From Synergistaceae bacterium (GTDB lineage Bacteria; Synergistota; Synergistia; Synergistales; Aminobacteriaceae): a stretch of DNA of 64,000 nucleotides. The position numbers and the translations under genes were made by a program. This document shows, piece by piece, positions 1 through 64,000 of this stretch. Positions within the stretch are counted from its first letter, which is position 1; each line of letters opens with the position of its first letter. Where the stretch lies: positions 62,001 through 126,000 of the forward strand of contig JAFSRQ010000146.1 in the NCBI GenBank assembly GCA_017446055.1, in the 5' to 3' direction. The notes beneath the pieces are model-generated. The model made no database searches. It had not been told where the DNA came from and saw only the letters and a list, made by a program, of their open reading frames with translations.

Positions 1-1726
1 GGATTGAGGAATTGTTGTCGAGGGTAAGCGTGATTCTGACTGTTCCGTCATCCATTGAGGGCGTGAACTGAGTACCTATGAAGCCGCCCAGCCTGAATGA
101 GCCGTAAGTGGCAAGCACCGTGAAAAGCACCGTCAGCATCGGGAATCTCATTGCTACATGAAGAATGATGAAGAACATATCCCGGAAGCCGTCAAATATC
201 CAGTTCCACCAGCCCGTGAGAATCTTCCCGATTAGCGGAAGCTCGCCGTTGCCTTTGTCCTTCTTCATCCTTGCGGCAAGGCACGGAGTAACCGCCATCG
301 TAACCCACAGTGAGAACGCTGTAGCATACACGATAGTCACGGCGTAAGGCTTCAGGAACTGACCCGCTATCGTTGACATCAGCGCGACCGGCATGAACAC
401 TCCCAAGTTCGTGAAGACTCCCGCAAGAACCGACATTGAGATTTCAACCGTTCCTTCTTCAGCGGCCTCGAAAGGATCATAACCCATGTCCCTGAAGCGG
501 TAGATGTTCTGTATGATGAGTATTGCGTTCATGACCAGCGTACCCATAGACAGCGCAAGCCCCAGCGTACTCATGAGGTTGAGCGTGTAGCCGTGCATCT
601 GTAACGGGACGAACGTAGCCGCAAAAGCAACGGGCATCGAGAAAGCAACAATGAATGTCGCGCCGAATCTCCCTAGGAACAGGTAAATCACAAGGGCAGT
701 CAGCGCAATTCCGATGAGGGTATCACGGATGATGTTCTTGACCGCCGACTCAACGAAGCCCGTATCATCATATGTGTACTCATACGTGAAATCGGGGTAA
801 TCCCTCATTGTCCGGGTCATGAGACGCTTGATGAGCCTTCCTGCCTCGACAACGTCAGCGTTTGAGCGGGGGCTTATACGGAGCTGTACAACCGGGTGGC
901 CGTCAGCACGAGCCGCGCTTCTCTGGTCTTCCTCGCCGTCAACAACTTCACCCAGCATCGACAATCTCACGGGCTGGCCGTTGGGGGTCGGTATCAGTAT
1001 GTCTTCGAGCTGCTCTACCTCGTTGAACTCGCCCATGAGTCGCAATGACACTTCATCTTTTGCCTGCGTGACATAGCCGGAAGGAGTCGTCTGGTTGTTC
1101 GCGGCAACGACACTGCACACCTGTGTGTAGCTTATGCCGTAATCGCTCAGTGCCGCCGGGTCAAGGTTGATGTGAATCTCTCTGTCTCTTCCGCCGGTAA
1201 CGTCAACGCGCCCCACTCCCTGAACACGCGCAACAACTGGCTGTATCCTGTCCTCAATCATCTTCTTGGCGGTCTTCTCCGGCATTGATGATGTGAACGA
1301 CACTATGAGGAAGGGCTGCGCTGAGATGTCGAACTTGCTGGAAACTGGCTCGTCAGCGTCGTCTGGCAGGTCCGGGATTTTGGCCTTAACCTTGTTGTTC
1401 ACGTCGAGGAGGGCCAGATCCGGGTTAGTCCCCGCTTCCATCTCAACCGCCACCATCGAGACACCTTCAAGGGAGTATGTTGTTATGGATTTCAGGTTCT
1501 CTAGGTCAGCAAGAGCGTCCTCAAGGGGTTTGCTGACTAACTGCTCAATTTCGTTGGGACCTGCTCCCTGATATGTTGTCCTGACAAGAACGAAGGGAAA
1601 TTCGACATCGGGGTAAAGTGTAACGCCTAGTGTTGTGTAGCTTGAGATTCCGAGAAGTATCCACACGATGACGGAGCACCATGTGAATACAGGGTGGTTA
1701 ATGCAGAATTTTACGAAGCCCCTCAT
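1..1726 (-). CDS. RND efflux transporter permease (HAE1/AcrB type), 3' end beyond window
   Basis: Inner-membrane proton-driven pump subunit of a tripartite RND exporter; the visible 575 residues are the N-terminal half. Translation starts MRGFVKFCINHP at 1726, three bases after the adaptor stop codon, and shows the first membrane helix, a periplasmic porter segment (ISAQPFLIVSF, VGRVDVTGGRDREI) and then a cluster of membrane helices (LGLALSMGTLVMNAILIIQN, VFTNLGVFMPVALMS) characteristic of the family. The stop codon lies left of base 1. It is co-transcribed with the adaptor upstream (1730-2839). No TolC-like outer-membrane partner is visible. Substrate cannot be told. Assignment to the RND superfamily is firm; the HAE1 subgroup is by resemblance. 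Confidence 0.93.
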   Translation of the reverse strand, partial: MRGFVKFCINHPVFTWCSVIVWILLGISSYTTLGVTLYPDVEFPFVLVRTTYQGAGPNEIEQLVSKPLEDALADLENLKSITTYSLEGVSMVAVEMEAGTNPDLALLDVNNKVKAKIPDLPDDADEPVSSKFDISAQPFLIVSFTSSMPEKTAKKMIEDRIQPVVARVQGVGRVDVTGGRDREIHINLDPAALSDYGISYTQVCSVVAANNQTTPSGYVTQAKDEVSLRLMGEFNEVEQLEDILIPTPNGQPVRLSMLGEVVDGEEDQRSAARADGHPVVQLRISPRSNADVVEAGRLIKRLMTRTMRDYPDFTYEYTYDDTGFVESAVKNIIRDTLIGIALTALVIYLFLGRFGATFIVAFSMPVAFAATFVPLQMHGYTLNLMSTLGLALSMGTLVMNAILIIQNIYRFRDMGYDPFEAAEEGTVEISMSVLAGVFTNLGVFMPVALMSTIAGQFLKPYAVTIVYATAFSLWVTMAVTPCLAARMKKDKGNGELPLIGKILTGWWNWIFDGFRDMFFIILHVAMRFPMLTVLFTVLATYGSFRLGGFIGTQFTPSMDDGTVRITLTLDNNSSI

Positions 1727-1729
1727 TCA

Positions 1730-2839
1730 TCAGCCCTCGTTTGAATCGTCAGGGTTGCTTTTCCCCGCAATGCCTACATTCTGTACTATGCCTGCTCCGT
1801 CATATAGCACTCTGTTTCCGCTGGTTATGAGCTTGTCGCCCGGTTTGAGTCCTGATGTTACGATGACTCTTCCCTCGCGGCCTTCTCCTGTCGTAATCGT
1901 TGTGAGCTTTGCCCTGTTTCCGTCAGCAACGTAGACAGACTGAGAATTTCCCCTGTAGACGACAACGTTTGACGGGATTACTACGACGCTCTGCTGTGTG
2001 TCGACTCTGAATCTTCCCTCAACGTACGTGCCGGGCAATATCCCTGAGTTCTCCGGGAGTCCGACTGTTACGGGGTAGAGGCCTGAGCCTGCCTGAGCCT
2101 CGGGGCTGATGCGCTTCACGTAGCCCTGATGAGTCGTACCGTCAACACGAATCTCAACCGTTGTCCCGCGATTAATCTTCATGACATCCTTCTTCGACAC
2201 CATAAGCTCGGCTTCCATTTCTTTCGGGTCAACAATCGACAATAACACCGCTCCTGCCTCGGCGATTTCGCCCGGCTCAACATTGCGGGCTGAGACTATT
2301 CCGTTGATGGAGGCTTTGAGGCTCGTGCGCTGAAGTGATGACTGTGTTGACTTGAGGGCGGCTTCGGCTGTCTTCATGCGTGAATATGCCGCGTCGACTT
2401 CGGACTTCGAGATGCCTCCTTTGGCGTTGAGCTGCTTCAAGCGGTTGTAGTTGAGGACTGCCTCATCGTATGCTGTTTTCCCGGACTGTACCTGAGCTCC
2501 TCTTGCCGCTACCTGAAGGGTGATGAGGGTCTGGCCTGCCTTCACCGGGCTTCCCACGTCAACATTCACTGTCCTGACTATTTCGCGCTCATATGTGGTT
2601 ATGTTCTGGGTGTGGGCGGATTTTGCCTGGCCGTAATAACTCCTCCATGTCTCCCAGTCTGAGGTCTTGAGCGTCTCTGTTTCTACGGGGTAAACTGTCT
2701 CGGTCTGAGTCTCAAGCGAACGGAGGTTAGCGGCGGCCTGAGCGAGCTTTGCGCGTACCTGAGTGCTTACGAGGAATCCTACTCCGACAAGAGCGAGTAC
2801 CCACAATAATATTCTTATGCGTGTAAAGAACTTCAGCAT
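1730..2839 (-). CDS. RND efflux periplasmic adaptor (HlyD/AcrA membrane fusion protein)
   Basis: Periplasmic adaptor linking the RND pump (next gene, 3 bp away) to an outer-membrane channel. The 369-residue protein has an N-terminal membrane anchor (residues about 8-27, RILLWVLALVGVGFL), a biotinyl-lipoyl-like half domain with VNVDVGSPVKAGQTLITLQV, a helical hairpin around residues 115-165, a returning lipoyl half (INGIVSARNVEPGEIAEAGA) and a beta-barrel/membrane-proximal C-terminus (GLKPGDKLITSGNRVLYDGA). Length and order are normal for the family. It is the first gene of the operon and diverges from the DtxR-family regulator at 3008, which makes metal-responsive control of the pump a reasonable inference. 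Confidence 0.93.
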   Translation of the reverse strand: MLKFFTRIRILLWVLALVGVGFLVSTQVRAKLAQAAANLRSLETQTETVYPVETETLKTSDWETWRSYYGQAKSAHTQNITTYEREIVRTVNVDVGSPVKAGQTLITLQVAARGAQVQSGKTAYDEAVLNYNRLKQLNAKGGISKSEVDAAYSRMKTAEAALKSTQSSLQRTSLKASINGIVSARNVEPGEIAEAGAVLLSIVDPKEMEAELMVSKKDVMKINRGTTVEIRVDGTTHQGYVKRISPEAQAGSGLYPVTVGLPENSGILPGTYVEGRFRVDTQQSVVVIPSNVVVYRGNSQSVYVADGNRAKLTTITTGEGREGRVIVTSGLKPGDKLITSGNRVLYDGAGIVQNVGIAGKSNPDDSNEG

Positions 2840-2930
2840 AAACCAATATCACCTCTGGAAAAATTAATTGTCTGTGTGAAACCGCATTATAGCACAGGGA
2901 AATACAGCAGCATGAAGAAATTATGAATGA

Positions 2931-2943
2931 GATAATCATTATG
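2931..2943. promoter_or_regulatory. Fur-box-like palindrome in the divergent promoter region
   Basis: GATAATCATTATG forms a nearly perfect 6-1-6 inverted repeat (11 of 12 arm bases of the classical Fur half sites GATAAT-N-ATTATC). It lies 65 bp before the DtxR-family start codon and immediately upstream of a recognisable -35/-10 pair, so a metalloregulator could bind here. Whether the bound protein is Fur or the DtxR homologue itself is unknown. Confidence 0.5.
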
Positions 2944-2973
2944 AGGACAGCCTCCCAGCTTGGCATGTATAAT
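2944..2973 (+). promoter_or_regulatory. Probable sigma-70 promoter of the DtxR-family gene
   Basis: AGGACA (2944-2949, four matches to TTGACA) is followed after 18 bp by a perfect TATAAT (2968-2973). The ribosome site GAGGTGA follows at about 2994-3000 and ATG at 3008. The palindrome at 2931-2943 abuts the -35 box. Confidence 0.6.
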
Positions 2974-3007
2974 GTCAGCATCAATGAAAATCTGAGGTGA
3001 GAATTTT

Positions 3008-3673
3008 ATGCTGTCTCCAAGAATCGAGGACTACTTAGAGGAGCTGTTCCTTCTCGAAAGCACCGGCAGAAAAATTACCGTAACAGACCTTGCCGACCGT
3101 CTCAAAATCACAAAGGGTACAGTAACCGCAACCGTGCAGAAACTTGTTGACCTTGAGCTGGTCAATCATGAGAGATACGGCAACCTCCATCTGACTGACG
3201 CAGGTCGCAGAAGGGGCATGACAGTTTTCCACAGGCACGAGGGCTTCAGGGCGTTCTTCCACGAAATGCTTGGGCTTGACCGCGATCATTCGTCCGATAT
3301 GGCCTGCGAGATGGAACACTATATCGACAGCGTTACGGAAGACAGGCTGTATGCCCTGCTCGAATACTTCAGGAAGGCACGCGCTGAACATCAGCCTTGG
3401 GTTGACGAGATATTTCTTGCCATCGAGAAGCCCGTCCTGATTGTGCCGGTGCCTTTGACCTTGTGCGAACCGGGTGCGGAGGGTGCTATCCTGAGAATTA
3501 CTGCTGACGAGCCTTTGAGGAAGAACCTTGCGAAGAAGGGCTTTACGATTGGCTCAGAGGTCAGGTTAATCGACAACGACAGCGAGATTTTCACCTGCGG
3601 AATTTCTCATGAGACCGTAAATCTTCCCCTGAATGAAGCCGCTGCAATTTGGATTCAGCAGCCCTCGAAATGA
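3008..3673 (+). CDS. DtxR/MntR-family metal-dependent transcriptional regulator
   Basis: Cytoplasmic repressor sensing Fe(II) or Mn(II). Residues 1-65 form the winged helix (IEDYLEELFLL, VTDLADRLKITKGTVTATVQKL); residues 70-130 form the metal-binding dimerisation domain (FHRHEGFRAF, CEMEHYI); residues 140-221 form a FeoA/SH3-like domain (LRKNLAKKGFTIGSEVRLID), giving the long three-domain form. Metal ligands look mixed: Asp8 and the upstream His as in MntR, but a Cys at the position of DtxR Cys102 before the E-H pair. It is divergent from the RND pump operon and has its own promoter. The family is certain; which metal it senses and what it controls are not. Confidence 0.92.
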   Translation: MLSPRIEDYLEELFLLESTGRKITVTDLADRLKITKGTVTATVQKLVDLELVNHERYGNLHLTDAGRRRGMTVFHRHEGFRAFFHEMLGLDRDHSSDMACEMEHYIDSVTEDRLYALLEYFRKARAEHQPWVDEIFLAIEKPVLIVPVPLTLCEPGAEGAILRITADEPLRKNLAKKGFTIGSEVRLIDNDSEIFTCGISHETVNLPLNEAAAIWIQQPSK

Positions 3674-3678
3674 TTTCA

Positions 3679-3701
3679 CCCCCGGGATTCATGGCCGGGG
3701 G
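3679..3701. terminator. Hairpin between convergent genes, weak terminator
   Basis: CCCCCGG and CCGGGGG form a perfect 7-bp GC stem with a 9-nt loop, just after the regulator stop codon (3671-3673) and before the 3' end of the convergent ligase gene (3713). There is no clear U-tract on either side, so it may stabilise 3' ends rather than act as a strong intrinsic terminator. Confidence 0.45.
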
Positions 3702-3712
3702 ATATGTCTTCC

Positions 3713-4846
3713 CTATTGAAGCCTGAGTTTGTCCCGCTCAAATACTGAGGAGTAATGATACATACACATGTAGCTCAGGTAGAACAGGCCGTTATGCCCG
3801 ATTGTGTCCGCCATCGACATGAACAGCTGAGTGAAGAACACCATGTTGCACAGCCCACGCACGCGCCTGTCATCAATGCGGCTGATTCCCTTCACGAGAG
3901 TGATCCAGTATATGCAGCGTCCAAGCATCCCTAAAAGCCCTGTGCGGAAAAGGGAGTCGAGAATTTCGTTGTGGGCATGGTTGAAGCCATACAGTATTTC
4001 TCCGATCTTTTCGTCTGACTTTATGCCTATACCGAAAATCGGACTCTTGCTGAAAGTGTTAAGAGCCGCGTCCCATAACATTGTTCTCCCGGTGAAAGTT
4101 ACGCTCTTGTGGAGGGTGTTGACGATGAAGTCCTCGAACAAGTACTGAATGCGCATTACCGTGATGCTCAGGCTGACAATCTGGGGGCTGAGAAAGAATA
4201 CCCATGTGCTTATGCGGTTGAACCAGGCAAAGTTTGTGAATATCATAACCCCTGCGGCAACGGCTATCATTCCGAGAAAACCTCCGACTGCCCACGTGGC
4301 TATAGTACAGAAAAGAGAGGCGGCAAGCGAGGCATATACCATGAAGTCAAGCCTGCGCTTTACCGTGAGACTATACATAGCGGCCATGCATATCAGCGGG
4401 AGAGTATACAGCACAAATCTGTTATCCATTCCGAGAAAGAAATTCGTGGCGACACCGTACATCCCTTGAGGATAAGCAATCACTGTATATGTGTTTATCG
4501 CGACGAGAACGAACAGGAAATCCCTAGTCAGCAGGAGCATTTTTTCCCTCAGAACGGGCATAAAATACTCCGCAAGGAATGACCCCCCAAGCGCAGCCCC
4601 GGCATATTGACCCCATCTCACAATGTCAGAAAAACTATGAGGATTTATCAGTGTGGACATGAGCATAAATCCCTGGAAAACAATGGTACTCCATAACAGC
4701 TTTGAGAATTTTCTGCGCTCAAGGAGGAGAAGAGCCGCGCAAATCAGAACAGCCGCGAGTTTTCCTGCCCTGAAGAAGTTATCTATGCTGGGGAACTTCT
4801 TGAAGTACCACGATTCACAATAGGGGGAAAGCAGGAGTACATACAC
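3713..4846 (-). CDS. O-antigen ligase / Wzy-type polymerase family membrane protein, probably phase-variable
   Basis: Polytopic inner-membrane protein that ligates or polymerises undecaprenyl-linked glycans. It has about ten hydrophobic segments, and the signature of the Wzy_C/WaaL family lies in the last third: FTGRTMLWDAALNTFSKSP, FGIGIKSDE and HAHNEILDSLFRTG. The 377 residues begin at a GTG (4846) that has an AGGAAAGGA site upstream. A better start exists: ATG at 4926, 10 bases after the stop of the M20 peptidase gene and behind GTGAGGA. From that ATG the frame runs through a G11 tract (4882-4892) and ends at TAA 4863-4861; 12 or 9 Gs would fuse it in frame to this body. So expression is probably switched by tract length, with the GTG as a fallback. 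Ligase versus polymerase cannot be decided. Confidence 0.85.
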   Translation of the reverse strand: MYVLLLSPYCESWYFKKFPSIDNFFRAGKLAAVLICAALLLLERRKFSKLLWSTIVFQGFMLMSTLINPHSFSDIVRWGQYAGAALGGSFLAEYFMPVLREKMLLLTRDFLFVLVAINTYTVIAYPQGMYGVATNFFLGMDNRFVLYTLPLICMAAMYSLTVKRRLDFMVYASLAASLFCTIATWAVGGFLGMIAVAAGVMIFTNFAWFNRISTWVFFLSPQIVSLSITVMRIQYLFEDFIVNTLHKSVTFTGRTMLWDAALNTFSKSPIFGIGIKSDEKIGEILYGFNHAHNEILDSLFRTGLLGMLGRCIYWITLVKGISRIDDRRVRGLCNMVFFTQLFMSMADTIGHNGLFYLSYMCMYHYSSVFERDKLRLQ

Positions 4847-4881
4847 TAGTCCTTTCCTGCTTATAGTCCAATGTTCCCTGT

Positions 4882-4892
4882 CCCCCCCCCCC
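4882..4892. repeat. Homopolymer C11/G11 tract at the 5' end of the O-antigen ligase gene
   Basis: Eleven consecutive C on the plus strand (G on the coding strand). It lies between an ATG with a good ribosome site (4926) and the ligase reading frame. At 11 the upstream frame terminates after 21 codons; at 12 or 9 it reads through into the ligase. Such tracts are classic slipped-strand phase-variation sites in bacteria. Confidence 0.85.
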
Positions 4893-4936
4893 TAATAGCG
4901 CGATTTACTGTGCAGGCATCGCTCATCACAAAATCC

Positions 4937-6166
4937 TCACTTATCACCGGCCATCATGAGAGCGAAAACTTTTGCGTTGTTCACTAGGTAGGCAATCTCT
5001 GTGTACTCGTCAGGCTGGTGCGCTACCCCATCGCATTCCTGCGCCCACACAACAGCAGGTATACCCTTCCTCCTGAAGAACACCGCGAAAGTCCCTCCGC
5101 CAACTCCCCCGCACTTAGTCTCAATACCCAAGACTTCACGCACACTTTTCACCAGCAATTTGCACACGTCAGACTCAGGGCTTGTAGGTTCGGCAGCGTC
5201 TGACCTGTCGATCTCAAGCTCAACCTTCACTCCCGTCCTTGTCTCAACGTCAGCAACAATCCCCCGCACGATTCTTTCAGCCTCGTCAAGCGACTCACCA
5301 GGTAACACACGGCAGTCAAACTCGAAGACTTCACGGCCGGGTACGATATTCACCGCCGGAACATTAGCGGCTCTTTTTGTCGGCTCAAACGTGGAGAACG
5401 GCGGGTCAAATACATCATTGGCCTGCATGAATCTCTCGTGCAATGCCCTGTCCACCTCACATGCGAGAATGTTCGCGGCGCGGCAGGCGTTGATTCCGTG
5501 ATTGGGATATGCGGCGTGTGATTGCTTTCCTGTTACCGTGAACTTGAGCCGCCACACTGCTTTTTCCGCAACCTCGATGAAGTCCCCCGCGTCATTCCCG
5601 CCGTCAGGAACCAGCACCAAGTCATCAGCCCGGAAAATGTCGCGCTCTATCAGCTGTTCGAGGCCGTAATGACTGCCCAGCTCCTCATCTGCCACAAACG
5701 CGAGAAGCACAGTGTATTCCGGCGTAATCCCCGCGTCCTGCAACGACTTCAGCGCAAAGAGGGACGCTGTGAGGCACATTCCGTTATCGCTCACTCCCCT
5801 GCCGTAGATACGCGAGCCTCTGACTTCTGGCTTGAAGGGGTCAAGTGTCCACGCTGAACGGTCGCCTTCAGGGACTACGTCAATGTGTGAGAGTATGCAC
5901 AGACGCCGGGACTTTCTGCCGGGGTATTCCAGGAACAATGAAGGCCGCCTGCCTGAGGGGGCTTTGTCATCGTCAACATGTTCAACCCTGATAGTAATAT
6001 CCTTCAGCCCAAGCTCATCGATGATTTTAGCCAGCTCGATAATTTTCGCGTCCTCGCCTGTGCCGCCGCTGTGGGGTGATACTGCCGGGACAGAACACAA
6101 GCGTATCAATGCCTCAGTCATAGCATGTTCAAGCCTGCCTGCTGAAGCTAATATTTCGTTCTTCAA
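4937..6166 (-). CDS. M20-family metallopeptidase / deacylase (ArgE/DapE-like)
   Basis: Zinc-dependent amidohydrolase or dipeptidase of the M20 family, cytoplasmic. Over 409 residues it shows the metal and catalytic motifs LSHIDVVPEGD (His and Asp), YGRGVSDNG (bridging Asp), FVADEELGSHYG (Glu-Glu), a dimerisation domain containing KQSHAAYPNHGINA, and a C-terminal metal His in DGVAHQPDEY. The start is TTG at 6166 behind AGGAGG. It lies 44 bp after rho and 10 bp before the inferred ATG of the O-antigen ligase, so these may be one operon. The exact substrate (acyl-amino acid, succinyl-DAP or dipeptide) is not readable from sequence. Confidence 0.88.
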   Translation of the reverse strand: MKNEILASAGRLEHAMTEALIRLCSVPAVSPHSGGTGEDAKIIELAKIIDELGLKDITIRVEHVDDDKAPSGRRPSLFLEYPGRKSRRLCILSHIDVVPEGDRSAWTLDPFKPEVRGSRIYGRGVSDNGMCLTASLFALKSLQDAGITPEYTVLLAFVADEELGSHYGLEQLIERDIFRADDLVLVPDGGNDAGDFIEVAEKAVWRLKFTVTGKQSHAAYPNHGINACRAANILACEVDRALHERFMQANDVFDPPFSTFEPTKRAANVPAVNIVPGREVFEFDCRVLPGESLDEAERIVRGIVADVETRTGVKVELEIDRSDAAEPTSPESDVCKLLVKSVREVLGIETKCGGVGGGTFAVFFRRKGIPAVVWAQECDGVAHQPDEYTEIAYLVNNAKVFALMMAGDK

Positions 6167-6210
6167 TTGGGTAAAGCCTCCTGAATTTTTCTGTGTGTGA
6201 TGTGTATATT

Positions 6211-7815
6211 TTACGCCAATTTTATTGAGTTCAGAAATTCCGCGTTATTCTCCGTCTGCCTCAGCTTGTCCATAATCAGGTTCAACGCTCCGGCCTCATC
6301 GACTCCTGCTATACGTTTGCGCAGTATCCATAAGCGTTTGAGCTCATCATCAGGTATCAGCAGTTCCTCGCGCCTTGTGCCTGACTTCGTGATGTCTATT
6401 GCCGGGAATATCCTCTGCTCCGACAATTTCCGCGACAAATGCAGCTCCATGTTCCCGGTACCCTTGAACTCCTCATATATCACGTCATCCATTCGCGAGC
6501 CGGTATCAGTCAGAGCTGTCCCTATTATCGTGAGACTCCCGCCTTCCTCGAAATTCCTTGCCGCCCCGAAAAATCTCTTGGGGAAATACAGCCCTGAAGG
6601 ATCGAGTCCTCCCGACAATGTGCGCCCGGAAGGTGGTACTGTGAGGTTTGATGCCCTCGCAAGCCTCGTGATAGAGTCCAGGAGTATCACCACGTCCCTT
6701 TTCGCCTCGACCAGCCTTTTCGCCTTCTCCAGCGCAAGATTAGCCACACGTATATGCTCATCGGCCGGGCGGTCAAACGTTGACGCTATCACCTCGCCGT
6801 CAATCGACCGGGAAATGTCGGTAACCTCTTCGGGGCGTTCGTCAATCAGCAGTGCCATTAGTATTATGTCCGGGGAATTTGCCGCAATAGCCCGTGCTAT
6901 ACGCTTGAGGAGGGTAGTTTTTCCGGCCTTCGGGGGAGATACGAGCAATGCCCTCTGACCGAGTCCAATCGGCGCGAACATGTCGACGAGTCTCGTAGCC
7001 AGGTCTTTCGGGTCATACTCAAGGCTGAGTCTGTGATCCGGGAAAATGGGAGTCAGCTGCGCGAACATTGGCCGCCTCCGCGAGTGTTCCGGGTCGGAGA
7101 AGTTCACCGTCTCAACACGCAATAAGGCCTCGTAGTGTTCCTGATCCCTAGGAGGCCGTATCAGTCCCCATATCACATCGCCGTTCCTGAGTCCGAACCT
7201 GCGTATCTGCGATGATGAGAGGTAAACGTCCGAGTCAGTCGGCAGCATTCCCTTGGGCCTGAGAAAGCCGAAATTCTCCGGGAGTATCTCCAGAGTCCCG
7301 CCGCCGAAACGGTAATTCATGCTCTCAGCCTGCGACTTGAGGATTGTGATGATGAGGTCGTCCTTGCGGATTGACGCGGGTATGCTGATGTCGAGTTCCT
7401 TTGCGAGCTTCTTCAGGTCAGCGGCACTCTTTGACGACAGCATAGCGTAGGTGTACTTGGGCTTGGGGTGCTGAATCATTTCGCGCCGTCCTCTTGTGCG
7501 CCTGGGGGAATATCCGCCCTGCACCGTGTCTTCAGGCTCTTCCGACTCGTCAAAAGAATCGTAAGAGTCATCCGACATCTGCAAGAACTCTTCAGCTCCG
7601 TCATAGCTGGCTTCTTCCTGTATCTCGCGCACTTCTTCGCTTAATTCTTCGGGTGATAATTCTGCTGCGGGCATATGTTCTTCTGTCATGTCATCCTTCT
7701 TTCTGCGTACTGTAGGCTTCTTTGCGGCTGATGCGCTTTTGGTTGTCTCCGATGCAGCTTCCTGTGATTTTTCTGCGGGTGAATCTGTTTCCTGTGATTT
7801 TGCTTTTCTTGGCAT
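6211..7815 (-). CDS. rho: Transcription termination factor Rho with long acidic N-terminal extension
   Basis: Hexameric RNA-dependent ATPase/translocase that ends transcription. The conserved core shows the RNA-binding cold-shock-like domain (LEILPENFGFLRP), Walker A PPKAGKTTLLKR, ALLIDERPEEVTD, Walker B region VVILLDSITRLAR, the Q-loop/R-loop stretch SGGLDPSGLYFPKR and GTGNMELHLSRKL. The 534 residues exceed the E. coli length (419) because of about 115 extra residues at the N-terminus, rich in Glu/Ser/Ala and ending in an Arg-rich patch (SPRRTRGRRE). Such extensions are known in several phyla and modulate RNA binding. A SD AAGGAA precedes ATG 7815. It follows pfkA in the same direction. Confidence 0.97.
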   Translation of the reverse strand: MPRKAKSQETDSPAEKSQEAASETTKSASAAKKPTVRRKKDDMTEEHMPAAELSPEELSEEVREIQEEASYDGAEEFLQMSDDSYDSFDESEEPEDTVQGGYSPRRTRGRREMIQHPKPKYTYAMLSSKSAADLKKLAKELDISIPASIRKDDLIITILKSQAESMNYRFGGGTLEILPENFGFLRPKGMLPTDSDVYLSSSQIRRFGLRNGDVIWGLIRPPRDQEHYEALLRVETVNFSDPEHSRRRPMFAQLTPIFPDHRLSLEYDPKDLATRLVDMFAPIGLGQRALLVSPPKAGKTTLLKRIARAIAANSPDIILMALLIDERPEEVTDISRSIDGEVIASTFDRPADEHIRVANLALEKAKRLVEAKRDVVILLDSITRLARASNLTVPPSGRTLSGGLDPSGLYFPKRFFGAARNFEEGGSLTIIGTALTDTGSRMDDVIYEEFKGTGNMELHLSRKLSEQRIFPAIDITKSGTRREELLIPDDELKRLWILRKRIAGVDEAGALNLIMDKLRQTENNAEFLNSIKLA

Positions 7816-7853
7816 TGAATTTTTCCTTAACGTGATATTGTGATGTGGTGAGG

Positions 7854-7889
7854 CCGGGAGAATCTTCCGTGCAAAGAAAATTCTCCCGG
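7854..7889. other. Perfect 10-bp hairpin between pfkA and rho
   Basis: CCGGGAGAAT pairs exactly with ATTCTCCCGG across a 16-nt loop, 9 bases after the pfkA stop and about 40 bases before the rho start. No U-tract follows on the minus strand, so it is not a standard intrinsic terminator; it may be a pfkA 3' stabiliser or part of the rho leader. Confidence 0.5.
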
Positions 7890-7897
7890 GTAATGCC

Positions 7898-8863
7898 TTA
7901 GTTCATTTTGTTGATGAGGCTCAACATCTCCGGGCTTAATGATTTATGCTCGCTCCATGCTCTTTCCAGCGGGCTTAACGTGAGCTTGTGGTTGATGTTG
8001 CCGACCATCATTCCCGACTTGCCGATCATGAGGTTCTCCGTAGCAAACGCTCCCATCCTCGTAGCAAGGACAACGTCAAACGATGTGGGATGACCTCCGC
8101 GCTGAATGTACCCAAGCACCGTGACTCTCGCGTCATATCCGCCGGAATCCTGTAACTGTTCGCGCATTTCGGCGGCTGTCATGACACCCTCAGCAAGAAT
8201 GATGAGCGTATGACTCCTGCCTTCCCTGTAGGAGTTCTTGAGCCTCTTGGTGAGTTCGCCTATGCTCAAGGGGAGCTCAGGCACTACGACATACTCAGCC
8301 CCGGTAGCAACAGCAACTTCAAGCGCGAGGAATCCTGCGTTGCGTCCCATGACTTCAACCACAAAGAGACGCTCATGACTCGATGCCGTGTCTCTCAGCT
8401 TCATGATTGCCTCAAGCGCAGTGTTCACCGCCGTATCGAAGCCGATAGTCTCATCAGTCCCGGTAATGTCATTGTCGATTGTACCGGGTATTCCCATCGT
8501 GGGGAAGCCGAGGTCGTGAAGAGCCTTCGCCCCGTGAAATGAGCCGTCTCCGCCGATAACTACGAGGCCGTCAATCCCAGCCTTGCGCATCTGTTCGAGA
8601 GCTTCCTCGCGTCCTTCGGGGGTCTTGAAGCGTTCACTGCGTGCTGTCTTGAGGATAGTCCCGCCGCTGTGGATTATTCCGCCTACTGCCGCATGGTCGA
8701 GAGTGATGAAGTCGCCCTCAATGAGTCCCTCATAGCCGCGCTTCACTCCGATGCATTCTTTGTCATTGAACATGCAGGTTCTTGCTACTGCACGGACTGC
8801 CGCATTCATGCCCGGTGAGTCTCCTCCGCTCGTCAGCACTGCGATACGGTCCATCTTAATCAT
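7898..8863 (-). CDS. pfkA: ATP-dependent 6-phosphofructokinase
   Basis: Glycolytic enzyme converting fructose 6-phosphate to fructose 1,6-bisphosphate. Its 321 residues match the standard bacterial PfkA length. Motifs seen: VLTSGGDSPGMNAAVRA at the N-terminus (ATP site), VIGGDGSFHGA with the Gly that marks ATP rather than pyrophosphate use, the catalytic loop GIPGTIDNDITGTDETIGFD, VEVMGRNAGFLA and the C-terminal VLGYIQRGGHPTSFD. The start at 8863 follows GAAAGGAAGA. It lies upstream of rho in the same direction, separated by a hairpin. Confidence 0.97.
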   Translation of the reverse strand: MIKMDRIAVLTSGGDSPGMNAAVRAVARTCMFNDKECIGVKRGYEGLIEGDFITLDHAAVGGIIHSGGTILKTARSERFKTPEGREEALEQMRKAGIDGLVVIGGDGSFHGAKALHDLGFPTMGIPGTIDNDITGTDETIGFDTAVNTALEAIMKLRDTASSHERLFVVEVMGRNAGFLALEVAVATGAEYVVVPELPLSIGELTKRLKNSYREGRSHTLIILAEGVMTAAEMREQLQDSGGYDARVTVLGYIQRGGHPTSFDVVLATRMGAFATENLMIGKSGMMVGNINHKLTLSPLERAWSEHKSLSPEMLSLINKMN

Positions 8864-8913
8864 AATGACTATCTTCCTTTCGTAATTTTGTGTGGAATGC
8901 CTGAATATTTTAG

Positions 8914-9666
8914 CTAATTAGACTGCAATTCGTCTATTCTCGAATTTACTTCCCTGTACTCTTTGTTGAGCTCGTCCAGTTTCTTCTGTAGTGCTTCTCT
9001 CTCTTCATCAATCTTGTTGGAACGCTTAATGAGTCTGTCAGCTTCGAGACGGTCAGCGGCCCGGCCTCCTGCGATTTTGCCGCGGTCTTTCGCCAGATCC
9101 CACACCCATATAACGTTGCCTTGTTCCGCCAGAGCGTGGCTTATGGAGCTGTCGAATATGAGCCTTACGTCCCTTGCACCCGCGAGAATTTCCTTGCCTG
9201 TCTTGTCGTCATAGCGGGGGAAATACACCATGCCGTCCCTGGGGCCGAGTATCTTGAAGTTGAAGCGTCTGTCATAATCCACAGGGGAATATTTCTTGCC
9301 GCCCACCATCATGGTAATGTGCTTGTCGAAGGGCTGTGCGTACATAGGAATACCTCGCACGTACATATCAATGTGGAACGCTATAGTCTCGCCCAAGTTG
9401 AGATTCTTGAGGAGGGTGTACTTGTAGTTCTCCATTTCGTCAGCAGTCCAGAGATTTTTTTCCGCCTCTGACGCTATAAGAGCCTCGATATATTCATTCG
9501 AGTAATATGTTGCCCGCAGGCGTATTGACTGGTCGCCTTCCTTTGTCTGCGAGCTTGTCTCATGAGACCATGCGCGGAGCACCGGGTCTTCCTTGTCTGC
9601 TGAATATGACGGTATGCACATGGCCAGTAGCAGAATTAATGACGCTGTGAATCTGCGTGTCAGCAT
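8914..9666 (-). CDS. Exported protein with C-terminal coiled coil, unknown function
   Basis: No family recognised. The 250-residue product starting at ATG 9666 (AAAGGAGA upstream) has a clear signal peptide (LTRRFTASLILLLAMCIPSYSA), a central beta-rich part with a DMYVRGIPMY segment and a possible metal or ligand loop (KYSPVDYDRRF), and a C-terminal heptad-type helix (EEREALQKKLDELNKEYREV) that should form a coiled coil. It is likely periplasmic. A longer upstream start (9708) is possible but has no ribosome site and would hide the signal peptide. It precedes pfkA with 50 bp between them. Confidence 0.7.
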   Translation of the reverse strand: MLTRRFTASLILLLAMCIPSYSADKEDPVLRAWSHETSSQTKEGDQSIRLRATYYSNEYIEALIASEAEKNLWTADEMENYKYTLLKNLNLGETIAFHIDMYVRGIPMYAQPFDKHITMMVGGKKYSPVDYDRRFNFKILGPRDGMVYFPRYDDKTGKEILAGARDVRLIFDSSISHALAEQGNVIWVWDLAKDRGKIAGGRAADRLEADRLIKRSNKIDEEREALQKKLDELNKEYREVNSRIDELQSN

Positions 9667-9777
9667 CTGTGAATGTCTCCTTTGCTGAAATGATGTGAGT
9701 GTTGTCATGATGGAACTGCAAAATTGAGCCGGAAAATTTTTGTGTATTATACAACAACTGAGGGAGGATTACACTTT

Positions 9778-10767
9778 ATGACAGGGAAAATATTATCGTC
9801 ATTGTATGCTTTGGCCGCCGCTGTGTTTTACGGAGCAGGGATTCCGTTCTCGAAGCTGCTCATGAAGAATGTACAGCCCGTGTTCATGGCCGCGTTCATG
9901 TATCTCGGAGCAGGAATCGGAATCGGGACAATGTATGTCTTTCACCACAGGAACGAGTCAGCCTCAGAGAGTCTCACAGTCTCTGACATGCCATATGTAT
10001 TTGGGATGATTGTGCTTGATGTGATTGCGCCTGTTCTCCTTATGGTTGGCGTGAACCTAGGCTCGTCATCGTCCGCGTCATTGCTGGGGAATTTCGAGAT
10101 AGTTTTTACGGCGGTAACAGCAATGATATTGTTCGGTGAGAGAGTCTCGCGCCGGTTATGGCTGGCTGTAGTGATGATTACATTGTCGGGAATGATTCTG
10201 TCGGCTGACTCTGGCGAGGCGTTGAAGTTTTCGCCCGCGTCATTGATGGTGATATGCGCCGCGCTGTCTTGGGGGATTGAGAACAACTGCACCCGCAAAA
10301 TTTCCGGCCGTAACACGTACCAGATAGTTACGCTGAAGGGGTTATGCTGCGGGACTGTCTCATTCGTCATGGCGATTCTGACCGGGGAAGATTTGCCTGC
10401 TGCTGAATATGTCACGGCCTCGCTGCTTCTTGGTTTTGTTGCTTACGGACTGAGCATATTCACCTATATACGGGCGCAAAAAATTCTGGGAGCGTCGAGA
10501 ACCAGCGCATATTACGCGGCGGCACCGTTCATCGGGTCGTTCATGTCATTCGTGATTCTGGGTGAAGGTCTGTCGTGGAATTACGCTGCGGTGCTGGCAG
10601 TCATGATACCCGGGGCAGTGCTTGCGGTTTCGGAGTCAATCAGTGTAAGGCACATTCACGAACACACGCACATACTTCTTCACGGACAAGTCATAAGGCA
10701 CACTCACGAACACAAACACTTTATGCTTCCATCAAGGCACAAGCACAGTCATGAAACTTTGCAATGA
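9778..10767 (+). CDS. EamA/DMT-family transporter with histidine-rich C-terminal tail
   Basis: Ten-helix drug/metabolite-type permease of the inner membrane; two EamA repeats are visible (residues about 1-135 and 150-280), with typical ends such as LLGNFEIVFTAVTAMILFGE and SFVILGEGLSW. The start at 9778 follows AGGGAGGA; the in-frame TTG at 9724 lacks a ribosome site. The last 40 residues hold 12 histidines in two imperfect repeats (RHIHEHTHILLHG, RHTHEHKHFML) and a final RHKHSH. Such tails bind transition metals in other transporters, so a metal-related or metal-gated role is conceivable; the real substrate is unknown. The last codons overlap the promoter of the next operon. Confidence 0.88.
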   Translation: MTGKILSSLYALAAAVFYGAGIPFSKLLMKNVQPVFMAAFMYLGAGIGIGTMYVFHHRNESASESLTVSDMPYVFGMIVLDVIAPVLLMVGVNLGSSSSASLLGNFEIVFTAVTAMILFGERVSRRLWLAVVMITLSGMILSADSGEALKFSPASLMVICAALSWGIENNCTRKISGRNTYQIVTLKGLCCGTVSFVMAILTGEDLPAAEYVTASLLLGFVAYGLSIFTYIRAQKILGASRTSAYYAAAPFIGSFMSFVILGEGLSWNYAAVLAVMIPGAVLAVSESISVRHIHEHTHILLHGQVIRHTHEHKHFMLPSRHKHSHETLQ

Positions 10768-10787
10768 ACGTGTGATTATGATATTCT
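10759..10787 (+). promoter_or_regulatory. Probable sigma-70 promoter of the decarboxylase operon
   Basis: TTGCAA (10759-10764) and TATTCT (10782-10787) are separated by exactly 17 bp and lie about 65 bp before the preferred start of the carboxyltransferase gene. The -35 box overlaps the end of the transporter gene. Confidence 0.55.
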
Positions 10788-10851
10788 AACCTCAAAATCC
10801 ACATTCATGAATCAATACCATAATTCACAAGAAGGAGGACTTTGGCAGGAT

Positions 10852-12411
10852 ATGGGATTTCGTACTATCGAAGAGCTTTGCGCTGAACTAGACAGCAAAC
10901 GCAAATCAGCTCTTGCAGGCGGAGGAGAAGAAGCCCTCGCAAAGCAGAAGTCCAAAGGCAAAGGCACTGCCCGCGAACGTATAGCCGCGCTGTTAGACCC
11001 GGGTTCGTTCGTTGAGCTTGACGAGTTCGTGACTCACAGGTGCGACAATTTCGGCCTCGATGAGCGCAAGCCCTTGGGGGACGGAGTCGTTACTGGCTGG
11101 GGGACTATTGACGGCCGCAAGGTGTTCATCTACAGCCAGGACTTCACGGTCTTCGGAGGCTCATTAGGCGAGAAACACGCGGACAAGATCTGCAAGGTTA
11201 TCGATATGGCCATGCAGAACGGCTGCCCGGTAATCGGCATCAACGACTCAGGCGGCGCACGTATTCAGGAAGGCACAGACTCGCTCAATGGCTACGGGAA
11301 AATCTTCCGGCGCAACACTCTGGCAAGCGGTGTGATTCCGCAGTTCTCCGTAATCATGGGGCCGACAGCAGGCGGAGCGGTCTACAGCCCGGCATTGACG
11401 GATTACGTGTTCATGGTCGACGGGGAAAGCATCATGCACATCACCGGGCCTGAAGTCATCCGCGCTGTAACGGGCGAGGCGGTAACCAGCGAGGAGCTTG
11501 GCGGGGCGGTAACACACAACACAATCACCGGCAACGCTCACTTCTGCGCAAAAGATGAGGCCGAATGCTTCACGCAGATCCGCAAAGTGCTGTCATACCT
11601 GCCGCTGAACAATCTTGACGAAGCTCCCCTCAAGGCCACGAATGATGACCCCCAGAGAGCCGACATACAGCTCCGCGAGATTGTCCCCGTCAACCCCAAC
11701 AAGAGCTATGACGTTCACGAGGTAATCAGGAGAGTCGTTGATGACGGTGAATTTGTCGAGGTGCAGGCCGGGTTCGCGAAGAATATTGTTACAGGGTACG
11801 CGAGCATAGGCTGCCGCCCGGTCGGAATAGTCGCAAACAACCCGGATGTTTCCGCGGGCTGTCTGGACATCAACGCCTCCGACAAGGCATCACGTTTCGT
11901 CAGGCACTGCGACGCGTTCAACCTGCCTATCGTTACGTTTGTTGACGTTCCCGGCTACCTGCCCGGCAAAGATCAGGAATACGGCGGCATCATCAGGAAG
12001 GGCGCAAAGTTACTCTACGCATACAGTGAGGCTAGCGTTCCGTTAATCAGCGTCATCATGAGGAAGGCTTACGGCGGGGCATATCTGGCCATGTCGAGCA
12101 AGAGCCTCGGTGCTGATGCTGTGTTCGCGTGGCCACAGGCTGAGATTGCGGTTATGGGTGCGGAAGGCGCGGCAAGCGTTGTGTTCAAGAAGGAGATTGA
12201 GTCGGCAGATGACCCGTCAGCCAAACGCCTCGAGAAGATTGACGAGTACCGTGAGGCTTTCGCGAATCCATACAAGGCGGCTGAAAGAGGCTATGTTGAC
12301 CGGGTGATAATGCCGGAAGAGACGCGCAAGGTAGTGTGTCAGGCACTTGACGCAATGGTGAGCAAGCGCGAGGATCGTCCCGCAAAGAAGCACGGGGTAA
12401 TCCCGCACTAG
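10852..12411 (+). CDS. mmdA: Carboxyltransferase subunit of methylmalonyl-CoA decarboxylase / propionyl-CoA carboxylase
   Basis: Transfers CO2 between an acyl-CoA (likely methylmalonyl-CoA) and protein-bound biotin. The protein of about 519 residues has the two crotonase-like halves of the family: GKGTARERIAALLDPGSF near the N-terminus, GINDSGGARIQEG and GPTAGGAVYSPAL in the first, FVDVPGYLPGKDQEYGGIIR and MRKAYGGAYLAMSSK in the second. The start is set at ATG 10852 behind GAAGGAGGA, though an in-frame ATG at 10807 is possible. It is followed by OadG-like and biotin-carrier genes, the arrangement of Na+-pumping decarboxylases, but no beta (membrane) subunit follows. Carboxylation versus decarboxylation therefore stays open. 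Confidence 0.93.
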   Translation: MGFRTIEELCAELDSKRKSALAGGGEEALAKQKSKGKGTARERIAALLDPGSFVELDEFVTHRCDNFGLDERKPLGDGVVTGWGTIDGRKVFIYSQDFTVFGGSLGEKHADKICKVIDMAMQNGCPVIGINDSGGARIQEGTDSLNGYGKIFRRNTLASGVIPQFSVIMGPTAGGAVYSPALTDYVFMVDGESIMHITGPEVIRAVTGEAVTSEELGGAVTHNTITGNAHFCAKDEAECFTQIRKVLSYLPLNNLDEAPLKATNDDPQRADIQLREIVPVNPNKSYDVHEVIRRVVDDGEFVEVQAGFAKNIVTGYASIGCRPVGIVANNPDVSAGCLDINASDKASRFVRHCDAFNLPIVTFVDVPGYLPGKDQEYGGIIRKGAKLLYAYSEASVPLISVIMRKAYGGAYLAMSSKSLGADAVFAWPQAEIAVMGAEGAASVVFKKEIESADDPSAKRLEKIDEYREAFANPYKAAERGYVDRVIMPEETRKVVCQALDAMVSKREDRPAKKHGVIPH

Positions 12412-12437
12412 AATACATACACAAAGGAGGAATATAC

Positions 12438-12848
12438 ATGCACTTTGAAGGACTCGCCGGGGCAGTGAACGTTAGCATAGTGGCATTCTCGATAGTATTC
12501 GGGGTATTGCTTGTGCTTACGGGAGTAATCTACGGAATGAAGCTGTTTGCCGGCTCAGGGGACGAAAAAAAAAATGATGTAGCCCCGTCAAAACCATCAC
12601 CAGCCCCAATGCCGTCAGCAAAACCCGCCTCGGTCACCGCGCAGTCAGCGGACAAGGCGAAGATAGTTGCGGCGATAACGGCGGCGATAGTGGAGTTCAC
12701 CGGGACGAGTGATTTCCGTGTTGTGTCAGTACAGCCTGAAGCGGGCGGAACAGTTACCGGGATTCCGATGGATTACTGGACGGCGAGATGGAAGACAGCC
12801 GGAATGATTGGGCTTAACGGAAACAGGTTAGCCCGGAAGTGGCATTAA
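12438..12848 (+). CDS. OadG-family small membrane subunit of the decarboxylase
   Basis: Probable delta/gamma subunit that anchors and assembles the biotin-dependent decarboxylase. The 136-residue protein has a single N-terminal membrane helix (SIVAFSIVFGVLLVLTGVIYG), a Lys/Asp stretch, a Pro/Ala/Ser linker (residues about 50-72) and a C-terminal soluble domain ending in AGMIGLNGNRLARKW. This is the pattern of OadG/MmdD proteins. An A10 run (12565-12574) encodes Glu-Lys-Lys-Asn in the linker and could allow slippage. Start ATG 12438 follows AAAGGAGGA; it sits 26 bp after mmdA and 19 bp before the carrier gene. Confidence 0.85.
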   Translation: MHFEGLAGAVNVSIVAFSIVFGVLLVLTGVIYGMKLFAGSGDEKKNDVAPSKPSPAPMPSAKPASVTAQSADKAKIVAAITAAIVEFTGTSDFRVVSVQPEAGGTVTGIPMDYWTARWKTAGMIGLNGNRLARKWH

Positions 12849-12867
12849 CGAAAGGAGAAATAGAGTC

Positions 12868-13254
12868 GTGAGCAGCAAGTACAGAGTAGTAGTAGACGGA
12901 ACAGCATACACGGTTGAGGTTGAAGCACTCGGAGCAGGAGCAGCAATGCCCGCACCCGCACCCGTTGCGGCAGCCCCCGCACCCGCAGCAGCACCCGCGC
13001 CAGCCCCGGCAGCAGCACCCGCCCCGGCAGCCCCCGCAGAAGGCTCGCAGGTAACCGCCCCGATGCCCGGAAAGATCCTCAGCCTGAAGGTGAACGTCGG
13101 CGACACGGTGAAAGAGGGAGACCTTGTGCTTCTTCTTGAGGCCATGAAGATGGAGAATGAGGTTTTCGCCAGCGCGTCAGGGAAGGTAGTGCAGATTCCC
13201 GTCAAGGGCGGAGACAGCGTGAACACGGGCGATGTCCTGATGGTGATTGCGTAA
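12868..13254 (+). CDS. mmdC: Biotin carboxyl carrier protein of the decarboxylase
   Basis: Carries CO2 as carboxybiotin between the carboxyltransferase and the membrane subunit. The 128 residues begin with GTG at 12868 behind AAAGGAG, then a short beta segment (YRVVVDGTAYTVEVE), a flexible Ala/Pro linker of about 35 residues, and a biotinyl domain with VTAPMPGKILSLKVNVGD and the biotinylation motif EAMKMEN. The architecture matches the gamma subunit (MmdC) of methylmalonyl-CoA decarboxylase. It closes the operon: a strong terminator follows at 13277 and the beta-subunit gene normally found next is absent. Confidence 0.94.
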   Translation: MSSKYRVVVDGTAYTVEVEALGAGAAMPAPAPVAAAPAPAAAPAPAPAAAPAPAAPAEGSQVTAPMPGKILSLKVNVGDTVKEGDLVLLLEAMKMENEVFASASGKVVQIPVKGGDSVNTGDVLMVIA

Positions 13255-13276
13255 GGGTCGACGAGAGAAGATTTGT

Positions 13277-13310
13277 CCCTCCTGGTGGTGAGCCGGGGGG
13301 GAATTTTTTT
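13277..13310 (+). terminator. Rho-independent terminator of the decarboxylase operon
   Basis: CCCTCCTGG can pair along all nine positions (two U-G wobbles) with CCGGGGGGG, with a 7-nt loop, followed by AATTTTTTT. It lies 22 bp after the mmdC stop codon. Confidence 0.85.
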
Positions 13311-13370
13311 GCCGGAATGAGGACAAGACTTTTTTCATTTTTCACGGGTTGCGGGCTTCTGGACTTAGGG

Positions 13371-14246
13371 CTAGATGAGGTATCCCCTTTCCAAACCGTC
13401 CGAAAGAGTCCCTTGCCAGTCTGAGGCGAGATATTCCCTGACCATAGAAAACAGATGCCATACCACGTCAGAATAAATAGGGTTAGCAGTATAGCCTTCA
13501 GCATATCTGTATTCCCTGTCAGTGTTTCTTTGTTTTCTCAACACGTATATCTGGTCAACCTTGTATTTCCTGAGATTTATTGCTTCCGTAAGTTTCAGCC
13601 TTTCCGCGACCAAAATATAAATTGCGTTAGAGTTGCGGCTTTTCAGTTGCTCGCAGGCTGTTGATGCGCCCTCAAGCATAGTTTTGTCGAGGTACGTCTT
13701 GCACTCTATTGCTACAGCAGGTATATCGAAGCTCGCCGTCTCATAGGCCTCCATTCCTTTGCACATGAATCTTGCATTGACTGTTGAGCCTATCACAAAG
13801 TCATGATCTTTCTTCTCCACCAGCGCATTAGGGGAGGCTATCATACTAGTGTAGTTGTCGCTCCGAAAAAAGATGTCCTTGAAAGCATGGGATTTTCCGA
13901 TAAGCGCATGTTCGGAATAATCACTGACAAGGTCTCGGAAAAGATAATACATGAATTCTTCAAGAACAGACGAATGCAGGTTAGAGCGTGAATCAAAATG
14001 TTCCGCATAAGCCTGCTGGTCGAGGAAATCCTTGTAATCATTCAGAAACCGCACCCTCTCACTGACGACGAGCTGATCCGTATTAAGGGATTCCCTGCCT
14101 GGCCCTCTCAGAGCTAAGTTTGATGCCTTCCATTTTTCATATCTGCGCCGTATTTCATGAAGATAACGCACAGAAGTGGCATCACGGTATTTTCTCTCGC
14201 TACTTTCTTTCTGGGAAATATTATCGCCATGCACATAAACGCTCAT
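13371..14246 (-). CDS. Type II restriction endonuclease, possibly Bpu10I family
   Basis: Paired with the cytosine methyltransferase immediately upstream (stop and start one base apart). The 291-residue protein contains a PD-(D/E)xK-like core: a helical N-terminal half, then DFVIGSTVNARF and FDIPAVAIECKTYLDKTMLE with the E-C-K triad, followed by SRNSNAIYILVAERLKL. My recollection is that this last block resembles Bpu10I-family enzymes, which cleave sites containing CTNAG; the specificity is therefore a weak inference. The gene and its partner look AT-richer than the flanking operons, as expected for a horizontally acquired module. It is convergent with the decarboxylase operon. Confidence 0.75.
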   Translation of the reverse strand: MSVYVHGDNISQKESSERKYRDATSVRYLHEIRRRYEKWKASNLALRGPGRESLNTDQLVVSERVRFLNDYKDFLDQQAYAEHFDSRSNLHSSVLEEFMYYLFRDLVSDYSEHALIGKSHAFKDIFFRSDNYTSMIASPNALVEKKDHDFVIGSTVNARFMCKGMEAYETASFDIPAVAIECKTYLDKTMLEGASTACEQLKSRNSNAIYILVAERLKLTEAINLRKYKVDQIYVLRKQRNTDREYRYAEGYTANPIYSDVVWHLFSMVREYLASDWQGTLSDGLERGYLI

Positions 14247-14247
14247 T

Positions 14248-15468
14248 TCAGTTCATATCTCCAAGCTGGGCTGTGATATTTTCTGCGATTGCTTTTGCCA
14301 TCAGAGGCGGTACAGCGTTTCCTATCTGGCTGTACTGGCAAAGGTACGCTTCCTCCGCCCTACCCTCACGCATAAGGAGTTTCTTGCTGACTACGGTAGG
14401 CTTTCCCAGAAAAATATATGTGTCAGGGAAAGATTGAATCCTCGCTCCCTCTCTGGGGGTAAAGTTTCGGTTCTTGTAGGGATGGACGAAATTTCCGTAG
14501 AATGATGCTGTTATCGTGTTACAGATTCTGTCGGGAGACATGCGCCTGTTGTTCTGGTCGTAAGGCGAGGCAGAAACAGCTCCGTTCCCGTCGCGTTTTC
14601 TCTGCTTGAGACTGTCATCATCTATGTCTGAGACGGACTGCCCCCAAGACATTCTGCTGAACCGCTCCACCAGCCGCTTCGTATGCTTCATTGCCGAATG
14701 GTTGTGAAGTTCCGCGCTCCCGTTCCGGCAGTATTCTTGGTATATGTTGCCCGCGGGTTTGGTGTATGGCATTGTCTCTGCCCCCCCGCCTGCCTCGATG
14801 TCCGGCAGGTCAGAAATAGCTTCCCAAAGTGTAGGGCATGGCATTAATTGTGCTGAGTCGCTCCCGTAACACAAGCTGTACTGCAACCTTTCAGAAGGCG
14901 CGGAGTGAGATGCTTCAGGGAAAGGATGAGCCAGCTTTGCCTTGGATGCTGTAAGGATGAGCCTTTTTCTGTTCTGGGGAACGCCGTAATCGCTCGCGGA
15001 AAGCACGGCGTAATATACGAAATATCCCAGACGCTCAAATTCACGGCGTATAATACTTATTACAGTCTCACCATTCCCCGTTTTAGCTCTGATGATATTA
15101 GGAACGTTCTCCATCACCATAACAGCCGGGTTGAATATTGTAGCCATTCTGAGAAATTCAGTGAAAAGAGTGTTGCGCGGATCTTTTGGGTCTCCAGCAT
15201 TTTTCAGGCATACAGAGAATCCCTGACACGGAGGCCCCCCTATAATAATGTCCGGCTTATCTTTAATGGAGTCATTCAAACATTTTTCAGAGAAACTCTT
15301 GATGTCTCCCAATAACATACTCGCTGACGGATGATTGTATGAAAAAGTATCAGCCGCCCATTTGTCCTGCTCTATTGCGCCTATTATCTCGCATCCCGCC
15401 ATCTTGAAGCCGCAACTGAAGCCTCCCGCGCCTGAAAAAATATCCAACACCTTAACTTTTCTCATCAT
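14248..15468 (-). CDS. DNA (cytosine-5-)-methyltransferase of a type II R-M system
   Basis: Methylates cytosine in the recognition site to protect host DNA from the neighbouring endonuclease. The 406 residues show all C5 motifs in order: I (VLDIFSGAGGFSCGFKMAG), II/III (AIEQDKWAADTF), IV (GGPPCQGFSV with catalytic Cys), VI (VMVMENVPNI), VIII (YGVPQNRKRLI), IX (PREGARIQSFPDTY) and X (YSQIGNAVPPLMAKAIA). The target recognition domain is about residues 200-320. A C7 run on the plus strand (14781-14787) lies in it, in frame. Start ATG 15468 follows AAGGAA. The specificity cannot be read directly. Confidence 0.95.
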   Translation of the reverse strand: MMRKVKVLDIFSGAGGFSCGFKMAGCEIIGAIEQDKWAADTFSYNHPSASMLLGDIKSFSEKCLNDSIKDKPDIIIGGPPCQGFSVCLKNAGDPKDPRNTLFTEFLRMATIFNPAVMVMENVPNIIRAKTGNGETVISIIRREFERLGYFVYYAVLSASDYGVPQNRKRLILTASKAKLAHPFPEASHSAPSERLQYSLCYGSDSAQLMPCPTLWEAISDLPDIEAGGGAETMPYTKPAGNIYQEYCRNGSAELHNHSAMKHTKRLVERFSRMSWGQSVSDIDDDSLKQRKRDGNGAVSASPYDQNNRRMSPDRICNTITASFYGNFVHPYKNRNFTPREGARIQSFPDTYIFLGKPTVVSKKLLMREGRAEEAYLCQYSQIGNAVPPLMAKAIAENITAQLGDMN

Positions 15469-15630
15469 TCAGTTCCTTCATAACCGTTTCAGGGAATCAC
15501 AAACTATGTTGACATTATAGCAACTCAAGACGCGGAGAATATAACTCTGTCACTATTCCTGCCCGTGAAATGTTGTGAAATGCTATATAATTATCCCATC
15601 CACAAATCTATTTCAGGAGGGTAATTCAGC

Positions 15631-16494
15631 ATGTTAGTAAACGCAAAAGAAATGCTCACAGCCGCAAAAGCCGGACATTACGCGGTCGGCCAGTTCAACA
15701 TCAACAACCTTGAGTGGACTAAGGCAGTCCTCCAGGTCGCAGAAGAGCTCAAAGCACCCGTTATCCTCGGCGTGTCAGAAGGCGCGGGCAAGTACATGGG
15801 CGGCTTCAGGACAGTCCAGGCTATGGTCGAGGCAATGGACGCTTCGCTCGGCATCACCGTACCCGTCTGCACACACCTCGATCACGGCACCTATGAGGGC
15901 GCGTACAAGTGCATCAAGGCGGGCTTCACGTCAATCATGTTCGACGGCTCTCATTTCCCCATCGATGAGAACGTCGCGAAAACTGTCGAGCTGACACACG
16001 CTGCTCACATGCTCGGAATGACGATTGAGGCTGAAGTAGGCGCGATCGGCGGCGAGGAGGACGGCGTTATCGGAATGGGCGAGTGCGCAGACCCGGACGA
16101 GTGCAAGAGGATTGCTGACCTTGGAGTCGACATGCTCGCGGCTGGCATCGGCAACATTCACGGAGTCTACCCGGCCAACTGGAAGGGACTCTCATTCGAG
16201 ACACTCGCAAAAGTCCAGGAGAAGACCGGGATTATGCCCCTCGTCCTTCATGGCGGCTCAGGAATCCCTGACGAGATGGTCAAGAAGGCTATCACCCTCG
16301 GAGTCAGCAAGGTCAACGTCAACACAGAGTGCCAGCTCGCATTCTCAGCCGCAACACGCAAGTACATCGAGGACGGCAAAGACAAGCAGGGCAAAGGCTA
16401 TGACCCCCGCAAGCTGTTGGCACCCGGCGTTGAGGCCATCAAGGAAACAGTCAGGGAGAAAATCAGACTCTTCGGTTCGGACGGGAAAGCGTAA
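15631..16494 (+). CDS. fba: Class II fructose-1,6-bisphosphate aldolase family protein
   Basis: Zn-dependent aldolase of glycolysis/gluconeogenesis. The 287 residues carry family motifs: GQFNINNLEW near the start, CTHLDHGTYE with zinc-binding His and catalytic Asp, SIMFDGSHFP, EAEVGAIGGEEDG, GNIHGVYP (zinc His), LHGGSGIPDEMV and VSKVNVNTE for phosphate binding. Start ATG 15631 follows AGGAGGG; a TATAAT-like -10 lies at 15586-15591. It is the first gene of the run into kdsA (2 bp apart), so glycolytic carbon and Kdo synthesis may be co-transcribed. A tagatose- or ketose-bisphosphate specificity cannot be excluded. Confidence 0.95.
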   Translation: MLVNAKEMLTAAKAGHYAVGQFNINNLEWTKAVLQVAEELKAPVILGVSEGAGKYMGGFRTVQAMVEAMDASLGITVPVCTHLDHGTYEGAYKCIKAGFTSIMFDGSHFPIDENVAKTVELTHAAHMLGMTIEAEVGAIGGEEDGVIGMGECADPDECKRIADLGVDMLAAGIGNIHGVYPANWKGLSFETLAKVQEKTGIMPLVLHGGSGIPDEMVKKAITLGVSKVNVNTECQLAFSAATRKYIEDGKDKQGKGYDPRKLLAPGVEAIKETVREKIRLFGSDGKA

Positions 16495-16496
16495 AA

Positions 16497-17327
16497 TTGA
16501 GCGGTAAACGTTACTACATTGACCACAAGTTTATCGGTGACGGGAGCCTCGCTGTAATCGCGGGGCCCTGCTCCCTAGAATCCCCCGAACTCGGTCTCAG
16601 GGTCGCCAAGTACATGAAGCGTCTTTGTGATGAGCGGGGGCTTCTTTACGTCTTCAAGGCCTCATTCGACAAGGCTAACCGCACTTCCGTCCACGCTTGG
16701 AGAGGGCCGGGTCTGGAAAAGGGACTCGAACAGCTCGCGGAAATCAAAGCCAAAGCAGGAGTCCCGGTGCTGACCGACATTCACGAAAGCGCACAGGCTG
16801 CCCCGGCAGGTGAAGTTGTCGACATCATCCAGATACCAGCGTTCTTGTGCCGGCAGACTGACCTCCTCGTTGCCGCCGCAAAAACCGGGCGCGTCATCAA
16901 CATCAAGAAGGCTCAGTTTCTCGCCCCTGAAGACATGGTTTATGCCGCCGCGAAATGCCGGGAGGCCGGGAACGACAACGTCATGCTTTGCGAGCGGGGT
17001 ACTATGATGGGCTATCACCGTCTTGTTGTCGACATGGCCGGGCTTGTTGCGCTGCGTGAGATGGGCTACCCTGTTGTCTTTGACGCTACTCACAGCGTGC
17101 AGAGGCCGGGCGGTCTGGGAGGCTCTAGCGGAGGGGATTACAGGCTTGCTTTCCCGCTTGCGAGGGCGGCTGCCGGTGTCGGAATTGATGTGATATTCGC
17201 TGAGACTCACCCCAACCCTAAAGAGGCACTCAGCGACGGGCCTAACATGATTCCTCTTGACCAGATGGCAAAGTTCCTTGATGAGGTTCTTGCTGTACAC
17301 AATTTGCAGAAAACTTTTGAGCAGTAA
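16497..17327 (+). CDS. kdsA: 3-deoxy-8-phosphooctulonate synthase (Kdo-8-P synthase)
   Basis: Condenses arabinose 5-phosphate with phosphoenolpyruvate, the first committed step to Kdo of LPS. Its 276 residues are the standard length. Motifs: VIAGPCSLESPEL, FKASFDKANRTSVHAWRGPG (PEP/A5P binding), VLTDIHES, IIQIPAFLCRQTDL, INIKKAQFLAP, MLCERGTMMGYHRLVVDM and FDATHSVQRPGG. The residues around NIKKAQFLAP and the Cys/His content fit the class with an active-site metal, but this is not certain. Start is TTG at 16497, two bases after the fba stop. Downstream genes kdsD and kdsB complete the pathway. Confidence 0.97.
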   Translation: MSGKRYYIDHKFIGDGSLAVIAGPCSLESPELGLRVAKYMKRLCDERGLLYVFKASFDKANRTSVHAWRGPGLEKGLEQLAEIKAKAGVPVLTDIHESAQAAPAGEVVDIIQIPAFLCRQTDLLVAAAKTGRVINIKKAQFLAPEDMVYAAAKCREAGNDNVMLCERGTMMGYHRLVVDMAGLVALREMGYPVVFDATHSVQRPGGLGGSSGGDYRLAFPLARAAAGVGIDVIFAETHPNPKEALSDGPNMIPLDQMAKFLDEVLAVHNLQKTFEQ

Positions 17328-17383
17328 CAGACAGGCGGGAAATTTCTCCTGCTGAACATCATACTAAGAAAGCTGGTGAAAAT

Positions 17384-18703
17384 ATGAGCAGCCTGATAGT
17401 CTCAAGGTTCGGAGGAGATGAAGCCGCAAGCTCTCACGAACTCAGGAAAGCCGCCGAAGTCCTCACGTCAGACCCTTCACGCCGCTATGCAGTGGTCTCC
17501 GCGCCCGGCTCAACCCCGGACAGTGTAGGCATAACGGACATGCTTTATCTTTGTCACGCGAGGTTTGGACGACGTGAAAATTATGATGAGATTCTGAACA
17601 AGATTGCAGAACGTTACACAGAAATTGTTACGGGGCTGGGTCTGAATTTCAATGTGAAGGCTGAAGTTGACTCCGTTCGCAAAAGCATCGAGCTGGGGAT
17701 GAGCCTTGATTATGTCGCAAGCAGAGGGGAGTACATAACCGCAAAGATTTTCGCGGAATATCTCGGCTGGAATTTTGTTGACGCTTCCGGGCTGATATTC
17801 TTCAACGATGACGGAACACCCGACAAGGAAAAGACATTCAGGATTGCCGGGGAAAAATTATTGTCCCTCAAGAACGCCGTAATACCGAGCTTCTACGGTT
17901 CACTGCCAGACGGAAACATCAAGACGTTTGTACGCGGGGACTGTGATACTGCCGGGGCAATAATAGCGTGCTGTGTTCATGCTGACGTATTCGAGAAGTG
18001 GAGCAGCACCGCAAAAGTCTTCAGCGCAGATCCTGCCGTCATCCCCAATCCTGACGTGATACGCAACATAACGTACATGGAGACTCTTGAGCTCAACTAT
18101 GTAGGCATGAACATAGTTACGGACAACGTGATACTCATGCTCAGTGAGGCGGGAATACCCATGAGGATATCGAGCATACATTCTCCTGATGATGAAGGGA
18201 TGCTCACAACACCAAGCCTTCCGGGTGATGCGCGTCGCAAAGTTACGGCATGTATAGCGGGTCAGAAGAACTTCACGAGCGTGCATATACGCAAATACGG
18301 CATCAACAAGGATTATTCGTTCAACGAGAAACTTTTCGGGGTATTCGCACGTCATCACATATCATGCCCCTACAGCTTGTCGGGAATACATCAGATGTCC
18401 GTCATACTGAAAGCTCCCGTTTTCGACATAAGGCGCGCGCAGATCCTCGGTGAGCTGCAAAGGGAACTGAACCCGGAAGAAATCACCGTAGAGAAAGGAT
18501 TATCCCTGATCGCAGTAATCGGTGAAGGAATGGGTACGGTGAAGGGGACATTCAGCAGGATATTTGACGCTCTTGCGGGGGCATCGGTGAAGGCCAAAAT
18601 GGTGGAGCAGGGAGCGGATCAGCAGAATATCATAGTGGGAGTCTCTGACAGTGATTATGATACGGCTGTGAAGACCCTGTACAATGAGCTGATACTGAAC
18701 TGA
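17384..18703 (+). CDS. Aspartate kinase with altered N-terminal KFGG motif
   Basis: Amino-acid kinase family enzyme phosphorylating aspartate (lysine/threonine/DAP pathway), with two C-terminal ACT domains (about residues 320-385 and 390-439; LIAVIGEGMGTVKGTFSRIF). Kinase features: YVASRGEYITAKIFAEYL, FVRGDCDTAGAII and the nucleotide-site segment AKVFSADPAVIPNPDVI. The usual N-terminal KFGGTS is here SRFGGDEA, i.e. the phosphate-contacting Lys is Arg and the TS pair is DE, which may lower or alter activity. It stands inside a Kdo operon between kdsA and kdsD, an unusual place. Start ATG 17384 follows GGTGA. The family call is firm; the exact activity is less so. Confidence 0.85.
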   Translation: MSSLIVSRFGGDEAASSHELRKAAEVLTSDPSRRYAVVSAPGSTPDSVGITDMLYLCHARFGRRENYDEILNKIAERYTEIVTGLGLNFNVKAEVDSVRKSIELGMSLDYVASRGEYITAKIFAEYLGWNFVDASGLIFFNDDGTPDKEKTFRIAGEKLLSLKNAVIPSFYGSLPDGNIKTFVRGDCDTAGAIIACCVHADVFEKWSSTAKVFSADPAVIPNPDVIRNITYMETLELNYVGMNIVTDNVILMLSEAGIPMRISSIHSPDDEGMLTTPSLPGDARRKVTACIAGQKNFTSVHIRKYGINKDYSFNEKLFGVFARHHISCPYSLSGIHQMSVILKAPVFDIRRAQILGELQRELNPEEITVEKGLSLIAVIGEGMGTVKGTFSRIFDALAGASVKAKMVEQGADQQNIIVGVSDSDYDTAVKTLYNELILN

Positions 18704-18758
18704 AAGGGGGATAACTCAAATCACAGACAGTGAACTTCTTGATGCCGCCAAGAAATTA

Positions 18759-19691
18759 ATGATGACAGAGGCTCATGAGATACTGAAATCGGCGGATAAT
18801 ATCAGCGTTGAGATGGTCAGGGCAGCCCGCGAGATATATTCATGCACCGGGCGTGTTGTTGTCGTGGGACTGGGCAAATCCGGCCATGTGGGGCGCAAGA
18901 TTTCCGCGACTCTTGCGTCTCTTGGGACTCCGTCATTCTTCCTTCACGCCGCAGAAGCCTCGCACGGTGATTTAGGCATGGTTCGCCGCGAGGATATTGG
19001 CTTGTTCGTCAGCAATTCGGGAGCGTCATCCGAGATTGTAGCCCTTCTTCCCCACTTCAGGAGGACAGGCGCGGGACTCATCGCTATAACCGGCTCGTTA
19101 GTCTCACCTCTTGCGGAAAACGCCGACATTGTCATAAACGCCCACGTAAACGACGAAGGAGACCCCCTACAGTTAGCCCCTATGAGCAGTACGACACTTG
19201 AGCTTGTTCTGGGTGATGCTCTTGCGGCTATGGTTACGATACTGCGCGGACTTAGGCGTGAGGATTTCGCGCTGTTCCACCCTGGCGGGACTCTCGGAAG
19301 GAAGCTGCTGACACGAGTCCGTGATGTCATGGGCAGGGGGGAGAATCTCCCGGTTGTCTGTGAGGGTGTTACGGTGAAGGATGCCTTGTTCGTGATTACA
19401 GGGAAGGGTTACGGAGCGGCTTGTGTTGTCGACTCTTCCGGGAAACTCACGGGGATATTCACGGACGGGGATCTTCGCAGGCTCATGGAGAAGTGCGGCA
19501 ATGACGCTTTCACCACAAGAATCGAGGACGCTATGACACGCAGTCCCAGGACAATCAGCCCGGAAGCCCTTGCTGCTGAGGCCGTGAGGGTGATGGAGCG
19601 CGAAGAAATCAGTGTGCTTATTGCTGTCGACGGCGGAAAACCAGCCGGAATAGTACACATACACGAATTACTGAAAGCGGGTATAGCATGA
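18759..19691 (+). CDS. kdsD: D-arabinose 5-phosphate isomerase (KdsD/KpsF)
   Basis: Makes arabinose 5-phosphate from ribulose 5-phosphate for Kdo synthesis. A SIS domain (GRVVVVGLGKSGHVGRKISA, PSFFLHAAEASHGDLGM, SNSGASSEI, PMSSTTLELVLGDALA) is followed by two CBS domains (FTDGDLRRLMEK and REEISVLIAVDGG). The first ATG (18759) has no ribosome site. Upstream in the same frame, 13 codons resemble the family N-terminus (SELLDAAKKL) and begin with ATC at 18720, nine bases after the strong site AAAGGGGG; no ATG/GTG/TTG occurs in that stretch. Thus either a rare ATC start or a start-codon mutation is present. The 3' end overlaps kdsB by ATGA. Confidence 0.94.
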   Translation: MMTEAHEILKSADNISVEMVRAAREIYSCTGRVVVVGLGKSGHVGRKISATLASLGTPSFFLHAAEASHGDLGMVRREDIGLFVSNSGASSEIVALLPHFRRTGAGLIAITGSLVSPLAENADIVINAHVNDEGDPLQLAPMSSTTLELVLGDALAAMVTILRGLRREDFALFHPGGTLGRKLLTRVRDVMGRGENLPVVCEGVTVKDALFVITGKGYGAACVVDSSGKLTGIFTDGDLRRLMEKCGNDAFTTRIEDAMTRSPRTISPEALAAEAVRVMEREEISVLIAVDGGKPAGIVHIHELLKAGIA

Positions 19692-20407
19692 ATATACTAG
19701 GAGTAATCCCGGCGCGCTATGCGTCAACACGTTTTCCCGGAAAGCCCCTCGCCGACATTCTCGGAAAGCCTATGATTATGCGTGTCTATGAGCGTGCGAA
19801 AATGTCAGAAGCTCTAAGCGGCCTAGTTGTTGCTACTGATGACGCGAGAATATATGACTGTGTCGTGAACGCCGACGGCCATGCAGTGATGACGGACTCA
19901 AGTCTCCCGAACGGCACAGCAAGGTGTGAGCAGGCACTCAGGATTTGCGGCGGTGATTATGACGCTGTGATAAACATTCAGGGTGATGAGCCTCTTCTTG
20001 ACCCGGTAATGATTGATGAGGTCGCCGGGCTTCTGGAGAATGACTGCTGCGCTACATTGTGCCGGGAAATTCACGGTGATGCGGGCAATCCCAACGCCGT
20101 GAAAGTCGTGATGACTCTTGACGGTTACGCCCTGTACTTTTCGCGCTCAGTCATACCCTACAAGCGCAATGCGTCAGACCTTCCAGTGTACGAACACATA
20201 GGCATATACGGTTACAGGACGGAATTTCTGCGTGAGTATGTGAGTCTGAGTGATACGCCTCTGAGCATGGCCGAGTCTCTTGAGCAGCTGCGCATACTTG
20301 AGCATGGCCGGAGGATAAGAGTCGGCATTATCCGGAGCGAGGGAAAGAGCATAGGAGTCGACACCCCGGAAGATTTACAGAGAGTGAGGGAAATACTTAA
20401 TGCCTAA
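19688..20407 (+). CDS. kdsB: 3-deoxy-manno-octulosonate cytidylyltransferase (CMP-Kdo synthetase)
   Basis: Activates Kdo with CTP before transfer to lipid A. The 239 residues show VIPARYASTRFPGKPLADI at the N-terminus, VVATDDARI, the MTDSSLPNGTARCEQAL signature, INIQGDEPLLDP, the acceptor-site YFSRSVIPYKRN and HIGIYGYRTEFL, and end in SIGVDTPEDLQRV. Length and order are typical. It starts at an ATGA overlap with kdsD and overlaps the next gene by 8 bases, so translation is coupled across this stretch. Confidence 0.97.
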   Translation: MNILGVIPARYASTRFPGKPLADILGKPMIMRVYERAKMSEALSGLVVATDDARIYDCVVNADGHAVMTDSSLPNGTARCEQALRICGGDYDAVINIQGDEPLLDPVMIDEVAGLLENDCCATLCREIHGDAGNPNAVKVVMTLDGYALYFSRSVIPYKRNASDLPVYEHIGIYGYRTEFLREYVSLSDTPLSMAESLEQLRILEHGRRIRVGIIRSEGKSIGVDTPEDLQRVREILNA

Positions 20408-21473
20408 ATTCAGAAGGACGGTAATAATCAGCGACGGCATAAAGGGACATTATCACCAGTCGTTAGGGGTAGCCGAGTGGATGGAGAGACTCTCCGGGAC
20501 AACGCTGGACCCGGCAATAGTGAGCATACCCCCGCTGACACTGTTTGACCGCGTGTTCAAGCTGAAACTTTTGGTTCGCGGCCTTGAAGTTCACGGCGGA
20601 TCGTTCTCGCGTGAGTGGCTGAAGTCTATGGGAGTCCGCTACAACAAGTACGAGGAAGGTACGACTCTGTTCATCTCGGCGGGAAGCAAGGCAGCTCCTT
20701 TCTGCATGACACTGGCCAAAGCTACACATAACAAGTGCGCGGTGCTGATGACACCTTCAGTGTTAGGCACAAAATCATTCGACTATGCCATTGTCCCCAA
20801 GCACGACAAGCCCGATCTCAGGCAGGGGAACGTGATAACTACTTTGGGCGCGCCTAATCACATATACGAGCCTACCCTGAAGGATATAGCCTCGCACTAT
20901 TTCGCGGGAAGAGACTTCAGGGGGCATAAAGTCATAGCAGTGTTAATCGGCGGGAGTGATGCGAACTACAAGATAAATTCGCGCTGGGTCAGGGAAATAT
21001 TGATGCCCTTGCAGAGCGTGAAAGACGCAAAATTTCTCATAACTACCTCGCGGAGGACAGGTGAAAGCGTAGAGAATACCGTAGAAGAAATATTTTCGGG
21101 AAATCCCAGCCTTGAACACATGTTCCTGTTTTCGCGTACACCTAACCAGAACTCTATCACGGCTATATTAGGGGCGGCGACTCATGTTCTTGTTACGGAA
21201 GACTCTGTGTCGATGGTCTCTGAGGCGGTTACAGCTGGCTTCCGTGTAGGGCTGATACGAGTCCCAAGAACGACCGGGCAAATCAAGCACATGCTAGGCT
21301 TCGGGGCGAGAAGGTTTGATGACATGTTCGAGGAGTTTTCGCAGAGGGGATTGATTCATGACTTCGGCCCGGAATTTTACTACCCGAAATTCCTTGAGTC
21401 ATACGAGCAGAGGCACGGACAGGACTTCAACGAGGCCAAACGGGCGGCTGACTGGATACTTCATCACAGCTAG
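20400..21473 (+). CDS. ELM1/GtrOC1-family putative glycosyltransferase-like protein (DUF1022)
   Basis: The 357-residue protein resembles the mitochondrial fission ELM1 / GtrOC1 family: VIISDGIKGHYHQSLGVAEW at the N-terminus, the TLFISAGSKAAPFCMTLAK segment, CAVLMTPSVLGTKSFDYAIVPKHD, VLIGGSDANYKI, and VLVTEDSVSMVSEAVTAGF. Such proteins have a GT-B-like fold and sit in LPS or surface-glycan gene sets; their enzymatic role is poorly defined. It overlaps kdsB by 8 bases and ends one base before the GT4 gene, so a role in LPS inner-core assembly is the natural inference. Confidence 0.8.
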   Translation: MPKFRRTVIISDGIKGHYHQSLGVAEWMERLSGTTLDPAIVSIPPLTLFDRVFKLKLLVRGLEVHGGSFSREWLKSMGVRYNKYEEGTTLFISAGSKAAPFCMTLAKATHNKCAVLMTPSVLGTKSFDYAIVPKHDKPDLRQGNVITTLGAPNHIYEPTLKDIASHYFAGRDFRGHKVIAVLIGGSDANYKINSRWVREILMPLQSVKDAKFLITTSRRTGESVENTVEEIFSGNPSLEHMFLFSRTPNQNSITAILGAATHVLVTEDSVSMVSEAVTAGFRVGLIRVPRTTGQIKHMLGFGARRFDDMFEEFSQRGLIHDFGPEFYYPKFLESYEQRHGQDFNEAKRAADWILHHS

Positions 21474-21474
21474 A

Positions 21475-22494
21475 ATGAGAATATTGTACGTCATGCCCGG
21501 ATTTGACGAGGGCGGAACGGAAGTGCATGTGCTGAATCTGATTCGCCAGATGTCCGGGCGCGGCCATGAAGTAACGCTTGCGTCATCCGGCGGAAGGCTT
21601 GAACACAGTCTCCCCCCGTCAGCAAGAATCCTCCACATGCCTGCCGACAAGAAGAACCCGGTAACAATAATATACTGCGCTGTGAAGCTAGCCGTTCTCA
21701 GCAGGAAATACCGCTGGGACATAATACACGCGCACTCAAGAGTCCCCGCGTGGATTTCGTGGCTGCTGTCGTGGATGACAGGAGTCCCTTGGGTGGTTAC
21801 GGCGCATGCTCTGTACTCGCTGAACCTGGGGATAACCCCGCTGAAACATGCTGACGGAGCAATCTGCATATCGCAGGCCGTGAAGAAGCATCTCGTGAAT
21901 CACCTTCCCCCTGACACAGTGATAATCCCGAACGGAATAATCCCGCCAAAGCTGAGGCACAAAGATTTTCCTCATGATGAGACGAAGTTTCTTGCTGTCG
22001 GACGGCTGACTCACCTCAAAGGGCTTGATGTCGCAATGAGGGCGTTGGCACTGCTGAAGGGGCATGAGTGGACGCTAGATGTACTCGGCGAGGGGGACGA
22101 GAGGGTGAATCTTGGTGGGCTTGCGCGTGAGCTGGGGATAGGTGAGCGGGTGAGGTTCTTGGGGGACAGGGACAGGCCGGAAGTAGAGCGGTACATGGCC
22201 AGGTCATCGTGCCTTCTTTTCCCGTCATACAGTGAAGGTATGGGGCTGGTTGTGCTTGAGGCGTTAAGCGTGGGGCTGCCTGTGATTGCGTCAGACCTGG
22301 AGGCACTGAGGGAGTTTGCTGACGGTGAGCTTGTGCCTGCGGGTAATGTTGATGCGTGGCGGAGGGCGATTGAGCGGTTCATTGTGTCGGGGGAGGCTTG
22401 CAGGTTTGACGCCGGGAGGATTGTCACGGCTGGTGAGATGGCCGGGAGGGTTGAGGAGTATTACAGGAAGAAAATTTCCCTGCACCGTTCATGA
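21475..22494 (+). CDS. GT4-family glycosyltransferase, LPS-associated
   Basis: Cytoplasmic-side sugar transferase using a nucleotide sugar. The 339 residues show the GT-B fold: MRILYVMPGFDEGGTEVHVL at the N-terminus, HAHSRVPAWISW and the interdomain VIIPNGIIPP, then KFLAVGRLTHLKGLDVAMRA, DVLGEGDER, VRFLGDRD and the nucleotide-sugar motif FPSYSEGMGLVVLEALSVG (E-x7-E). Start ATG 21475 lies one base after the ELM1-like stop. It is the last gene of the Kdo operon and is convergent with the VWA protein gene; its last codons lie in a shared hairpin. Confidence 0.92.
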   Translation: MRILYVMPGFDEGGTEVHVLNLIRQMSGRGHEVTLASSGGRLEHSLPPSARILHMPADKKNPVTIIYCAVKLAVLSRKYRWDIIHAHSRVPAWISWLLSWMTGVPWVVTAHALYSLNLGITPLKHADGAICISQAVKKHLVNHLPPDTVIIPNGIIPPKLRHKDFPHDETKFLAVGRLTHLKGLDVAMRALALLKGHEWTLDVLGEGDERVNLGGLARELGIGERVRFLGDRDRPEVERYMARSSCLLFPSYSEGMGLVVLEALSVGLPVIASDLEALREFADGELVPAGNVDAWRRAIERFIVSGEACRFDAGRIVTAGEMAGRVEEYYRKKISLHRS

Positions 22495-22510
22495 CAGCAC
22501 AGGGAAATTT
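22472..22510. terminator. Bidirectional hairpin between convergent GT4 and VWA genes
   Basis: AAATTTCCCTG and CAGGGAAATTT form an 11-bp perfect stem with a 17-nt loop. The stem begins inside the last codons of the GT4 gene. A/T base pairs at its foot give a short U run on either strand, compatible with termination of both converging transcripts. Confidence 0.55.
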
Positions 22511-22519
22511 CAGATCGCT

Positions 22520-25500
22520 TCACATAGTATTTACGTCCGGCTCATCGTACATGGGCAGCTCGTCAGAAAGATGCATCCCGCATTTTCTGGCAATATCGTA
22601 GACGTCTTTGATTGCGGCCTTGTATTCATTAGTGATGTCCTCTTCAGATCTGTCGTAGAACAACCAATCTATCAGCCTGTTCAGCCATCCTATGAGTTTT
22701 CCGCCTTTCAGGAAGTCAAGCACTGCGTTAACCCCGGTTATCCTGCTTTGTGCAAGCTGGAGCGCGTATTTTCCGGCTTCTTCCGCGCTATATACATCAT
22801 TCGCGGATTCAATATAGCCGTTGGATAGCATTGTCGTCCTCTGGTTGAACAATGCTCTGCTGCCGTCAGTGATGGAATAGTAGACTTCAGCCGTTATCAT
22901 AGTTCGGGCGAGATCCGCTAATCCGAGAAGGCCTACACTCGTCTCAACCAAGCTGTTCACAAGTTCAACTTGATGAATTACAGGGAAGAATATTCCTGCA
23001 ACGCCTATGATACTCTTGACCGTAGCCACAGCAATTTTCTTGCCCTGAGCAGCCTTGACTTTCTGGTCAAACGAAGCCCAGTTAGGCTCGCCTGAAGCGT
23101 CAAACATATCTGCGATTTCTGCCGCGCCGTCTCTGGTAACATCCGTGAATTTTGTATCTCCTTCAATGCGCCTCAGAAGGTCAAGATATTTCTGGTACTG
23201 TGCGTAATTGGCCTCTATCTTGCCGTAGGTGTCTGCAATCGCAAAGCATTCTGCTGTAGCGTCCGCCGCATTGAACAGAACAGTGATAACGCCTCCCGCA
23301 ATTCTTCCGCCATTACCGTCCGCAAGATCACTTCCTTTTTTCCTCAAGTCAGAGGCCTTTCTGAGCCATTCCCAAGGACATGGCAGCTCTATCTTGTTGT
23401 AGGCAGTAAGTGTTGAAATAATCCCGGAAGCTGAGTCAAGGACAAAGGATCCGAATTGCAGCATATCGTTCGCTATGTCAGTCCAGCCTTCTGATTTTTT
23501 CAGGTCATCATAGGCCGTCATCAGTGAGTCCGACATATCGAGTATGCTCTGCAGCTCTTCCCTTAGGGCTGTATGCTGCTCCGTGTAGGTGATCATCTGC
23601 AGGCTGTCCATGTTGATGCCGTTAACAATGTACTTGCCTATCCATGAGCTGTTCATTTTATCTATGTCAGCTTTCTTGACCCTGAGCATTTTCGCCATAA
23701 GTTTATCGGTCTTATCTTTTGCATCATCAGCCCTCGTCTTTGCCTGCTCAGAGAGCATAACTTGATTGCCTCCTACTACATAGAAGAAGTTACCAGCACT
23801 CCTCAGCAACTGAATCACGTTTGAGACCATGTTAATGCCTTCGTACATATTCTCGCTGTTGCTCCTTCTTGCCGCCGCCTGTGCATCCCTAGACAAAACA
23901 TCAGCTGATGTCGCATACGTGTAGAAGTAATCAATGAACGCCTCTTTTGCCAGCTTTTTCTGATCCCCGGCAAAAACTTTTATCGCGTCCTTGATCAGGT
24001 TGCCTTTGTCAGGGACTGCAAGGTTCAGGTATTCATTCGGGAATCCGCTGTCCTGTCTGAGAGCATCAATATCTCCCGGAAGAATCGTGTACTTCAACGG
24101 TGAAGTGTGCATGATGTAGATTTCACTGTAGTCGCTGTAGCCATCGGAGTCAGAATCAATCAGCAAAGGATTGCTCTTCATATTTATGTAGGGGACTTCG
24201 TATTTATCGACTTCAATGGAAATTTCATCACCGTTCTTTATTCCGTCTCCATCCCAGTCCGCGCTATTAGTGAAGTCCATGCTCAACACTCCGCTGAACA
24301 ATGCAACGCCGTTTATCGTCAGCGTACCGTCATCAAGAAGCCGGGTGAAGTAGTCCGAAATACCGTCATTGTTGCTGTCAGTTGTCATGTCAATTACTTC
24401 GCTCTCTATCTCCTCGTACACTTTGTCCAGGTCAAGAAGCTCTCCTGAACTTTCGGATGCTGTGGCGTGGTAGTATTTTCCCTGCGTTCCTGACGCTATT
24501 TTCTGGAGCAGGTCTTCATCAGCCGTTCCAAGCCCGATTGTGTATATGACTATGCTGTCAGCTTTTGCCTGCGCAATAATTCCATCGTAGGAGTATTGCG
24601 GTGTGCGAGTATCTTGTCCGTCCGTCAGGAAAATAATGTACCTGTATCCTGATGATGATGTCATAAGGAGCTGTGTAGCTTCGTGAAGACCTGTTGAACC
24701 ATCCGTTCCGTAATGCCCGTAACCGTCTGCGTCAAACTCGTCATAGCTTATGCCGTTAATCGCACGGGTCAATTCGGCTTTGTCTGTCGTGAGGCCGGAA
24801 ACGACCGTAGCAAAGTCCACAAATTTCACTACCGCTCCTCTGTCTTTTCCGTCCCGTAGCTTGTTCACGAAATTTCTTGACAGAGTCTTGAACATCTGCG
24901 TACTGTCGTTTTCATTCATGCTTGCCGAATAATCGATGACGAACACAATATCCAGACTCGCACTGCCTAAGCTGCCAGTTGCCGACGGTGGCCTTATGTC
25001 AACGTCCCATACCTTGTCGAACTCTACGCTGTTCAGAAGGACATACATCGAGAAATGCGAGACCTCAGCAATGATTTTCCTCCCTTCTATGCGCTGGCCT
25101 TCAACCTTCCTGAGAATACCCGTCTCTTCCTCCAAGCAGTATATAGCGGGCTGAAAGTCTGTGCCTATAGTCCCGGCTTCGCTTCCGAGCGTGAACGTAA
25201 TCACTGCTGTGTCAAACGATGTATCCGCGTTCAGCTCATAAGCCGCCAGATAACCGGGAATGAATTTTGACACAAACGGACTTCCTGAAAGACTCGCGGG
25301 CAGTATTGACAGAGAACCAGCCGCTTCCGCTGACGATTTCATGCTTACGGCAATGTCTACAGCTTCGGGATTGGCTGAAACTTGGTCTGTCCTCAGAGAT
25401 GTCGTGAAGCTCGTTTCTGCCTTGAGTGGGTCAGAGCCAAGCGCGACTTCGAGGCCGTCATCGACTCCGTCCCCGTCAGTGTCAGCTTTGAGCGGGTCAG

Positions 25501-26170
25501 TGCCGTATGTCATGACTTCGTCGTAATCCGTGAGCCTGTCGTGATCCGTGTCCTTCACTATCATGTTAGTGCCGTAATTCGCCTCCTGAATGTTGGTCAG
25601 CCCGTCTCCGTCAGCGTCTTCGTCCCTGTCAGGTATTCCGTTGCCGTCCGTGTCCTCTGCGAGAGGGTTATAGTTCAGCCAGTTGATTTCGTCCCAGTCG
25701 GTCAGGCCGTCATCGTCTGTGTCGGGGTTGTCCGGGTCTGTGCCGTACGTGATTTCCAGCAGGTCAGGCATTCCATCATTGTCGCTGTCGGTTATGTCGT
25801 TGCTGTCCCACCACTTGGCATAAAGCGTGATGTCCCGCGATATTGGGGTACTGAAGTTGAACCTGAACGCGAACCCTTCTGATGGATACCATCCCATGAA
25901 CGAGGAGTTGTCTTTGTCCGGCTCTTCGGGAATCTCGGCATTTCCTCCCGCGCTGACTGTCTGGGCTTCTACCTCACTGCCTCCCTGCGAGTCGAACGTT
26001 ACAGTATAGCCTGATGGCGTGGGATTCGGAGTCGGCGCAGGATCAGGCGAGATTATCGGTGTCGGTATGGGCGTAGGGTCTGGCGAAACTATCGGGACAG
26101 GAGTCGGTGTCGGCTCTGGCTCAACAATCCCCAAGTTGCCTCTGCTTGACCCTCCGCAGCCCCCGGCCAT
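22520..26170 (-). CDS. Large VWA-domain protein with calcium-type repeats and InlB-B-like repeat
   Basis: A 1216-residue surface or envelope protein of unknown role. Order: GGCGGSSRGN at the start (lipobox-like cysteine), a Pro/Thr linker (about 15-52), an InlB-B/Flg_new repeat (YTVTFDSQGG to ITLYAKW, 54-117), five thrombospondin-type-3 Ca-binding repeats (DSDNDGMPD, DTDDDGLTD, DTDGDGVDD and others, 128-255), a VWA domain near 405-580 with MIDAS VIDYSASMN and FLTDGQD, three more DxDxDG repeats, and an all-helical C-terminal half (700-1216). No signal peptide is visible: an in-frame TGA lies four codons before ATG 26170 and the ribosome site is poor, so the 5' end may be wrong or damaged. It follows the TerB gene after a terminator. 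Confidence 0.8.
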   Translation of the reverse strand: MAGGCGGSSRGNLGIVEPEPTPTPVPIVSPDPTPIPTPIISPDPAPTPNPTPSGYTVTFDSQGGSEVEAQTVSAGGNAEIPEEPDKDNSSFMGWYPSEGFAFRFNFSTPISRDITLYAKWWDSNDITDSDNDGMPDLLEITYGTDPDNPDTDDDGLTDWDEINWLNYNPLAEDTDGNGIPDRDEDADGDGLTNIQEANYGTNMIVKDTDHDRLTDYDEVMTYGTDPLKADTDGDGVDDGLEVALGSDPLKAETSFTTSLRTDQVSANPEAVDIAVSMKSSAEAAGSLSILPASLSGSPFVSKFIPGYLAAYELNADTSFDTAVITFTLGSEAGTIGTDFQPAIYCLEEETGILRKVEGQRIEGRKIIAEVSHFSMYVLLNSVEFDKVWDVDIRPPSATGSLGSASLDIVFVIDYSASMNENDSTQMFKTLSRNFVNKLRDGKDRGAVVKFVDFATVVSGLTTDKAELTRAINGISYDEFDADGYGHYGTDGSTGLHEATQLLMTSSSGYRYIIFLTDGQDTRTPQYSYDGIIAQAKADSIVIYTIGLGTADEDLLQKIASGTQGKYYHATASESSGELLDLDKVYEEIESEVIDMTTDSNNDGISDYFTRLLDDGTLTINGVALFSGVLSMDFTNSADWDGDGIKNGDEISIEVDKYEVPYINMKSNPLLIDSDSDGYSDYSEIYIMHTSPLKYTILPGDIDALRQDSGFPNEYLNLAVPDKGNLIKDAIKVFAGDQKKLAKEAFIDYFYTYATSADVLSRDAQAAARRSNSENMYEGINMVSNVIQLLRSAGNFFYVVGGNQVMLSEQAKTRADDAKDKTDKLMAKMLRVKKADIDKMNSSWIGKYIVNGINMDSLQMITYTEQHTALREELQSILDMSDSLMTAYDDLKKSEGWTDIANDMLQFGSFVLDSASGIISTLTAYNKIELPCPWEWLRKASDLRKKGSDLADGNGGRIAGGVITVLFNAADATAECFAIADTYGKIEANYAQYQKYLDLLRRIEGDTKFTDVTRDGAAEIADMFDASGEPNWASFDQKVKAAQGKKIAVATVKSIIGVAGIFFPVIHQVELVNSLVETSVGLLGLADLARTMITAEVYYSITDGSRALFNQRTTMLSNGYIESANDVYSAEEAGKYALQLAQSRITGVNAVLDFLKGGKLIGWLNRLIDWLFYDRSEEDITNEYKAAIKDVYDIARKCGMHLSDELPMYDEPDVNTM

Positions 26171-26264
26171 ATTTGCCCGTCAACAACAAATACACATGAC
26201 CAAATCCCGCCCGCCATAGCACAAGCCCTTGTTATTTTTATGCCCTCATTCGCCCCGTAACAAC

Positions 26265-26300
26265 ACACAAAAAATGCCCGGCATCACCTCGACACCGGGC
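26265..26300 (-). terminator. Rho-independent terminator after the TerB-domain gene
   Basis: On the minus strand GCCCGG pairs with CCGGGC around a 13-nt loop and is followed by ATTTTTTG. It lies 17 bp after the stop of the TerB-domain gene and upstream of the VWA gene, so the VWA gene probably has its own promoter or depends on read-through. Confidence 0.8.
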
Positions 26301-26316
26301 GCAGGATTTCTCCCTG

Positions 26317-28224
26317 TCAGTTATTCTTGAACAGCAGCGTCATCAGCCCCAGCACTTCATTTCCCCAGTCCCCCGCGTTTTTCGCCAAATCCTCCGGCGA
26401 CGGCTCTTCACTCTCTCGCAGCTTCAGAACCTCGCACAGTATCGAGTTCACCTCAGGATTCCCACCGTAACCAGGCATGAAGCTCACCGCATGAAGTATC
26501 AGCCCCTTTATGCTCTTGCGCTCAGTCTCAGACAGCCACGAACACAGGAAGTCCCCGTAATACTCCGGGCCGTATTGTGTCGGAAGGTTCAGCGGCTTCT
26601 GTGCCTCAAGCCTGAGATTGTCGTCATCAGTCAGCGCAAAATACTCGTTCATCCTCCTGCGCAAAGGCTCAAAGACCCTCTCCTCGTCAGCCGCAATCGA
26701 CGCGCACGTGAACTCAAGTATGAATGACGCTACACGATATGCCTGCGACAATTGAGTCCCAAGCGCAAGCTCATGGAGGAGTATCTTGTCGTTCCAGTTG
26801 TATTCGCGGCCTGACACGCCCAGATCCGGCAATATCTGCCAGCCTTCAACCTGTGCTGTGTCTACGATGGCTTTGCGTTCCTTGCCCGTTAGCTTTACGT
26901 TAGGGGACATGCTGAACTTCATGAGCTTTCCGAGATCACCAAGTGTAGCAATCAAAGGCAGGTCGCTTCCTTCAGGGCGCAAAGTCTTGATGAAGGACTC
27001 AAAGTCAGGGCGTTCCTCAATGTTGGCGAGGTCCGGCACTTTTTCGGCGGACTTGCTTGCTTCGAGGAAGACTTCCCACGAGTCAACAAGAGACTTGAAG
27101 ATTGACAGGTCGGAAAAGAAGTCGGGAATCTCTACGGACTCGTTGTCTTTCTTGCTGAGTGTTACTGACGGGTTGCTTGGCTTGTATGACACTTTGAGGG
27201 TAGTCTGAGGCTTAATGAGAATCAATCCGCCCTTGCACAGCTCCTTGTAGATAGGTGTGAACTTCTGTAGTGCCTCGTCCGAATGCCTGATTTGCGGCTG
27301 GCCTTCCCTGTGAAGTTTTCCGCAGGTCCTCATCAGAGTGAATGCCACGACAGACGGAAGCGGCAGCATTGAGTTAGCATACGAGTTCAGGAGAATATCA
27401 AGCAGTCCTTCCGGCACTGAGTCCATTTTCTTGCACATAGCCAGAAGATCCTCATCCGGCAGCCATACCTTTATCGCAAGCCACGTGATGAACCTCACCA
27501 GATTATCCTTCAGGGCATCCCATCTCAGCAGGGGAAGAAGCCTGAAAGCCTCGTTGATGCACATCCCTAGGTCAAGTTTGTCGATGATTGTTCGCCGCTC
27601 AATACCGTAGAGCCAGATTGCCGGGTAGCACATGTGCAGGGGGGGCTGAATCCTTGCTCCCGAAAGCCACGTGAGATATACGCCGCGCTGTAACGGTGTC
27701 ATGGCCGCGTAGGACTCTGCGCCTTCAGCCGGGAGAGTGTCGCCCTTCTGCGGAAACTCAACAGGCAAGGTAACATCAATGCATGACGGCTCCGGGGTGG
27801 CTGGTTCACCGTTCGACCAGTAAGCCGTCGGTCCCGGCACCGCGATATTCTCCAGCTGTATATTCCCGGAACGCCCGCACCATCTCAGAAGGTTTGCTTT
27901 TGCCTGAGCCTGCTTCTTGGGTTCTGACGAGAGTCCGTAAGGTGAGTCTTCACCCGCCGGAGCATGTGCCGAATATGTAGCACCCGCCGCTAGTCCGGGG
28001 TCTGTTACTGGTTTTGCTGACAGCACCAACGCTGTATCATCTTCGCTGTCGTCAACAATCTCTACGTCAGGGAGGTCAAGCGATTCGGGATTTTCCGGCG
28101 ATGGAGTCGGGGACTCACCGTTTGCGTTTTCGCCCGTGCCGTCCTGATGTGCTGTTCCTGACTGCTGACGGAGGAATGCCCCTACAGCCACTACAATGAA
28201 TAAGCCTATGACAAGATATATCAT
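26317..28224 (-). CDS. Membrane-anchored TerB-N/TerB-C domain protein
   Basis: The 635-residue product has an N-terminal membrane helix (MIYLVIGLFIVVAVGAFL), an acidic Pro/Ser/Glu-rich spacer (about 20-85), and a TerB-N domain (about 130-330) marked by PTAYWSNGEP, MTPLQRGVYLTWL and WLYGIERRTIID; the rest is helical and ends in a region compatible with TerB-C (LSETERKSIKGLILHAVS). TerB-related domains occur in tellurite-resistance and phage/stress-response gene sets, but no biochemical role is established for this form. It overlaps the DUF2156 gene by ATGA, so the two are translationally coupled. A C7/G7 tract (27639-27645) lies in frame. Confidence 0.8.
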   Translation of the reverse strand: MIYLVIGLFIVVAVGAFLRQQSGTAHQDGTGENANGESPTPSPENPESLDLPDVEIVDDSEDDTALVLSAKPVTDPGLAAGATYSAHAPAGEDSPYGLSSEPKKQAQAKANLLRWCGRSGNIQLENIAVPGPTAYWSNGEPATPEPSCIDVTLPVEFPQKGDTLPAEGAESYAAMTPLQRGVYLTWLSGARIQPPLHMCYPAIWLYGIERRTIIDKLDLGMCINEAFRLLPLLRWDALKDNLVRFITWLAIKVWLPDEDLLAMCKKMDSVPEGLLDILLNSYANSMLPLPSVVAFTLMRTCGKLHREGQPQIRHSDEALQKFTPIYKELCKGGLILIKPQTTLKVSYKPSNPSVTLSKKDNESVEIPDFFSDLSIFKSLVDSWEVFLEASKSAEKVPDLANIEERPDFESFIKTLRPEGSDLPLIATLGDLGKLMKFSMSPNVKLTGKERKAIVDTAQVEGWQILPDLGVSGREYNWNDKILLHELALGTQLSQAYRVASFILEFTCASIAADEERVFEPLRRRMNEYFALTDDDNLRLEAQKPLNLPTQYGPEYYGDFLCSWLSETERKSIKGLILHAVSFMPGYGGNPEVNSILCEVLKLRESEEPSPEDLAKNAGDWGNEVLGLMTLLFKNN

Positions 28225-29126
28225 GAGATTCTGCTATCCTCCTGCAAGATTTCCATCTGGAACTTCTCAAGCATCATAGCCGGATTATATGACAACTTCG
28301 CTTCCCTGAGACCAGCTTCGCCCATATCCTCCTCGCGGTTCACCCAAGTGTAATTCTGGCACTGCTCCTTGAGGAACATATTATTGATGGCCTGATAGCT
28401 GCCGGCATATTCCGGGACTGCCTTCTCGAAGCGTATATCTATAGTTTCCGCGTCAAGCTCCTCCGCAATAGTGTAGGCTACGATTTCCCCGTCAACCTTC
28501 AGCATACCCCCCGAAAACCTGAAATCCCCCCATCGGTCTAACGCGTTCTGTATGGCTCTGTCCTCGTCAGCAAGCGAGTCTGCCTCATCGGGAGTCATAG
28601 TGAGCATTCTGTGAGCTCGCCATTTCTCCTGGAACGACATGATGTCAGCAAAGTCGTCAGGTGTTACCGGGTAATAGTCCCACTCGTAGCCCGTGAGGAA
28701 TGCCCGCACCCTGTTGCGCTTGTGGGCGTAGGATTTCCCCTTGAGGGCTGTCATGTCCTTTACGGCGTAAACATATTCGTGCTGGTCTCTGTCTTCGGTG
28801 AAACTGAGTCCCGGCCTGCCTGAGAGAATATCGCGGACTCTTGACGGGACATCATATATCAGGTCTCCCGGCTTGAAGTGCGACAATTCCGCGTCCCAGT
28901 CAGAAACAGCGTCCCAGTTTCCGCACGGCCCGAAGATTCCCGGCAGAGGCCCTCCTGACCTGAGCCAGCATAAAGCCCCGCCGGTCTCGGCAATCTCTAT
29001 CGGGTAAGCGTGAGCCCAGGCCATTAATCCGAAGAACGAGTACTCCGCGTAATGAACGGGGGAAGCCTGATAGTAGCGCGTGTAAATATCTTTGTCCTGC
29101 CATGTTAGTTTTCTGAAATTCAGCAT
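28221..29126 (-). CDS. DUF2156 (phosphatidylglycerol lysyltransferase C-terminal-like) protein
   Basis: A 301-residue protein of the GNAT-like DUF2156/LPG_synthase_C family. Seen: FRKLTWQDKDIYTRYYQ at the N-terminus, FGLMAWAHAYPIEIAE, the central KGKSYAHKRNRVRAFL typical of the family, GGMLKVDGEIVAYTIAEEL and the C-terminal NREEDMGEAGLREAKLSYNP. In MprF relatives this domain transfers aminoacyl groups from tRNA to lipids; stand-alone forms are mostly uncharacterised. There is no membrane part here. Start ATG 29126 follows AGGGGA. It is the first gene of a pair with the TerB-N protein. Confidence 0.85.
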   Translation of the reverse strand: MLNFRKLTWQDKDIYTRYYQASPVHYAEYSFFGLMAWAHAYPIEIAETGGALCWLRSGGPLPGIFGPCGNWDAVSDWDAELSHFKPGDLIYDVPSRVRDILSGRPGLSFTEDRDQHEYVYAVKDMTALKGKSYAHKRNRVRAFLTGYEWDYYPVTPDDFADIMSFQEKWRAHRMLTMTPDEADSLADEDRAIQNALDRWGDFRFSGGMLKVDGEIVAYTIAEELDAETIDIRFEKAVPEYAGSYQAINNMFLKEQCQNYTWVNREEDMGEAGLREAKLSYNPAMMLEKFQMEILQEDSRIS

Positions 29127-29148
29127 GTTGTTATTTCCCCTTCCTGCA

Positions 29149-29186
29149 CAAAAAAAGCGGCTCTCACATTTTCGGGGAACCGCTTT
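29149..29186 (-). terminator. Rho-independent terminator of the HU gene
   Basis: On the minus strand AAAGCGG pairs with CCGCTTT and the run continues TTTT; it lies 25 bp after the HU stop codon. Confidence 0.8.
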
Positions 29187-29210
29187 CGAGTCTTGATGCG
29201 TGATACTGCT

Positions 29211-29504
29211 TTATTTGCTGATTGGCGCGTCAACAACGCTGTCTTTGAGGTCTTTGCCCGGACGGAAAACGGGAACTTTCTTCGCGGGAATAAGGACGAC
29301 CTTCGAGGGGTCCTGCGGATTGCGCCCTTCTCTTGCGGCTCTCTCTCTGACCTCAAACACTCCGAACCCTACGAACGTGCATTTGTCGCCCTTTGCGAGT
29401 GCGCCCTGAATCTGCGCGAAAACCTCATCGACAACGGGAGCGACATCTTTCTTGCGCATTTCGAGTTTGGCGGTGATAGCGTCAATAAGTTCTGCTTTAG
29501 TCAT
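29211..29504 (-). CDS. hup: HU-family DNA-binding protein
   Basis: Nucleoid-associated histone-like protein that bends DNA as a dimer. The 97 residues match: TKAELIDAITAKLEMRKKD in the helical part, VFAQIQGALAKGDKCTFVGFGVFEVRER (split by the family-typical GFG turn) and the DNA-arm segment GRNPQDPSKVVLIPAKKVPVF, followed by a short C-terminal tail. Start ATG 29504 follows AGGAGG; it has its own promoter (29536-29563) and terminator, so it is monocistronic. Confidence 0.96.
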   Translation of the reverse strand: MTKAELIDAITAKLEMRKKDVAPVVDEVFAQIQGALAKGDKCTFVGFGVFEVRERAAREGRNPQDPSKVVLIPAKKVPVFRPGKDLKDSVVDAPISK

Positions 29505-29535
29505 AATTTACACCTCCTGCTTCAAACTTTTCTGC

Positions 29536-29563
29536 ATTATATCAGCGTTTACGAATTATGCAA
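29536..29563 (-). promoter_or_regulatory. Sigma-70 promoter of the HU gene
   Basis: On the minus strand TTGCAT (29563-29558) and TATAAT (29541-29536) are separated by 16 bp and lie about 30 bp before the HU start codon, with AGGAGG between. Confidence 0.7.
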
Positions 29564-29725
29564 TACATGAGGGCTGTATTTTACAGGGTTTCCGGGATAT
29601 TCAGCGGCATATGCTTACGGTGTCCGGCTTACAGCATATTTCTGTACAGGCTGCGAGGCAATCACCGTTTTCATGTTGTAGAATAATAATCATAAATCTT
29701 AATCCTAATACAGAGGGTGATACCG

Positions 29726-30286
29726 ATGAACTACATAAGCACCGTAACAATAACCGGCCTCATTCACCACTTGAGCCGCAAGAAGAACAGCAGCTATTTC
29801 CCGTTCTCTATCCGCCACGAAAATTTGTGGACTGACGGAACGCCCCGCAAAGATTTCCTCAGTGCCAGAGCATTCCGTGAAGACCTGCGCGAAAAACTTT
29901 CAGGCATGGCCGAGAATACCCCCGTCAAAGTGAAAGGCATACTGCGCTCCTCAAAGGGCAGCGGGGAAATGTTCATTGACGTAACAGAAGCCGAGTCCCT
30001 CCCTGAGCTTGGAGAACTCATCAACACCGTAACGCTTTCAGGAGCAGTGCACGTCATCAAGGCTCAGAACGAAGGCGAGACAGGCATCGGAATATACACG
30101 CGCTTTGCAGTGAGGCAGGAAGATTCAGAGCATGGCCGGGACTTTATCGTCGTTAGAGTCTACGATGAGGACATGAAGAAGATTCTTGCCGGGAAAAATG
30201 ACAATGACCCCGTTGCAGTTGAAGGCACTCTGAGATCTTCAAGGGGAAGCGGGGTAAACTATGTGATGTGCGGAAAAATAGAATAG
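29726..30286 (+). CDS. Tandem OB-fold-like protein, unknown function
   Basis: No family is recognised with confidence. The 186-residue protein (ATG 29726 behind AGAGGGTGA) consists of two similar halves: TVTITGLIHHL ... DFLSARAFREDL ... VKVKGILRSSKGSGEMF and TVTLSGAVHVI ... DFIVVRVYDEDM ... VAVEGTLRSSRGSGVNY. Each half has the strand pattern and the V-x-G-x-L-R-S-S loop expected of an SSB-like OB fold, so it may be an internal duplication of a nucleic-acid-binding domain. It is followed 12 bp later by the RpiR-type regulator in the same direction. Function is unknown; single-strand DNA binding is inference only. Confidence 0.6.
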   Translation: MNYISTVTITGLIHHLSRKKNSSYFPFSIRHENLWTDGTPRKDFLSARAFREDLREKLSGMAENTPVKVKGILRSSKGSGEMFIDVTEAESLPELGELINTVTLSGAVHVIKAQNEGETGIGIYTRFAVRQEDSEHGRDFIVVRVYDEDMKKILAGKNDNDPVAVEGTLRSSRGSGVNYVMCGKIE

Positions 30287-30298
30287 TGAGATGACATT

Positions 30299-31168
30299 AT
30301 GGACATTCAGCGGCTTGAAGACAGTATACGCGGAAGACTGAGCAACTTTCCCGCGAAAACAAGAAGGGTTGCGGAGTATATTCTGGGAAATTCGCCGGAG
30401 ATAGCGTTTCATTCCATCAGTGAGACGGCAGAGAAATTATCCGTATCACGCGCCCAGCTGGTGAGGGTGGCCAGGATGCTTGGCTTTGACGGCTATGCTG
30501 ACCTCAAGAATACCCTGAAGAAGAAGCTGCTGAATCAGGTTATCCCCTCATCAGGCGATGCAATCCCAGAAGACACCGCCGACACCGCCCTGAGACTATG
30601 CCGGATAGAACATGCCAATATAGATGAGACTTACCGCAACATATCCATGAACCGCGAGGACGTTCGTAGATTCTGCAACGCCGTCCGTGATTCCGACTCT
30701 ATATACTGCATGGGCTGGGGCATATCTTCAATGCCTGCTGAATGGCTGTACACACGTTTTGCCGAGCTTGGCATGAAAAGCGTGCTTATGCGGCGCGGCT
30801 CTCTCTCACTTCTCGAACAGGCACGGGGCATCAGCAGCAGCGACATGCTCATAGTGTGCGAGCTTCCCAGCTACGTAATCGAAGTAACAGAAGCGGCCGG
30901 GCAGATAGCCTCAAGGGGTACTCGTATTGCGGCGATAACAGACAGCCCCGCGGCACCTGTGTGCGAACACGCTGATATGCACTTCTACGTGAGCGACAAT
31001 TCCCCGCTTTTCGGGAGCAGCCTTATAGGGTCGATGTTTGCTGTTCACGTTCTGACCTCTATACTGGCCAAAGAGATGGGTACGGAAGGCAGGCGCGCCC
31101 TTGAGGAACAAAGAGAGGGCCTGAACGATGAGCGTATATATTACCCGTCATACGGCCTGAGATATTGA
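30299..31168 (+). CDS. MurR/RpiR-family transcriptional regulator (HTH plus SIS domain)
   Basis: Sugar-phosphate-responsive regulator. The N-terminal 80 residues form the HTH_6 domain (FPAKTRRVAEYILGNSPEI, FHSISETAEKLSVSRAQLVRVA split over the recognition helix, LGFDGYADLKNTL); residues 110-260 form a SIS sugar-isomerase fold (SIYCMGWGISSMPAEWL, DMLIVCELPSYVIEV, GTRIAAITDSPAAPV). The usual SIS serine-rich loop is weaker here (GWGISSMP), which is worth noting. The length (289) is typical. Target genes are not evident; the nearest sugar genes are far away. Start ATG 30299. Confidence 0.92.
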   Translation: MDIQRLEDSIRGRLSNFPAKTRRVAEYILGNSPEIAFHSISETAEKLSVSRAQLVRVARMLGFDGYADLKNTLKKKLLNQVIPSSGDAIPEDTADTALRLCRIEHANIDETYRNISMNREDVRRFCNAVRDSDSIYCMGWGISSMPAEWLYTRFAELGMKSVLMRRGSLSLLEQARGISSSDMLIVCELPSYVIEVTEAAGQIASRGTRIAAITDSPAAPVCEHADMHFYVSDNSPLFGSSLIGSMFAVHVLTSILAKEMGTEGRRALEEQREGLNDERIYYPSYGLRY

Positions 31169-31173
31169 GGCAC

Positions 31174-31217
31174 AAAAAAAATCCCCTCGGCCATGTTCGA
31201 CCGGGGGGAAATTTTTT
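31174..31217. terminator. Bidirectional rho-independent terminator between RpiR gene and rpoC
   Basis: TCCCCTCGG pairs with CCGGGGGGA (one U-G), 10-nt loop, flanked by A8 on one side and T6 on the other, so it can terminate both the RpiR transcript and the convergent rpoBC transcript. Confidence 0.9.
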
Positions 31218-31229
31218 CTGCGTGTAATG

Positions 31230-34200
31230 CTAGTTGAAGATGTCTGCGCTTTCGAGTACTGGTTCAGATTTTGCTGCTTCAGGCTGCGTGAATGTCTTGG
31301 GTTTTGGCCTGCCGTCTGACCTGTAAGCAATACTCCTGAACGACTCAGCCCCTGTTCCCGCCGGAATAAGATGGCCGATGATGACGTTCTCCTTCAGTCC
31401 GCTCAACGGATCCATCTCGCCCTTCACCGCCGCTCCCGCAAGAACCTGCGCAGTCTGCTGGAATGATGCCGCGCTGAGGAAGCTGTCAGTCGCAAGAGCC
31501 GCCTTAGTGATACCGTGAATGAACGGCCTGCACTCAGGGAACTCACGCATTCTCTGCACGAATGTATACTCGCGTATGAGGTGTACTGTTTCGGGCTTCG
31601 AGTTCGCCGGACGCACCCAAATCTCCGTGGGGTTCATCGCCGCTATCTCCGCTATATTTTCCGCTCTAAGCTCAGTTCCTCCCGTGATGCCGGTCTTGCC
31701 GCTGTCATCGTCTGACTCCGACCCGGCTTCTGGCTCTTTCTCTTGGGACTCGGTTTCTGCTGAGGGTCTGAAGACACCGCTGACGTAGACCTTGTTCCTG
31801 AGTCTTGTGGCCAGCAGCTTGCGGAGGAGTTCAATGCGCCTTATCGTGAGCACTTCTTCTCCGTCGTCAAACTCTATCTGCTGAATATCACCTTTTGCGA
31901 GGGCTTCAATCATTCCTTCGTCGACAGTCTTCCCGGAAAATTCGCCGTCCTCGTAAACGTCCTTCCCGATAATGTTCATGGCCGTCAATGCGCTCCGTAT
32001 GCCGTCAGCGACATCGAGATATTCCACAGAGTTCCAGACCTTAATATCACGTTTGCCGCTCTGTGAGATTGCCTGCGCGTTCTTGGCGGTTATCGGTGTA
32101 TCTGCATAAGCGAAAACCTTTTTGCCGGACTTCTCTTTCTTTGACGGTGTTGATATTTCCTCAGCCAGCCAGCTTTTGTCAACAAGCGCGTCAAGATGCT
32201 CCTTGTGCCTTATCCTTACGACTACCGGGCCTCCTGATGTTACGGTCTTGATGGCTTCGCGGCCCAAGTTTATGTTCTTCAGCTTTGTCTTGCCTACCGT
32301 TACCTCGTTGAGAAGCCTTGCGTTGAACAAACGTTTCCTGAATGCTGACTTGCCGATTATCACTTCGATTTCTTCTTCTGTTGCCTTGTCGTTGACCATA
32401 ACAGTGTGCTTGATGGTGAATGCCTTGATTGGCCCGCCCGGAGGAAGTATCTTGCGGAATGCCTCTTCAGTGAGCGGCTGGCCGATGTACTGTTCAAGCT
32501 CTTCGTCCGGCCTGTCAAGGGACACAAGAACATAGCCGCCGAATTTGTCGACAGCGTCCTTTATGCGCCTCTCGTTGTCCTCTGTGATTTCGCGCTCGAC
32601 TCTTGCAACGTCATCCTCCCAGATCATATCGCCCGCCACAAATGAAGTGTCTCCTTCCTCGATTACCCTTACCTTGTTGAGCGGGGCAACCTTGCGCAGT
32701 ATCACTTCTATGTGCTTGTTGTTTATGCTGACACCCTGAGAGTGATAGACGTACTGAATCTCATCGACAAGCATCTTCTGCACAGCGTCAATACCCTCGA
32801 CTTCAAGCAGCTGCTGGGGGTCAATGCTTCCTTCAGTGAGGGGGGTAAGTTTGTGTACTTCCATTCCCTCCTCGACACCCTCTCTAATGTCCTGCCCTGA
32901 AGGTATAGCGTGGGACACTGTATTTCCTTCTTCGTCCTCGATTAAGACCTTGCGCTTTCCTTCCGTTATTATCTCCCTGATACGGCCTTCAACGCCGGCG
33001 AGTATGCAGACTTTGCGCGGCCTCCTGACCTCGAAGAGCTGTTCAATCCTCGGAAGACCCTGCGTAATATCCTCAGCCGAACGCACTCCGCCCGTGTGGA
33101 ACGTCCTCATAGTGAGCTGGGTGCCAGGTTCGCCGATTGACTGTGCCGCTACGACACCGACAGCCTCGCCTATCGGGACAAGTTTTCGGGACGACAGGTC
33201 ATGACCGTAACACTTCTGGCAGACTCCCTTCTTGAGAGCGCAAGCTAGCGGACTGCGTACCCAGACTTCATCGATTCCTGCTGACTCTATTTTCCGGGCT
33301 AGTGCTTCTGTGATTATGTCGCCTGACTTCACGATGACTTCACCGTTCGCTTCAACGTCATGAAGTGAAGTGCGCCCCGCGATTCTCTCAGCTATGCCTA
33401 TCATTGTCTTGCCCTCGCTGATGAGGGGACGAATGCATATGCCCTTGTCCGTTCCGCAGTCATGCTCGGTGATGATGAGATCCTGCGACACGTCAACAAG
33501 CCTTCTCGTTAGGTAGCCTGATTTCGCCGTACGTAATGCCGTGTCAGCGAGTCCCTTTCTTGCGCCGTGAGTCGATATGAAGTACTCAAGCATATTCATA
33601 CCCTCGCGGAAATTCGCCGTGATTGGGTAGTCGATAGTCTTTCCTGTTGGGTCGGCCATGAGTCCGCGAATGCCTGCCATCTGTCCGAGCTGACCCTTTG
33701 AGCCTCGCGCCCCCGAGTCAACCATCATCTTGACGGGGTTATCATCGCTCATGTGTGCCTCTATGCTGTCTGCGATATTCTTTGTTGCTTCAGCCCACAG
33801 CTTGCTCTTCTGGTCAAGGTACTCGTCATAGGTCAGAAGTCCCATCTCGTAGTTCTCTTTTGCTACCGAGTCTTCTGCTTCTGTCTGGCGGGTGATTTCG
33901 GCTTTCTCGTCCGGGATTCTCACAGCCTGTACTCCGAATGATATTCCGCTCCTTGCCGCCCAGTGATAGCCGAGGGACTTTATCTCGTCAAGCATCTCAA
34001 CAACTCCGGGCCTGTCTACCTTGTCGTAAGCATCATCAAGAAGCCTGCCTATTTTCTTTTTGCCGAGCTGCTCATTAACGAACCTCAGCTGTGAGGCGAT
34101 TCTTGTGTTGAACATAACGCGTCCGGGACTGGTCTCGAAGAACACTACACGGGGATTGCCGCTTACCTCCTCAAAACTGTTGACGACCACAGCATCATTG

Positions 34201-36413
34201 CCGTCTGAATATTTCCTCCTGCCTTTAGGATGACCCCATAATTCTGGATTTTCCTTCAGCCAGATTCTTGCGTTGACGTGGACAGTTCCGTGAGATATTG
34301 CCGACAGAACATCATCCATGTCCATGAAGTGCCGCCCGTCCCCCTTGAGTCCTTCGCGCATGTCGGTCAGGTAGTACACGCCCAGCACAATATCCTGCGT
34401 TGGGGTAACAACAGGTCTTCCGCTTGCGGGTGAAAGGAGGTTGTTTGCTGACAGCATGAGGAGTCTTGCCTCTGCCTGTGCCTCAATGCTGAGTGGTACG
34501 TGTACGGCCATCTGGTCGCCGTCAAAATCAGCGTTGAATGCCGTGCAGACCATCGGGTGAAGACGAATAGCTTTGCCCTCCATGAGTACTGGCTCGAATG
34601 CCTGAATGCCGAGTCTGTGCAGCGTAGGAGCGCGGTTGAGCATGACGGGGTGATCCTTGATGATGTTCTCCAGAATCTCCCAGATCTCGCTGCCGCCCTT
34701 CTCGATTCTGCGTTTTGCGTTCTTGACGTTGGGAGCGAGTCCTCCTTCAACCAGCCTGCGAATCACAAAAGGCTTGAACAGTTCCAGTGCCATCTGCTTT
34801 GGGAGTCCGCACTGATATATCTTGAGCTGAGGCCCGATGACGATGACAGACCGCCCGGAGTAGTCGACCCTCTTCCCCAGCAAGTTCTGACGGAAGCGTC
34901 CCTTTTTCCCGCGCAGCAAATCCGTAAGGCTCTTCAGCGGACGATTTCCCGCGCCTAATACCGCCTTGCCTACCCTGCCGTTGTCGATGAGAGCGTCAAC
35001 ACATTCCTGAAGCATTCTCTTTTCGTTGCGGATTATGATTTCGGGAGCATTGAGCTGCTGCAACTTCTTGAGCCTGTTGTTGCGGTTGATGACCCGGCGG
35101 TACAGGTCGTTCAAGTCGCTAGTTGCGAACCTTCCCCCGTCAAGCTGTACGAGCGGCCTCAAATCCGGCGGGATAACGGGAAGAACGGTGAGTATCATCG
35201 ATTGGGGCTGAGAGTCGCTCTTCCTGAAGTCCTCCGTAACCTGAAGGCGTTTGATGAGCTTGCGCTTCTTCTGGCCGGTAGTGTCTGCTATCTGCTCCCT
35301 GAGAGAGTCGGCGAGGAAATCCAGATCCAGACGGTTAATCAGTGCCAGCACGCCATCCGCGCCTATTCCCGCGTCAAACCTGTCATCGTAAGCCTTGCAC
35401 AACTTCTGCTGATGCTCGAATATCACATCGCCCTGCTCAAACGGCGAGCTTCCGGGCAATATCACCAGGTGGCAGGGGTCATCAACTACAACGCTGCACT
35501 GTTCATCCTCTGACCTGTTTTCGTCTTTCGGGAAAAGCTCCGGGTAAAGCTCGCGCGCCTTCTTGAGTTCGGACTCGGAAAGTATTCTGCCCTTCGAGAG
35601 TTCCTGATCTCCTACGTGCGCCTTCACTGTACCTGTAACGATAAAGGCATCATTATTCCCTGTCTTTGCGCGTTCTGCTGAGTCAGGAGCTTTTGAGGCC
35701 GGGACAATCGAGCCTGCCGGGAGTCCTAATTCGGGACTGTCTTCGGTGAGGACAAACGCGGGTTCAGCCCTGAGACTGTCATCGCCGTAATCAGTCTTGT
35801 ACTTCGAGACCTGAGACGCGGAGATAATATCGCCGACGTTAAGCGGAATGCTCAAAGCCTCGTCAATCATGTACGCTTTCTCGCACCTGAAATCCTTATC
35901 GTAATGCTCATGAATCTTCACGGCGGTTGCTGAGATTACCGCGCCCTCGCTCACGATGTCGGGTCTTCCTGTTGCTGTAACCTTGTAGGCTTTCTCTGTC
36001 TTCTTGAGGGGGGCGAAATATATCACCCTCTCGAGGTCTTTCGCGCTCGTCCCAAGAAGAAGGCTCAACCTGCTGGGAATCCCGCGCAAGTACCAGATAT
36101 GCACTACAGGGACGGCCAAATCTATATGCCCCATTCTTTCACGGCGGACTCTGTTGTCGGTTACTTCGACTCCGCAGTGTTCGCAGACGACTCCCTTGAA
36201 CTTTGGCCCGGAACGCTTGTACTTCCCGCACTTGCACTCGTAGCTTCTTGTCGGGCCGAATATCCTCTCGCAGAATAATCCGTCGGTCTCCGGCCTAAGT
36301 GTACGGTAATTTATCGTCTCAGGCTTAAGCACTTCACCTTTTGAGATTGCGTGTATTCTTTCGGGCGTGGCTAATTTGATTCGTACTCCTGTGATTTCTT
36401 TTCTTCTGGCCAA
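31230..36413 (-). CDS. rpoC: DNA-directed RNA polymerase subunit beta'
   Basis: Largest catalytic subunit of RNA polymerase. At 1727 residues it is much longer than the E. coli subunit (1407). Seen: N-terminal zinc site ([10 protein letters not shown] ... CEHCGVEV), the Mg-binding [12 protein letters not shown] near residue 625, bridge helix/trigger-loop segments ([33 protein letters not shown]), the second zinc site ([11 protein letters not shown] ... CQKCYGHD) and the C-terminal [14 protein letters not shown]. About 165 extra residues lie between the first zinc site and the active site, and further extra blocks near the C-terminus. Start is TTG at 36413, two bases after rpoB. Confidence 0.98.
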
Positions 36414-36415
36414 AT

Positions 36416-39400
36416 CTAAATATCCCCCTCTCCGATACTGTCAGGGTCAGCAAAAAGTTCCGGCTCATCGGTCATATTCTCCAGATCCTCGGCTGTAGGC
36501 TCTGCGCTCTCGAAAAGCATATCAGCGATTTCCGGCAGAATTTCCTGCTCATCATTTGCGGGTGCGCTGAGGATGTCTGTATCTTCTTCCTGAGTCTGCT
36601 GAGGCTTTGCGCGGGGCTTCCTGGGCTTTCTGGGCGATGAGAATATTTCAGGCGGCCTTCCCGTGAACATTGGCCTTTCGTCATCCTCGATAGGTATATC
36701 GCCGTGTGTGCCGTCGTCAAACTGGACTTCAACATCGAGTCCGAGTCCCTGCAATTCTTTCACGAGAACCCTGAAGCTTTCCGGGACTCCCGGCTTCACG
36801 AGGCTCTGACCCTTCACGATGCGCTCATATGTCTTGTCGCGGCCTCTGATGTCGTCAGATTTCACGGTCAGTATCTCCTGAAGGACATTAGCGGCTCCGT
36901 AGCCCTCCAACGCCCAGACTTCCATTTCTCCGAATCTCTGTCCGCCGAACTGAGCTTTTCCTCCCAAAGGCTGCTGGGTAATGAGACTGTAAGGCCCGGT
37001 TGAACGCGCGTGAATCTTGTCGTCAACAAGGTGATTCAGCTTCAGCATGTACATACAGCCGATTGTTACCTTCTTGTCCATAGGTCTGCCTGTCCTGCCA
37101 TCGCGAATCGTAATCATTCCGTCCTCTGTCAGATCCGGGTACTTGCTCTCGGCAATCTTCCTCATCTCGGCAAAAATCTCGTTCTCGTTCGCGCCCTCAA
37201 AGACTGGAGTCGATACGTGCCAGCCGTTATTGAGCGCAACGAATCCCATGATAGTCTCAAGAACTTGGCCGAGATTCATGCGGCTGGGAACACCGAGCGG
37301 GTTAAGCACAACGTCGACAGGAGTCCCGTCCGGCAGATAGGGCATATCCTCGACTGGAAGAATCCTGCTGACGACTCCCTTGTTGCCGTGGCGGCCTGCC
37401 ATCTTGTCGCCGACTGTGATTTTCCTGCGCTGTGCTACGTAGACTTTCACCGAACGTATTACGCCTGAGCCTAACGCTTCGGGTGAATTGCGCCTGTCCA
37501 TCTGCTTTATGGCAACGACTTTACCCCATGAACCGTTAGGGAGCTTCAGCGAGTTGTCGCGGACTTCCCTGGCCTTTTCGCCGAATATAGCCCGTAACAA
37601 TTTCTCCTCTGGGGTCTGGTCTGACTCACCTTTTGGCGTAACCTTGCCGACAAGAATATCCCCGGCTGTAACTTCCGCGCCGATTCTGATTATCCCGTCA
37701 TCATCAAGATTCCGCAGCATGTCTTCTCCTACGTTGGGAATATCGCGGGTGATCTCTTCTGCTCCGAGCTTGGTCTCTCTTGCTTCTATCTCATACTCTT
37801 CTATGTGGATTGACGAGAATTTGTCTTCCTTCACGAGATTTTCACTGAGAAGAATTGCGTCCTCGAAGTTGTAGCCCTCCCACGGGACGAAAGCGACAAG
37901 CACATTATGCCCTAAAGCGAGTTCGCCGTTCTCTATTGCCTGACCGTCTGCGATAATGTCATCCTTCATGACTTCCTCGCCCTTGCGGACTAATGGACGC
38001 TGGTGGATTAGTGTCGACTGGTTCGAGCGGCGGAACTTTATCATCTCGTAGGTACGTTCGCGGCCTTTTGCGTTGCGTATCTTTATGCGGTCTGAGTCTA
38101 CGTATGTTACTGTGCCGTCTTCCTTTGCCGTTACGCATGAGCCTGAATCCCTTGCGATTCTGTGCTCGATTCCCGTGCCTACTCTGGGTGCTTCGGGGAC
38201 TAGGAGCGGTACTGCCTGACGCTGCATGTTTGACCCCATGAGTGCCCTGTTAGCGTCGTCATGCTCAAGGAAGGGGATTAATGCTGTTGACGGTGAAACT
38301 ATCTGACGCGGTGAAACATCCATATAGTCGACCATATCAACAGGAATAGTCTCAATCTCGCCCGCATGCCTCGTTGGGCATCTGTGATCCGCATCGCCCA
38401 CTAAGGTTATACCGTCATCCTCAAGCTGTGTATTTGCCGGAGCAACATAGCACTTGTCTTCATCGTCAGCAGAGAGAAGCCTTATCTCATCGGTAAGTTT
38501 ACCGTCCTTCACTACACGGCGGGGAGTCACCAGGAAACCGTGAGAGTTGAGACTCGCATATGTCGTGAGTGATGACACGAGTCCGATATTCGGGCCTTCG
38601 GGTGTCTCTATCGGGCAGACGCGGCCATAGTGCGTTGAGTGAACATCTCTTGCCTCAAACCCGGCGCGCTCGCGGCTGAGTCCTCCCGGCCCAAGTGCTG
38701 AGAGTCTGCGGCGGTGCGTAACTTCTGCCAGAGGATTGGTCTGATCCATGAACTGAGAGAGCTGGCCTGACCCGAAAAATTCCCTCAGACATGCGGCTAT
38801 GGGTCTGACGTTGATTAATTCGCGCCCGGTAACTTCATCAAGATTCGGAATCGTAGTCATCCTCTCGCGGACTATTCTCTCCATCCTGAGAAGCCCTATG
38901 CGAACCTGATTCTGTAACAGCTCACCGATTGAGCGGACTCTCCTGTTGCCGAGATGGTCAATATCATCGCTGGTTTTGTCCTCGGCCTTCATCGCAAACA
39001 TTTCCTTCACGATAGTAACAACGTCCTCAAGGCTGAGGAGTCTCTCATCTTCGGAAACGTTCATATTGAGCCGCCTGTTGAGCTTGTAGCGTCCTACCCT
39101 GCCAAGTGTGTAACGCCTGGGATCCTGAAGCAAGCTCCTGAAGTAGTCGCGGGCATTCTCGATTCTCCCCTGCTCATTAGGCTTGAGACGCTTGAAGATG
39201 TCCTTGATTGCCTCGTCAGGGCTGTCTGTAGTGTCCCGGGTTAATGTCCGGGCTAAAGCAGGCTCCATATCGTAGACAAGAATCCCGGCTCCCTCGGAAT
39301 TGTCCGCATTATAGAGCCTCGCTATGTGTTCCTCCTCAAGGATTGTACCGCGCGCGACTATGATATTTCCTCTCTCATCAGTGGCATTTTCCGCGGCCAT

Positions 39401-40102
39401 GTAGCCTTTGAGGTCAGCGTTATATTCCTTGAACACCGTCTCAATTCCGAGAAGCTCAAGTATATGGTCGTTGTTCCTTGCTCCGAGTGCCTTAAGCAGA
39501 AGGGTTACGGGCAGTTTCTTCCTGTTGTCTATATTTGCTGTAACAAGCTCTTTCTCTGAGTCGGGCATAGCGAAATCAAGCCATGCGCCGCGGTCGGGAA
39601 TCAGTTTCGCCGAACAGCCGTCAGAATTGTGCGTGAAATATATTCCGGCAGAACGCGCCAGCTGGTTTATCACGACTCTTTCTGTCCCGTTGATGATGAA
39701 CGTACCCCTGTCCGTCATTACGGGGAAATCACCGAGGAATATCTCTTTTGCGTCCTTCCTGACCTGCGTCTTTGTGTTCGTGAGACGGATTACAGCCTTT
39801 ATAGGCCGTGCCCACGTCATATCCTTTTGTCTTGCTTCTTCTTCTGTTATCTTGGGTTTGTCGATTGAATAGCTCAGAAACTCTAAGGCAAATGCCCCGT
39901 CATAACTCTCTATAGGGAAAACTTCTTCTAGTAACTCCTGAAGCCCCTGCGATTTCCTTTCTTCAGGCAACGCATCATCCTGATAAAACCAATGGTAAGA
40001 ATCACGCTGAACTCCTATCATGTCAGGCATGTCCACTAAATCACGGGCGCGGCCGAAAGTGTAACGCTTCCGGGTCTTGCTGATTGGTACAAATTCAGGC
40101 AT
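36416..40102 (-). CDS. rpoB: DNA-directed RNA polymerase subunit beta
   Basis: Second catalytic subunit of RNA polymerase. The start is set at ATG 40102 ([14 protein letters not shown]) behind GGGGAGG; this gives 1228 residues. The rifampicin region reads [20 protein letters not shown] then [20 protein letters not shown], keeping Asp516, His526 and Ser531 (E. coli numbering), which fits a rifampicin-sensitive enzyme; Asn518 is Thr. Also seen: [20 protein letters not shown] and the C-terminal [20 protein letters not shown]. The usual rplJ-rplL genes are not upstream; instead a tRNA-Leu gene is. rpoC follows after two bases. Confidence 0.98.
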
Positions 40103-40154
40103 TTTATACCTCCCCTGATGGTCTGGCTTTGCTTTGCTTTTGGTGCAATGACGC

Positions 40155-40184
40155 ATGATAACAAAAAGGGTATAACCATGTCAA
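40155..40184 (-). promoter_or_regulatory. Probable rpoBC promoter
   Basis: On the minus strand a perfect TTGACA (40184-40179) is followed after 18 bp by TATCAT (40160-40155), about 53 bp before the rpoB start. The -35 box lies inside the loop of the tRNA terminator hairpin. Confidence 0.65.
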
Positions 40185-40201
40185 GCAACACGATTATACC
40201 C
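40163..40201 (-). terminator. Terminator of tRNA-Leu overlapping the rpoBC promoter
   Basis: On the minus strand GGGTATAA pairs perfectly with TTATACCC around an 18-nt loop and is followed by TTTTTG. It lies 15 bp after the tRNA 3' end. Its loop holds the -35 box of the apparent rpoB promoter. Confidence 0.75.
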
Positions 40202-40215
40202 TAATCATTTCTTCA

Positions 40216-40299
40216 TGCCCGAGAGAGGACTCGAACCTCCACGAACTTGCGCCCACTAGAACCTGAATCTAGCGCGTCTACCAATTCCGCCACCCGGGC
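40216..40299 (-). tRNA. tRNA-Leu (anticodon CAG)
   Basis: The 84-nt gene folds as a class II tRNA: acceptor arms GCCCGGG/CTCGGGC, D-loop with GGAATTGGTAGAC, anticodon stem CTAGA/TCTAG with loop TTCAGGT (anticodon CAG), long variable arm (TGGGCGCAAGTTCGT) and T-arm GGAGGTTCGAGTCCTC. The discriminator is A and CCA is not encoded. It lies upstream of rpoB on the same strand. Confidence 0.96.
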
Positions 40300-40322
40300 G
40301 TTTGTCCAACGCGGGAAATATT

Positions 40323-40765
40323 TTACTCAGTGCATGAAGTTTTTGCAACCCCTGAAAATTTTATGCCTTCATGAGACTCTTCAGCAAATAAATTCGCGCC
40401 TGTCCTGCATGTACTCGAAGAACATCGCGCGTCAAGTACGTTCGGAGGGTAAGACGGATATGCGCCGAGAGTCACGCACTCTAAATCGTCAATCACATAG
40501 AAGCCTCCCGGCCTCACCATGTCCAATATGATATGGACGCGCCCCTTCTCGTTCTGCCTTGTTCCGACAAGAGACGCTGTACCTTTGGCTTGACCTCAGC
40601 GGAGTCCACGCAGAAGCCTTTGTACTGCTTGTACTTCCTGAACGCATATAGCAAGGCTCTACTTTTACAGCTACAAGCATCTTCCCTCACTCCTAATTCC
40701 GCAACACCCCACAAGCCTCCTTCACGAGTCAGAATCAGCAGGCAGCCTTCACACTTCATCCCCAA
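40323..40765 (-). pseudogene. Remnant of a SAM-dependent methyltransferase-like gene
   Basis: Two overlapping frames on the minus strand join into one methyltransferase-like sequence: the first (from ATG 40765) reads LWGVAELGVREDACSCKSRA ... YKQYKGFCVDSAEVKPKV, like the glycine-rich motif I plus the acidic end of strand 2; the second (from about 40545) reads VHIILDMVRPGGFYVIDDLE, like the motif around the fourth strand (LKPGG-Y-x-IEDL). The frame change is near 40535-40545. The combined length (about 145 residues) is short for the family. It is best seen as a broken or decaying gene; a sequencing error is possible. It fills the otherwise empty stretch between the tRNA and the ugd gene. Confidence 0.45.
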
Positions 40766-40820
40766 ATCTGACAGTGTATAATTCTCACCATCTCACACAA
40801 AAACAGGAGTGATAGATACA

Positions 40821-42146
40821 GTGAAACTTGCAGTAATCGGCACGGGCTATGTAGGACTCGTAACAGGAACATGCTTTGCGCGTTACGGTAACAATGTAGC
40901 CTGTGTTGACGTTGACATTGAGCGGGTGAAGAACCTCCGACGCGGTATCGTGCCGTTCTACGAGCCCGGCCTCGAGGAGATGATGAAGCGCAACATGAAC
41001 GAAGGCCGCCTGTCTTTCACGTGGTCAGCCGCCGAAGCCCTTGCAGGAGCAGAAGCGTGTTTCATCTGCGTCGGGACTCCCCAGAAGCCTGACGGAAGCG
41101 CGGATGTCTCGTACATTGAGGATGCCGCCCGCAGTATTGGCGCAGGCATGTCGGGTGATCTCCTCGCTGTCGTGAAGTCCACCGTCCCAGTCGGCACAAA
41201 CAGGCGGGTGAAGTCCATCATCACAGCCGGGCTTGAGTCCCGCAATGCCCCTCACAGAATCTTCATGGCCTCTAACCCGGAATTTCTCCGCGAAGGATCA
41301 TCACTGACGGACTTTCTTGACCCCGACCGGGTGATTGTAGGAGTCGACTCTCAGGAAGCCCGGAAAATATTTGAGGACTTGTACTCCTACCTTGAACCGT
41401 CAAAGCTCATCTACATGGACACAGCATCGGCTGAAATGTCAAAGTACGCCGCCAATGCCATGCTTGCCGCAAGAATATCCTTCATGAATGAGATGGCCGG
41501 AATATGTGAACACGTGGGGGCTGACATAGAAAGCGTGAGGCTGGGAATCGGTCTCGATGTCAGAATAGGCAGGAAGTTCCTCAAGGCCGGGTGCGGTTAC
41601 GGCGGTTCATGCTTCCCGAAAGATGTCCGGGCACTGCGCGATTTCGCACGGGCGGCAGGCTATGACCCTCAGATTCTTACAGCGGTTGACGATGTGAACG
41701 AACGCGCGAAAAAATCCGTCTTCGAGAAATTATCGGCAAGATTCGACTCCCTGTCAGGCAAAGTGATAGCCGTATGGGGGTTAGCCTTCAAGCCCAAGAC
41801 CAGCGACACACGCGAAGCTCCCGCCCAAGTCCTGATACGCTCACTTCTGGATGCCGGAGCAAGGATTCAGGCCACAGACCCCCGCGCAATCAGTGAGACA
41901 CGCTCAGTATTCGGTGAACACAGAGGACTCGTATACGTTCAGGACATGTACGACGCTGTGAACGGAGCAGACGCGCTCGCAGTAATGACGGAATGGGACA
42001 TTTACCGCCAGCCGGATTTTTCCCGCATGAAAAAGCTGATGGCCAGTCCCGTTATTGTTGACGGAAGAAATATTTACCCCCCTGCCGAAATGATGCGGAA
42101 GGGATTCACTTATATGTCTATAGGGAGGCCGGATGTCAATGCGTAA
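40821..42146 (+). CDS. ugd: UDP-glucose 6-dehydrogenase family protein
   Basis: Oxidises UDP-glucose (or UDP-ManNAc-type sugars) to the uronate for surface polysaccharide. The 441-residue product has an N-terminal Rossmann fold (KLAVIGTGYVGLVTGTCFA), FICVGTPQKPDGSADVSY, VKSTVPVGTNRRV, the substrate helix NPEFLREGSSLTDFL, the catalytic-cysteine segment GCGYGGSCFPKDVRAL and the C-terminal VWGLAFKPKTSDTREAP. Cys and Lys of the active site are present. Start is taken as GTG 40821 behind CAGGAG; an earlier in-frame GTG (40809) overlaps the ribosome site. The next gene overlaps its end by 14 bases. Confidence 0.95.
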   Translation: MKLAVIGTGYVGLVTGTCFARYGNNVACVDVDIERVKNLRRGIVPFYEPGLEEMMKRNMNEGRLSFTWSAAEALAGAEACFICVGTPQKPDGSADVSYIEDAARSIGAGMSGDLLAVVKSTVPVGTNRRVKSIITAGLESRNAPHRIFMASNPEFLREGSSLTDFLDPDRVIVGVDSQEARKIFEDLYSYLEPSKLIYMDTASAEMSKYAANAMLAARISFMNEMAGICEHVGADIESVRLGIGLDVRIGRKFLKAGCGYGGSCFPKDVRALRDFARAAGYDPQILTAVDDVNERAKKSVFEKLSARFDSLSGKVIAVWGLAFKPKTSDTREAPAQVLIRSLLDAGARIQATDPRAISETRSVFGEHRGLVYVQDMYDAVNGADALAVMTEWDIYRQPDFSRMKKLMASPVIVDGRNIYPPAEMMRKGFTYMSIGRPDVNA

Positions 42147-42588
42147 TTTCAGGCTGAAAGTTTTTGCCCTGCTCTCAATTCTGATAATGCCGGTATGCTC
42201 ATACGGTGCGGATATTTCTGCGGTTGAACGCGAAGGGCTGATTATGCGCGTGGAACTCAACAGGCTTGGCACTAACTCAGACCCGGAAGAGCGTGAAGAG
42301 ATTCTGCGGAAGATTGCTGACAGGTGCAAGGGAACAGAGGAAGGAGAAGCGGCTTATTGGGATTTGGCGGACTTGTACCTTGAGGGATTCCCGGAGGAAA
42401 GAAGGAAGGATGCTGCGGCGGTTCTCGAACTGTGCCTGAAGAATTACCCTAACTCGCGGCGCGCCTCAATGGTGAAGTGCAAACTCGCGGAGCTTTACGA
42501 GGCCGGGAGTCCGAGAAGGGCAGAGCTGATTCGACAGCTGAAGAACGATAACTCACTGCCGAATATACTGAAGTCAACATTAAAGTAG
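42133..42588 (+). CDS. Small exported TPR-like protein
   Basis: A 151-residue protein with an N-terminal signal peptide (LKVFALLSILIMPVCSYG) and a helical repeat region (EAAYWDLADLYLEGFPEE, KDAAAVLELCLKNYPNS, RASMVKCKLAELYEAG) like the tetratricopeptide repeats of YbgF/CpoB or outer-membrane assembly lipoproteins. No lipobox is obvious, so it should be periplasmic. It overlaps the ugd gene by 14 bases and is likely cotranslated with it; start may be ATG 42133 or 42139. Function is unknown; a scaffold role in envelope assembly is inference. Confidence 0.65.
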   Translation: MSMRNFRLKVFALLSILIMPVCSYGADISAVEREGLIMRVELNRLGTNSDPEEREEILRKIADRCKGTEEGEAAYWDLADLYLEGFPEERRKDAAAVLELCLKNYPNSRRASMVKCKLAELYEAGSPRRAELIRQLKNDNSLPNILKSTLK

Positions 42589-42649
42589 CACGCAAATTTT
42601 TCTGAGTAATTATACCGTTTGAAGAATACGAAATTTTTTCGCGGTCTTG

Positions 42650-42677
42650 TTGACAAGCTAACAACGCGGTGTAAAAT
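42650..42677 (+). promoter_or_regulatory. Strong sigma-70 promoter of the Synerg-CTERM protein gene
   Basis: Perfect TTGACA (42650-42655), 16 bp, TAAAAT (42672-42677). A leader of about 70 nt and AAAGGAG lead to ATG 42756. The match suggests high expression, as expected for an abundant surface protein. Confidence 0.7.
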
Positions 42678-42755
42678 ATGCAACGTAGTTCTGCGTGTAT
42701 TACTTAGTCAGCACCAAACATTTTTACTATTTCCGAAAGGAGTGCAATTAGTTTC

Positions 42756-44672
42756 ATGAAGAAGTTATTTGCGTTAATGTTAGCCGTTGCGATGCTCTCA
42801 GTTGCGGGTACAGCAATGGCGGTAACGGGAACGGCAAGCCCCAGCACCGTGAACATGACAGCAGGCGGTATCGCTACGTCAACGGTAACGGGTGTTGCGG
42901 CGAATGAGGGTACACTGAGCTATACGCTCTCATCAACAGCTCCTGCTTGGGCAACGCTGACGAACAATGTTGTAACGTTCAAGCCCGCGGCGACAGTAAC
43001 AGGGACTTCAAGCGTTGTTGTAACGGTTACGGAGACCTACACGACAGATGCGGGACACTCAACATCCACAGCTACAGTTGACGTTACGATCACTGTGAAC
43101 GTAGCATCCCCTCAGTCCGAACCCGAGCCAGATTCAAAACCGGCAGCCGAAGATGAGACCACAACGGTAGTCGAGAGGGTAAAGCCCGTTGTAAGAACTG
43201 TAACGCGAGTTGTTGTAGTCGTCATCGACGCCACGGCTCAAAGGTCGGCTTCAGTTCTCACCTTTGCCCAGACAGTAAGGACAGTTGCGGCTTCCATCGC
43301 AGACACAGGGCTTCTTACAAGGCTCGGACTCAGCCAGGCACTTGCTCAGGTGTGGGTGGCAAAGGCTGCGCAGGTAGCTGAGATGGCACAGAGGGCAATC
43401 AATTCCGCAGCAAAGAGGGCGGCTCTGTTCGGCGGCTTGGGTGCTGGTGCTGACACAACGCCTCAGGACAATAGCGAGCTGGAAGAAGTTGCTGGTTCAA
43501 CAGGTGATGATGCTGACGCAGGCACGAAGCTGGCCGCTGCTTCACAGAATCTCGGAACAGGCCGCAGGGCTTTGTCAGCAGGCGGAGCTATGAGACCCAA
43601 GAAGAGCGGTACATACTCATTCGCCAAGAACTTTGGCCCGGATCTCTACAAGCTCCCGATACAGGGCGACAGAGGCAGGAAGGGCGGCGTTGCTGGCGCG
43701 TTCTTCGCATCAGATGCCGACACGACCGGTGTTGCATTCCTTGACAGCGCGGGCAACGTGACAACAATCATCCCCGGCGATGAGAACTCACAGGACATAA
43801 TGCCCGGCTTCGTTACGATGCTGGTTGTTATGGAGGCCGGACAGGTTTACGAGCCCGTAGTTTTCACAACGGACAGTGCTCTCGAAGAGGCTGGAATTAC
43901 TACTGAATCAAAGGACGCTGAGGTCAATGTGGTTGACTACTCAGAGACAGAGACAGTAGTTATTGACGAGAACGGCAACGAGACAGTCCAGGAAGACGCT
44001 CCTGCAGCTGCAGTAACCAAGATGGCAGCAGATCTCGGCGCAACTCCTACGCGCGTTCCTACAACAGCTCTTACCAGCGCGGCAGCAATCAAGTCAGCAG
44101 ACGCGGCGGCAGACAAGGCATATGCGGCAAGCCATGACATGTTCATAGCGGCCACTTATCCCGCAGTCGGAGCACTTACGAACGGTGCATACTACGCTCC
44201 TGTAACGTTTGACTCACTCCCCTCAGGCCGGACGCTTGCCAGCGGTGCGGAATTCGAGTTCTATCCTGACGGTCTCGGAGATGGTGCAGAAGAGGCATAC
44301 GTGGCAGTGTTCGATATGTCAGGCGACAAGGTTACAACGCCCGCGAGCATACTCGGCAAAGAGGGCTATATCGCCTTCATAGTTGAGAGCAACCTGTTCA
44401 GGGCAGCCGCAAAAGATAACGAGATGGACAGACCCACAGTAACGCTTGACATGGCGGCACTGACACCGGCAAGCCCCGACACAAGACCCACGAGCCCTGA
44501 TACGAGGCCGACAAGCCCCGATACAAGACCCACGAGCCCTGATACGAGGCCGACAAGCCCCGACACAACGAACCCGATCGGTGTAGGCAGCTCAAGCGGC
44601 GGATGCTCGGCAGGAAGCGCGGTTCTCGCACTCGCTCTGCTTGGGACATTCATCGCATCACGCAAGAAGTAG
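42756..44672 (+). CDS. Synerg-CTERM-like secreted surface protein with Ig-like N-terminus and TSPDTRP repeats
   Basis: A 638-residue exported protein. Order: signal peptide (KKLFALMLAVAMLSVAGTAMA), a Thr/Val-rich Ig-like domain (about 24-115), an acidic linker with Pro and Glu, a helical Ala-rich region (155-235), a middle domain of unknown fold (290-560), five SPDTRPT-type repeats (about 572-606) and a C-terminal sorting-like tail: SSGGCSAGSAVLALALLG then FIASRKK. That Gly/Cys motif, hydrophobic helix and basic end match the Synerg-CTERM signal of Synergistota, processed by a rhombosortase-like system in related cases. It has its own strong promoter and terminator. Its function (structural surface protein or adhesin) is unknown. 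Confidence 0.85.
   Translation: MKKLFALMLAVAMLSVAGTAMAVTGTASPSTVNMTAGGIATSTVTGVAANEGTLSYTLSSTAPAWATLTNNVVTFKPAATVTGTSSVVVTVTETYTTDAGHSTSTATVDVTITVNVASPQSEPEPDSKPAAEDETTTVVERVKPVVRTVTRVVVVVIDATAQRSASVLTFAQTVRTVAASIADTGLLTRLGLSQALAQVWVAKAAQVAEMAQRAINSAAKRAALFGGLGAGADTTPQDNSELEEVAGSTGDDADAGTKLAAASQNLGTGRRALSAGGAMRPKKSGTYSFAKNFGPDLYKLPIQGDRGRKGGVAGAFFASDADTTGVAFLDSAGNVTTIIPGDENSQDIMPGFVTMLVVMEAGQVYEPVVFTTDSALEEAGITTESKDAEVNVVDYSETETVVIDENGNETVQEDAPAAAVTKMAADLGATPTRVPTTALTSAAAIKSADAAADKAYAASHDMFIAATYPAVGALTNGAYYAPVTFDSLPSGRTLASGAEFEFYPDGLGDGAEEAYVAVFDMSGDKVTTPASILGKEGYIAFIVESNLFRAAAKDNEMDRPTVTLDMAALTPASPDTRPTSPDTRPTSPDTRPTSPDTRPTSPDTTNPIGVGSSSGGCSAGSAVLALALLGTFIASRKK
44471..44566 (+). repeat. 42-bp tandem repeat encoding (SPDTRPT)n
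   Basis: Two full 42-bp copies (44471-44512 and 44513-44554) plus 12 bases of a third; each encodes two heptads SPDTRPT. Copies differ at one base. The unit is a multiple of three, so copy-number change would lengthen or shorten the stalk before the membrane tail without a frameshift. Confidence 0.9.
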
Positions 44673-44712
44673 TAGTACAACGCAGATACATACACACAAG
44701 CAATAATCACAG

Positions 44713-44740
44713 CGTCCTCCTTACGGGGAGGGCGTTTTGT
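44713..44740 (+). terminator. Rho-independent terminator of the Synerg-CTERM gene
   Basis: CGTCCTCC pairs with GGAGGGCG (one U-G), 6-nt loop, then TTTTGTT; it lies 40 bp after the stop codon. Confidence 0.85.
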
Positions 44741-44812
44741 TATGGCAGAATCACGGAATGAGCAGGCTGTTTTTCGCGGAGAGCAACAAGGGCAAAACTT
44801 TAGGCTTGGTGA

Positions 44813-44905
44813 GATATAGATGCGGTTGACGACTACCTTGAATTTTGCCGGGAAATGGAAAAAGAGCCTAACGTGCCGGATGTATTGCAGAAAGTTGCAC
44901 TATAA
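44813..44905 (+). other. Short coding-like fragment without start codon
   Basis: An open stretch of 30 codons reads DDYLEFCREMEKEPNVPDVL and ends at TAA 44903-44905; upstream in frame is a TGA and no start codon. The composition is protein-like (charged helix), suggesting the C-terminal remnant of a lost gene in the gap before the FGGY kinase. No family can be named. Confidence 0.25.
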
Positions 44906-44926
44906 TACGTCCAGGAGGTTTGGTAC

Positions 44927-46399
44927 ATGAAACACTATATTTGCTTCGATGCCGGGACACAAAGCGTGAAGGTCGCCGTCTATGATGAGGCGGGGAATCA
45001 GGTTGCGGTTGACGTGAACCCCACAACACTCAACTATCCTCATGCGGGATGGGTCGAGATGGACGTTGATGAATATTTCCGGCTGGCCTTGAAGGGCATG
45101 AAGAGGTGTGCGGAAATCATGCGGGAGAAAGGGATTGACACGTCATCAGTCCGGGCAGTCATGGGGGACGGTATAATCTGCGGTGTCGCCGGAGTCGATG
45201 AGAACGGCCGGGCAATCACTCCGTACATCAACTACCTGGACTCACGGACGCAGGAAGACGCTGACTCACTCTCTGCGCTCAACCTCGACATCTGGGCGCG
45301 TGAGACAGGAAACCCTGAGCCTTTATGCCTTTTCCCCGCGCTGCATGCCCGCTGGCTTCTCAGGAATGACCCCAACGCCGGAAGAATCCGCAAGCTAGTC
45401 CACAACGCACCGTACATTCTCATGAACCTTGCCGGACTCAAGGCTGATGACGCATTCATCGACTGGGGCGCAATGTCAGGCTGGGGGCTGGGCTATGATG
45501 TTGTCGCAAAAACTTGGTCTGATGAACAACTCGCCATTCTCGGAATATCACAGGAGCTTATGCCGCGAATCGTGAAACCTTGGGACATTGTCGGCGGACT
45601 CTCGTCTGAATGCGCAAGTTACACAGGCTTCCCCGAAGGAACGCCCATTTGCGCGGGGGCTGGAGACACAATGCAGTCGCTTCTTGCGTGCGGGGTGCAC
45701 GAGCCGGGCCACGCTGTAGATGTCGCCGGGACATGCTCGATGTTCTGCATATCAACGGGCGGAATCGTCCCCGGTCTCAGCAAAAAGGGCAGCGGACTCA
45801 TCTTCAACTCCGGGACATTACCGGGCACATATTTCTACTGGGGATTCGTCAGGACGGGCGGGCTTGCATTGCGGTGGTTCAGGGATAACGTCTGCGGCAA
45901 GGCTGGCGATGACTCCTACTATGACTACCTGAGTGATGGAGCGGCGAAACTCGAACACGGAGCGGAGGGTGTGAGATTCCTTCCGTGGCTGACTGGAGGC
46001 CCCGATGGATTCCGTGACGTTCACGGCTGCTTCATCAACATGGGCATGAACACAAACCAGTTCGTCCTTTGGCGGGCGGTGCTTGAGGCGATTGCGGGCG
46101 AATATTCCGAGATTGCCGAACGTTCGCGCATGGCCGGGACTCCTGTCGACAGAGTCATAATCACTGAGGGCGGAAGCAGGTCTGCATTGTGGAATCAGAT
46201 CAAGGCCGACATGATTCAGGCTGAGACTCTCACGCTCAAGACGGGCGGGGCTTTGGCGATGAATGCTGTTACAGGGGCTTACGCTGTGGGTGATGTCGCT
46301 GACATGGCCGCGAGGGTTCACGAGGGTCTGACTGAGACGGGGAAATACACGCCGGGCGAGAAGCTGACTCTGCCGGATATACCGTTCAGGCTAAAGTGA
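44927..46399 (+). CDS. FGGY-family carbohydrate kinase (xylulokinase-like)
   Basis: Phosphorylates a sugar or polyol with ATP in the cytoplasm. The 490 residues have both actin-fold halves: ICFDAGTQSVKVAVYDEAG (phosphate 1), NYPHAGWVEMDVDEYF (FGGY N signature region), the substrate-site DWGAMSGWGLGYDV, ICAGAGDTMQSLLACGV (catalytic Asp), VDVAGTCSMFCIS (phosphate 2) and ITEGGSRSALWNQIKADM (adenosine site). Length suits xylulokinase or related enzymes; the sugar cannot be told. Start ATG 44927 follows AGGAGG. It stands alone and is convergent with the GT2 genes, separated by an intrinsic terminator for the latter. Confidence 0.88.
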   Translation: MKHYICFDAGTQSVKVAVYDEAGNQVAVDVNPTTLNYPHAGWVEMDVDEYFRLALKGMKRCAEIMREKGIDTSSVRAVMGDGIICGVAGVDENGRAITPYINYLDSRTQEDADSLSALNLDIWARETGNPEPLCLFPALHARWLLRNDPNAGRIRKLVHNAPYILMNLAGLKADDAFIDWGAMSGWGLGYDVVAKTWSDEQLAILGISQELMPRIVKPWDIVGGLSSECASYTGFPEGTPICAGAGDTMQSLLACGVHEPGHAVDVAGTCSMFCISTGGIVPGLSKKGSGLIFNSGTLPGTYFYWGFVRTGGLALRWFRDNVCGKAGDDSYYDYLSDGAAKLEHGAEGVRFLPWLTGGPDGFRDVHGCFINMGMNTNQFVLWRAVLEAIAGEYSEIAERSRMAGTPVDRVIITEGGSRSALWNQIKADMIQAETLTLKTGGALAMNAVTGAYAVGDVADMAARVHEGLTETGKYTPGEKLTLPDIPFRLK

Positions 46400-46410
46400 T
46401 GGCAAAAGAA

Positions 46411-46435
46411 TATCCCCCGTGAAATTTGGGGGATA
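46411..46435 (-). terminator. Rho-independent terminator of the GT2 gene
   Basis: TATCCCCC and GGGGGATA form a perfect 8-bp stem with a 9-nt loop; on the minus strand TTCTTTTG follows. It serves the GT2 gene ending at 46445 and sits 12 bp past the kinase stop on the other strand. Confidence 0.75.
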
Positions 46436-46444
46436 CCCTGCCTC

Positions 46445-47293
46445 CTAGTGCCGCAGAAATTTCTTGTAGAACCACTCCCGGAAGAAACCGGGCATCAGCG
46501 CAACGAACGCCTGACCCAGTCCGCTCACAAGCAAGTCCGTGAACGATATTAGCCCATCACGCCAAAAGCCTATCTTCAGTGCCAGCGATGAACACGCAAG
46601 ACGTATTCCGCCCCTCCTCGCGTAGAAATCCTTGCTCACCCTCATCATGACAAGCATCTTCTGAACGTTATAGACCCCGCCCCCCTTGTCAGTATATTCA
46701 TGTATTATCCTTGCCTGAAGATCATAGTCCTCGTACTTGTACACATCACGGTAGCTTCCGATTGCTATTATGTCCGACTTCCTGAACACCATAGCAGGGT
46801 GTCTCATCGGGCTTCTCCGGCGGGCAAACTTCCGGGCCTCTTCGGGTGTCTCTGGCAGGATGACATGTGCGGTTACGTTCGTTATGTCCCCCTCGAACTC
46901 GTCAACATTGCAGCCTACCGTTGTGATTTTGGGGTACTTCCTGAAGATTTCGGACTGTTCCTCGATTCTTGTCGGCAGGGAATAATCATCGGCATCCATT
47001 CTGGCGACAAACTCATTGCGGCACATCGGCAAGGAATCTCTGAGAGTAGGAGCGATTCCCCTGTTCTCCGGGAAATATTTCACCGTGAAGAGTGATGCGT
47101 TTGATGACTTGTAGCGGCTGATTATACCGTTCATCTCATCACCTACAGGACCGTCAACAGCAATGAATATCTCCTCAGGCGGAACGGTCTGGTTTATCAT
47201 GCTGTCAACCGCAAACTTGAAGTATTCGGGCGAGTCTTTGCCGTAAACCGGGATAAGCACACTGTACACAAAATCATGGGCTGAGTCTGACAT
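46445..47293 (-). CDS. GT2-family glycosyltransferase (intact paralogue)
   Basis: Transfers a sugar from a nucleotide donor, probably for surface polysaccharide. The 282 residues form a GT-A fold: VYSVLIPVYGKDSPEYFKFA, MINQTVPPEEIFIAVDGP, the NRGIAPTLRDSLPM segment, and the metal site ARMDADDYSLPTR (DxD-like); the C-terminal third (DLLVSGLGQAFVALMPGF) is amphipathic and may touch the membrane. Start is ATG 47293 behind GAAAGGGG. It is closely related to the neighbouring frameshifted copy (47394-48247), including upstream sequence, so the two arose by tandem duplication. At the place of the neighbour's G12 tract this copy has GGGGGGCGGGG, an interrupted and stable version. Confidence 0.9.
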   Translation of the reverse strand: MSDSAHDFVYSVLIPVYGKDSPEYFKFAVDSMINQTVPPEEIFIAVDGPVGDEMNGIISRYKSSNASLFTVKYFPENRGIAPTLRDSLPMCRNEFVARMDADDYSLPTRIEEQSEIFRKYPKITTVGCNVDEFEGDITNVTAHVILPETPEEARKFARRRSPMRHPAMVFRKSDIIAIGSYRDVYKYEDYDLQARIIHEYTDKGGGVYNVQKMLVMMRVSKDFYARRGGIRLACSSLALKIGFWRDGLISFTDLLVSGLGQAFVALMPGFFREWFYKKFLRH

Positions 47294-47330
47294 CAATAAC
47301 ACAGCCCCTTTCCTGCGCTTTGAGGACAAG

Positions 47331-47359
47331 AAAAAGCCTGCCCCGTCTTGTGAGGCAGG
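47331..47359 (-). terminator. Terminator between the two GT2 genes
   Basis: On the minus strand CCTGCC pairs with GGCAGG (loop about 11 nt) followed by CTTTTTC. It lies 35 bp after the stop of the frameshifted copy and upstream of the intact copy. Confidence 0.7.
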
Positions 47360-47393
47360 TATCTTTTTGTGACTGCTGTATGTGAATGTCTTG

Positions 47394-48247
47394 CTACTTC
47401 CGAAGGAACGTCTTGTAGAACCACTCCGTGAACGAAGCCGGCATTATCGACACAAACGCCTGGCCGAAGCCGCTCACTATGAAATCTGTGAAGGAGATGA
47501 ACCCTGTCCGAAGAAAGTATGCCTTCATCTTCAGGCTCGAAACAGTTAAACGAAGTCCTCTGCGCCGCCTGTAGTAGTCCTTGCTGACCCGCATATACGT
47601 GAGAACTTCCTGTACGTTGTATACCCCCCCCCCCCGTTACGCATATTCTGCAAGATACGAACAACTAGGTCATAGTCCTCGTACCTGTAGACATCCCGGT
47701 AATTCCCGGCCGCCATTACAGCAGACTTCTTCACCAGAAATGTTGACTGCCTGAAGGGGCATCTCCTCCGGGCAAACTTCACGACTTCCTCAGGTGTCTC
47801 CGGCATAATCACGTGTGAGATTACGTTCGTGATTTCGCCCTCGAACTCGTCAACGTTGCTTCCCACGCCGCTCAACTCCGGGTGCTTCTCGAATACGGCA
47901 AATTCCTTCTCCATTCTCTCCGGCACTGAATAGTCGTCAGAGTCCATGCGTGCGATGAACTCGTTACGGCAAAGCGGCAGAGCATCACGCAGAGTGCGAC
48001 CCTGCCCCCTGTTTTCCTTGTAGTGCTGAATCGTGAAAAGGTCTCCGTATTCCTCCCTGTAGCCGTCAAGAACCCTCTGCAGGTCTTCACCTATAGGGCC
48101 GTCAACAGCAACAAGGATTTCCTCAGGCGGTATAGTCTGGTTGATCATGCTGTCGATTGCTGCCTTGAAGTACTCGGGAGAGTCTTTGCGGTAAAGAAGG
48201 ATAAGGACGCTGTAATCATGTTTTCGGTCTTTGTCGGGCAATAACAC
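47394..48247 (-). pseudogene. GT2-family glycosyltransferase, frameshifted at a G12 tract; probably phase-variable (OFF)
   Basis: The first 205 residues (SVLILLYRKDSPEYFKAA, MINQTIPPEEILVAVDGPIG, ARMDSDDYSVPER, YRYEDYDLVVRILQN) are an intact GT-A domain matching the paralogue at 46445. After NMRN and a G12 run (47624-47635) the frame leaves the family and ends 28 residues later. In the +1 frame the paralogous C-terminus resumes exactly: VYNVQEVLTYMRVSKDYY ... SGFGQAFVSIMPAS ... WFYKTFLRK, stopping at 47394. With 10 or 13 Gs the protein would be whole, so this looks like an ON/OFF contingency gene caught OFF rather than a dead gene. Start is GTG 48247 or TTG 48241 (GGTGAG upstream). Confidence 0.88.
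47624..47635. repeat. Homopolymer C12/G12 tract inside a GT2 glycosyltransferase gene
   Basis: Twelve consecutive C on the plus strand (G on the coding strand), encoding a Gly run at the position where the intact paralogue has Lys-Gly-Gly-Gly-Val-Tyr-Asn. Twelve shifts the frame; ten or thirteen keep it. Confidence 0.93.
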
Positions 48248-48296
48248 TCACCATCCTAACAGTTTATAGTGCCAGTATTCTAGCATACTGCGGACA

Positions 48297-48328
48297 CAAA
48301 AACGCCTCCTCACAAAGCGCGGGGAGGC
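48297..48328 (-). terminator. Rho-independent terminator after the dicarboxylate-type carrier gene
   Basis: GCCTCCTC and GGGGAGGC form an 8-bp stem (one non-canonical pair on the minus strand) with a 9-nt loop, followed on the minus strand by GTTTTTG. It lies 17 bp after the transporter stop codon. Confidence 0.8.
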
Positions 48329-48344
48329 AGAATTTTTGTCCCTT

Positions 48345-49670
48345 CTACAGGATTGTGCTTATCACGTAGTTGAAACCTGCGCACAAAATCACGCTCACAG
48401 GCACGGCCAAGAACAGCAGACGGTTGAACACACTCACACGCTCGTCTTCTTTTCCGCACGAGGCCATGATGAGACTTCCGCCGGACGAGAACGGGCTGAT
48501 GGCACTGCTCTGCGCACCCAGCACCGTGCAGGCGAAAAGTGATTCCGCGCTGAGGCCAGTTGAAGCCGCGAGTGCAGGTATCAGCGGGAACAATGCGGGG
48601 GCAACTACTCCCGTCGTCGAGCTGAAGAATGACATGAACGCCGCAACAATGCTGAACGCTATAGGCACTAACGCGACCGCCACATTCGAGCCTATCCACG
48701 AGGAAAGCATGTTGATTGTCCCTGCTTTGACTGCTACGGCGATTAACATTCCAGCTCCGGCTATCATGATGATTGTGTTCCAAGGGACACGGGCGACGGC
48801 TTCCTTCTGGGGCGCGAGCTTCATCATCAGGGCGATAACCGCGAAGATTATTCCCACAAGTCCCACATCTATCTTGCTGTTGAGCATCGAGATTGTCGCG
48901 TTGCCGGGCAGTATCATCTTCAGGATTGGGAACGCAAGCAGGACTACCATCATCAGTATCATCAGTGTGAACGTCTGACGCTGTTTCTTGTCGAAAGGCT
49001 CAGGCTTGGCGAATGTAGCTCCCTTGCCTATGTGCCAGTTTGACGGTAAACAGAAACGGAACACCGCAATGATTATCAGCGAGAAGATTACCGCGTAAAC
49101 AAAAATCTTCATCTCCATCCCGAACGAGTCGACCGCCGCAAGATCCTTGTGCGCCTCGTAAGCGTTGTCAGCAAGCCCCCGGAATATCACGCCCAAATTC
49201 GACGTGGGGAAATTTCCGCCAGCCAATGCCCCGCAGTTAATCGCAACGCCTCCTGTCAGCTTGTCCATGTTCGCCTCGTCGCAAATCGCAAGCGTTATCG
49301 GAGCCATGAACGCCATCACCGTGAAGAACGTAGCACCCATTATCGACAGTATCACAGCCACAGCGAACAATGCGAACGGGAGCATTCCGGGGAATTTCCG
49401 GCAGGCGTAAAGCAGAAGCCCCGACAGCTTTTCGAGAGTGCCGTTTATCGCCGCGAAGTTGTAGAACAGCGACACCGACAGTATCACGAACATTGTGTTG
49501 ACCGGCCAGAACCCTATCACCTGTCCCGGCTTCAGCCCCATCACGAAGCACCCTATCACGTACGCGAAGGCCATACAGAACAGGCCCGTGTTGATGCCAG
49601 TCTTGTAGCCGAGAATTATCGCTACCGCTATGCAGATTATGATTGCGAGGCTCAACGCTGCTCCTGTCAT
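48345..49670 (-). CDS. SLC13/MatC-type dicarboxylate carrier permease
   Basis: Inner-membrane carrier with about eleven hydrophobic segments over 441 residues. It starts GAALSLAIIICIAVAIILGY and has the repeated re-entrant motifs of the ion-transporter superfamily: INCGALAGGNFPTSNLGVIF in the first half and FFSSTTGVVAPALFPLIPAL in the second. This resembles the MatC (malonate/dicarboxylate carrier) group. Start ATG 49670 lies two bases after the DUF6282 stop, so the two are one operon. The substrate is probably a small carboxylate processed by the hydrolase; inference from context. Confidence 0.8.
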   Translation of the reverse strand: MTGAALSLAIIICIAVAIILGYKTGINTGLFCMAFAYVIGCFVMGLKPGQVIGFWPVNTMFVILSVSLFYNFAAINGTLEKLSGLLLYACRKFPGMLPFALFAVAVILSIMGATFFTVMAFMAPITLAICDEANMDKLTGGVAINCGALAGGNFPTSNLGVIFRGLADNAYEAHKDLAAVDSFGMEMKIFVYAVIFSLIIIAVFRFCLPSNWHIGKGATFAKPEPFDKKQRQTFTLMILMMVVLLAFPILKMILPGNATISMLNSKIDVGLVGIIFAVIALMMKLAPQKEAVARVPWNTIIMIAGAGMLIAVAVKAGTINMLSSWIGSNVAVALVPIAFSIVAAFMSFFSSTTGVVAPALFPLIPALAASTGLSAESLFACTVLGAQSSAISPFSSGGSLIMASCGKEDERVSVFNRLLFLAVPVSVILCAGFNYVISTIL

Positions 49671-49672
49671 GA

Positions 49673-50542
49673 TTACTCGCCCTCCTTCAGTCCCAGAAGC
49701 TCATACGGGATTGTGCGCGTCATGTGGTATATCTGCTCCTCCGGGATTCCGTTGTCCGCTAGGTACTGCATGTACTCCTTCAGCGCGATTTCCCAGTGAG
49801 GATTCTCCGTCTGGCCTCCGTCAGTGTCGACCATGACGTTCTTGTAGCCCACCTTCTTGATGATTTCGAGGTTGTCGGGGAGGTTGGACTTGTATTTTCC
49901 GCCGCCCATGTTCTGAGCGTAGCAGCGTTCGAGGATAACGTTATAGTCCTTCACGATTCTCACCTGGTCGTCGTGGGACATTCCGACAATCCACCATTCG
50001 GGATGTGTGAGGACGATTTTGCGGACTCCCGCGTTCCTCGCCGCCTCAATCACAACGAACGCTTCTTCCGGCGAACAGTGGGCAGTCCCAAGAACAGCAT
50101 CGTAATCCACAATCATGCGGAAAATCTCGTTGAGCTGAGGGACGACCTTCCAGCCCGAAACTATGTCGACACCTGCCGCCGGGTCATTGCCCATTTTGCG
50201 GAGATGGTTCTTTGCTGACTGAGTCGGAAGCCACACGACTTTTGCCCCAAGTTTCAGCGCGGTAATGACTGCTGACGGGTTGATGCCGCCGACTGACTTG
50301 TTGAGCGTTACCGAGCCGTACATCGTGAAGCCCGTGTTTTCGCCGTGAACCCGCCTGACGTACTCGTTCGTGAGGAATGCCCGGTTCGCCGTGAAGCCCT
50401 GGTGAGACTTGATGACGATTGCCCGCGCGCCGACCCGGATTGCCGCGTCCGCAAGCTCGAAGTCGTTGTAGGCACGTAGCCGCAAGTCCGGGTTCGTGTG
50501 AACGTGCATATCGCATACACCCTTCAATGACACTTCTGCCAT
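49673..50542 (-). CDS. DUF6282-family amidohydrolase-like protein
   Basis: A 289-residue protein of the metal-dependent hydrolase (TIM-barrel) type, family DUF6282 by resemblance. Metal-site-like residues: CDMHVHTNPDLRLRAY (H-x-H) near the N-terminus, IVIKSHQGFTANRA, VLGTAHCSPEEA, IVLTHPEWWIVG and VMVDTDGGQTENPHWE (late Asp). No substrate is established for the family. Start ATG 50542 follows GGAGGG. It is the first gene of a two-gene operon with the MatC-like carrier and is divergent from a LysR regulator, so it is probably a regulated catabolic enzyme. Confidence 0.78.
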   Translation of the reverse strand: MAEVSLKGVCDMHVHTNPDLRLRAYNDFELADAAIRVGARAIVIKSHQGFTANRAFLTNEYVRRVHGENTGFTMYGSVTLNKSVGGINPSAVITALKLGAKVVWLPTQSAKNHLRKMGNDPAAGVDIVSGWKVVPQLNEIFRMIVDYDAVLGTAHCSPEEAFVVIEAARNAGVRKIVLTHPEWWIVGMSHDDQVRIVKDYNVILERCYAQNMGGGKYKSNLPDNLEIIKKVGYKNVMVDTDGGQTENPHWEIALKEYMQYLADNGIPEEQIYHMTRTIPYELLGLKEGE

Positions 50543-50600
50543 AGTTTTACCCTCCTGTGCTGTGTTTTCTGGAATGGTGAGATTATAGACGAGTCCCGCT

Positions 50601-50637
50601 ATCACCGAAACAGGGAATATGTGATGATGTGTATCAC
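50601..50637. promoter_or_regulatory. Candidate LysR-type operator between divergent genes
   Basis: GTGAT (50621-50625) and ATCAC (50633-50637) form a perfect inverted repeat with a 7-nt spacer; a further ATCAC lies at 50601-50605. The site is 27 bp before the LysR start and 58 bp before the DUF6282 start, the usual place of an autoregulatory LTTR box. Confidence 0.55.
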
Positions 50638-50663
50638 GAAAAATGATAGCTGGAGGGCTGAAC

Positions 50664-51581
50664 GTGGAAATAAGAGAGATGAATTACATTGTCGCAATCG
50701 CTGAGGAAGGGAGCATCTCTAAGGCCTCTGAGAGACTCTTCATGGCGCAGTCAGGGCTGAGTCAGTTTCTGGGACGGCTGGAGGCAGAAGTCGGGGCAAA
50801 ACTTTTCGTGAGGACTTCAACGGGAGTCAGGCCGACGGAAGCAGGGCGGCTCATGATTGAGTACGCTTACCGCGAGCTGTCAGAGTATCACCGTGTCAGG
50901 GACGAGATTCAGGACGTGAATAATCTTGAGGGAGGGCGTGTGATTTTGGGGATCAGCACGTTCCGGGGGACGTTCCTTCTGCCGATGGTACTGGAGGCTT
51001 TCAGGGCGGAATATCCCGGCATCCACGTGGTTATTGTCGAGGCTAATTCTATGGCTCTGGAGGAAATGCTGAGGAACGGGAATATTGACCTGGCTCTGAT
51101 AATCCTTCCGGCAAAAACCCTCAAGCATGAGATAACTGCGGCCATGCAGGACGAAATATGCATAATCACTAACTCAAGCCATCCCGTGATGAAGTCCGTG
51201 AAGCCCTCGCCGCCTCACAGCAAATCACGGATCGCGAAGTACATTGACCTCAAGGACGCGGCGGAATTTGAGTTCATCCTCAGCGACTATGACACGATAT
51301 TAGGCCGTGAAAGCAGGAGAATCTTCCGTGAACATGACTTAGTCCCCAAAGCCCGCAACGAAAAACTGTCGGCGTTCCTTGCGGCATCGATGGGAGCTGC
51401 CGGGCTGGGGCTTGCGTTCACGTACCACTGCGCGAGGGCGGCGTATCCTGACGCTGAATTTCTGTCTCTCGGCGAGGAAGGGACTCTTGTTGATTTGGGA
51501 GTGTCGCTTGCGCCGGGGCGTTACAACTCGAAAGCGGCTGTAGCGTTGAAGGAGGTTATGACGCGGGTATTAGGGAGGTAG
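50664..51581 (+). CDS. LysR-family transcriptional regulator
   Basis: Probable regulator of the divergent DUF6282/carrier operon. The N-terminal 60 residues hold the HTH (MNYIVAIAEEGSISKASERL, MAQSGLSQFLGRLEAEVGA, FVRTSTGVRPTEAGRLM); residues 90-305 form the periplasmic-binding-like effector domain (VILGISTFRGTFLLPMVLEA, YPGIHVVIVEANS, LALIILPAKTLKHEI, AASMGAAGLGLAFTYHC). The length (305) is typical. Start is GTG 50664 behind TGGAGGG; an earlier in-frame ATG at 50643 lacks a ribosome site. The effector is unknown, perhaps the carrier substrate. Confidence 0.93.
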   Translation: MEIREMNYIVAIAEEGSISKASERLFMAQSGLSQFLGRLEAEVGAKLFVRTSTGVRPTEAGRLMIEYAYRELSEYHRVRDEIQDVNNLEGGRVILGISTFRGTFLLPMVLEAFRAEYPGIHVVIVEANSMALEEMLRNGNIDLALIILPAKTLKHEITAAMQDEICIITNSSHPVMKSVKPSPPHSKSRIAKYIDLKDAAEFEFILSDYDTILGRESRRIFREHDLVPKARNEKLSAFLAASMGAAGLGLAFTYHCARAAYPDAEFLSLGEEGTLVDLGVSLAPGRYNSKAAVALKEVMTRVLGR

Positions 51582-51610
51582 CCTCCTCATGCTTTCACAC
51601 ACAAGGAGGC
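51581..51610. other. Hairpin between convergent LysR and AKR genes
   Basis: GCCTCCT and AGGAGGC form a perfect 7-bp stem with a 16-nt loop directly between the two stop codons. No clear U-tract; it may act as a weak bidirectional terminator or 3'-end stabiliser. Confidence 0.4.
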
Positions 51611-51617
51611 GAAAAGT

Positions 51618-52799
51618 TCAGTCCTTCTTCGGGTGGAGATTGGCGAGAGCTTCGGCCATGTCGATTTCGAGGAAGTCAGCAACATCGGTGAGGAAATCCG
51701 CGATTTTCAGGTGCTGGGGGCATACTTTCTCGCACTTACGGCACTTCACGCATGAGCTGGCCTTCCCGTAGCCGTCATTCACGAGGTTTCCGTAGTATAT
51801 GCGCTCAATCAGGAAGCCTCCGGGCACGCTCGCGGGGTCGCGCTGTTTTGCGGCGTTGTAGAGCGCAAAGTAATTCGGGATGGGGATGTTGCGGGGGCAT
51901 TTGTTGGTCTCCACGCAGTAGCGGCAGGCAGTACACGGGATTGCGTACCACTTGCGGATGATTTCGGCGGCCTTCATGACTGCTTCGCGTTCCTCGTTGC
52001 TGAACGGCGCAAAGTCATTCATCGCGTCAACATTGCTCTTGAGCTGGTCAAACGTACTCATTCCCGACAGAACCACCTGAACGTTCGGGAGGCTGGCCGC
52101 GAATTTTATTGCCCAGTGAGCAGGCTCCCAGTCAGGATGAACCGAGCGCAGTAGCTTTTCGGCCTCTTCAGGGATTGCCGCGAGAGTCCCGCCCTTCACG
52201 GGTTCCATCACCGTAACTTTCAGGCCGTGTTCCTCAGCGACACGGTAGCATTCCCCGCTCTGCACCCCGGCGTTGTCCCAGTCGAGATAGTTTATCTGCA
52301 ACTGCACGAAGTCAAATCCCGGGTGGTCATCAAGAATCCTCGCAAGGTTCTCCGCTGTGTCGTGGCAGCTGAAACCGAGTTTGCGTATCTGTCCTGCCCT
52401 GCGCATCTCTTCTAGGTACTCGATTGTTCCCCACTTCTTTGCGCGCTCGTACTGCTCAAGGGTCATGTTGTGGAGAAGGTAGTAGTCGAAGAAGTCAACG
52501 CCAACGTTCCTCTTCTGCTCGCCGAAAATCCTCGCGTGGTCATCGCCTGACCTCATGAGCGCAAGAGGCATCTTCGTTGCGACCGTGAATGACTCTCTCG
52601 GATAGCGTTCAACAACTGCCTGCCTCAGTGCTGACTCGCTCTTGTAGTCGTGGTACATGTATGCGGTGTCGAAATACGTGAAGCCGTTCGCGATGAAGTA
52701 GTCGGCCATACGCTTGACCTGCTCAATGTCGACGGTCGTCATGTCGTCAGGGTTGAACACAGGAAGACGCATGAGTCCAAATCCCAGTTTCTTCTGCAT
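51618..52799 (-). CDS. Aldo/keto reductase with C-terminal 4Fe-4S ferredoxin domain
   Basis: NAD(P)H- or ferredoxin-linked oxidoreductase. The 393 residues start with the AKR barrel: GFGLMRLPVF, YFDTAYMYHDYKSESALRQA (catalytic Asp and Tyr), FTVATKMPLAL (Lys), DYYLLHNM (His), LGFSCHDTAENL and VVLSGMSTFDQLKSNV. The C-terminus has two four-cysteine clusters, CTACRYCVETNKCP and CVKCRKCEKVCP, typical of clostridial-type 4Fe-4S reductases in anaerobes. Start ATG 52799 follows GGAGGG. It stands alone; the substrate is unknown. Confidence 0.92.
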   Translation of the reverse strand: MQKKLGFGLMRLPVFNPDDMTTVDIEQVKRMADYFIANGFTYFDTAYMYHDYKSESALRQAVVERYPRESFTVATKMPLALMRSGDDHARIFGEQKRNVGVDFFDYYLLHNMTLEQYERAKKWGTIEYLEEMRRAGQIRKLGFSCHDTAENLARILDDHPGFDFVQLQINYLDWDNAGVQSGECYRVAEEHGLKVTVMEPVKGGTLAAIPEEAEKLLRSVHPDWEPAHWAIKFAASLPNVQVVLSGMSTFDQLKSNVDAMNDFAPFSNEEREAVMKAAEIIRKWYAIPCTACRYCVETNKCPRNIPIPNYFALYNAAKQRDPASVPGGFLIERIYYGNLVNDGYGKASSCVKCRKCEKVCPQHLKIADFLTDVADFLEIDMAEALANLHPKKD

Positions 52800-52865
52800 A
52801 GTTTTTCCCTCCTCGATGGGAATTTGAGATATTGTATCCTTGAAGTTTGCTTGAATTGTAACTCA

Positions 52866-52903
52866 TAAAACAATTACCCCCCGCTGTGTATTTCAACGGA
52901 GGG
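52866..52903 (-). terminator. Rho-independent terminator after the anchored hypothetical protein gene
   Basis: On the minus strand CCCTCCG pairs with CGGGGGG (one U-G), 13-nt loop, then TAATTGTTTT. It lies 11 bp after the stop codon of the gene at 52915-53742 and ends the PfkB/antiporter operon. Confidence 0.7.
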
Positions 52904-52914
52904 CAAGTGTTCTG

Positions 52915-53742
52915 TCAGTCGGAATATTTCAGGTCTTCAGGAGCTTTGTGTGAGTTTTCCGCGCAGTAAGGATCGATGAATATCGTGATGCTCTTGTCCC
53001 CGCTGTCTTCCGTGAACGTCAGGGTGTAAGCGTCGATTATTCCCCCGTCAGTACCCTCCATGCTTCCGATTCTCTTGTAGCTCACGCGACCGCCTGAAGG
53101 TGTACTGAGCCTGCTTATGTAGCGGTAACTGTGGCCGATTGAGGCTGCCCGCACAGGATTTTCACGTGTTACTCCGAAATCCGCCGAGACAGAATCGAGC
53201 CTCCTCTCACGGTCATAGAACGCGAACTTTTCCGGGCTTCTCTCGCGCTCCGACTTCATGGCCGCTTTCAGAACGTCAGCCGTAAGATTATCCGTGCCAT
53301 TCTCATAGATATACACAGCAAGGTACGCATACAGCAGTTTCTCCTCAGCAGACAGCTTCCCCCTTACAGCGCGTGAGTCCTCAATCACGGAGTAAGCCGC
53401 CCTCACAGGTGATTTATCCATCATGAATGTTGTTGAGGCCAGCCGATTGTACTCTATGTTACGGCCTGAAGCAGCATCATAGACAGGGATGAATGAGCTG
53501 ACTATCTCGTACGCGCTGAGTCTTCCGCCGGTGATTTCACCCATGACACCAAGAACTGCGGCGAATAAGTCAATCGTAGCGTCTTCCGGCAAAAACTTGT
53601 ACCTGCTCTCGAATGCCTGTGAGATTTCAGCCCTGAGTCCCGCCCGGCCTGTGCCAGCAGTACGACCGCTCATGAAGTACGCACAAAGCCCGGCGGTTAC
53701 AGCGAGCAAGATTCCGGCAATGATACAGTATTTCCGTCTCAT
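52915..53742 (-). CDS. Membrane-anchored exported protein, unknown function
   Basis: No family recognised. The 275-residue product has an N-terminal signal anchor (KYCIIAGILLAVTAGLCAYF), then a helical domain (VRAAYSVIEDSRAV, EEKLLYAYLAVYIYENG) and a C-terminal beta-rich domain with YRYISRLSTPSGGRVSYKRI and a final SITIFIDPYCAENSHKAP. It is likely in the periplasm, attached to the inner membrane. It follows the CPA2 antiporter by 9 bp and shares its operon, so it may be an accessory protein, but this is only context. Confidence 0.6.
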   Translation of the reverse strand: MRRKYCIIAGILLAVTAGLCAYFMSGRTAGTGRAGLRAEISQAFESRYKFLPEDATIDLFAAVLGVMGEITGGRLSAYEIVSSFIPVYDAASGRNIEYNRLASTTFMMDKSPVRAAYSVIEDSRAVRGKLSAEEKLLYAYLAVYIYENGTDNLTADVLKAAMKSERERSPEKFAFYDRERRLDSVSADFGVTRENPVRAASIGHSYRYISRLSTPSGGRVSYKRIGSMEGTDGGIIDAYTLTFTEDSGDKSITIFIDPYCAENSHKAPEDLKYSD

Positions 53743-53751
53743 TCTTCACCC

Positions 53752-55053
53752 TTACCTGTAGCGCGTGAGGAGACTCCTTCTGTGATACATGTCCTCTTCT
53801 ATCTCATCGGCCTGCTCCTCAAGCATGAACCTGTCCTCGAACACTGTACTTCCGGCCTCGTCCTTGCTGCCCTTGAACGCCCTCTTGAGGAATATCGGCG
53901 TGATTATCGTGCAGACTATTATCATTATGATTATCGGCCCTAGCTCGCTCTCGTCAACAAGATTCATCGCAACGCCTTTTCCCGCCACGATAAGCGCAAC
54001 TTCTCCCCTGCACACCATGCCGAGACCTATAACATAGCTTTGGTGATTGTCCATTCCGCAGAGCTTCGCGCCAAGTCCGCAGCCTACCAGCTTGGAGATT
54101 ATGCTTACGATTATCATCACAACGGTGAATATTACTATCTCGGATGAAAACGCAGGGAGGGTAACTTCAAGCCCTATGTTCGCGAAAAATACAGGGGTAA
54201 GCAGAAGGTAAGCTATTGAGTCGAACTTGCTGGCGATATATTGTCCCTTGGGAGACATGGAGATAATCATTCCCGCCGCGAATGCCCCGATTATGTCAGC
54301 AATCCCGAACACTACTTCAGCCGCCCACGCCATGAACAGGCACAGAGCGAAGCCCATCACGGGATAACGTCTCAGGTTGCGCGAACCCTGCTTGCGGTCT
54401 GACCACACCATAGCCCGCTTGTAGATCACTCCCACTACCCATATGAACACGAAGAACCCGGCTATCTTCACGAAAACGAGTCCGATGTTCGTGTTTCCCC
54501 CGGCGATTCCAGTAACAAGAGTCAGGCATATCAACCCTAGAATATCGTCTATCAGTGCCGCGGCCAATATCGTGTTTCCTGCTTTGGTTGACATCTTGCC
54601 GAGTTCCTTCAGGGCTTCAACGGTGATTGACACGGACGTTGCTGTGAGTACTGCGCCGATGAATATTGCGGCGGGGAATGATATGCCGGGCTTGAAGAAA
54701 TACATCATGCCCGCGCCCATTCCGAGAGGGAAAATTACGCCCAGTAGAGCGACTATGAATCCCACGAACCCGGACGCTTTCAGCTCGTCGATGTTGGTCT
54801 CCATTCCGGCGGTGAACATGATCACGATAACGCCAAGCTCGGCCATGCGTGAGAGAAGCTGACTCGGCATAAGGCAGAACTGAACGCCGAAGAAGCTCTG
54901 AGTGATTGCGCCAAGCACAGCAGGCCCGAAGAATAACCCGGCCATCAATGCGCCGACAACCTGGGGAAGCTGCGCACGCTGTGAAAGTATGCTGAATATT
55001 TTTGTGGACAGAAGAATAACGCACAGACTCAACAGATAGTTGTAGCCTTCCAT
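53752..55053 (-). CDS. CPA2-family cation/proton antiporter (KefB/NapA-like)
   Basis: Inner-membrane Na+/H+ or K+/H+ antiporter with about 12-13 helices over 433 residues. Seen: the N-terminal LPQVVGALMAGLFFGPAVLG, LGVIVIMFTAGMETNIDELK, ATSVSITVEALKELGK, the ion-binding helix NTILAAALIDDILGLICLTL with the Asp-Asp pair typical of electrogenic members, and CRGEVALIVAG. A hydrophilic C-terminal tail of about 40 residues carries no TrkA-N domain. Start ATG 55053 follows AAGGGGG. It lies between the PfkB kinase and an anchored protein gene in one operon. Confidence 0.9.
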   Translation of the reverse strand: MEGYNYLLSLCVILLSTKIFSILSQRAQLPQVVGALMAGLFFGPAVLGAITQSFFGVQFCLMPSQLLSRMAELGVIVIMFTAGMETNIDELKASGFVGFIVALLGVIFPLGMGAGMMYFFKPGISFPAAIFIGAVLTATSVSITVEALKELGKMSTKAGNTILAAALIDDILGLICLTLVTGIAGGNTNIGLVFVKIAGFFVFIWVVGVIYKRAMVWSDRKQGSRNLRRYPVMGFALCLFMAWAAEVVFGIADIIGAFAAGMIISMSPKGQYIASKFDSIAYLLLTPVFFANIGLEVTLPAFSSEIVIFTVVMIIVSIISKLVGCGLGAKLCGMDNHQSYVIGLGMVCRGEVALIVAGKGVAMNLVDESELGPIIIMIIVCTIITPIFLKRAFKGSKDEAGSTVFEDRFMLEEQADEIEEDMYHRRSLLTRYR

Positions 55054-55079
55054 GATAGAAATATTACCCCCTTAAAGGA

Positions 55080-56015
55080 TTAAAGCTCGTAATCATCACC
55101 GGACGCTTCACCAAGCAGCGCACTCACCTGATGCCGCCATGGCATAGACGGATGAGCCCCGATTTTCGTACACGCCAATGCACCGCAGGCCGCCGCAAAC
55201 CTCGCAGCAATCTTCAGCGGCATACCCTCGCACAGTCCCACGCAGAAACCCGCGCAGAAAGCATCACGAGCCCCGGTGTTGTCAACCGCACGGATGTTGA
55301 AAGCGTCAAATGAAAAATGATCCCCGCCTTTCACGAAGATCATTCCTCCTTTTGCGCTCTGTGTTACTGCCAAGCACTTAACGCCCCTCGCTATAATCTC
55401 GTTCGCCATGTCCTCCATAGATTTGTGCTGTTTTCGGCCAGCGTAGAAACTTAACGCCCGTTCATTCAGTATAAGGTAGTCGATATTCTCCCACACATCA
55501 GAAGGGAGAGAGTAAGGCGGTTCTGCTGACAGGAAAGTCCTGCACCCATGCTTGCGGGACAGTTTCAGGCCTGCCGCTACAGTTCTTGCGGGACTCTCCA
55601 TCTGGAACAATGCCGCGTCAGATTCCTCGAACACATCCGCCGCCCTCATCATAGCGTCATCATCAAGAAGTGAGTTAGCCCCCTGAGATATTACGACCGA
55701 GTTGCATCCGTCATCTGTTACTGTAATTACTGCTGTGCCTGTCGGAGCGTTGCTTATAGTCTGGAGCTGTGAACAGTCTACTCCGTTTTCGGTCAGGACA
55801 TTCTTGAGCTTCCTGCCGAAATCATCACTGCCAACACAGCCAATAATGTGGGATTTCGCGCTCAACCGGGCAGCCGCTAACGCCTGGTTTGAGCCTTTCC
55901 CCCCTCCTGCCATGCCAAATGCGCCGCCTACAACTGTCTCACCTTTCTGCGGGCAATGAGGAGCGCGTATAACCAGATCAATATTTAGTGAACCTGCTAC
56001 AGCTACTGACGACAT
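55080..56015 (-). CDS. PfkB-family carbohydrate kinase (ribokinase-like)
   Basis: Sugar or nucleoside kinase of 311 residues. N-terminal substrate residues VAGSLNIDLVIRAPHCPQKGE (shown here as two parts, VAGSLNIDLVI and PQKGE), the signature GGKGSNQALAAARL, MESPARTVAAGL, and the PfkB C-terminal signature VDNTGARDAFCAGFC. In ribokinases that motif reads DTTGAGDAF; here the second Gly is Arg, next to the catalytic Asp, which may affect the anion hole. Family membership is firm and resembles ribokinase most; activity should not be assumed. Start ATG 56015 follows AGGAGG. First gene of the operon with the antiporter, divergent from the alanine symporter. Confidence 0.88.
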   Translation of the reverse strand: MSSVAVAGSLNIDLVIRAPHCPQKGETVVGGAFGMAGGGKGSNQALAAARLSAKSHIIGCVGSDDFGRKLKNVLTENGVDCSQLQTISNAPTGTAVITVTDDGCNSVVISQGANSLLDDDAMMRAADVFEESDAALFQMESPARTVAAGLKLSRKHGCRTFLSAEPPYSLPSDVWENIDYLILNERALSFYAGRKQHKSMEDMANEIIARGVKCLAVTQSAKGGMIFVKGGDHFSFDAFNIRAVDNTGARDAFCAGFCVGLCEGMPLKIAARFAAACGALACTKIGAHPSMPWRHQVSALLGEASGDDYEL

Positions 56016-56109
56016 TTTGGATACCTCCTGTGTATTAAGTGATAATTTGCGTATAATATCACAATTACCCTATTTATCTAATTTTCACATTTCAGGAGGG
56101 ATTTATGTC

Positions 56110-57528
56110 ATGCAGGATTTCTTAGCGTTCCTCGATGCTGTTGACGGTTTCCTGTATTACCCGGTATTAATCGTTGTGCTGACTCTGGGAGGATTGTACT
56201 TCTCGTTCAGGTCAAAGTTTGCTCAGGTCAGGCTTGCGTTTGACTCCGTCAGGCTCATTGCCGAGCGTCCCGGTAACAAGAATGCAATATCATCATTCGG
56301 CGCGCTCATGGTGTCGACAGCCTCGCGTGTAGGCACCGGGAACATTATCGGCGTATCAACCGCAATATGTCTCGGCGGACCGGGGGCGGTGTTCTGGATG
56401 TGGGCACTTGCCATTCTCGGAGGAGCCAGCGCGCTTGCGGAGAGTACGCTTGCACAGGTCTTCAAGCACAGAGATACCAGAACGGGACACAGCTACGGAG
56501 GCCCGGCGTATTACATCGAGGCCATAATTCACAGCAGGATTACGGCGGTGATATTCTCGGTCTTCCTGATTGCTACGTATGCTTTCGGCTTCAACGCTCT
56601 TTGCTCGTACAACCTTCAGTCAACATTCTCGGTCTACTCATTCTACGATGAGAGTGTTACTCCGCTTCTGATTGGCGGAATAGCGGCGGCTCTTACGGGA
56701 TGGTGTCTTTTCGGCGGGGCAAGGAGGATCGTCCATGTTACCGGGCTTCTTGTGCCTGTGATGGGAGTCGTGTATGTCGTTACGGCAATCGGGGTGATGA
56801 TCGCGAAAATAGACATGCTTCCCGGCGTGATGAGGATGATTTTTGCGGATGCCTTCAACTTCCGCGCAATAGGGAGCGGTATTGCCGGGTCATGTCTGGT
56901 ATACGGTATCAAGCGCGGACTCTACTCCAACGAGGCCGGGGTCGGTTCTGCGCCGAACGCCGCGGCTTCAGCTGAGACATCTCACCCGGTGAAGCAGGGG
57001 CTGATTCAGATGCTCTCGGTCTACATTGATACGATACTGATATGTTCAGCAACGGCCTTCATGTGTCTCATGTCAGGAGTGCCTGTAACGCAGGAGGCAG
57101 CCGGAGCGCAATACGTGCAGGACTCGCTTAGGGCTGTTTTCGGGGAGTCCGGGCCTGTATTCATCACGGTGATAATGGTGCTGTTTGCTTTCACGACATT
57201 GCTGGGGAATCTCTTCTATGTCGACAACGCTTTAGCCTACATCAACGGCAAGAAGATGCCCGGCGAAAAGTTCATGCGCATGTTCAGAATCATCTGTGCT
57301 GTTGTGATTCTTGTTGGTGCTGTCCTGCCTATGTCTACTGCTTGGGCTCTGGCTGATATTACGATGGGAGGAATGGCACTCATCAACATTCCCTGCATCA
57401 TGGCCGGAAGCGGAATAGTCTTCAAGGCTTTGGCTGACTACGAGAAGCAGAGGCGCGAACACAAGAACCCCGTGTTTCATGCGTCATCAATCGGGCTTGA
57501 CCCGGAGAAATTAGAGTACTGGAAGTGA
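56110..57528 (+). CDS. AGCS-family sodium:alanine/glycine symporter
   Basis: Sodium-driven uptake of alanine or glycine across the inner membrane, with about ten helices over 472 residues. Family motifs: GGLYFSFRSKFAQVRLA, SSFGALMVSTASRVGTGNI, GGPGAVFWMWALAILGG, GHSYGGPAYYIEA, GIKRGLYSNEAGVGSAPNAA and FTTLLGNLFYVDNA. Start ATG 56110 lies nine bases after AGGAGGG; the ATG at 56104 is out of frame. The D-lactate dehydrogenase-like gene follows by 7 bp, so the pair may handle alanine-derived pyruvate. Confidence 0.94.
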   Translation: MQDFLAFLDAVDGFLYYPVLIVVLTLGGLYFSFRSKFAQVRLAFDSVRLIAERPGNKNAISSFGALMVSTASRVGTGNIIGVSTAICLGGPGAVFWMWALAILGGASALAESTLAQVFKHRDTRTGHSYGGPAYYIEAIIHSRITAVIFSVFLIATYAFGFNALCSYNLQSTFSVYSFYDESVTPLLIGGIAAALTGWCLFGGARRIVHVTGLLVPVMGVVYVVTAIGVMIAKIDMLPGVMRMIFADAFNFRAIGSGIAGSCLVYGIKRGLYSNEAGVGSAPNAAASAETSHPVKQGLIQMLSVYIDTILICSATAFMCLMSGVPVTQEAAGAQYVQDSLRAVFGESGPVFITVIMVLFAFTTLLGNLFYVDNALAYINGKKMPGEKFMRMFRIICAVVILVGAVLPMSTAWALADITMGGMALINIPCIMAGSGIVFKALADYEKQRREHKNPVFHASSIGLDPEKLEYWK

Positions 57529-57535
57529 TTCGGAC

Positions 57536-58519
57536 ATGAAGATTTGCTTTTACGCGCTGAGGGATGATGAGCTTCAATTCTGCCCCAAGATGAAGGAGAA
57601 ATACGGCGTTGATTTCACGTACACCGCCGAGTATCCCAATGACAGCAATATTTCCCTCGCTGAAGGCTGCGACGGAGTCAGCTGCACTCCCTGTGATATG
57701 TCCCGGAAGGCACTTGAGTCATTCCGCAATGTTGGCGTGAAGTATATCCTGACGCGCTCAATAGGCTATGACCACATAGATTTGGCGGCGGCCCGTGAAT
57801 TAGGGATGAAGGTTGACACTGTCAGCTACACTCCCACAGGTGTCGCGGACTATGCCATCATGCTAATGCTTGCGAGCGTGAGACGTTTTGCGCACATACT
57901 GAGGAGGGCTGACCTTCAGGATTACTCCCTCAAGAACAAGCTGGGCCGGGATTTCTCGGTCTGCACTGTCGGCGTTATGGGCACCGGGAGAATCGGAACG
58001 ACAGTTCTTCAGCACCTCTCAGGATTCGGATGCCGTCTTCTTGCGTATGACGTTCACGAGAACGAGACCGCCCGGAAGTATGCGCAGTATGTCGACCGTG
58101 ATACTATCTTCCGCGAGTCCGACATAATCACCCTCCACATGAACGCCAACGATGACAACTATCACATCATCGGCCATGACGCTATCGCCAAGATGAAGCA
58201 GGGAGCGTACATCATCAACACGGCGCGGGGTAAGCTGGTCGACTCTGAGGCGTTAATCGCGGGGATTGAGTCCGGCAAACTCGGAGGAGCCGCCCTTGAT
58301 GTGCTGGAACACGAAAACGGCCTATACTACTATAACAGGATGGGTGAGGTCATGGTTAACCAGAAGCTGGCAATCCTGCGGTCATTCCCGAACGTGATAC
58401 TGAGTCCTCACACTGCCTTCTACACGTCCGAGGATGTCTGCGATATGGTCGAGGGAAATTTCCGAAGCTGTTACGATTTCGGGACGGGGAAAAAGCTGCA
58501 CGGAGTAGAGATTCAGTAA
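57536..58519 (+). CDS. D-2-hydroxyacid dehydrogenase (D-lactate dehydrogenase / VanH-like)
   Basis: NAD-dependent reductase of a 2-ketoacid, probably pyruvate to D-lactate. The 327 residues show ILTRSIGYDHIDLAAARELG, the helix YTPTGVADYAIMLMLASVRR, the Rossmann motif VGVMGTGRIGTTVLQHLSGF, and the catalytic set: Arg in INTARGKLVDSEAL, Glu in LDVLEHENG and His in LSPHTAFYTSEDV. It resembles VanH and lactobacillar D-LDH. It lies 7 bp after the alanine symporter gene. There are no vanA/vanX genes nearby, so a fermentative rather than resistance role is more likely. Confidence 0.92.
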   Translation: MKICFYALRDDELQFCPKMKEKYGVDFTYTAEYPNDSNISLAEGCDGVSCTPCDMSRKALESFRNVGVKYILTRSIGYDHIDLAAARELGMKVDTVSYTPTGVADYAIMLMLASVRRFAHILRRADLQDYSLKNKLGRDFSVCTVGVMGTGRIGTTVLQHLSGFGCRLLAYDVHENETARKYAQYVDRDTIFRESDIITLHMNANDDNYHIIGHDAIAKMKQGAYIINTARGKLVDSEALIAGIESGKLGGAALDVLEHENGLYYYNRMGEVMVNQKLAILRSFPNVILSPHTAFYTSEDVCDMVEGNFRSCYDFGTGKKLHGVEIQ

Positions 58520-58528
58520 CAACAAAAA

Positions 58529-58555
58529 GCGGGACTCCCTCGCCAGGAATCCCGC
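58529..58555. terminator. Bidirectional terminator between D-LDH and degP genes
   Basis: GCGGGACTCC and GGAATCCCGC form a 10-bp stem with one mismatch and a 7-nt loop. On the minus strand it is followed by TTTTTG, a good terminator for the protease gene; on the plus strand CTGCTTTC follows, a weaker one. Confidence 0.85.
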
Positions 58556-58572
58556 CTGCTTTCACTTTATGA

Positions 58573-60030
58573 TTACTTTTCGGGCTTGCTCACCATGATG
58601 AAATAGGTTGACCCTTCACGCTCAATCATAAGCACTATGGAGCTGTCATCACCTGCTGCCTTTGCCGCATCCGAAGCTGACTTCACTTCATGGCCGTTGA
58701 CCTCAACAATCAGATCACCCTCGCGTATCTCACCGTCCGATGATGCCTGCGTGTTCTGGTCGATTCCCGTAATCACAAGCCCTTCGCTGTCTGAGCTTAT
58801 CCTGTACTTGCGCTTGAGGGATTCTGTCAGGGGCGATACTTCAGAGATGCCGAAATCCTTCAGCGCGTCATATCCTGATGATTTCTCGTCCGGCTTCTCG
58901 CTTTTCCCGGAACTCTCTACGCTCCCGTCCCCCTTGCTGTTTCTCTCGGCTAGTTTTACGTTGAACGTGAGCTTTTTGCCTTTGCGGACTACCTGAAGCC
59001 TTGCCACAGAATTTGGCGCAAGAGTTCTCACTTTTGACACGAAATCATTGGCATCCTTCACCTTCTGCCCGTTAATCTCGACGACGACATCACCGCGCTT
59101 AATCCCGGCCTTGTCCGCAGGGTCTCCCTTGAAGACATCGTTAATCATCGCTCCGTCGCTGCCCTTCACGCCGTAAGCCTTAGCCATCTCAGGAGTGATT
59201 CCCCTGACGCTGACACCTAGCCAGCCCCGCTTCACCCGGCCGTATGACACTAAGTCGCCGATAATCTCTTTCGCCTTGTTGACGGGAATCGCGAAGCCTA
59301 GGCCCTGAGCATAGGGTATTATCGCCGTGTTAATCCCGACAACCTCACCGGCCATGTTGAGCAACGGCCCGCCGGAATTACCGGGATTTATCGCCGCGTC
59401 TGTCTGGAGGAAATCGTCGAAGTTCACATCCTGAGCGTGAATGCTTCTGTTCTTCGCGCTGATGACTCCTGCCGTAACAGTCTGCTCAAAGCCGAACGGA
59501 TTCCCAATCGCTATGACAAACTCGCCGACTTCAACAGCGTCCGAGTCTCCCAGTTCAAGAACGGGCAGATTTCCGTCAGGCTCAATCTTTATCACAGCCA
59601 GGTCATATGTAGGGTCATTGCCGAGAATTTTCGCGGGGTACGTCTTCTTGCTCCCGTCCTCAAGCTGTAATGACACCGTGATTTTGTCGACACCGTCAAC
59701 TACATGATTGTTCGTGAGTATTCTTCCTTCCTTGCTGACGATGAAGCCTGAGCCGCGCCCCTTCATCGGTACTGAGCGCGTGAACTCCTTGAAGCTGTCC
59801 CCGAAGAAACGCTTGAAGAAAGGATCATCATCAAACGGAAATGGACTCACAGAACGTCTTGCTGTCTTCTCCACGTCAATATTCACGACTGCCGGAGATG
59901 CTTTCTTGACGATTGGGACAATAGGATTTGCCTGGCTCAGTCCCGCCGCCGAAATTGCCAGAGCGTTACCTGACGCTGTGAGAATGAATGCAAGCGCGAG
60001 TGTGAACGCAAAAATTTTTCTTGTTCTCAT
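58573..60030 (-). CDS. degP: DegP/HtrA-family periplasmic serine protease
   Basis: Envelope quality-control protease and chaperone. The 485 residues begin with a signal peptide (KIFAFTLALAFILTASGNALA), followed by a trypsin-like domain with His (LTNNHVVDGVD, near 112), Asp (TYDLAVIKIE, near 145) and Ser (NPGNSGGPLLNM, near 216), then PDZ1 (GWLGVSVRGITPEM ... GIKRGDVVVEINGQ) and PDZ2 (DGEIREGDLIVEVNGHEV). Between the PDZs lies a Ser/Lys/Glu-rich linker. The stretch SVSPFPFDDDPFFKRF before the protease domain is the LA-loop-like region of the Do type. Start ATG 60030 follows AGGAGG. Confidence 0.96.
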   Translation of the reverse strand: MRTRKIFAFTLALAFILTASGNALAISAAGLSQANPIVPIVKKASPAVVNIDVEKTARRSVSPFPFDDDPFFKRFFGDSFKEFTRSVPMKGRGSGFIVSKEGRILTNNHVVDGVDKITVSLQLEDGSKKTYPAKILGNDPTYDLAVIKIEPDGNLPVLELGDSDAVEVGEFVIAIGNPFGFEQTVTAGVISAKNRSIHAQDVNFDDFLQTDAAINPGNSGGPLLNMAGEVVGINTAIIPYAQGLGFAIPVNKAKEIIGDLVSYGRVKRGWLGVSVRGITPEMAKAYGVKGSDGAMINDVFKGDPADKAGIKRGDVVVEINGQKVKDANDFVSKVRTLAPNSVARLQVVRKGKKLTFNVKLAERNSKGDGSVESSGKSEKPDEKSSGYDALKDFGISEVSPLTESLKRKYRISSDSEGLVITGIDQNTQASSDGEIREGDLIVEVNGHEVKSASDAAKAAGDDSSIVLMIEREGSTYFIMVSKPEK

Positions 60031-60104
60031 GCTGTAACCTCCTGTGAATTTTTACGGCCATGTATTTTAGCCGGGAATTGTGGGTAATTCATGGCTTTTT
60101 TTGC

Positions 60105-60896
60105 CTATTGCTGACTAAGTGATTTCAGCTTGTACAGGCTGTGTGCTAGCCACAAGACCATGAAGGGCAGTACCGCCGCAAGTATCGTGTATGTAGCGTA
60201 GTACTGCCAGCGCGGAATCATGAAGAGCAGCGAGTGCCAGTTTCTTACCGGGACTATGGCAAACCGCATCAGCGTATACATGATTATTCCCAGAGGAGCA
60301 ATGACGGAATGATACTCTTTCCGCTGAAGAGGGATGACTTTTCTCTCAGTCAGCAACAATACACCGATGAATACGAACGCAATCACCGAGTAATATATCT
60401 GCACAGGATGACGGAAGATTTCTGCTCTGTCGAATGGGAAATGTACCCCGGTGAAGAATCTTGTCGGCAGTCCAACGCAGCAGCCATTCAGAAAACATCC
60501 CCAGCGGCCTACAGCTATTGCGAGGAATGCGGGAGGAACAGCGGCATCACACAGCCGGGAAAATAACACCCTGCGCGAGAACATGCACATGATGAACGCT
60601 GACAGGAACGCCCCCAGCACTGCGCCGAACTCGCTGACTCCCCATTGCCTTACGGTGAGGATATATGACGGGTCAGAGAACACGCGGGGTATTCTGCGGA
60701 GATTCTTGAAGACTATTGCGCCTATCATCATGCAGAAGAATGACACGGCCATTACGCGCCGGGACTCGTACTCGTCAAGGTTATAGATTTCCAGTCGCTT
60801 TATGACCCAGATTATAGCGAGGGACAATGCTATGAACCACATCACGCTGTAGCTGTCGACTCTAACGCCGAAAATGTGAAACAGTGTAGGATACAT
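60105..60896 (-). CDS. Lgt-like prolipoprotein diacylglyceryl transferase family protein
   Basis: Seven-helix inner-membrane protein of the Lgt superfamily, 263 residues from ATG 60896 (overlapping the upstream stop as TAATG). The signature region reads AVGRWGCFLNGCCVGLPTRF; canonical Lgt has R-x-G-N-F-x-N-x-E-x-x-G, so the first Asn is Cys and the Glu is Cys here. Further features: FHIFGVRVDSYSVMWFI at the N-terminus and HPVQIYYSVIAFV before the last helices, as in Lgt. Members with this Gly-Cys-Cys signature exist widely and may act on other substrates, so it should not be read as the housekeeping Lgt. Confidence 0.8.
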   Translation of the reverse strand: MYPTLFHIFGVRVDSYSVMWFIALSLAIIWVIKRLEIYNLDEYESRRVMAVSFFCMMIGAIVFKNLRRIPRVFSDPSYILTVRQWGVSEFGAVLGAFLSAFIMCMFSRRVLFSRLCDAAVPPAFLAIAVGRWGCFLNGCCVGLPTRFFTGVHFPFDRAEIFRHPVQIYYSVIAFVFIGVLLLTERKVIPLQRKEYHSVIAPLGIIMYTLMRFAIVPVRNWHSLLFMIPRWQYYATYTILAAVLPFMVLWLAHSLYKLKSLSQQ

Positions 60897-61777
60897 TACT
60901 TCACGGCCTTCCACCACAGCATATTTCCGTCAAAGAAAGCGTTTGCCCTTCCGCATTCCTTCAGCCAGGCGAGATATGAGCGCACTGTGCTTCCTGCTAG
61001 GACGTACTGCTCCCAGTTCATTGTGAGTCCGTACTTGTCGAAGATAATCCGAAGTATGCGGTCGAAATTCATGGGAGTCCTGCAAATCCGGGTTATATCG
61101 TCAGCAATCTCATTCACCGCGTCAATGTTGTACTGCGCGAGGTCTGATATGTCCGCTGTAGGCTCTGCGTGGGACGGGACAAACATGCGGGCGTTCATGG
61201 CCTTCACAGTCTCAAGAGTCGAGATATACGCGCCAACGTCATAGATAAATGTTATGCGGTACTTGCAGAGTGTCTCGCGGCTCGAAAGGCAGTCGGCAAG
61301 AAACACAACCTCGTCCGGCGTTCTGAACCCGGCCATGCTGAAGAAGTGTCCCGGAAGGTCAATCATGCTAAAACCTTCGGGCAATACGTCAGGGGTGAGA
61401 TATTCTGCGGTACTCTCCTGTGCCATGAGGAACTTGTGCCGCAACTCCTTCACCGGGTAACCGCCGTAAAGGAACGAGGGTTCAAGCACCGGGTGACGGG
61501 TGAACGCGCATTCAGTCCCGAGAGCATATACGCGGCATCCTGTGGAGTCCTGGAGATACTTGTTGCCGCCGATGTGGTCAGCGTTGGAGTGGGTGTTGTA
61601 GACTGCGGACAAGTGCCAGCCGTTTGCATCGAGGAGCTTCTTGACCTTGCGCCCGGCATCCTTGTCGTTGCCGCTGTCGATGAGGCAGACGTTACCGCCG
61701 TCAAGTTTCACGAGGCCGATTTTCGCGGGGCTGTGTATGTAGTAGGTGTTCTCCGTAACCTGCACAAGCTCATACAT
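60896..61777 (-). CDS. MBL-fold metallo-hydrolase
   Basis: Metallo-beta-lactamase fold enzyme of 293 residues. Metal motif: YNTHSNADHIGGNKYL (HxHxDH with the second His replaced by Asn, as in some MBL subgroups), then DLPGHFFSMAGF, VVFLADCLSSRETL with the bridging Asp, and a late His in FVPSHAEPTADI. Substrate unknown. Its stop overlaps the start of the Lgt-like gene (TAATG), and its start overlaps the DUF2442 gene by 8 bases, so four genes here are tightly coupled. Confidence 0.88.
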   Translation of the reverse strand: MYELVQVTENTYYIHSPAKIGLVKLDGGNVCLIDSGNDKDAGRKVKKLLDANGWHLSAVYNTHSNADHIGGNKYLQDSTGCRVYALGTECAFTRHPVLEPSFLYGGYPVKELRHKFLMAQESTAEYLTPDVLPEGFSMIDLPGHFFSMAGFRTPDEVVFLADCLSSRETLCKYRITFIYDVGAYISTLETVKAMNARMFVPSHAEPTADISDLAQYNIDAVNEIADDITRICRTPMNFDRILRIIFDKYGLTMNWEQYVLAGSTVRSYLAWLKECGRANAFFDGNMLWWKAVK

Positions 61778-62072
61778 GGCCGTCTTCTCCTGTGTCGTAA
61801 GGGTAGCTCATGTTGTAGACTGTTTCGGGTGCAATGTCGATTTTGCCGCTGTCCCACGTGATTGTGCCGTATGCTATTACGGGGTGACGGAAGATTTCCG
61901 GGTCTGCGAGGGGCTTGAAGGCTTCACCATCGATTTCTGTCGTGTCGAAGAGGCGTTTTTCCCCGGTCGAGAATGTTACCATCACAATGCCGAAGTCTAA
62001 CGGCTTGGCCTCAGTGATAGTGATTCCCGGCTCAAGCTCGCCTGCGTAACAGATTCCGTTCTTGATGTACAT
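61770..62072 (-). CDS. DUF2442-domain protein
   Basis: A 100-residue protein matching DUF2442 by its pattern: ITITEAKPLDFGIVMVTFST, a TGEKRLFDTTEIDGEAFKPL strand-turn with the Phe-Asp core, IFRHPVIAYGTITWDSGKID and DIAPETVYNMSY. The family is small, soluble and uncharacterised; it often sits next to DUF4160 genes, as here (15 bp upstream). A toxin-antitoxin-like or regulatory pair is possible but unproven. Start ATG 62072 follows AGGTGAG. Confidence 0.85.
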   Translation of the reverse strand: MYIKNGICYAGELEPGITITEAKPLDFGIVMVTFSTGEKRLFDTTEIDGEAFKPLADPEIFRHPVIAYGTITWDSGKIDIAPETVYNMSYPYDTGEDGHV

Positions 62073-62086
62073 ATTGTTCTCACCTC

Positions 62087-62353
62087 CTATCTTTTGTAGT
62101 CAATCCTATCGAAGTGCTTTCCTTGCACAGCTAAGTTCCATGCTTGATACGCTTCTTCTTCGTGCATACCAAGCCAGTTGATGGCCATCTTCATCTGCTT
62201 AAACGGCAGAGACCCTGCCAGCAGTTCACCGTCAATTGTCAGCACGGCTTCATAGTCTCCATATTTTACATGAACATGAGGCTTGCTGTGTTTCCCTGTG
62301 TCGAAGAACATCATGTAGATGATTATTCCGGCAAAACGGCACAATTCCGACAT
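62087..62353 (-). CDS. DUF4160-domain protein
   Basis: A small protein of 88 residues from ATG 62353 (behind CAGGAGAG). The family pattern is clear: FAGIIIYMMFFDTGKHSKPH then VHVKYGDYEAVLTIDGELLA and LPFKQMKMAINWL. It overlaps nothing: the acyl-CoA ligase stops at 62358, four bases upstream. It is followed by DUF2442, its usual partner. A longer frame to 62419 exists but would lie inside the ligase gene and lacks a ribosome site. Confidence 0.85.
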   Translation of the reverse strand: MSELCRFAGIIIYMMFFDTGKHSKPHVHVKYGDYEAVLTIDGELLAGSLPFKQMKMAINWLGMHEEEAYQAWNLAVQGKHFDRIDYKR

Positions 62354-62357
62354 TATT

Positions 62358-64000
62358 TCACTCTCCTGACTTCGCGCTGTCCTCACTGTAGAAGCTACTT
62401 CCCTGCGCGTATCTCTCACGGAGCTTGGGCTTCTCTATTTTCCCGGTCGGGTTTCTGGGAACGTCAGCAAAGATTATCTTGCGTGGCCTCTTGTAGCGCG
62501 GGAGTCCCAGACAGAAGTGATTGATTTCCTCCTCCGTGCAGGTCATGCCCTTTTTCACCTGAATCACAGCCGCGGCAATCTCGCCCAGTCTAGGCTCAGG
62601 AAGACCGATAACCGCAACGTCATGCACCTTCGGATGAGTGATGATGAAGTTCTCGACCTGTACAGGGTAGATGTTCTCGCCGCCAGTGATGACCACGTCC
62701 TTCTTGCGGTCAACAAGCCACACGAATCCGTCCTCGTCCATCATGGCCATGTCCCCGGTGAACAGCCAGCCGTCACGCAGAGTCTCATGAGTCGCGCCCG
62801 GATTATGGTAGTAGCACAGCATGACACCCGGCCCCTTAACGCACAGTTCGCCCGTCTCACCCTGCGGAATGTTGTTGCCGTCGTTGTCGACAATCTTCAG
62901 CTCCCAGCCGTAGCCCGGTACACCGATTGCCCCGACCTTGTGGATGTTCTCCATTCCGAGATGTACACAGCCCGGCCCGGTCGACTCTGAGAGTCCGTAG
63001 TTCGTATCGTACTTGTGATCCGGGAAATATTCCAGCCAATGACGTATCAGCGACGGTGGTACAGGCTGCGCTCCAATGTGCATGAGCCGCCACTGTGAGA
63101 GGTTGCGTCCCTCTAGCTTGAGGTCTCCCCTGTCGAGAGCGGTCAATATGTCTTGGCACCAGGGGACTAACAGCCACACGATTGTGCATCTTTCCCACGA
63201 GACAACATCAAGTATCGCTTTCGGGGACGTTCCTTTGAGGATTACCGCCCTGCTTCCCGTGTAGAGCGAGCCGAACCAGTGCATTTTTGCGCCCGTGTGG
63301 TACAGCGGAGGTATGCACAGGAAAACGTCATCATGTGTCGTAGCGTGGTGGACGGCCTCCATTTTTGCCGACTGCATGAGCGCGGTGTGATTGTGGAGGA
63401 TTGCTTTCGGGAAGCCTGTTGTGCCTGACGAGAAATATATCGCGGCTTCGTCGTGATCCTCGACCAGAATTTTGGGGGCTGACGAAGGGCAGTTGTTGAC
63501 GGCCTCATTGTAGCTTTCCGCGAATGAGGGGCAGTTGTTGCCGACGAAGAACAGAAGGCATGACTCGCCGAGCGCAAGAACTGTATTCTCGACTCTCCCG
63601 ATAAATTCCGGGCCGAAGAAAAGAACGTCAACGTCAGCAAGTTTCACGCAGTACTCGATTTCCTCAGACGAGTAGCGGAAATTCAGAGGAACTGCGATTG
63701 CTCCGGTCTTGAGAATCCCGAAGTATATCGGCAGCCATTCGAGGCAGTTCATGAGGAGGATCGCTACCTTCTGGCCTTTCTTGACCCCGCGGGATAACAG
63801 CATGTTGGCGACCCTGTTGGCTTTCTCGTCAAAGACTGTCCACGTGAACTCGCGCCTGTAGGGTTTCGAGGATGTCGGCTGAATGAGGGCGTATTCCTTC
63901 CACGTTATGCGGACTGGCTCGGACTGTTCCGGGTTGATTTCGACTAGTGCGACTTCATCGCCGTAAAGTTTGGCGTTGCGTTCGAGTAAATCTGTGATAG
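62358..64000 (-). CDS. AMP-dependent acyl-CoA synthetase/ligase, 5' end beyond window
   Basis: Adenylates a carboxylic acid and transfers it to CoA. The reading frame runs to the right edge (ITDLLERNAKLYGDEVALVE near base 64000), so the true start is outside; at least 545 residues are visible. Motifs: P-loop IYFSSGTTGFPKAILHNH, DTNYGLSESTGPGC, DGWLFTGDMAMMDEDGFVWL, DRKKDVVITGGENIYPVQVE and the C-terminal catalytic Lys segment RNPTGKIEKPKL. It resembles medium/long-chain or aryl acyl-CoA ligases. It is the first visible gene of the minus-strand set that continues into DUF4160/DUF2442. Confidence 0.93.
   Translation of the reverse strand, partial: ITDLLERNAKLYGDEVALVEINPEQSEPVRITWKEYALIQPTSSKPYRREFTWTVFDEKANRVANMLLSRGVKKGQKVAILLMNCLEWLPIYFGILKTGAIAVPLNFRYSSEEIEYCVKLADVDVLFFGPEFIGRVENTVLALGESCLLFFVGNNCPSFAESYNEAVNNCPSSAPKILVEDHDEAAIYFSSGTTGFPKAILHNHTALMQSAKMEAVHHATTHDDVFLCIPPLYHTGAKMHWFGSLYTGSRAVILKGTSPKAILDVVSWERCTIVWLLVPWCQDILTALDRGDLKLEGRNLSQWRLMHIGAQPVPPSLIRHWLEYFPDHKYDTNYGLSESTGPGCVHLGMENIHKVGAIGVPGYGWELKIVDNDGNNIPQGETGELCVKGPGVMLCYYHNPGATHETLRDGWLFTGDMAMMDEDGFVWLVDRKKDVVITGGENIYPVQVENFIITHPKVHDVAVIGLPEPRLGEIAAAVIQVKKGMTCTEEEINHFCLGLPRYKRPRKIIFADVPRNPTGKIEKPKLRERYAQGSSFYSEDSAKSGE

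Follow-up and report, generated by a model that had tools for sequence, protein, structure and literature searches.

The O-antigen ligase/polymerase gene described here is very probably a simple-sequence contingency locus, a phase-variable gene switched by the length of a G tract, as judged from the DNA sequence and its comparison with related genomes. It lies on the minus strand of the window, the whole stretch of 64,000 nucleotides that was analysed from a Synergistaceae bacterium. In the mechanism that we propose, this accessory Wzy_C gene would be transcribed with the rho-peptidase genes, and translation would begin at ATG 4926 and pass through the G tract. Slipped-strand changes would alter the tract by one or a few Gs, so that one length class in three (9, 12, 15) would yield the full membrane enzyme and the others peptides of 20–37 amino acids. 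The assembled G11 state would be OFF, save for possible weak initiation at GTG 4846. The accessory O-antigen ligase/polymerase would be present in a cell at some times and missing at others, and in a fraction of the population O-antigen would be ligated or polymerised differently. The ligase switch would belong to a genus-wide poly-G set that includes surface and glycan genes among others; in most of its members TVMGYAAWWHTAC lies 5' of the tract. We consider a frameshift switch the best reading because the frame logic holds, because tracts of this class show no bias towards in-frame lengths, and because length varies among orthologous tracts.

The ligase locus and its reading frames

The features of the locus, in window positions, are the following.

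3008..3673, plus strand: convergent dtxR-like gene (PF01325/PF02742), by synteny the right-hand neighbour of the putative ligase insert
3679..3701, no strand assigned: hairpin-like CCCCCGG...CCCGGGGG, between ligase and dtxR
3713..4881, minus strand: body of the Wzy_C O-antigen ligase/polymerase gene (PF04932, E 2.2e-13; frame test)
4844..4846, minus strand: alternative GTG start, within the first hydrophobic stretch and at residue 28 of the 12-G product
4882..4892, minus strand: G11 tract, separating ATG 4926 from the body of the ligase gene (sequence, and frame test with 7–15 Gs)
4897..4911, minus strand: flank motif copy of the ligase, ACAGTAAATCGCGCT, 4 nt 5' of the G run (motif discovery; 6.7 bits)
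4924..4940, minus strand: ATG start (4926–4924) with the Shine-Dalgarno-like GTGAGGA (4940–4934), overlapping the peptidase stop
4937..6166, minus strand: M20 peptidase gene (PF01546, E 2.9e-34), next to rho in relatives too

The peptidase gene ends with TGA at 4939–4937, and ATG 4926 follows 10 nt downstream on the minus strand. With the 11 Gs of the assembly, the frame opened by this ATG comprises 21 codons and then stops. In silico translation with 7–15 Gs separated the possible lengths into three classes. The frame stops after 20–22 codons with G8, G11 or G14 and after 35–37 codons with G7, G10 or G13, while G9, G12 or G15 give a product of 403–405 amino acids that includes the entire ligase and extends to 3713. 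The frame is thus on at 9, 12 and 15 Gs and off at the other lengths. The Wzy_C match (PF04932) reaches 50.7 bits, with a curated cut-off of 31.7, and a comparison of the protein with PDB sequences returned zero matches. Wzy_C covers both ligases (WaaL) and polymerases (Wzy), and the gene is referred to here as a putative ligase/polymerase. The genome encodes three more Wzy_C proteins, a long one with a 676 aa open frame and two that are short.

A preliminary description of this DNA had already named an O-antigen ligase/polymerase, in agreement with a Pfam score above the cut-off, and had placed ATG 4926 with GTGAGGA 10 nt after the peptidase stop, coordinates that proved exact. The stop after 21 codons with 11 Gs and the joining of the ligase frame with 9 or 12 Gs were both reproduced when 7–15 Gs were translated, 15 Gs behaving likewise, and the GTG at 4846 is present in the sequence with AGGAAAGGA as described. 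The central proposal of that description, a frameshift switch at the G tract, is supported by the frame logic, by the random phase across loci and by the length differences between orthologues.

Peptidase and ligase are probably carried on one transcript, together with rho. In three relatives (L009, L012, L014), a convergent dtxR lies within ~50 nt of the peptidase stop, with a hairpin-like CCCCC...GGGGG between the two genes; in a fourth (L008), the gap between peptidase and dtxR measures ~820 bp and is filled with other sequence. Relatives without the ligase carry an element like the hairpin at 3679..3701 directly 3' of the peptidase. Judged from this synteny, the inserted segment between peptidase and dtxR comprises the ligase gene, its ATG and its tract. 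A search of the 60 nearest genomes gave no ligase orthologue, the matches in relatives being distant (27–30% identity), and in the genome collection searched the sole hits were two partial matches, both distant and from other phyla.

MKINKYFLAY and VKINKHFLMY are the N-terminal residues of the two closest homologues, and they align with WTISRKGLVY of the post-tract frame. Their starts fall ~8–10 residues upstream of the GTG 4846 position and similarity ends there, the first 12 residues from ATG 4926 having no counterpart in homologues. Because both homologues begin further upstream, proteins of this type would normally start upstream of GTG 4846, which favours such a start for the ligase as well. 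The preliminary description had made its proposal depend on similarity upstream of 4846 in homologues; this was found for 8–10 residues in two distant homologues, and further upstream it was absent.

Poly-G tracts in the window, the genome and the genus

Each additional base lowers the number of G runs in the window ~4-fold until G7, of which there are 3; beyond this, one G11 and one G12 are found with nothing between. Exact 8-G matches number 9, compared with 1.2 expected, and the ligase G11 is a homopolymer beyond chance length situated in a reading frame. The source genome, probably assembled from a metagenome, comprises 149 contigs, is 85% complete and may have tract lengths off by one. 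It shows a bimodal distribution, with 80 runs of G7, 5 of G8, 3 of G9, 4 of G10, 4 of G11, 6 of G12, 7 of G13 and 2 of G14. This amounts to 26 runs of G9–G14 with a peak at 12–13. Such runs number about 25 in the genome, the ligase G11 among them, and most are preceded by the motif described below. Tract-bearing genes of the same genome encode GT2 glycosyltransferases, TPP enzymes, SDR and CotH proteins, LRR and beta-helix proteins and lipoprotein-like leaders, a set typical of surface contingency loci.

Runs of G9 or longer occur in 43 of 43 genus genomes, with 2 to 59 per genome. The number differs between species of the genus, as seen for G019, G020 and G021 versus G027, G032 and G062; G019 and G020 are examples of tract-poor genomes and the latter three of tract-rich ones, a contrast that might help to trace a factor accompanying the tracts. 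A 3-kb stretch of one locus (L048, G000:C107:21900-28800) has three poly-G tracts in adjacent genes, which encode a TPP-enzyme-like protein, an SDR and a member of an unknown family; in the assembly, all three tracts are out of frame. The Synergist-CTERM sorting signal TIGR04564 was detected in 50 of 61 genomes searched, the source genome included, and in 0 of 14 control genomes, on which basis the genome is assigned to the Synergistota.

The second tract of the window belongs to one of two tandem GT2 glycosyltransferase genes.

46445..47293, minus strand: tandem GT2 paralogue, tract position broken by C (GGGGGGCGGGG, 46675–46685), in frame
47394..48247, minus strand: GT2 glycosyltransferase gene with the second tract (PF00535), full length with 10 or 13 Gs
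47624..47635, minus strand: second poly-G tract, G12, inside this gene, out of frame as assembled

The 13-G product shares 60% identity with the tandem paralogue, gap-free at the tract, and the interrupted tract of the paralogue looks like that of a locked-on relative. Two GT2 genes from different species (L041 and L122) carry a tract at a shared position just before a conserved YLDDDDEW, with lengths of G9 and G14.

Frame phase was counted for tracts embedded in coding DNA, from 100 nt upstream to 250 nt downstream, in the source genome, in G031, G032 and G034 and at a few other loci. Only 12 of 51 coding tracts of G9 or longer are in frame, consistent with the one third expected for random phase (p = 0.18), whereas 102 of 109 G5–6 runs (94%) are in frame under the same rule. 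The coding strand carries G in 62 tracts and C in 4.

Orthologous tracts were compared in two families. Relatives of the gene L048:807-1994, a family with zero Pfam matches, were found in 10 genomes, and in most full-length members the tract has stayed at one codon position while its length ranges from about 9 to 14. For an amino-acid permease, 30 species were compared: 18 carry a C-terminal tract of 9–18 Gs in the gene, and 12 lack it. A mobile cassette carrying the tract was considered for this permease and set aside: the tract-less orthologues encode nearly the same residues at the site, several with Gly-Gly codons, which argues that the tract grew in place. In the permease orthologues (L192–L221), the tract sits at the extreme C-terminus, and several species show an apparent start codon of the next permease within ~20 nt; tract length might therefore also set translational coupling. 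Across loci and orthologues, the frame of this class of tracts is not fixed, the ligase itself being without an orthologue in the relatives searched. The support for phase variation comes from comparisons between loci, paralogues or species, with one genome per species.

Several other explanations for the ligase tract have to be weighed. It is improbable that the ligase is always translated from GTG 4846, with the ATG and the tract serving only as a short leader ORF through which coupling or reinitiation adjusts expression. This GTG has a good ribosome site (AGGAAAGGA) in front of it and opens a frame of 377 amino acids, but it is located inside the first hydrophobic stretch, at residue 28 of the 12-G product, and the two closest homologues start 8–10 residues further upstream. 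A leader role would moreover be impossible for the other tracts that lie deep inside genes. We hold it to be very improbable that the gene is really always in frame and its tract length was misread in sequencing or assembly. Homopolymers are error-prone and the genome is fragmented; nevertheless, long runs are found at one and the same codon in independent species, phase is random over the 51 loci while the G5–6 runs are almost all in frame, and one-base errors would not produce a bimodal excess of G11–G13 runs.

The absence of an orthologue in relatives and the out-of-frame state of the assembled gene would also be expected of a frameshifted pseudogene. We judge this extremely unlikely, however, given 377 open codons downstream, an intact Wzy_C domain, and a one-base change that restores a single 404-codon frame from a well-placed ATG. 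A further mechanism would be transcriptional or ribosomal slippage at the G run, which would yield a fixed share of full-length protein from DNA of stable length. The G run could act as a slippery site, and the strong preference for G on the coding strand is in line with this. In contrast, orthologous tracts vary in length, and the motif is shared by intergenic tracts, of which some appear to lie in promoter spacers on the opposite strand, pointing to the DNA level; slippage on RNA or the ribosome is highly unlikely. A switch by tract length in the DNA remains the reading that we prefer.

A motif 5' of the tracts

Motif discovery in the 40 nt upstream of 97 tracts identified T-[ACG]-[AC]-G-[TC]-A-A-W-W-H-T-A-C (T-V-M-G-Y-A-A-W-W-H-T-A-C), which is located on the G strand, 3–7 nt upstream of most tracts. 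Its log-likelihood ratio is 280, compared with 60–74 for shuffled sequences, and the words TACGTA (18 versus 0.4 expected) and TCAGTA (12 versus 0.3 expected) are enriched upstream of tracts. The motif is found in all three reading frames, in non-homologous genes and at intergenic tracts. In two genomes outside the training set, 71% of 21 tracts score at least 6 bits, compared with 0% of 147 G5–6 runs and 2% of shuffles. Half-and-half cross-validation with one tract per homology cluster (64 clusters) placed 52% above the 95% level of the shuffles (p = 4e-13).

The motif also follows the presence of a tract. The median motif score of permease orthologues is 10.2 bits for tract-bearing and 0.2 for tract-less members (p = 2e-4, uncorrected for phylogeny). 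Of the 43 genus genomes, 20 contain a strict pattern of motif plus G9, versus 1 of 137 other genomes of the order; the same pattern read backwards was found in one genome. Scores of at least 8 were obtained upstream of 47% of tracts and at 1.8% of random places; downstream of the tracts, the share is 8% on the same strand and 4% on the reverse one. With scores of 6.7 bits for the ligase copy and 3.1 bits for the GT2 copy, the ligase is a moderate and GT2 a weak example.

Several origins of the motif were examined and rejected. Gene homology does not account for it, as it survives the restriction to one tract per homology cluster and is present in all reading frames. A hairpin is not indicated, with a folding energy only ~1 sd below shuffles and half-sites that lack pairing covariation. 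An antisense -10 element would suit only the intergenic, promoter-like class, the coding tracts having no partner TTGACA. The motif is not a trait of any G run, being absent from G5–6 runs and from the G9–G11 runs of two other-family genomes, where scores are mostly below zero. Viral spread of motif plus tract found no support in IMG/VR, with 3 matches versus 4 for a scrambled control.

The motif TVMGYAAWWHTAC is compatible with a selected context that raises slippage, with a protein-binding or methylation site, or with a mutational precondition for tract growth. More tentatively, and with considerable doubt, TVMGYAAWWHTAC at 3–7 nt 5' of the G run might be a cis-acting element through which a dedicated factor of the genus sets, targets or creates tract instability, the switches then being jointly controlled and not a product of passive slippage. 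Should the motif prove functional, contingency loci may owe their mutability to a specific DNA signal, perhaps also to a protein, and the cause of tract instability would become testable with reporter constructs.

Relation to known phase-variable systems

Poly-G phase variation has been described mainly in pathogens, among them Campylobacter, Helicobacter and Neisseria, and the set reported here extends across a genus of uncultured Synergistota. Among open-access papers, the terms used returned zero reports of phase variation in Synergistota. The comparisons that follow draw on the searched passages of the cited papers. In Campylobacter jejuni, poly-G contingency loci have been catalogued with PhasomeIt (PMC6321876), and the similarities include long coding G runs, surface and glycan-modification genes, frame-switching by length and many loci per genome. 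Here, however, the phylum is different and most tracts have an upstream motif, which goes unmentioned in those passages. Homopolymer phase variation in Helicobacter canadensis (PMC2823697) involves tracts of G8–G20 with length ranges determined at the read level, and as in our set these tracts are situated within genes, in promoters and at C-termini; the lengths given here, in contrast, come from assemblies. A shared motif next to tracts is likewise unreported in the searched passages of that paper and of a 2025 review on phase variation in general (PMC11868660). Vibrio cholerae O1 (PMC3441752) also varies its O-antigen within a strain by phase-variable biosynthesis genes, although here the locus consists of a single, isolated Wzy_C gene, flanked by peptidase and dtxR, in an uncultured member of the Synergistota.

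Several intergenic tracts resemble the promoter-spacer tracts of the Neisseria porA type (PMC3639595), in which poly-G/C lies within the promoter, a likeness that covers the intergenic class only, as the ligase tract is translational. Candidate promoter-spacer switches are the intergenic tracts L040, L046, L112, L132, L139, L143, L144 and L163. On the other strand, tracts of the L040 type read TTGAC, poly-C and a TATAAT-like sequence at a spacing of ~20, with the -10 element overlapping the motif, a layout that would match the expectation for promoter-spacer phase variation.

Follow-up and report, generated by a model that had tools for sequence, protein, structure and literature searches.

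A putative poly-G contingency locus in a GT2 glycosyltransferase gene and signs of a multi-locus phasome in a genus of gut Synergistaceae

Slipped-strand phase variation at homopolymers is a classical mechanism of random gene switching. In the phasome of Campylobacter the poly-G tracts are dominant, 77% of the tracts lie within genes, the coding strand carries G in 95% and C in 5% of the cases, and the proportion of ON states in draft genomes is near that of neutral drift (PMC6321876). In Neisseria and Helicobacter the homopolymers lie in the frame of surface or modification genes and the ON or OFF state follows from tract length modulo 3; in Helicobacter canadensis tracts are also found far into the genes, where they alter the C-terminus (PMC5953494, PMC2823697). 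For the Synergistota our searches of the open-access literature returned no report of phase variation mediated by repeats, which agrees with the remark in an earlier sequence-only reading of the DNA studied here that such loci are not a described theme in this phylum; in one survey, one of two Synergistetes species was reported to have such an element of the invertible type. Both the phylum and a multi-locus repertoire in an apparent commensal appear to be undescribed in this respect.

We analyzed a stretch of 64,000 nucleotides (the window) from the draft genome of a Synergistaceae bacterium. The window contains a GT2 glycosyltransferase gene whose reading frame breaks at a run of exactly 12 G's, situated at ~70% of the gene (Table 1). 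The frame that begins at the GTG start reads through the tract and ends in a truncated product, while the codons 3' of the tract are open up to the TAA in a different frame. The N-terminal 204 residues share 59% identity with the neighbouring paralogue (E 3e-91) and match PF00535 over the cut-off (E 3.5e-15), and the C-terminal part is 67% identical to the C-terminus of the same paralogue over 78 residues, including the glycines encoded by the tract (E 3e-29). The DNA at the tract reads AAC, G12, TATACAAC, and the two halves are joined at any length n = 1 mod 3: 10 G's give N-GGG-VYNVQ and 13 G's add one Gly. The sequence-only reading had described the break at 12 consecutive G's, the recovery of the family C-terminus in another frame and the Asn-Gly-Gly-Gly-Val-Tyr-Asn that would result from ten G's; on re-reading the strand and recalculating the frames these statements proved to be right, the paralogue having K-GGG-VYNVQ at this point. 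Apart from the frameshift at the tract the gene carries no lesion and no internal stops, and the dN/dS of its C-terminal part was about 0.11-0.22 relative to three homologues, values that were obtained at high dS.

Table 1. Features of the window related to the two long G tracts (coordinates are those of the window)
Feature	Coordinates	Strand	Remarks
Putative phase-variable GT2 glycosyltransferase gene, full in-frame extent	47394..48247	-	GTG 48247-48245, TAA 47396-47394
G12 tract (C12 on +)	47624..47635	-	codons 205-208; direct reading
OFF-state open frame, 233 aa	47546..48247	-	204 family residues + Gly4 (tract) + 25 out-of-frame residues
C-terminal part, other frame	47394..47624	-	VYNVQEVLTYMRVSK...FYKTFLRK, 76 residues, starts VYNVQEV
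Intact paralogue, 282 aa	46445..47293	-	same Gly3 turn from interrupted tract GGGGGGCGGGG
Terminator-like hairpin between the two GT genes	47337..47359	-	consensus match only; count near shuffles
Second long G tract, G11 (C11 on +)	4882..4892	-	36 nt before first in-frame start GTG 4846
Wzy_C-domain membrane protein (O-antigen ligase/polymerase type)	3713..4846	-	PF04932 E 2.5e-13

The family assignment of the window gene and its paralogue as GT2 glycosyltransferases of the GT-A fold follows from the domain match and from the DxD motif region (ARMDSDDYS), in which the residues D100, D102 and D103 of the paralogue are invariant in all eight homologues. The paralogue was modelled with AlphaFold2 (mean pLDDT 91.5); the model has the GT-A fold, and SpsA (1qg8) was the Foldseek match with the lowest E-value (3e-14). 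The solved structures nearest to it, SpsA, a Leptospira glycosyltransferase (6p61) and the fucosyltransferase WrtF (9omh), share this fold with the model, at a sequence identity of only 12-21%. In the paralogue model, helix 188-203 and strand 207-218 are linked by a turn that consists of glycines 204-206. Since the tract thus corresponds to a turn between a helix and a strand, one more Gly should, as judged from the model, be harmless, and a frameshift at this point would remove strand 207-218 together with every C-terminal helix.

Relatives of the window gene, at 48-73% identity, were recovered from four other species of the genus, and the site of the tract varies among them. It is G12 and OFF here; in G061 it is a G9, also out of frame, where 8 or 11 G's would join the halves; and it is interrupted and ON in both the paralogue (AAG GGG GGC GGG GTC TAT AAC) and the intact homologue of G049, which encodes the three glycines as GGC GGA GGA. 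The three-Gly insert is missing from the GT2 homologues of Clostridia, Elusimicrobia and Flavobacteria. Because these outgroup homologues have no Gly insert, and given the interrupted copies and the G9 of G061, it seems that the tract was inserted within this group, was kept in some copies and became fixed in others by synonymous interruptions, the order of these events being our reconstruction. In a further species, G043, two contigs with GT2 homologues break at long runs: one (C20) ends 9 bases past a G19 (L132) and the other (C52) starts within a run of 17 C's (L135-L137), and the flanks at these runs do not continue the GT2 gene. This looks like assembly breakage, perhaps together with a two-colour poly-G artefact, and as possible sequencing artefacts the two runs were set aside as evidence on length.

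The tract was then placed against the G/C runs of the whole genome, using a chance model in which the decay of G/C run lengths in the window itself (ratio 0.227 per base) was extrapolated. The model predicts 0.011 runs of at least 11 per window and about 0.4 per genome of 2.39 Mb, and 0.09 runs of at least 12 per genome. The genome has 19 and 15 such runs, respectively, the former being about 47-fold over the genome-wide expectation, and two of the 19 lie within the window (Table 1). The numbers of tracts of length 8 to 14 were 5, 3, 4, 4, 6, 7 and 2, with a peak at 12-13; this distribution is not a decaying tail. Exact tract lengths from draft metagenome assemblies may deviate by one or two bases. 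A/T runs of at least 8 were found only four times in the 145 kb that were fetched around the tracts, the longest being 9. Loss of mismatch repair was considered as the cause of the tracts and rejected: the genes mutS (862 aa) and mutL (586 aa) are both open and intact, which points to local hypermutation and not to a mutator strain.

We then asked which genes carry the tracts, taking a tract as in-gene when it falls within, or at the beginning of, an open frame with at least 60 downstream codons, a mechanical test that also sets the ON and OFF calls. By this test about 16-17 of the 23 tracts of at least 10 are in-gene; 14 of the 17 are out of frame and three in frame, of which one (L108) is doubtful, and the G's are on the coding strand in 16. 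No clear target gene was found for the tracts L094, L095:3566, L101 and L111. The Pfam domains of the tract genes include: GT2, Wzy_C, short-chain dehydrogenase (SDR), the N-terminus of TPP enzymes (with a second relative), CotH with a lamin-tail domain, LRR, aldo/keto reductase, phosphoribosyltransferase and Methylase_S, and in at least two lipoproteins the tract comes just past a lipobox-like signal. On inspection, these are mostly glycan, lipoprotein and secreted or surface functions, plus one restriction specificity subunit. With at least 10 putative phase-variable genes and a surface bias by inspection, the genome has a putative multi-locus phasome.

In the window the second long tract lies upstream of the gene for a Wzy_C-domain protein, and the frame 5' of this gene at the tract differs from that of the gene; the tract probably governs the gene via its N-terminus or leader. 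The Methylase_S gene has a C11 on its coding strand (L106:3016-3026), between a two-unit specificity subunit and a third unit, and adjoins an N6-methylase gene (L106:4086-5975). Slippage in this tract could add a recognition unit, so that the locus is a possible candidate for phase-variable restriction-modification specificity and thus for a phasevarion. On contig C107 three long tracts occur within 3 kb (L103:2997, L103:4837 and L103:5882), all out of frame, in genes for a protein that is QueC-like by eye (no Pfam or NCBIfam match), a short-chain dehydrogenase and a TPP enzyme; the trio forms a switch cluster in what looks like one biosynthetic locus. A repeat of another type is present in the window gene for a secreted protein at 42756-44672, which has a five-copy 21-bp tandem repeat (RPTSPDT, at 44465-44568) followed by a weak Synerg-CTERM sorting signal (NCBIfam TIGR04564, below cut-off); changes in the copy number of this repeat would keep the frame. 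A scan for promoters and terminators gave counts at chance level.

The tracts were also compared between species of the genus. The TPP-dependent enzyme, which has a distant similarity to MenD, carries a tract at the same or nearly the same position in seven species, with lengths G10, 10, 10, 11, 11, 12 and 12; three of the seven copies are OFF and four are ON. It is OFF in both the window's genome, G000 (G11), and the sister species G004 (G10), and for this pair (dS 0.25) the dN/dS was 0.115 before and 0.097 after the tract, similar to the 0.13-0.16 of a pair that is in frame. A dN/dS of about 0.1 on both sides of OFF tracts means that this is not a dead gene. Between G000 and G004 eight orthologous tracts of at least 9 could be aligned at both flanks, with lengths of 14/10, 9/12, 10/12, 13/14, 12/11, 11/10, 13/12 and 13/13, so that seven of the eight are unequal; the fifth tract also has a paralogous copy, of length 13. 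In one of these orthologous pairs, a lipoprotein, G14 is OFF and G10 is ON. The flanks of the 13/13 pair are nearly identical, which implies that little time has elapsed. One TPP-enzyme locus with an equal G13 (L113 and L178) is 99.7-100% identical between two species whose other tract loci are mostly at 75-95%; recent transfer and bin contamination are both possible explanations. According to the mechanical test 3 of 17 tracts are in frame in G000 and 7 of 21 in G004, in total 10 of 38 (26%), which is near the one third that is expected when length is random with respect to frame.

We consider the GT2 gene of the window to be, with a probability of roughly 0.87, a translational contingency locus in which poly-G slippage acts as the switch. 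Such an arrangement had been proposed in the sequence-only reading and now has the backing of the wider comparison: the repeat is beyond chance and lies in the frame, its length would switch that frame, tract excess extends over the genome and the genus, the site varies among relatives with tracts at the same position in other species, and the sequence behind it appears to be under purifying selection. On this comparative evidence a contingency locus is a better explanation than a pseudogene or an assembly error. A single frameshift could have killed a redundant glycosyltransferase copy, and the out-of-frame state of the window copy directly beside an intact paralogue is what one would then see. 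We hold this for very improbable, as an ordinary pseudogene should not show what was found: there is no second lesion, the 76 C-terminal codons are open and appear conserved, the tract of an independent species (G061) at this site is likewise out of frame, the pattern recurs in about 14 genes of the genome, and the TPP-enzyme copies are OFF in two sister species and still selected. A homopolymer error in sequencing or assembly, with a true gene that is constitutively in frame at 10 or 13 G's, finds some ground in the draft state of the genome (149 contigs), in the proneness of homopolymers to error and in the partly artefactual look of the G043 contigs. This explanation deserves hardly any credence either, for all long tracts that were fetched from this genome are internal to their contigs, tracts of similar length occupy orthologous positions in independently assembled species, and a miscount would leave the tract in place, a true length of 10 or 13 simply being the ON state.

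Recoding is known to arise by slippage on long homopolymers (cf. a survey of reading frames, PMC3711429). Slippage in transcription or programmed ribosomal frameshifting might yield some full-length enzyme at any DNA length and make the tract a leaky expression device, which would account for the many orthologous tracts that are out of frame and yet under purifying selection. A recoding site should, however, keep one length and frame, whereas the tract lengths of the orthologues differ and both ON and OFF states occur; we regard recoding as an unlikely substitute for a switch in DNA length, with which it may nonetheless act together.

In a contingency locus of this kind, slipped-strand mispairing at the poly-G during replication would add or remove G's, and the cells would switch at random between ON (10 or 13 G's, intact glycosyltransferase) and OFF (11, 12 or 14 G's, truncated protein, presumably inactive). 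From the known behaviour of such tracts we expect the switching to be reversible and a glycan to be affected by it. The window gene would be one of about twenty likely switches in the genome, and their likely effect would be random variation of the cell surface, possibly directed against phages, protozoa, the host or competitors, although any such ecological role is speculation.

The closest parallel is the set of poly-G/C loci in Campylobacter (PMC6321876), which is alike in the dominance of poly-G, in the share of tracts within genes (77%, here 17 of 23), in the G's on the coding strand (95%, here 16 of 17), in an ON fraction near neutral drift and in one genus having many loci. It differs in that the present case concerns another phylum and uncultured gut Synergistaceae, in the presence of mutS and mutL here, and in the mode of tract length, which is 9-10 in Campylobacter and 12-13 here. 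The Neisseria and Helicobacter systems resemble the present locus in the in-frame homopolymer and the modulo-3 rule; here the tract is placed late, at a turn that precedes a strand in the model, and the locus is known from sequence.

Tract numbers were compared across the phylum with one genome per species, near-identical records being left out, which gave 43 species for the genus. The number of runs of at least 11 per genome reaches 51 in the genus; the other genera of the phylum mostly have 0-3, with exceptions. Five genomes of other Synergistota genera (G165, G158, G151, G131 and G088) have about 9-33 such G/C runs, which could be additional phasomes or artefacts of sequencing. Two complete, nearly identical genomes from another Synergistales family (G037 and G057) were considered as carriers of a phasome and rejected, as their runs are mostly of 9, sit in GC-rich and often housekeeping-type sequence and look like background; within this pair one run is G15 in one genome and G9 in the other (L202:1510 and L221:1522), with flanks that are 99.8-100% identical. 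The same-genus records are named as goat-rumen and red-deer Synergistaceae or Synergistales metagenome genomes.

Taken over the genus, we think it somewhat more probable than not that this whole genus of apparently non-pathogenic ruminant-gut Synergistaceae has a poly-G phasome, with 10-50 loci in many of its genomes. It would be of the same sort as that of Campylobacter, would probably have evolved independently, and would include a restriction-modification specificity subunit whose poly-C could switch the methylome. If this is true, multi-locus phase variation would be a trait of gut life rather than of pathogens, and a genus that has tens of G tracts of variable length in its genes for glycans and the cell surface would provide a direct test case. 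Random switching of many genes has mainly been described in pathogens, Campylobacter and Neisseria among them, and this phylum appears to have it as well; what is taken for a 'pseudogene' in these genomes may often be an OFF allele, and with the rumen read sets that already exist, surface switching could be measured in a natural community.
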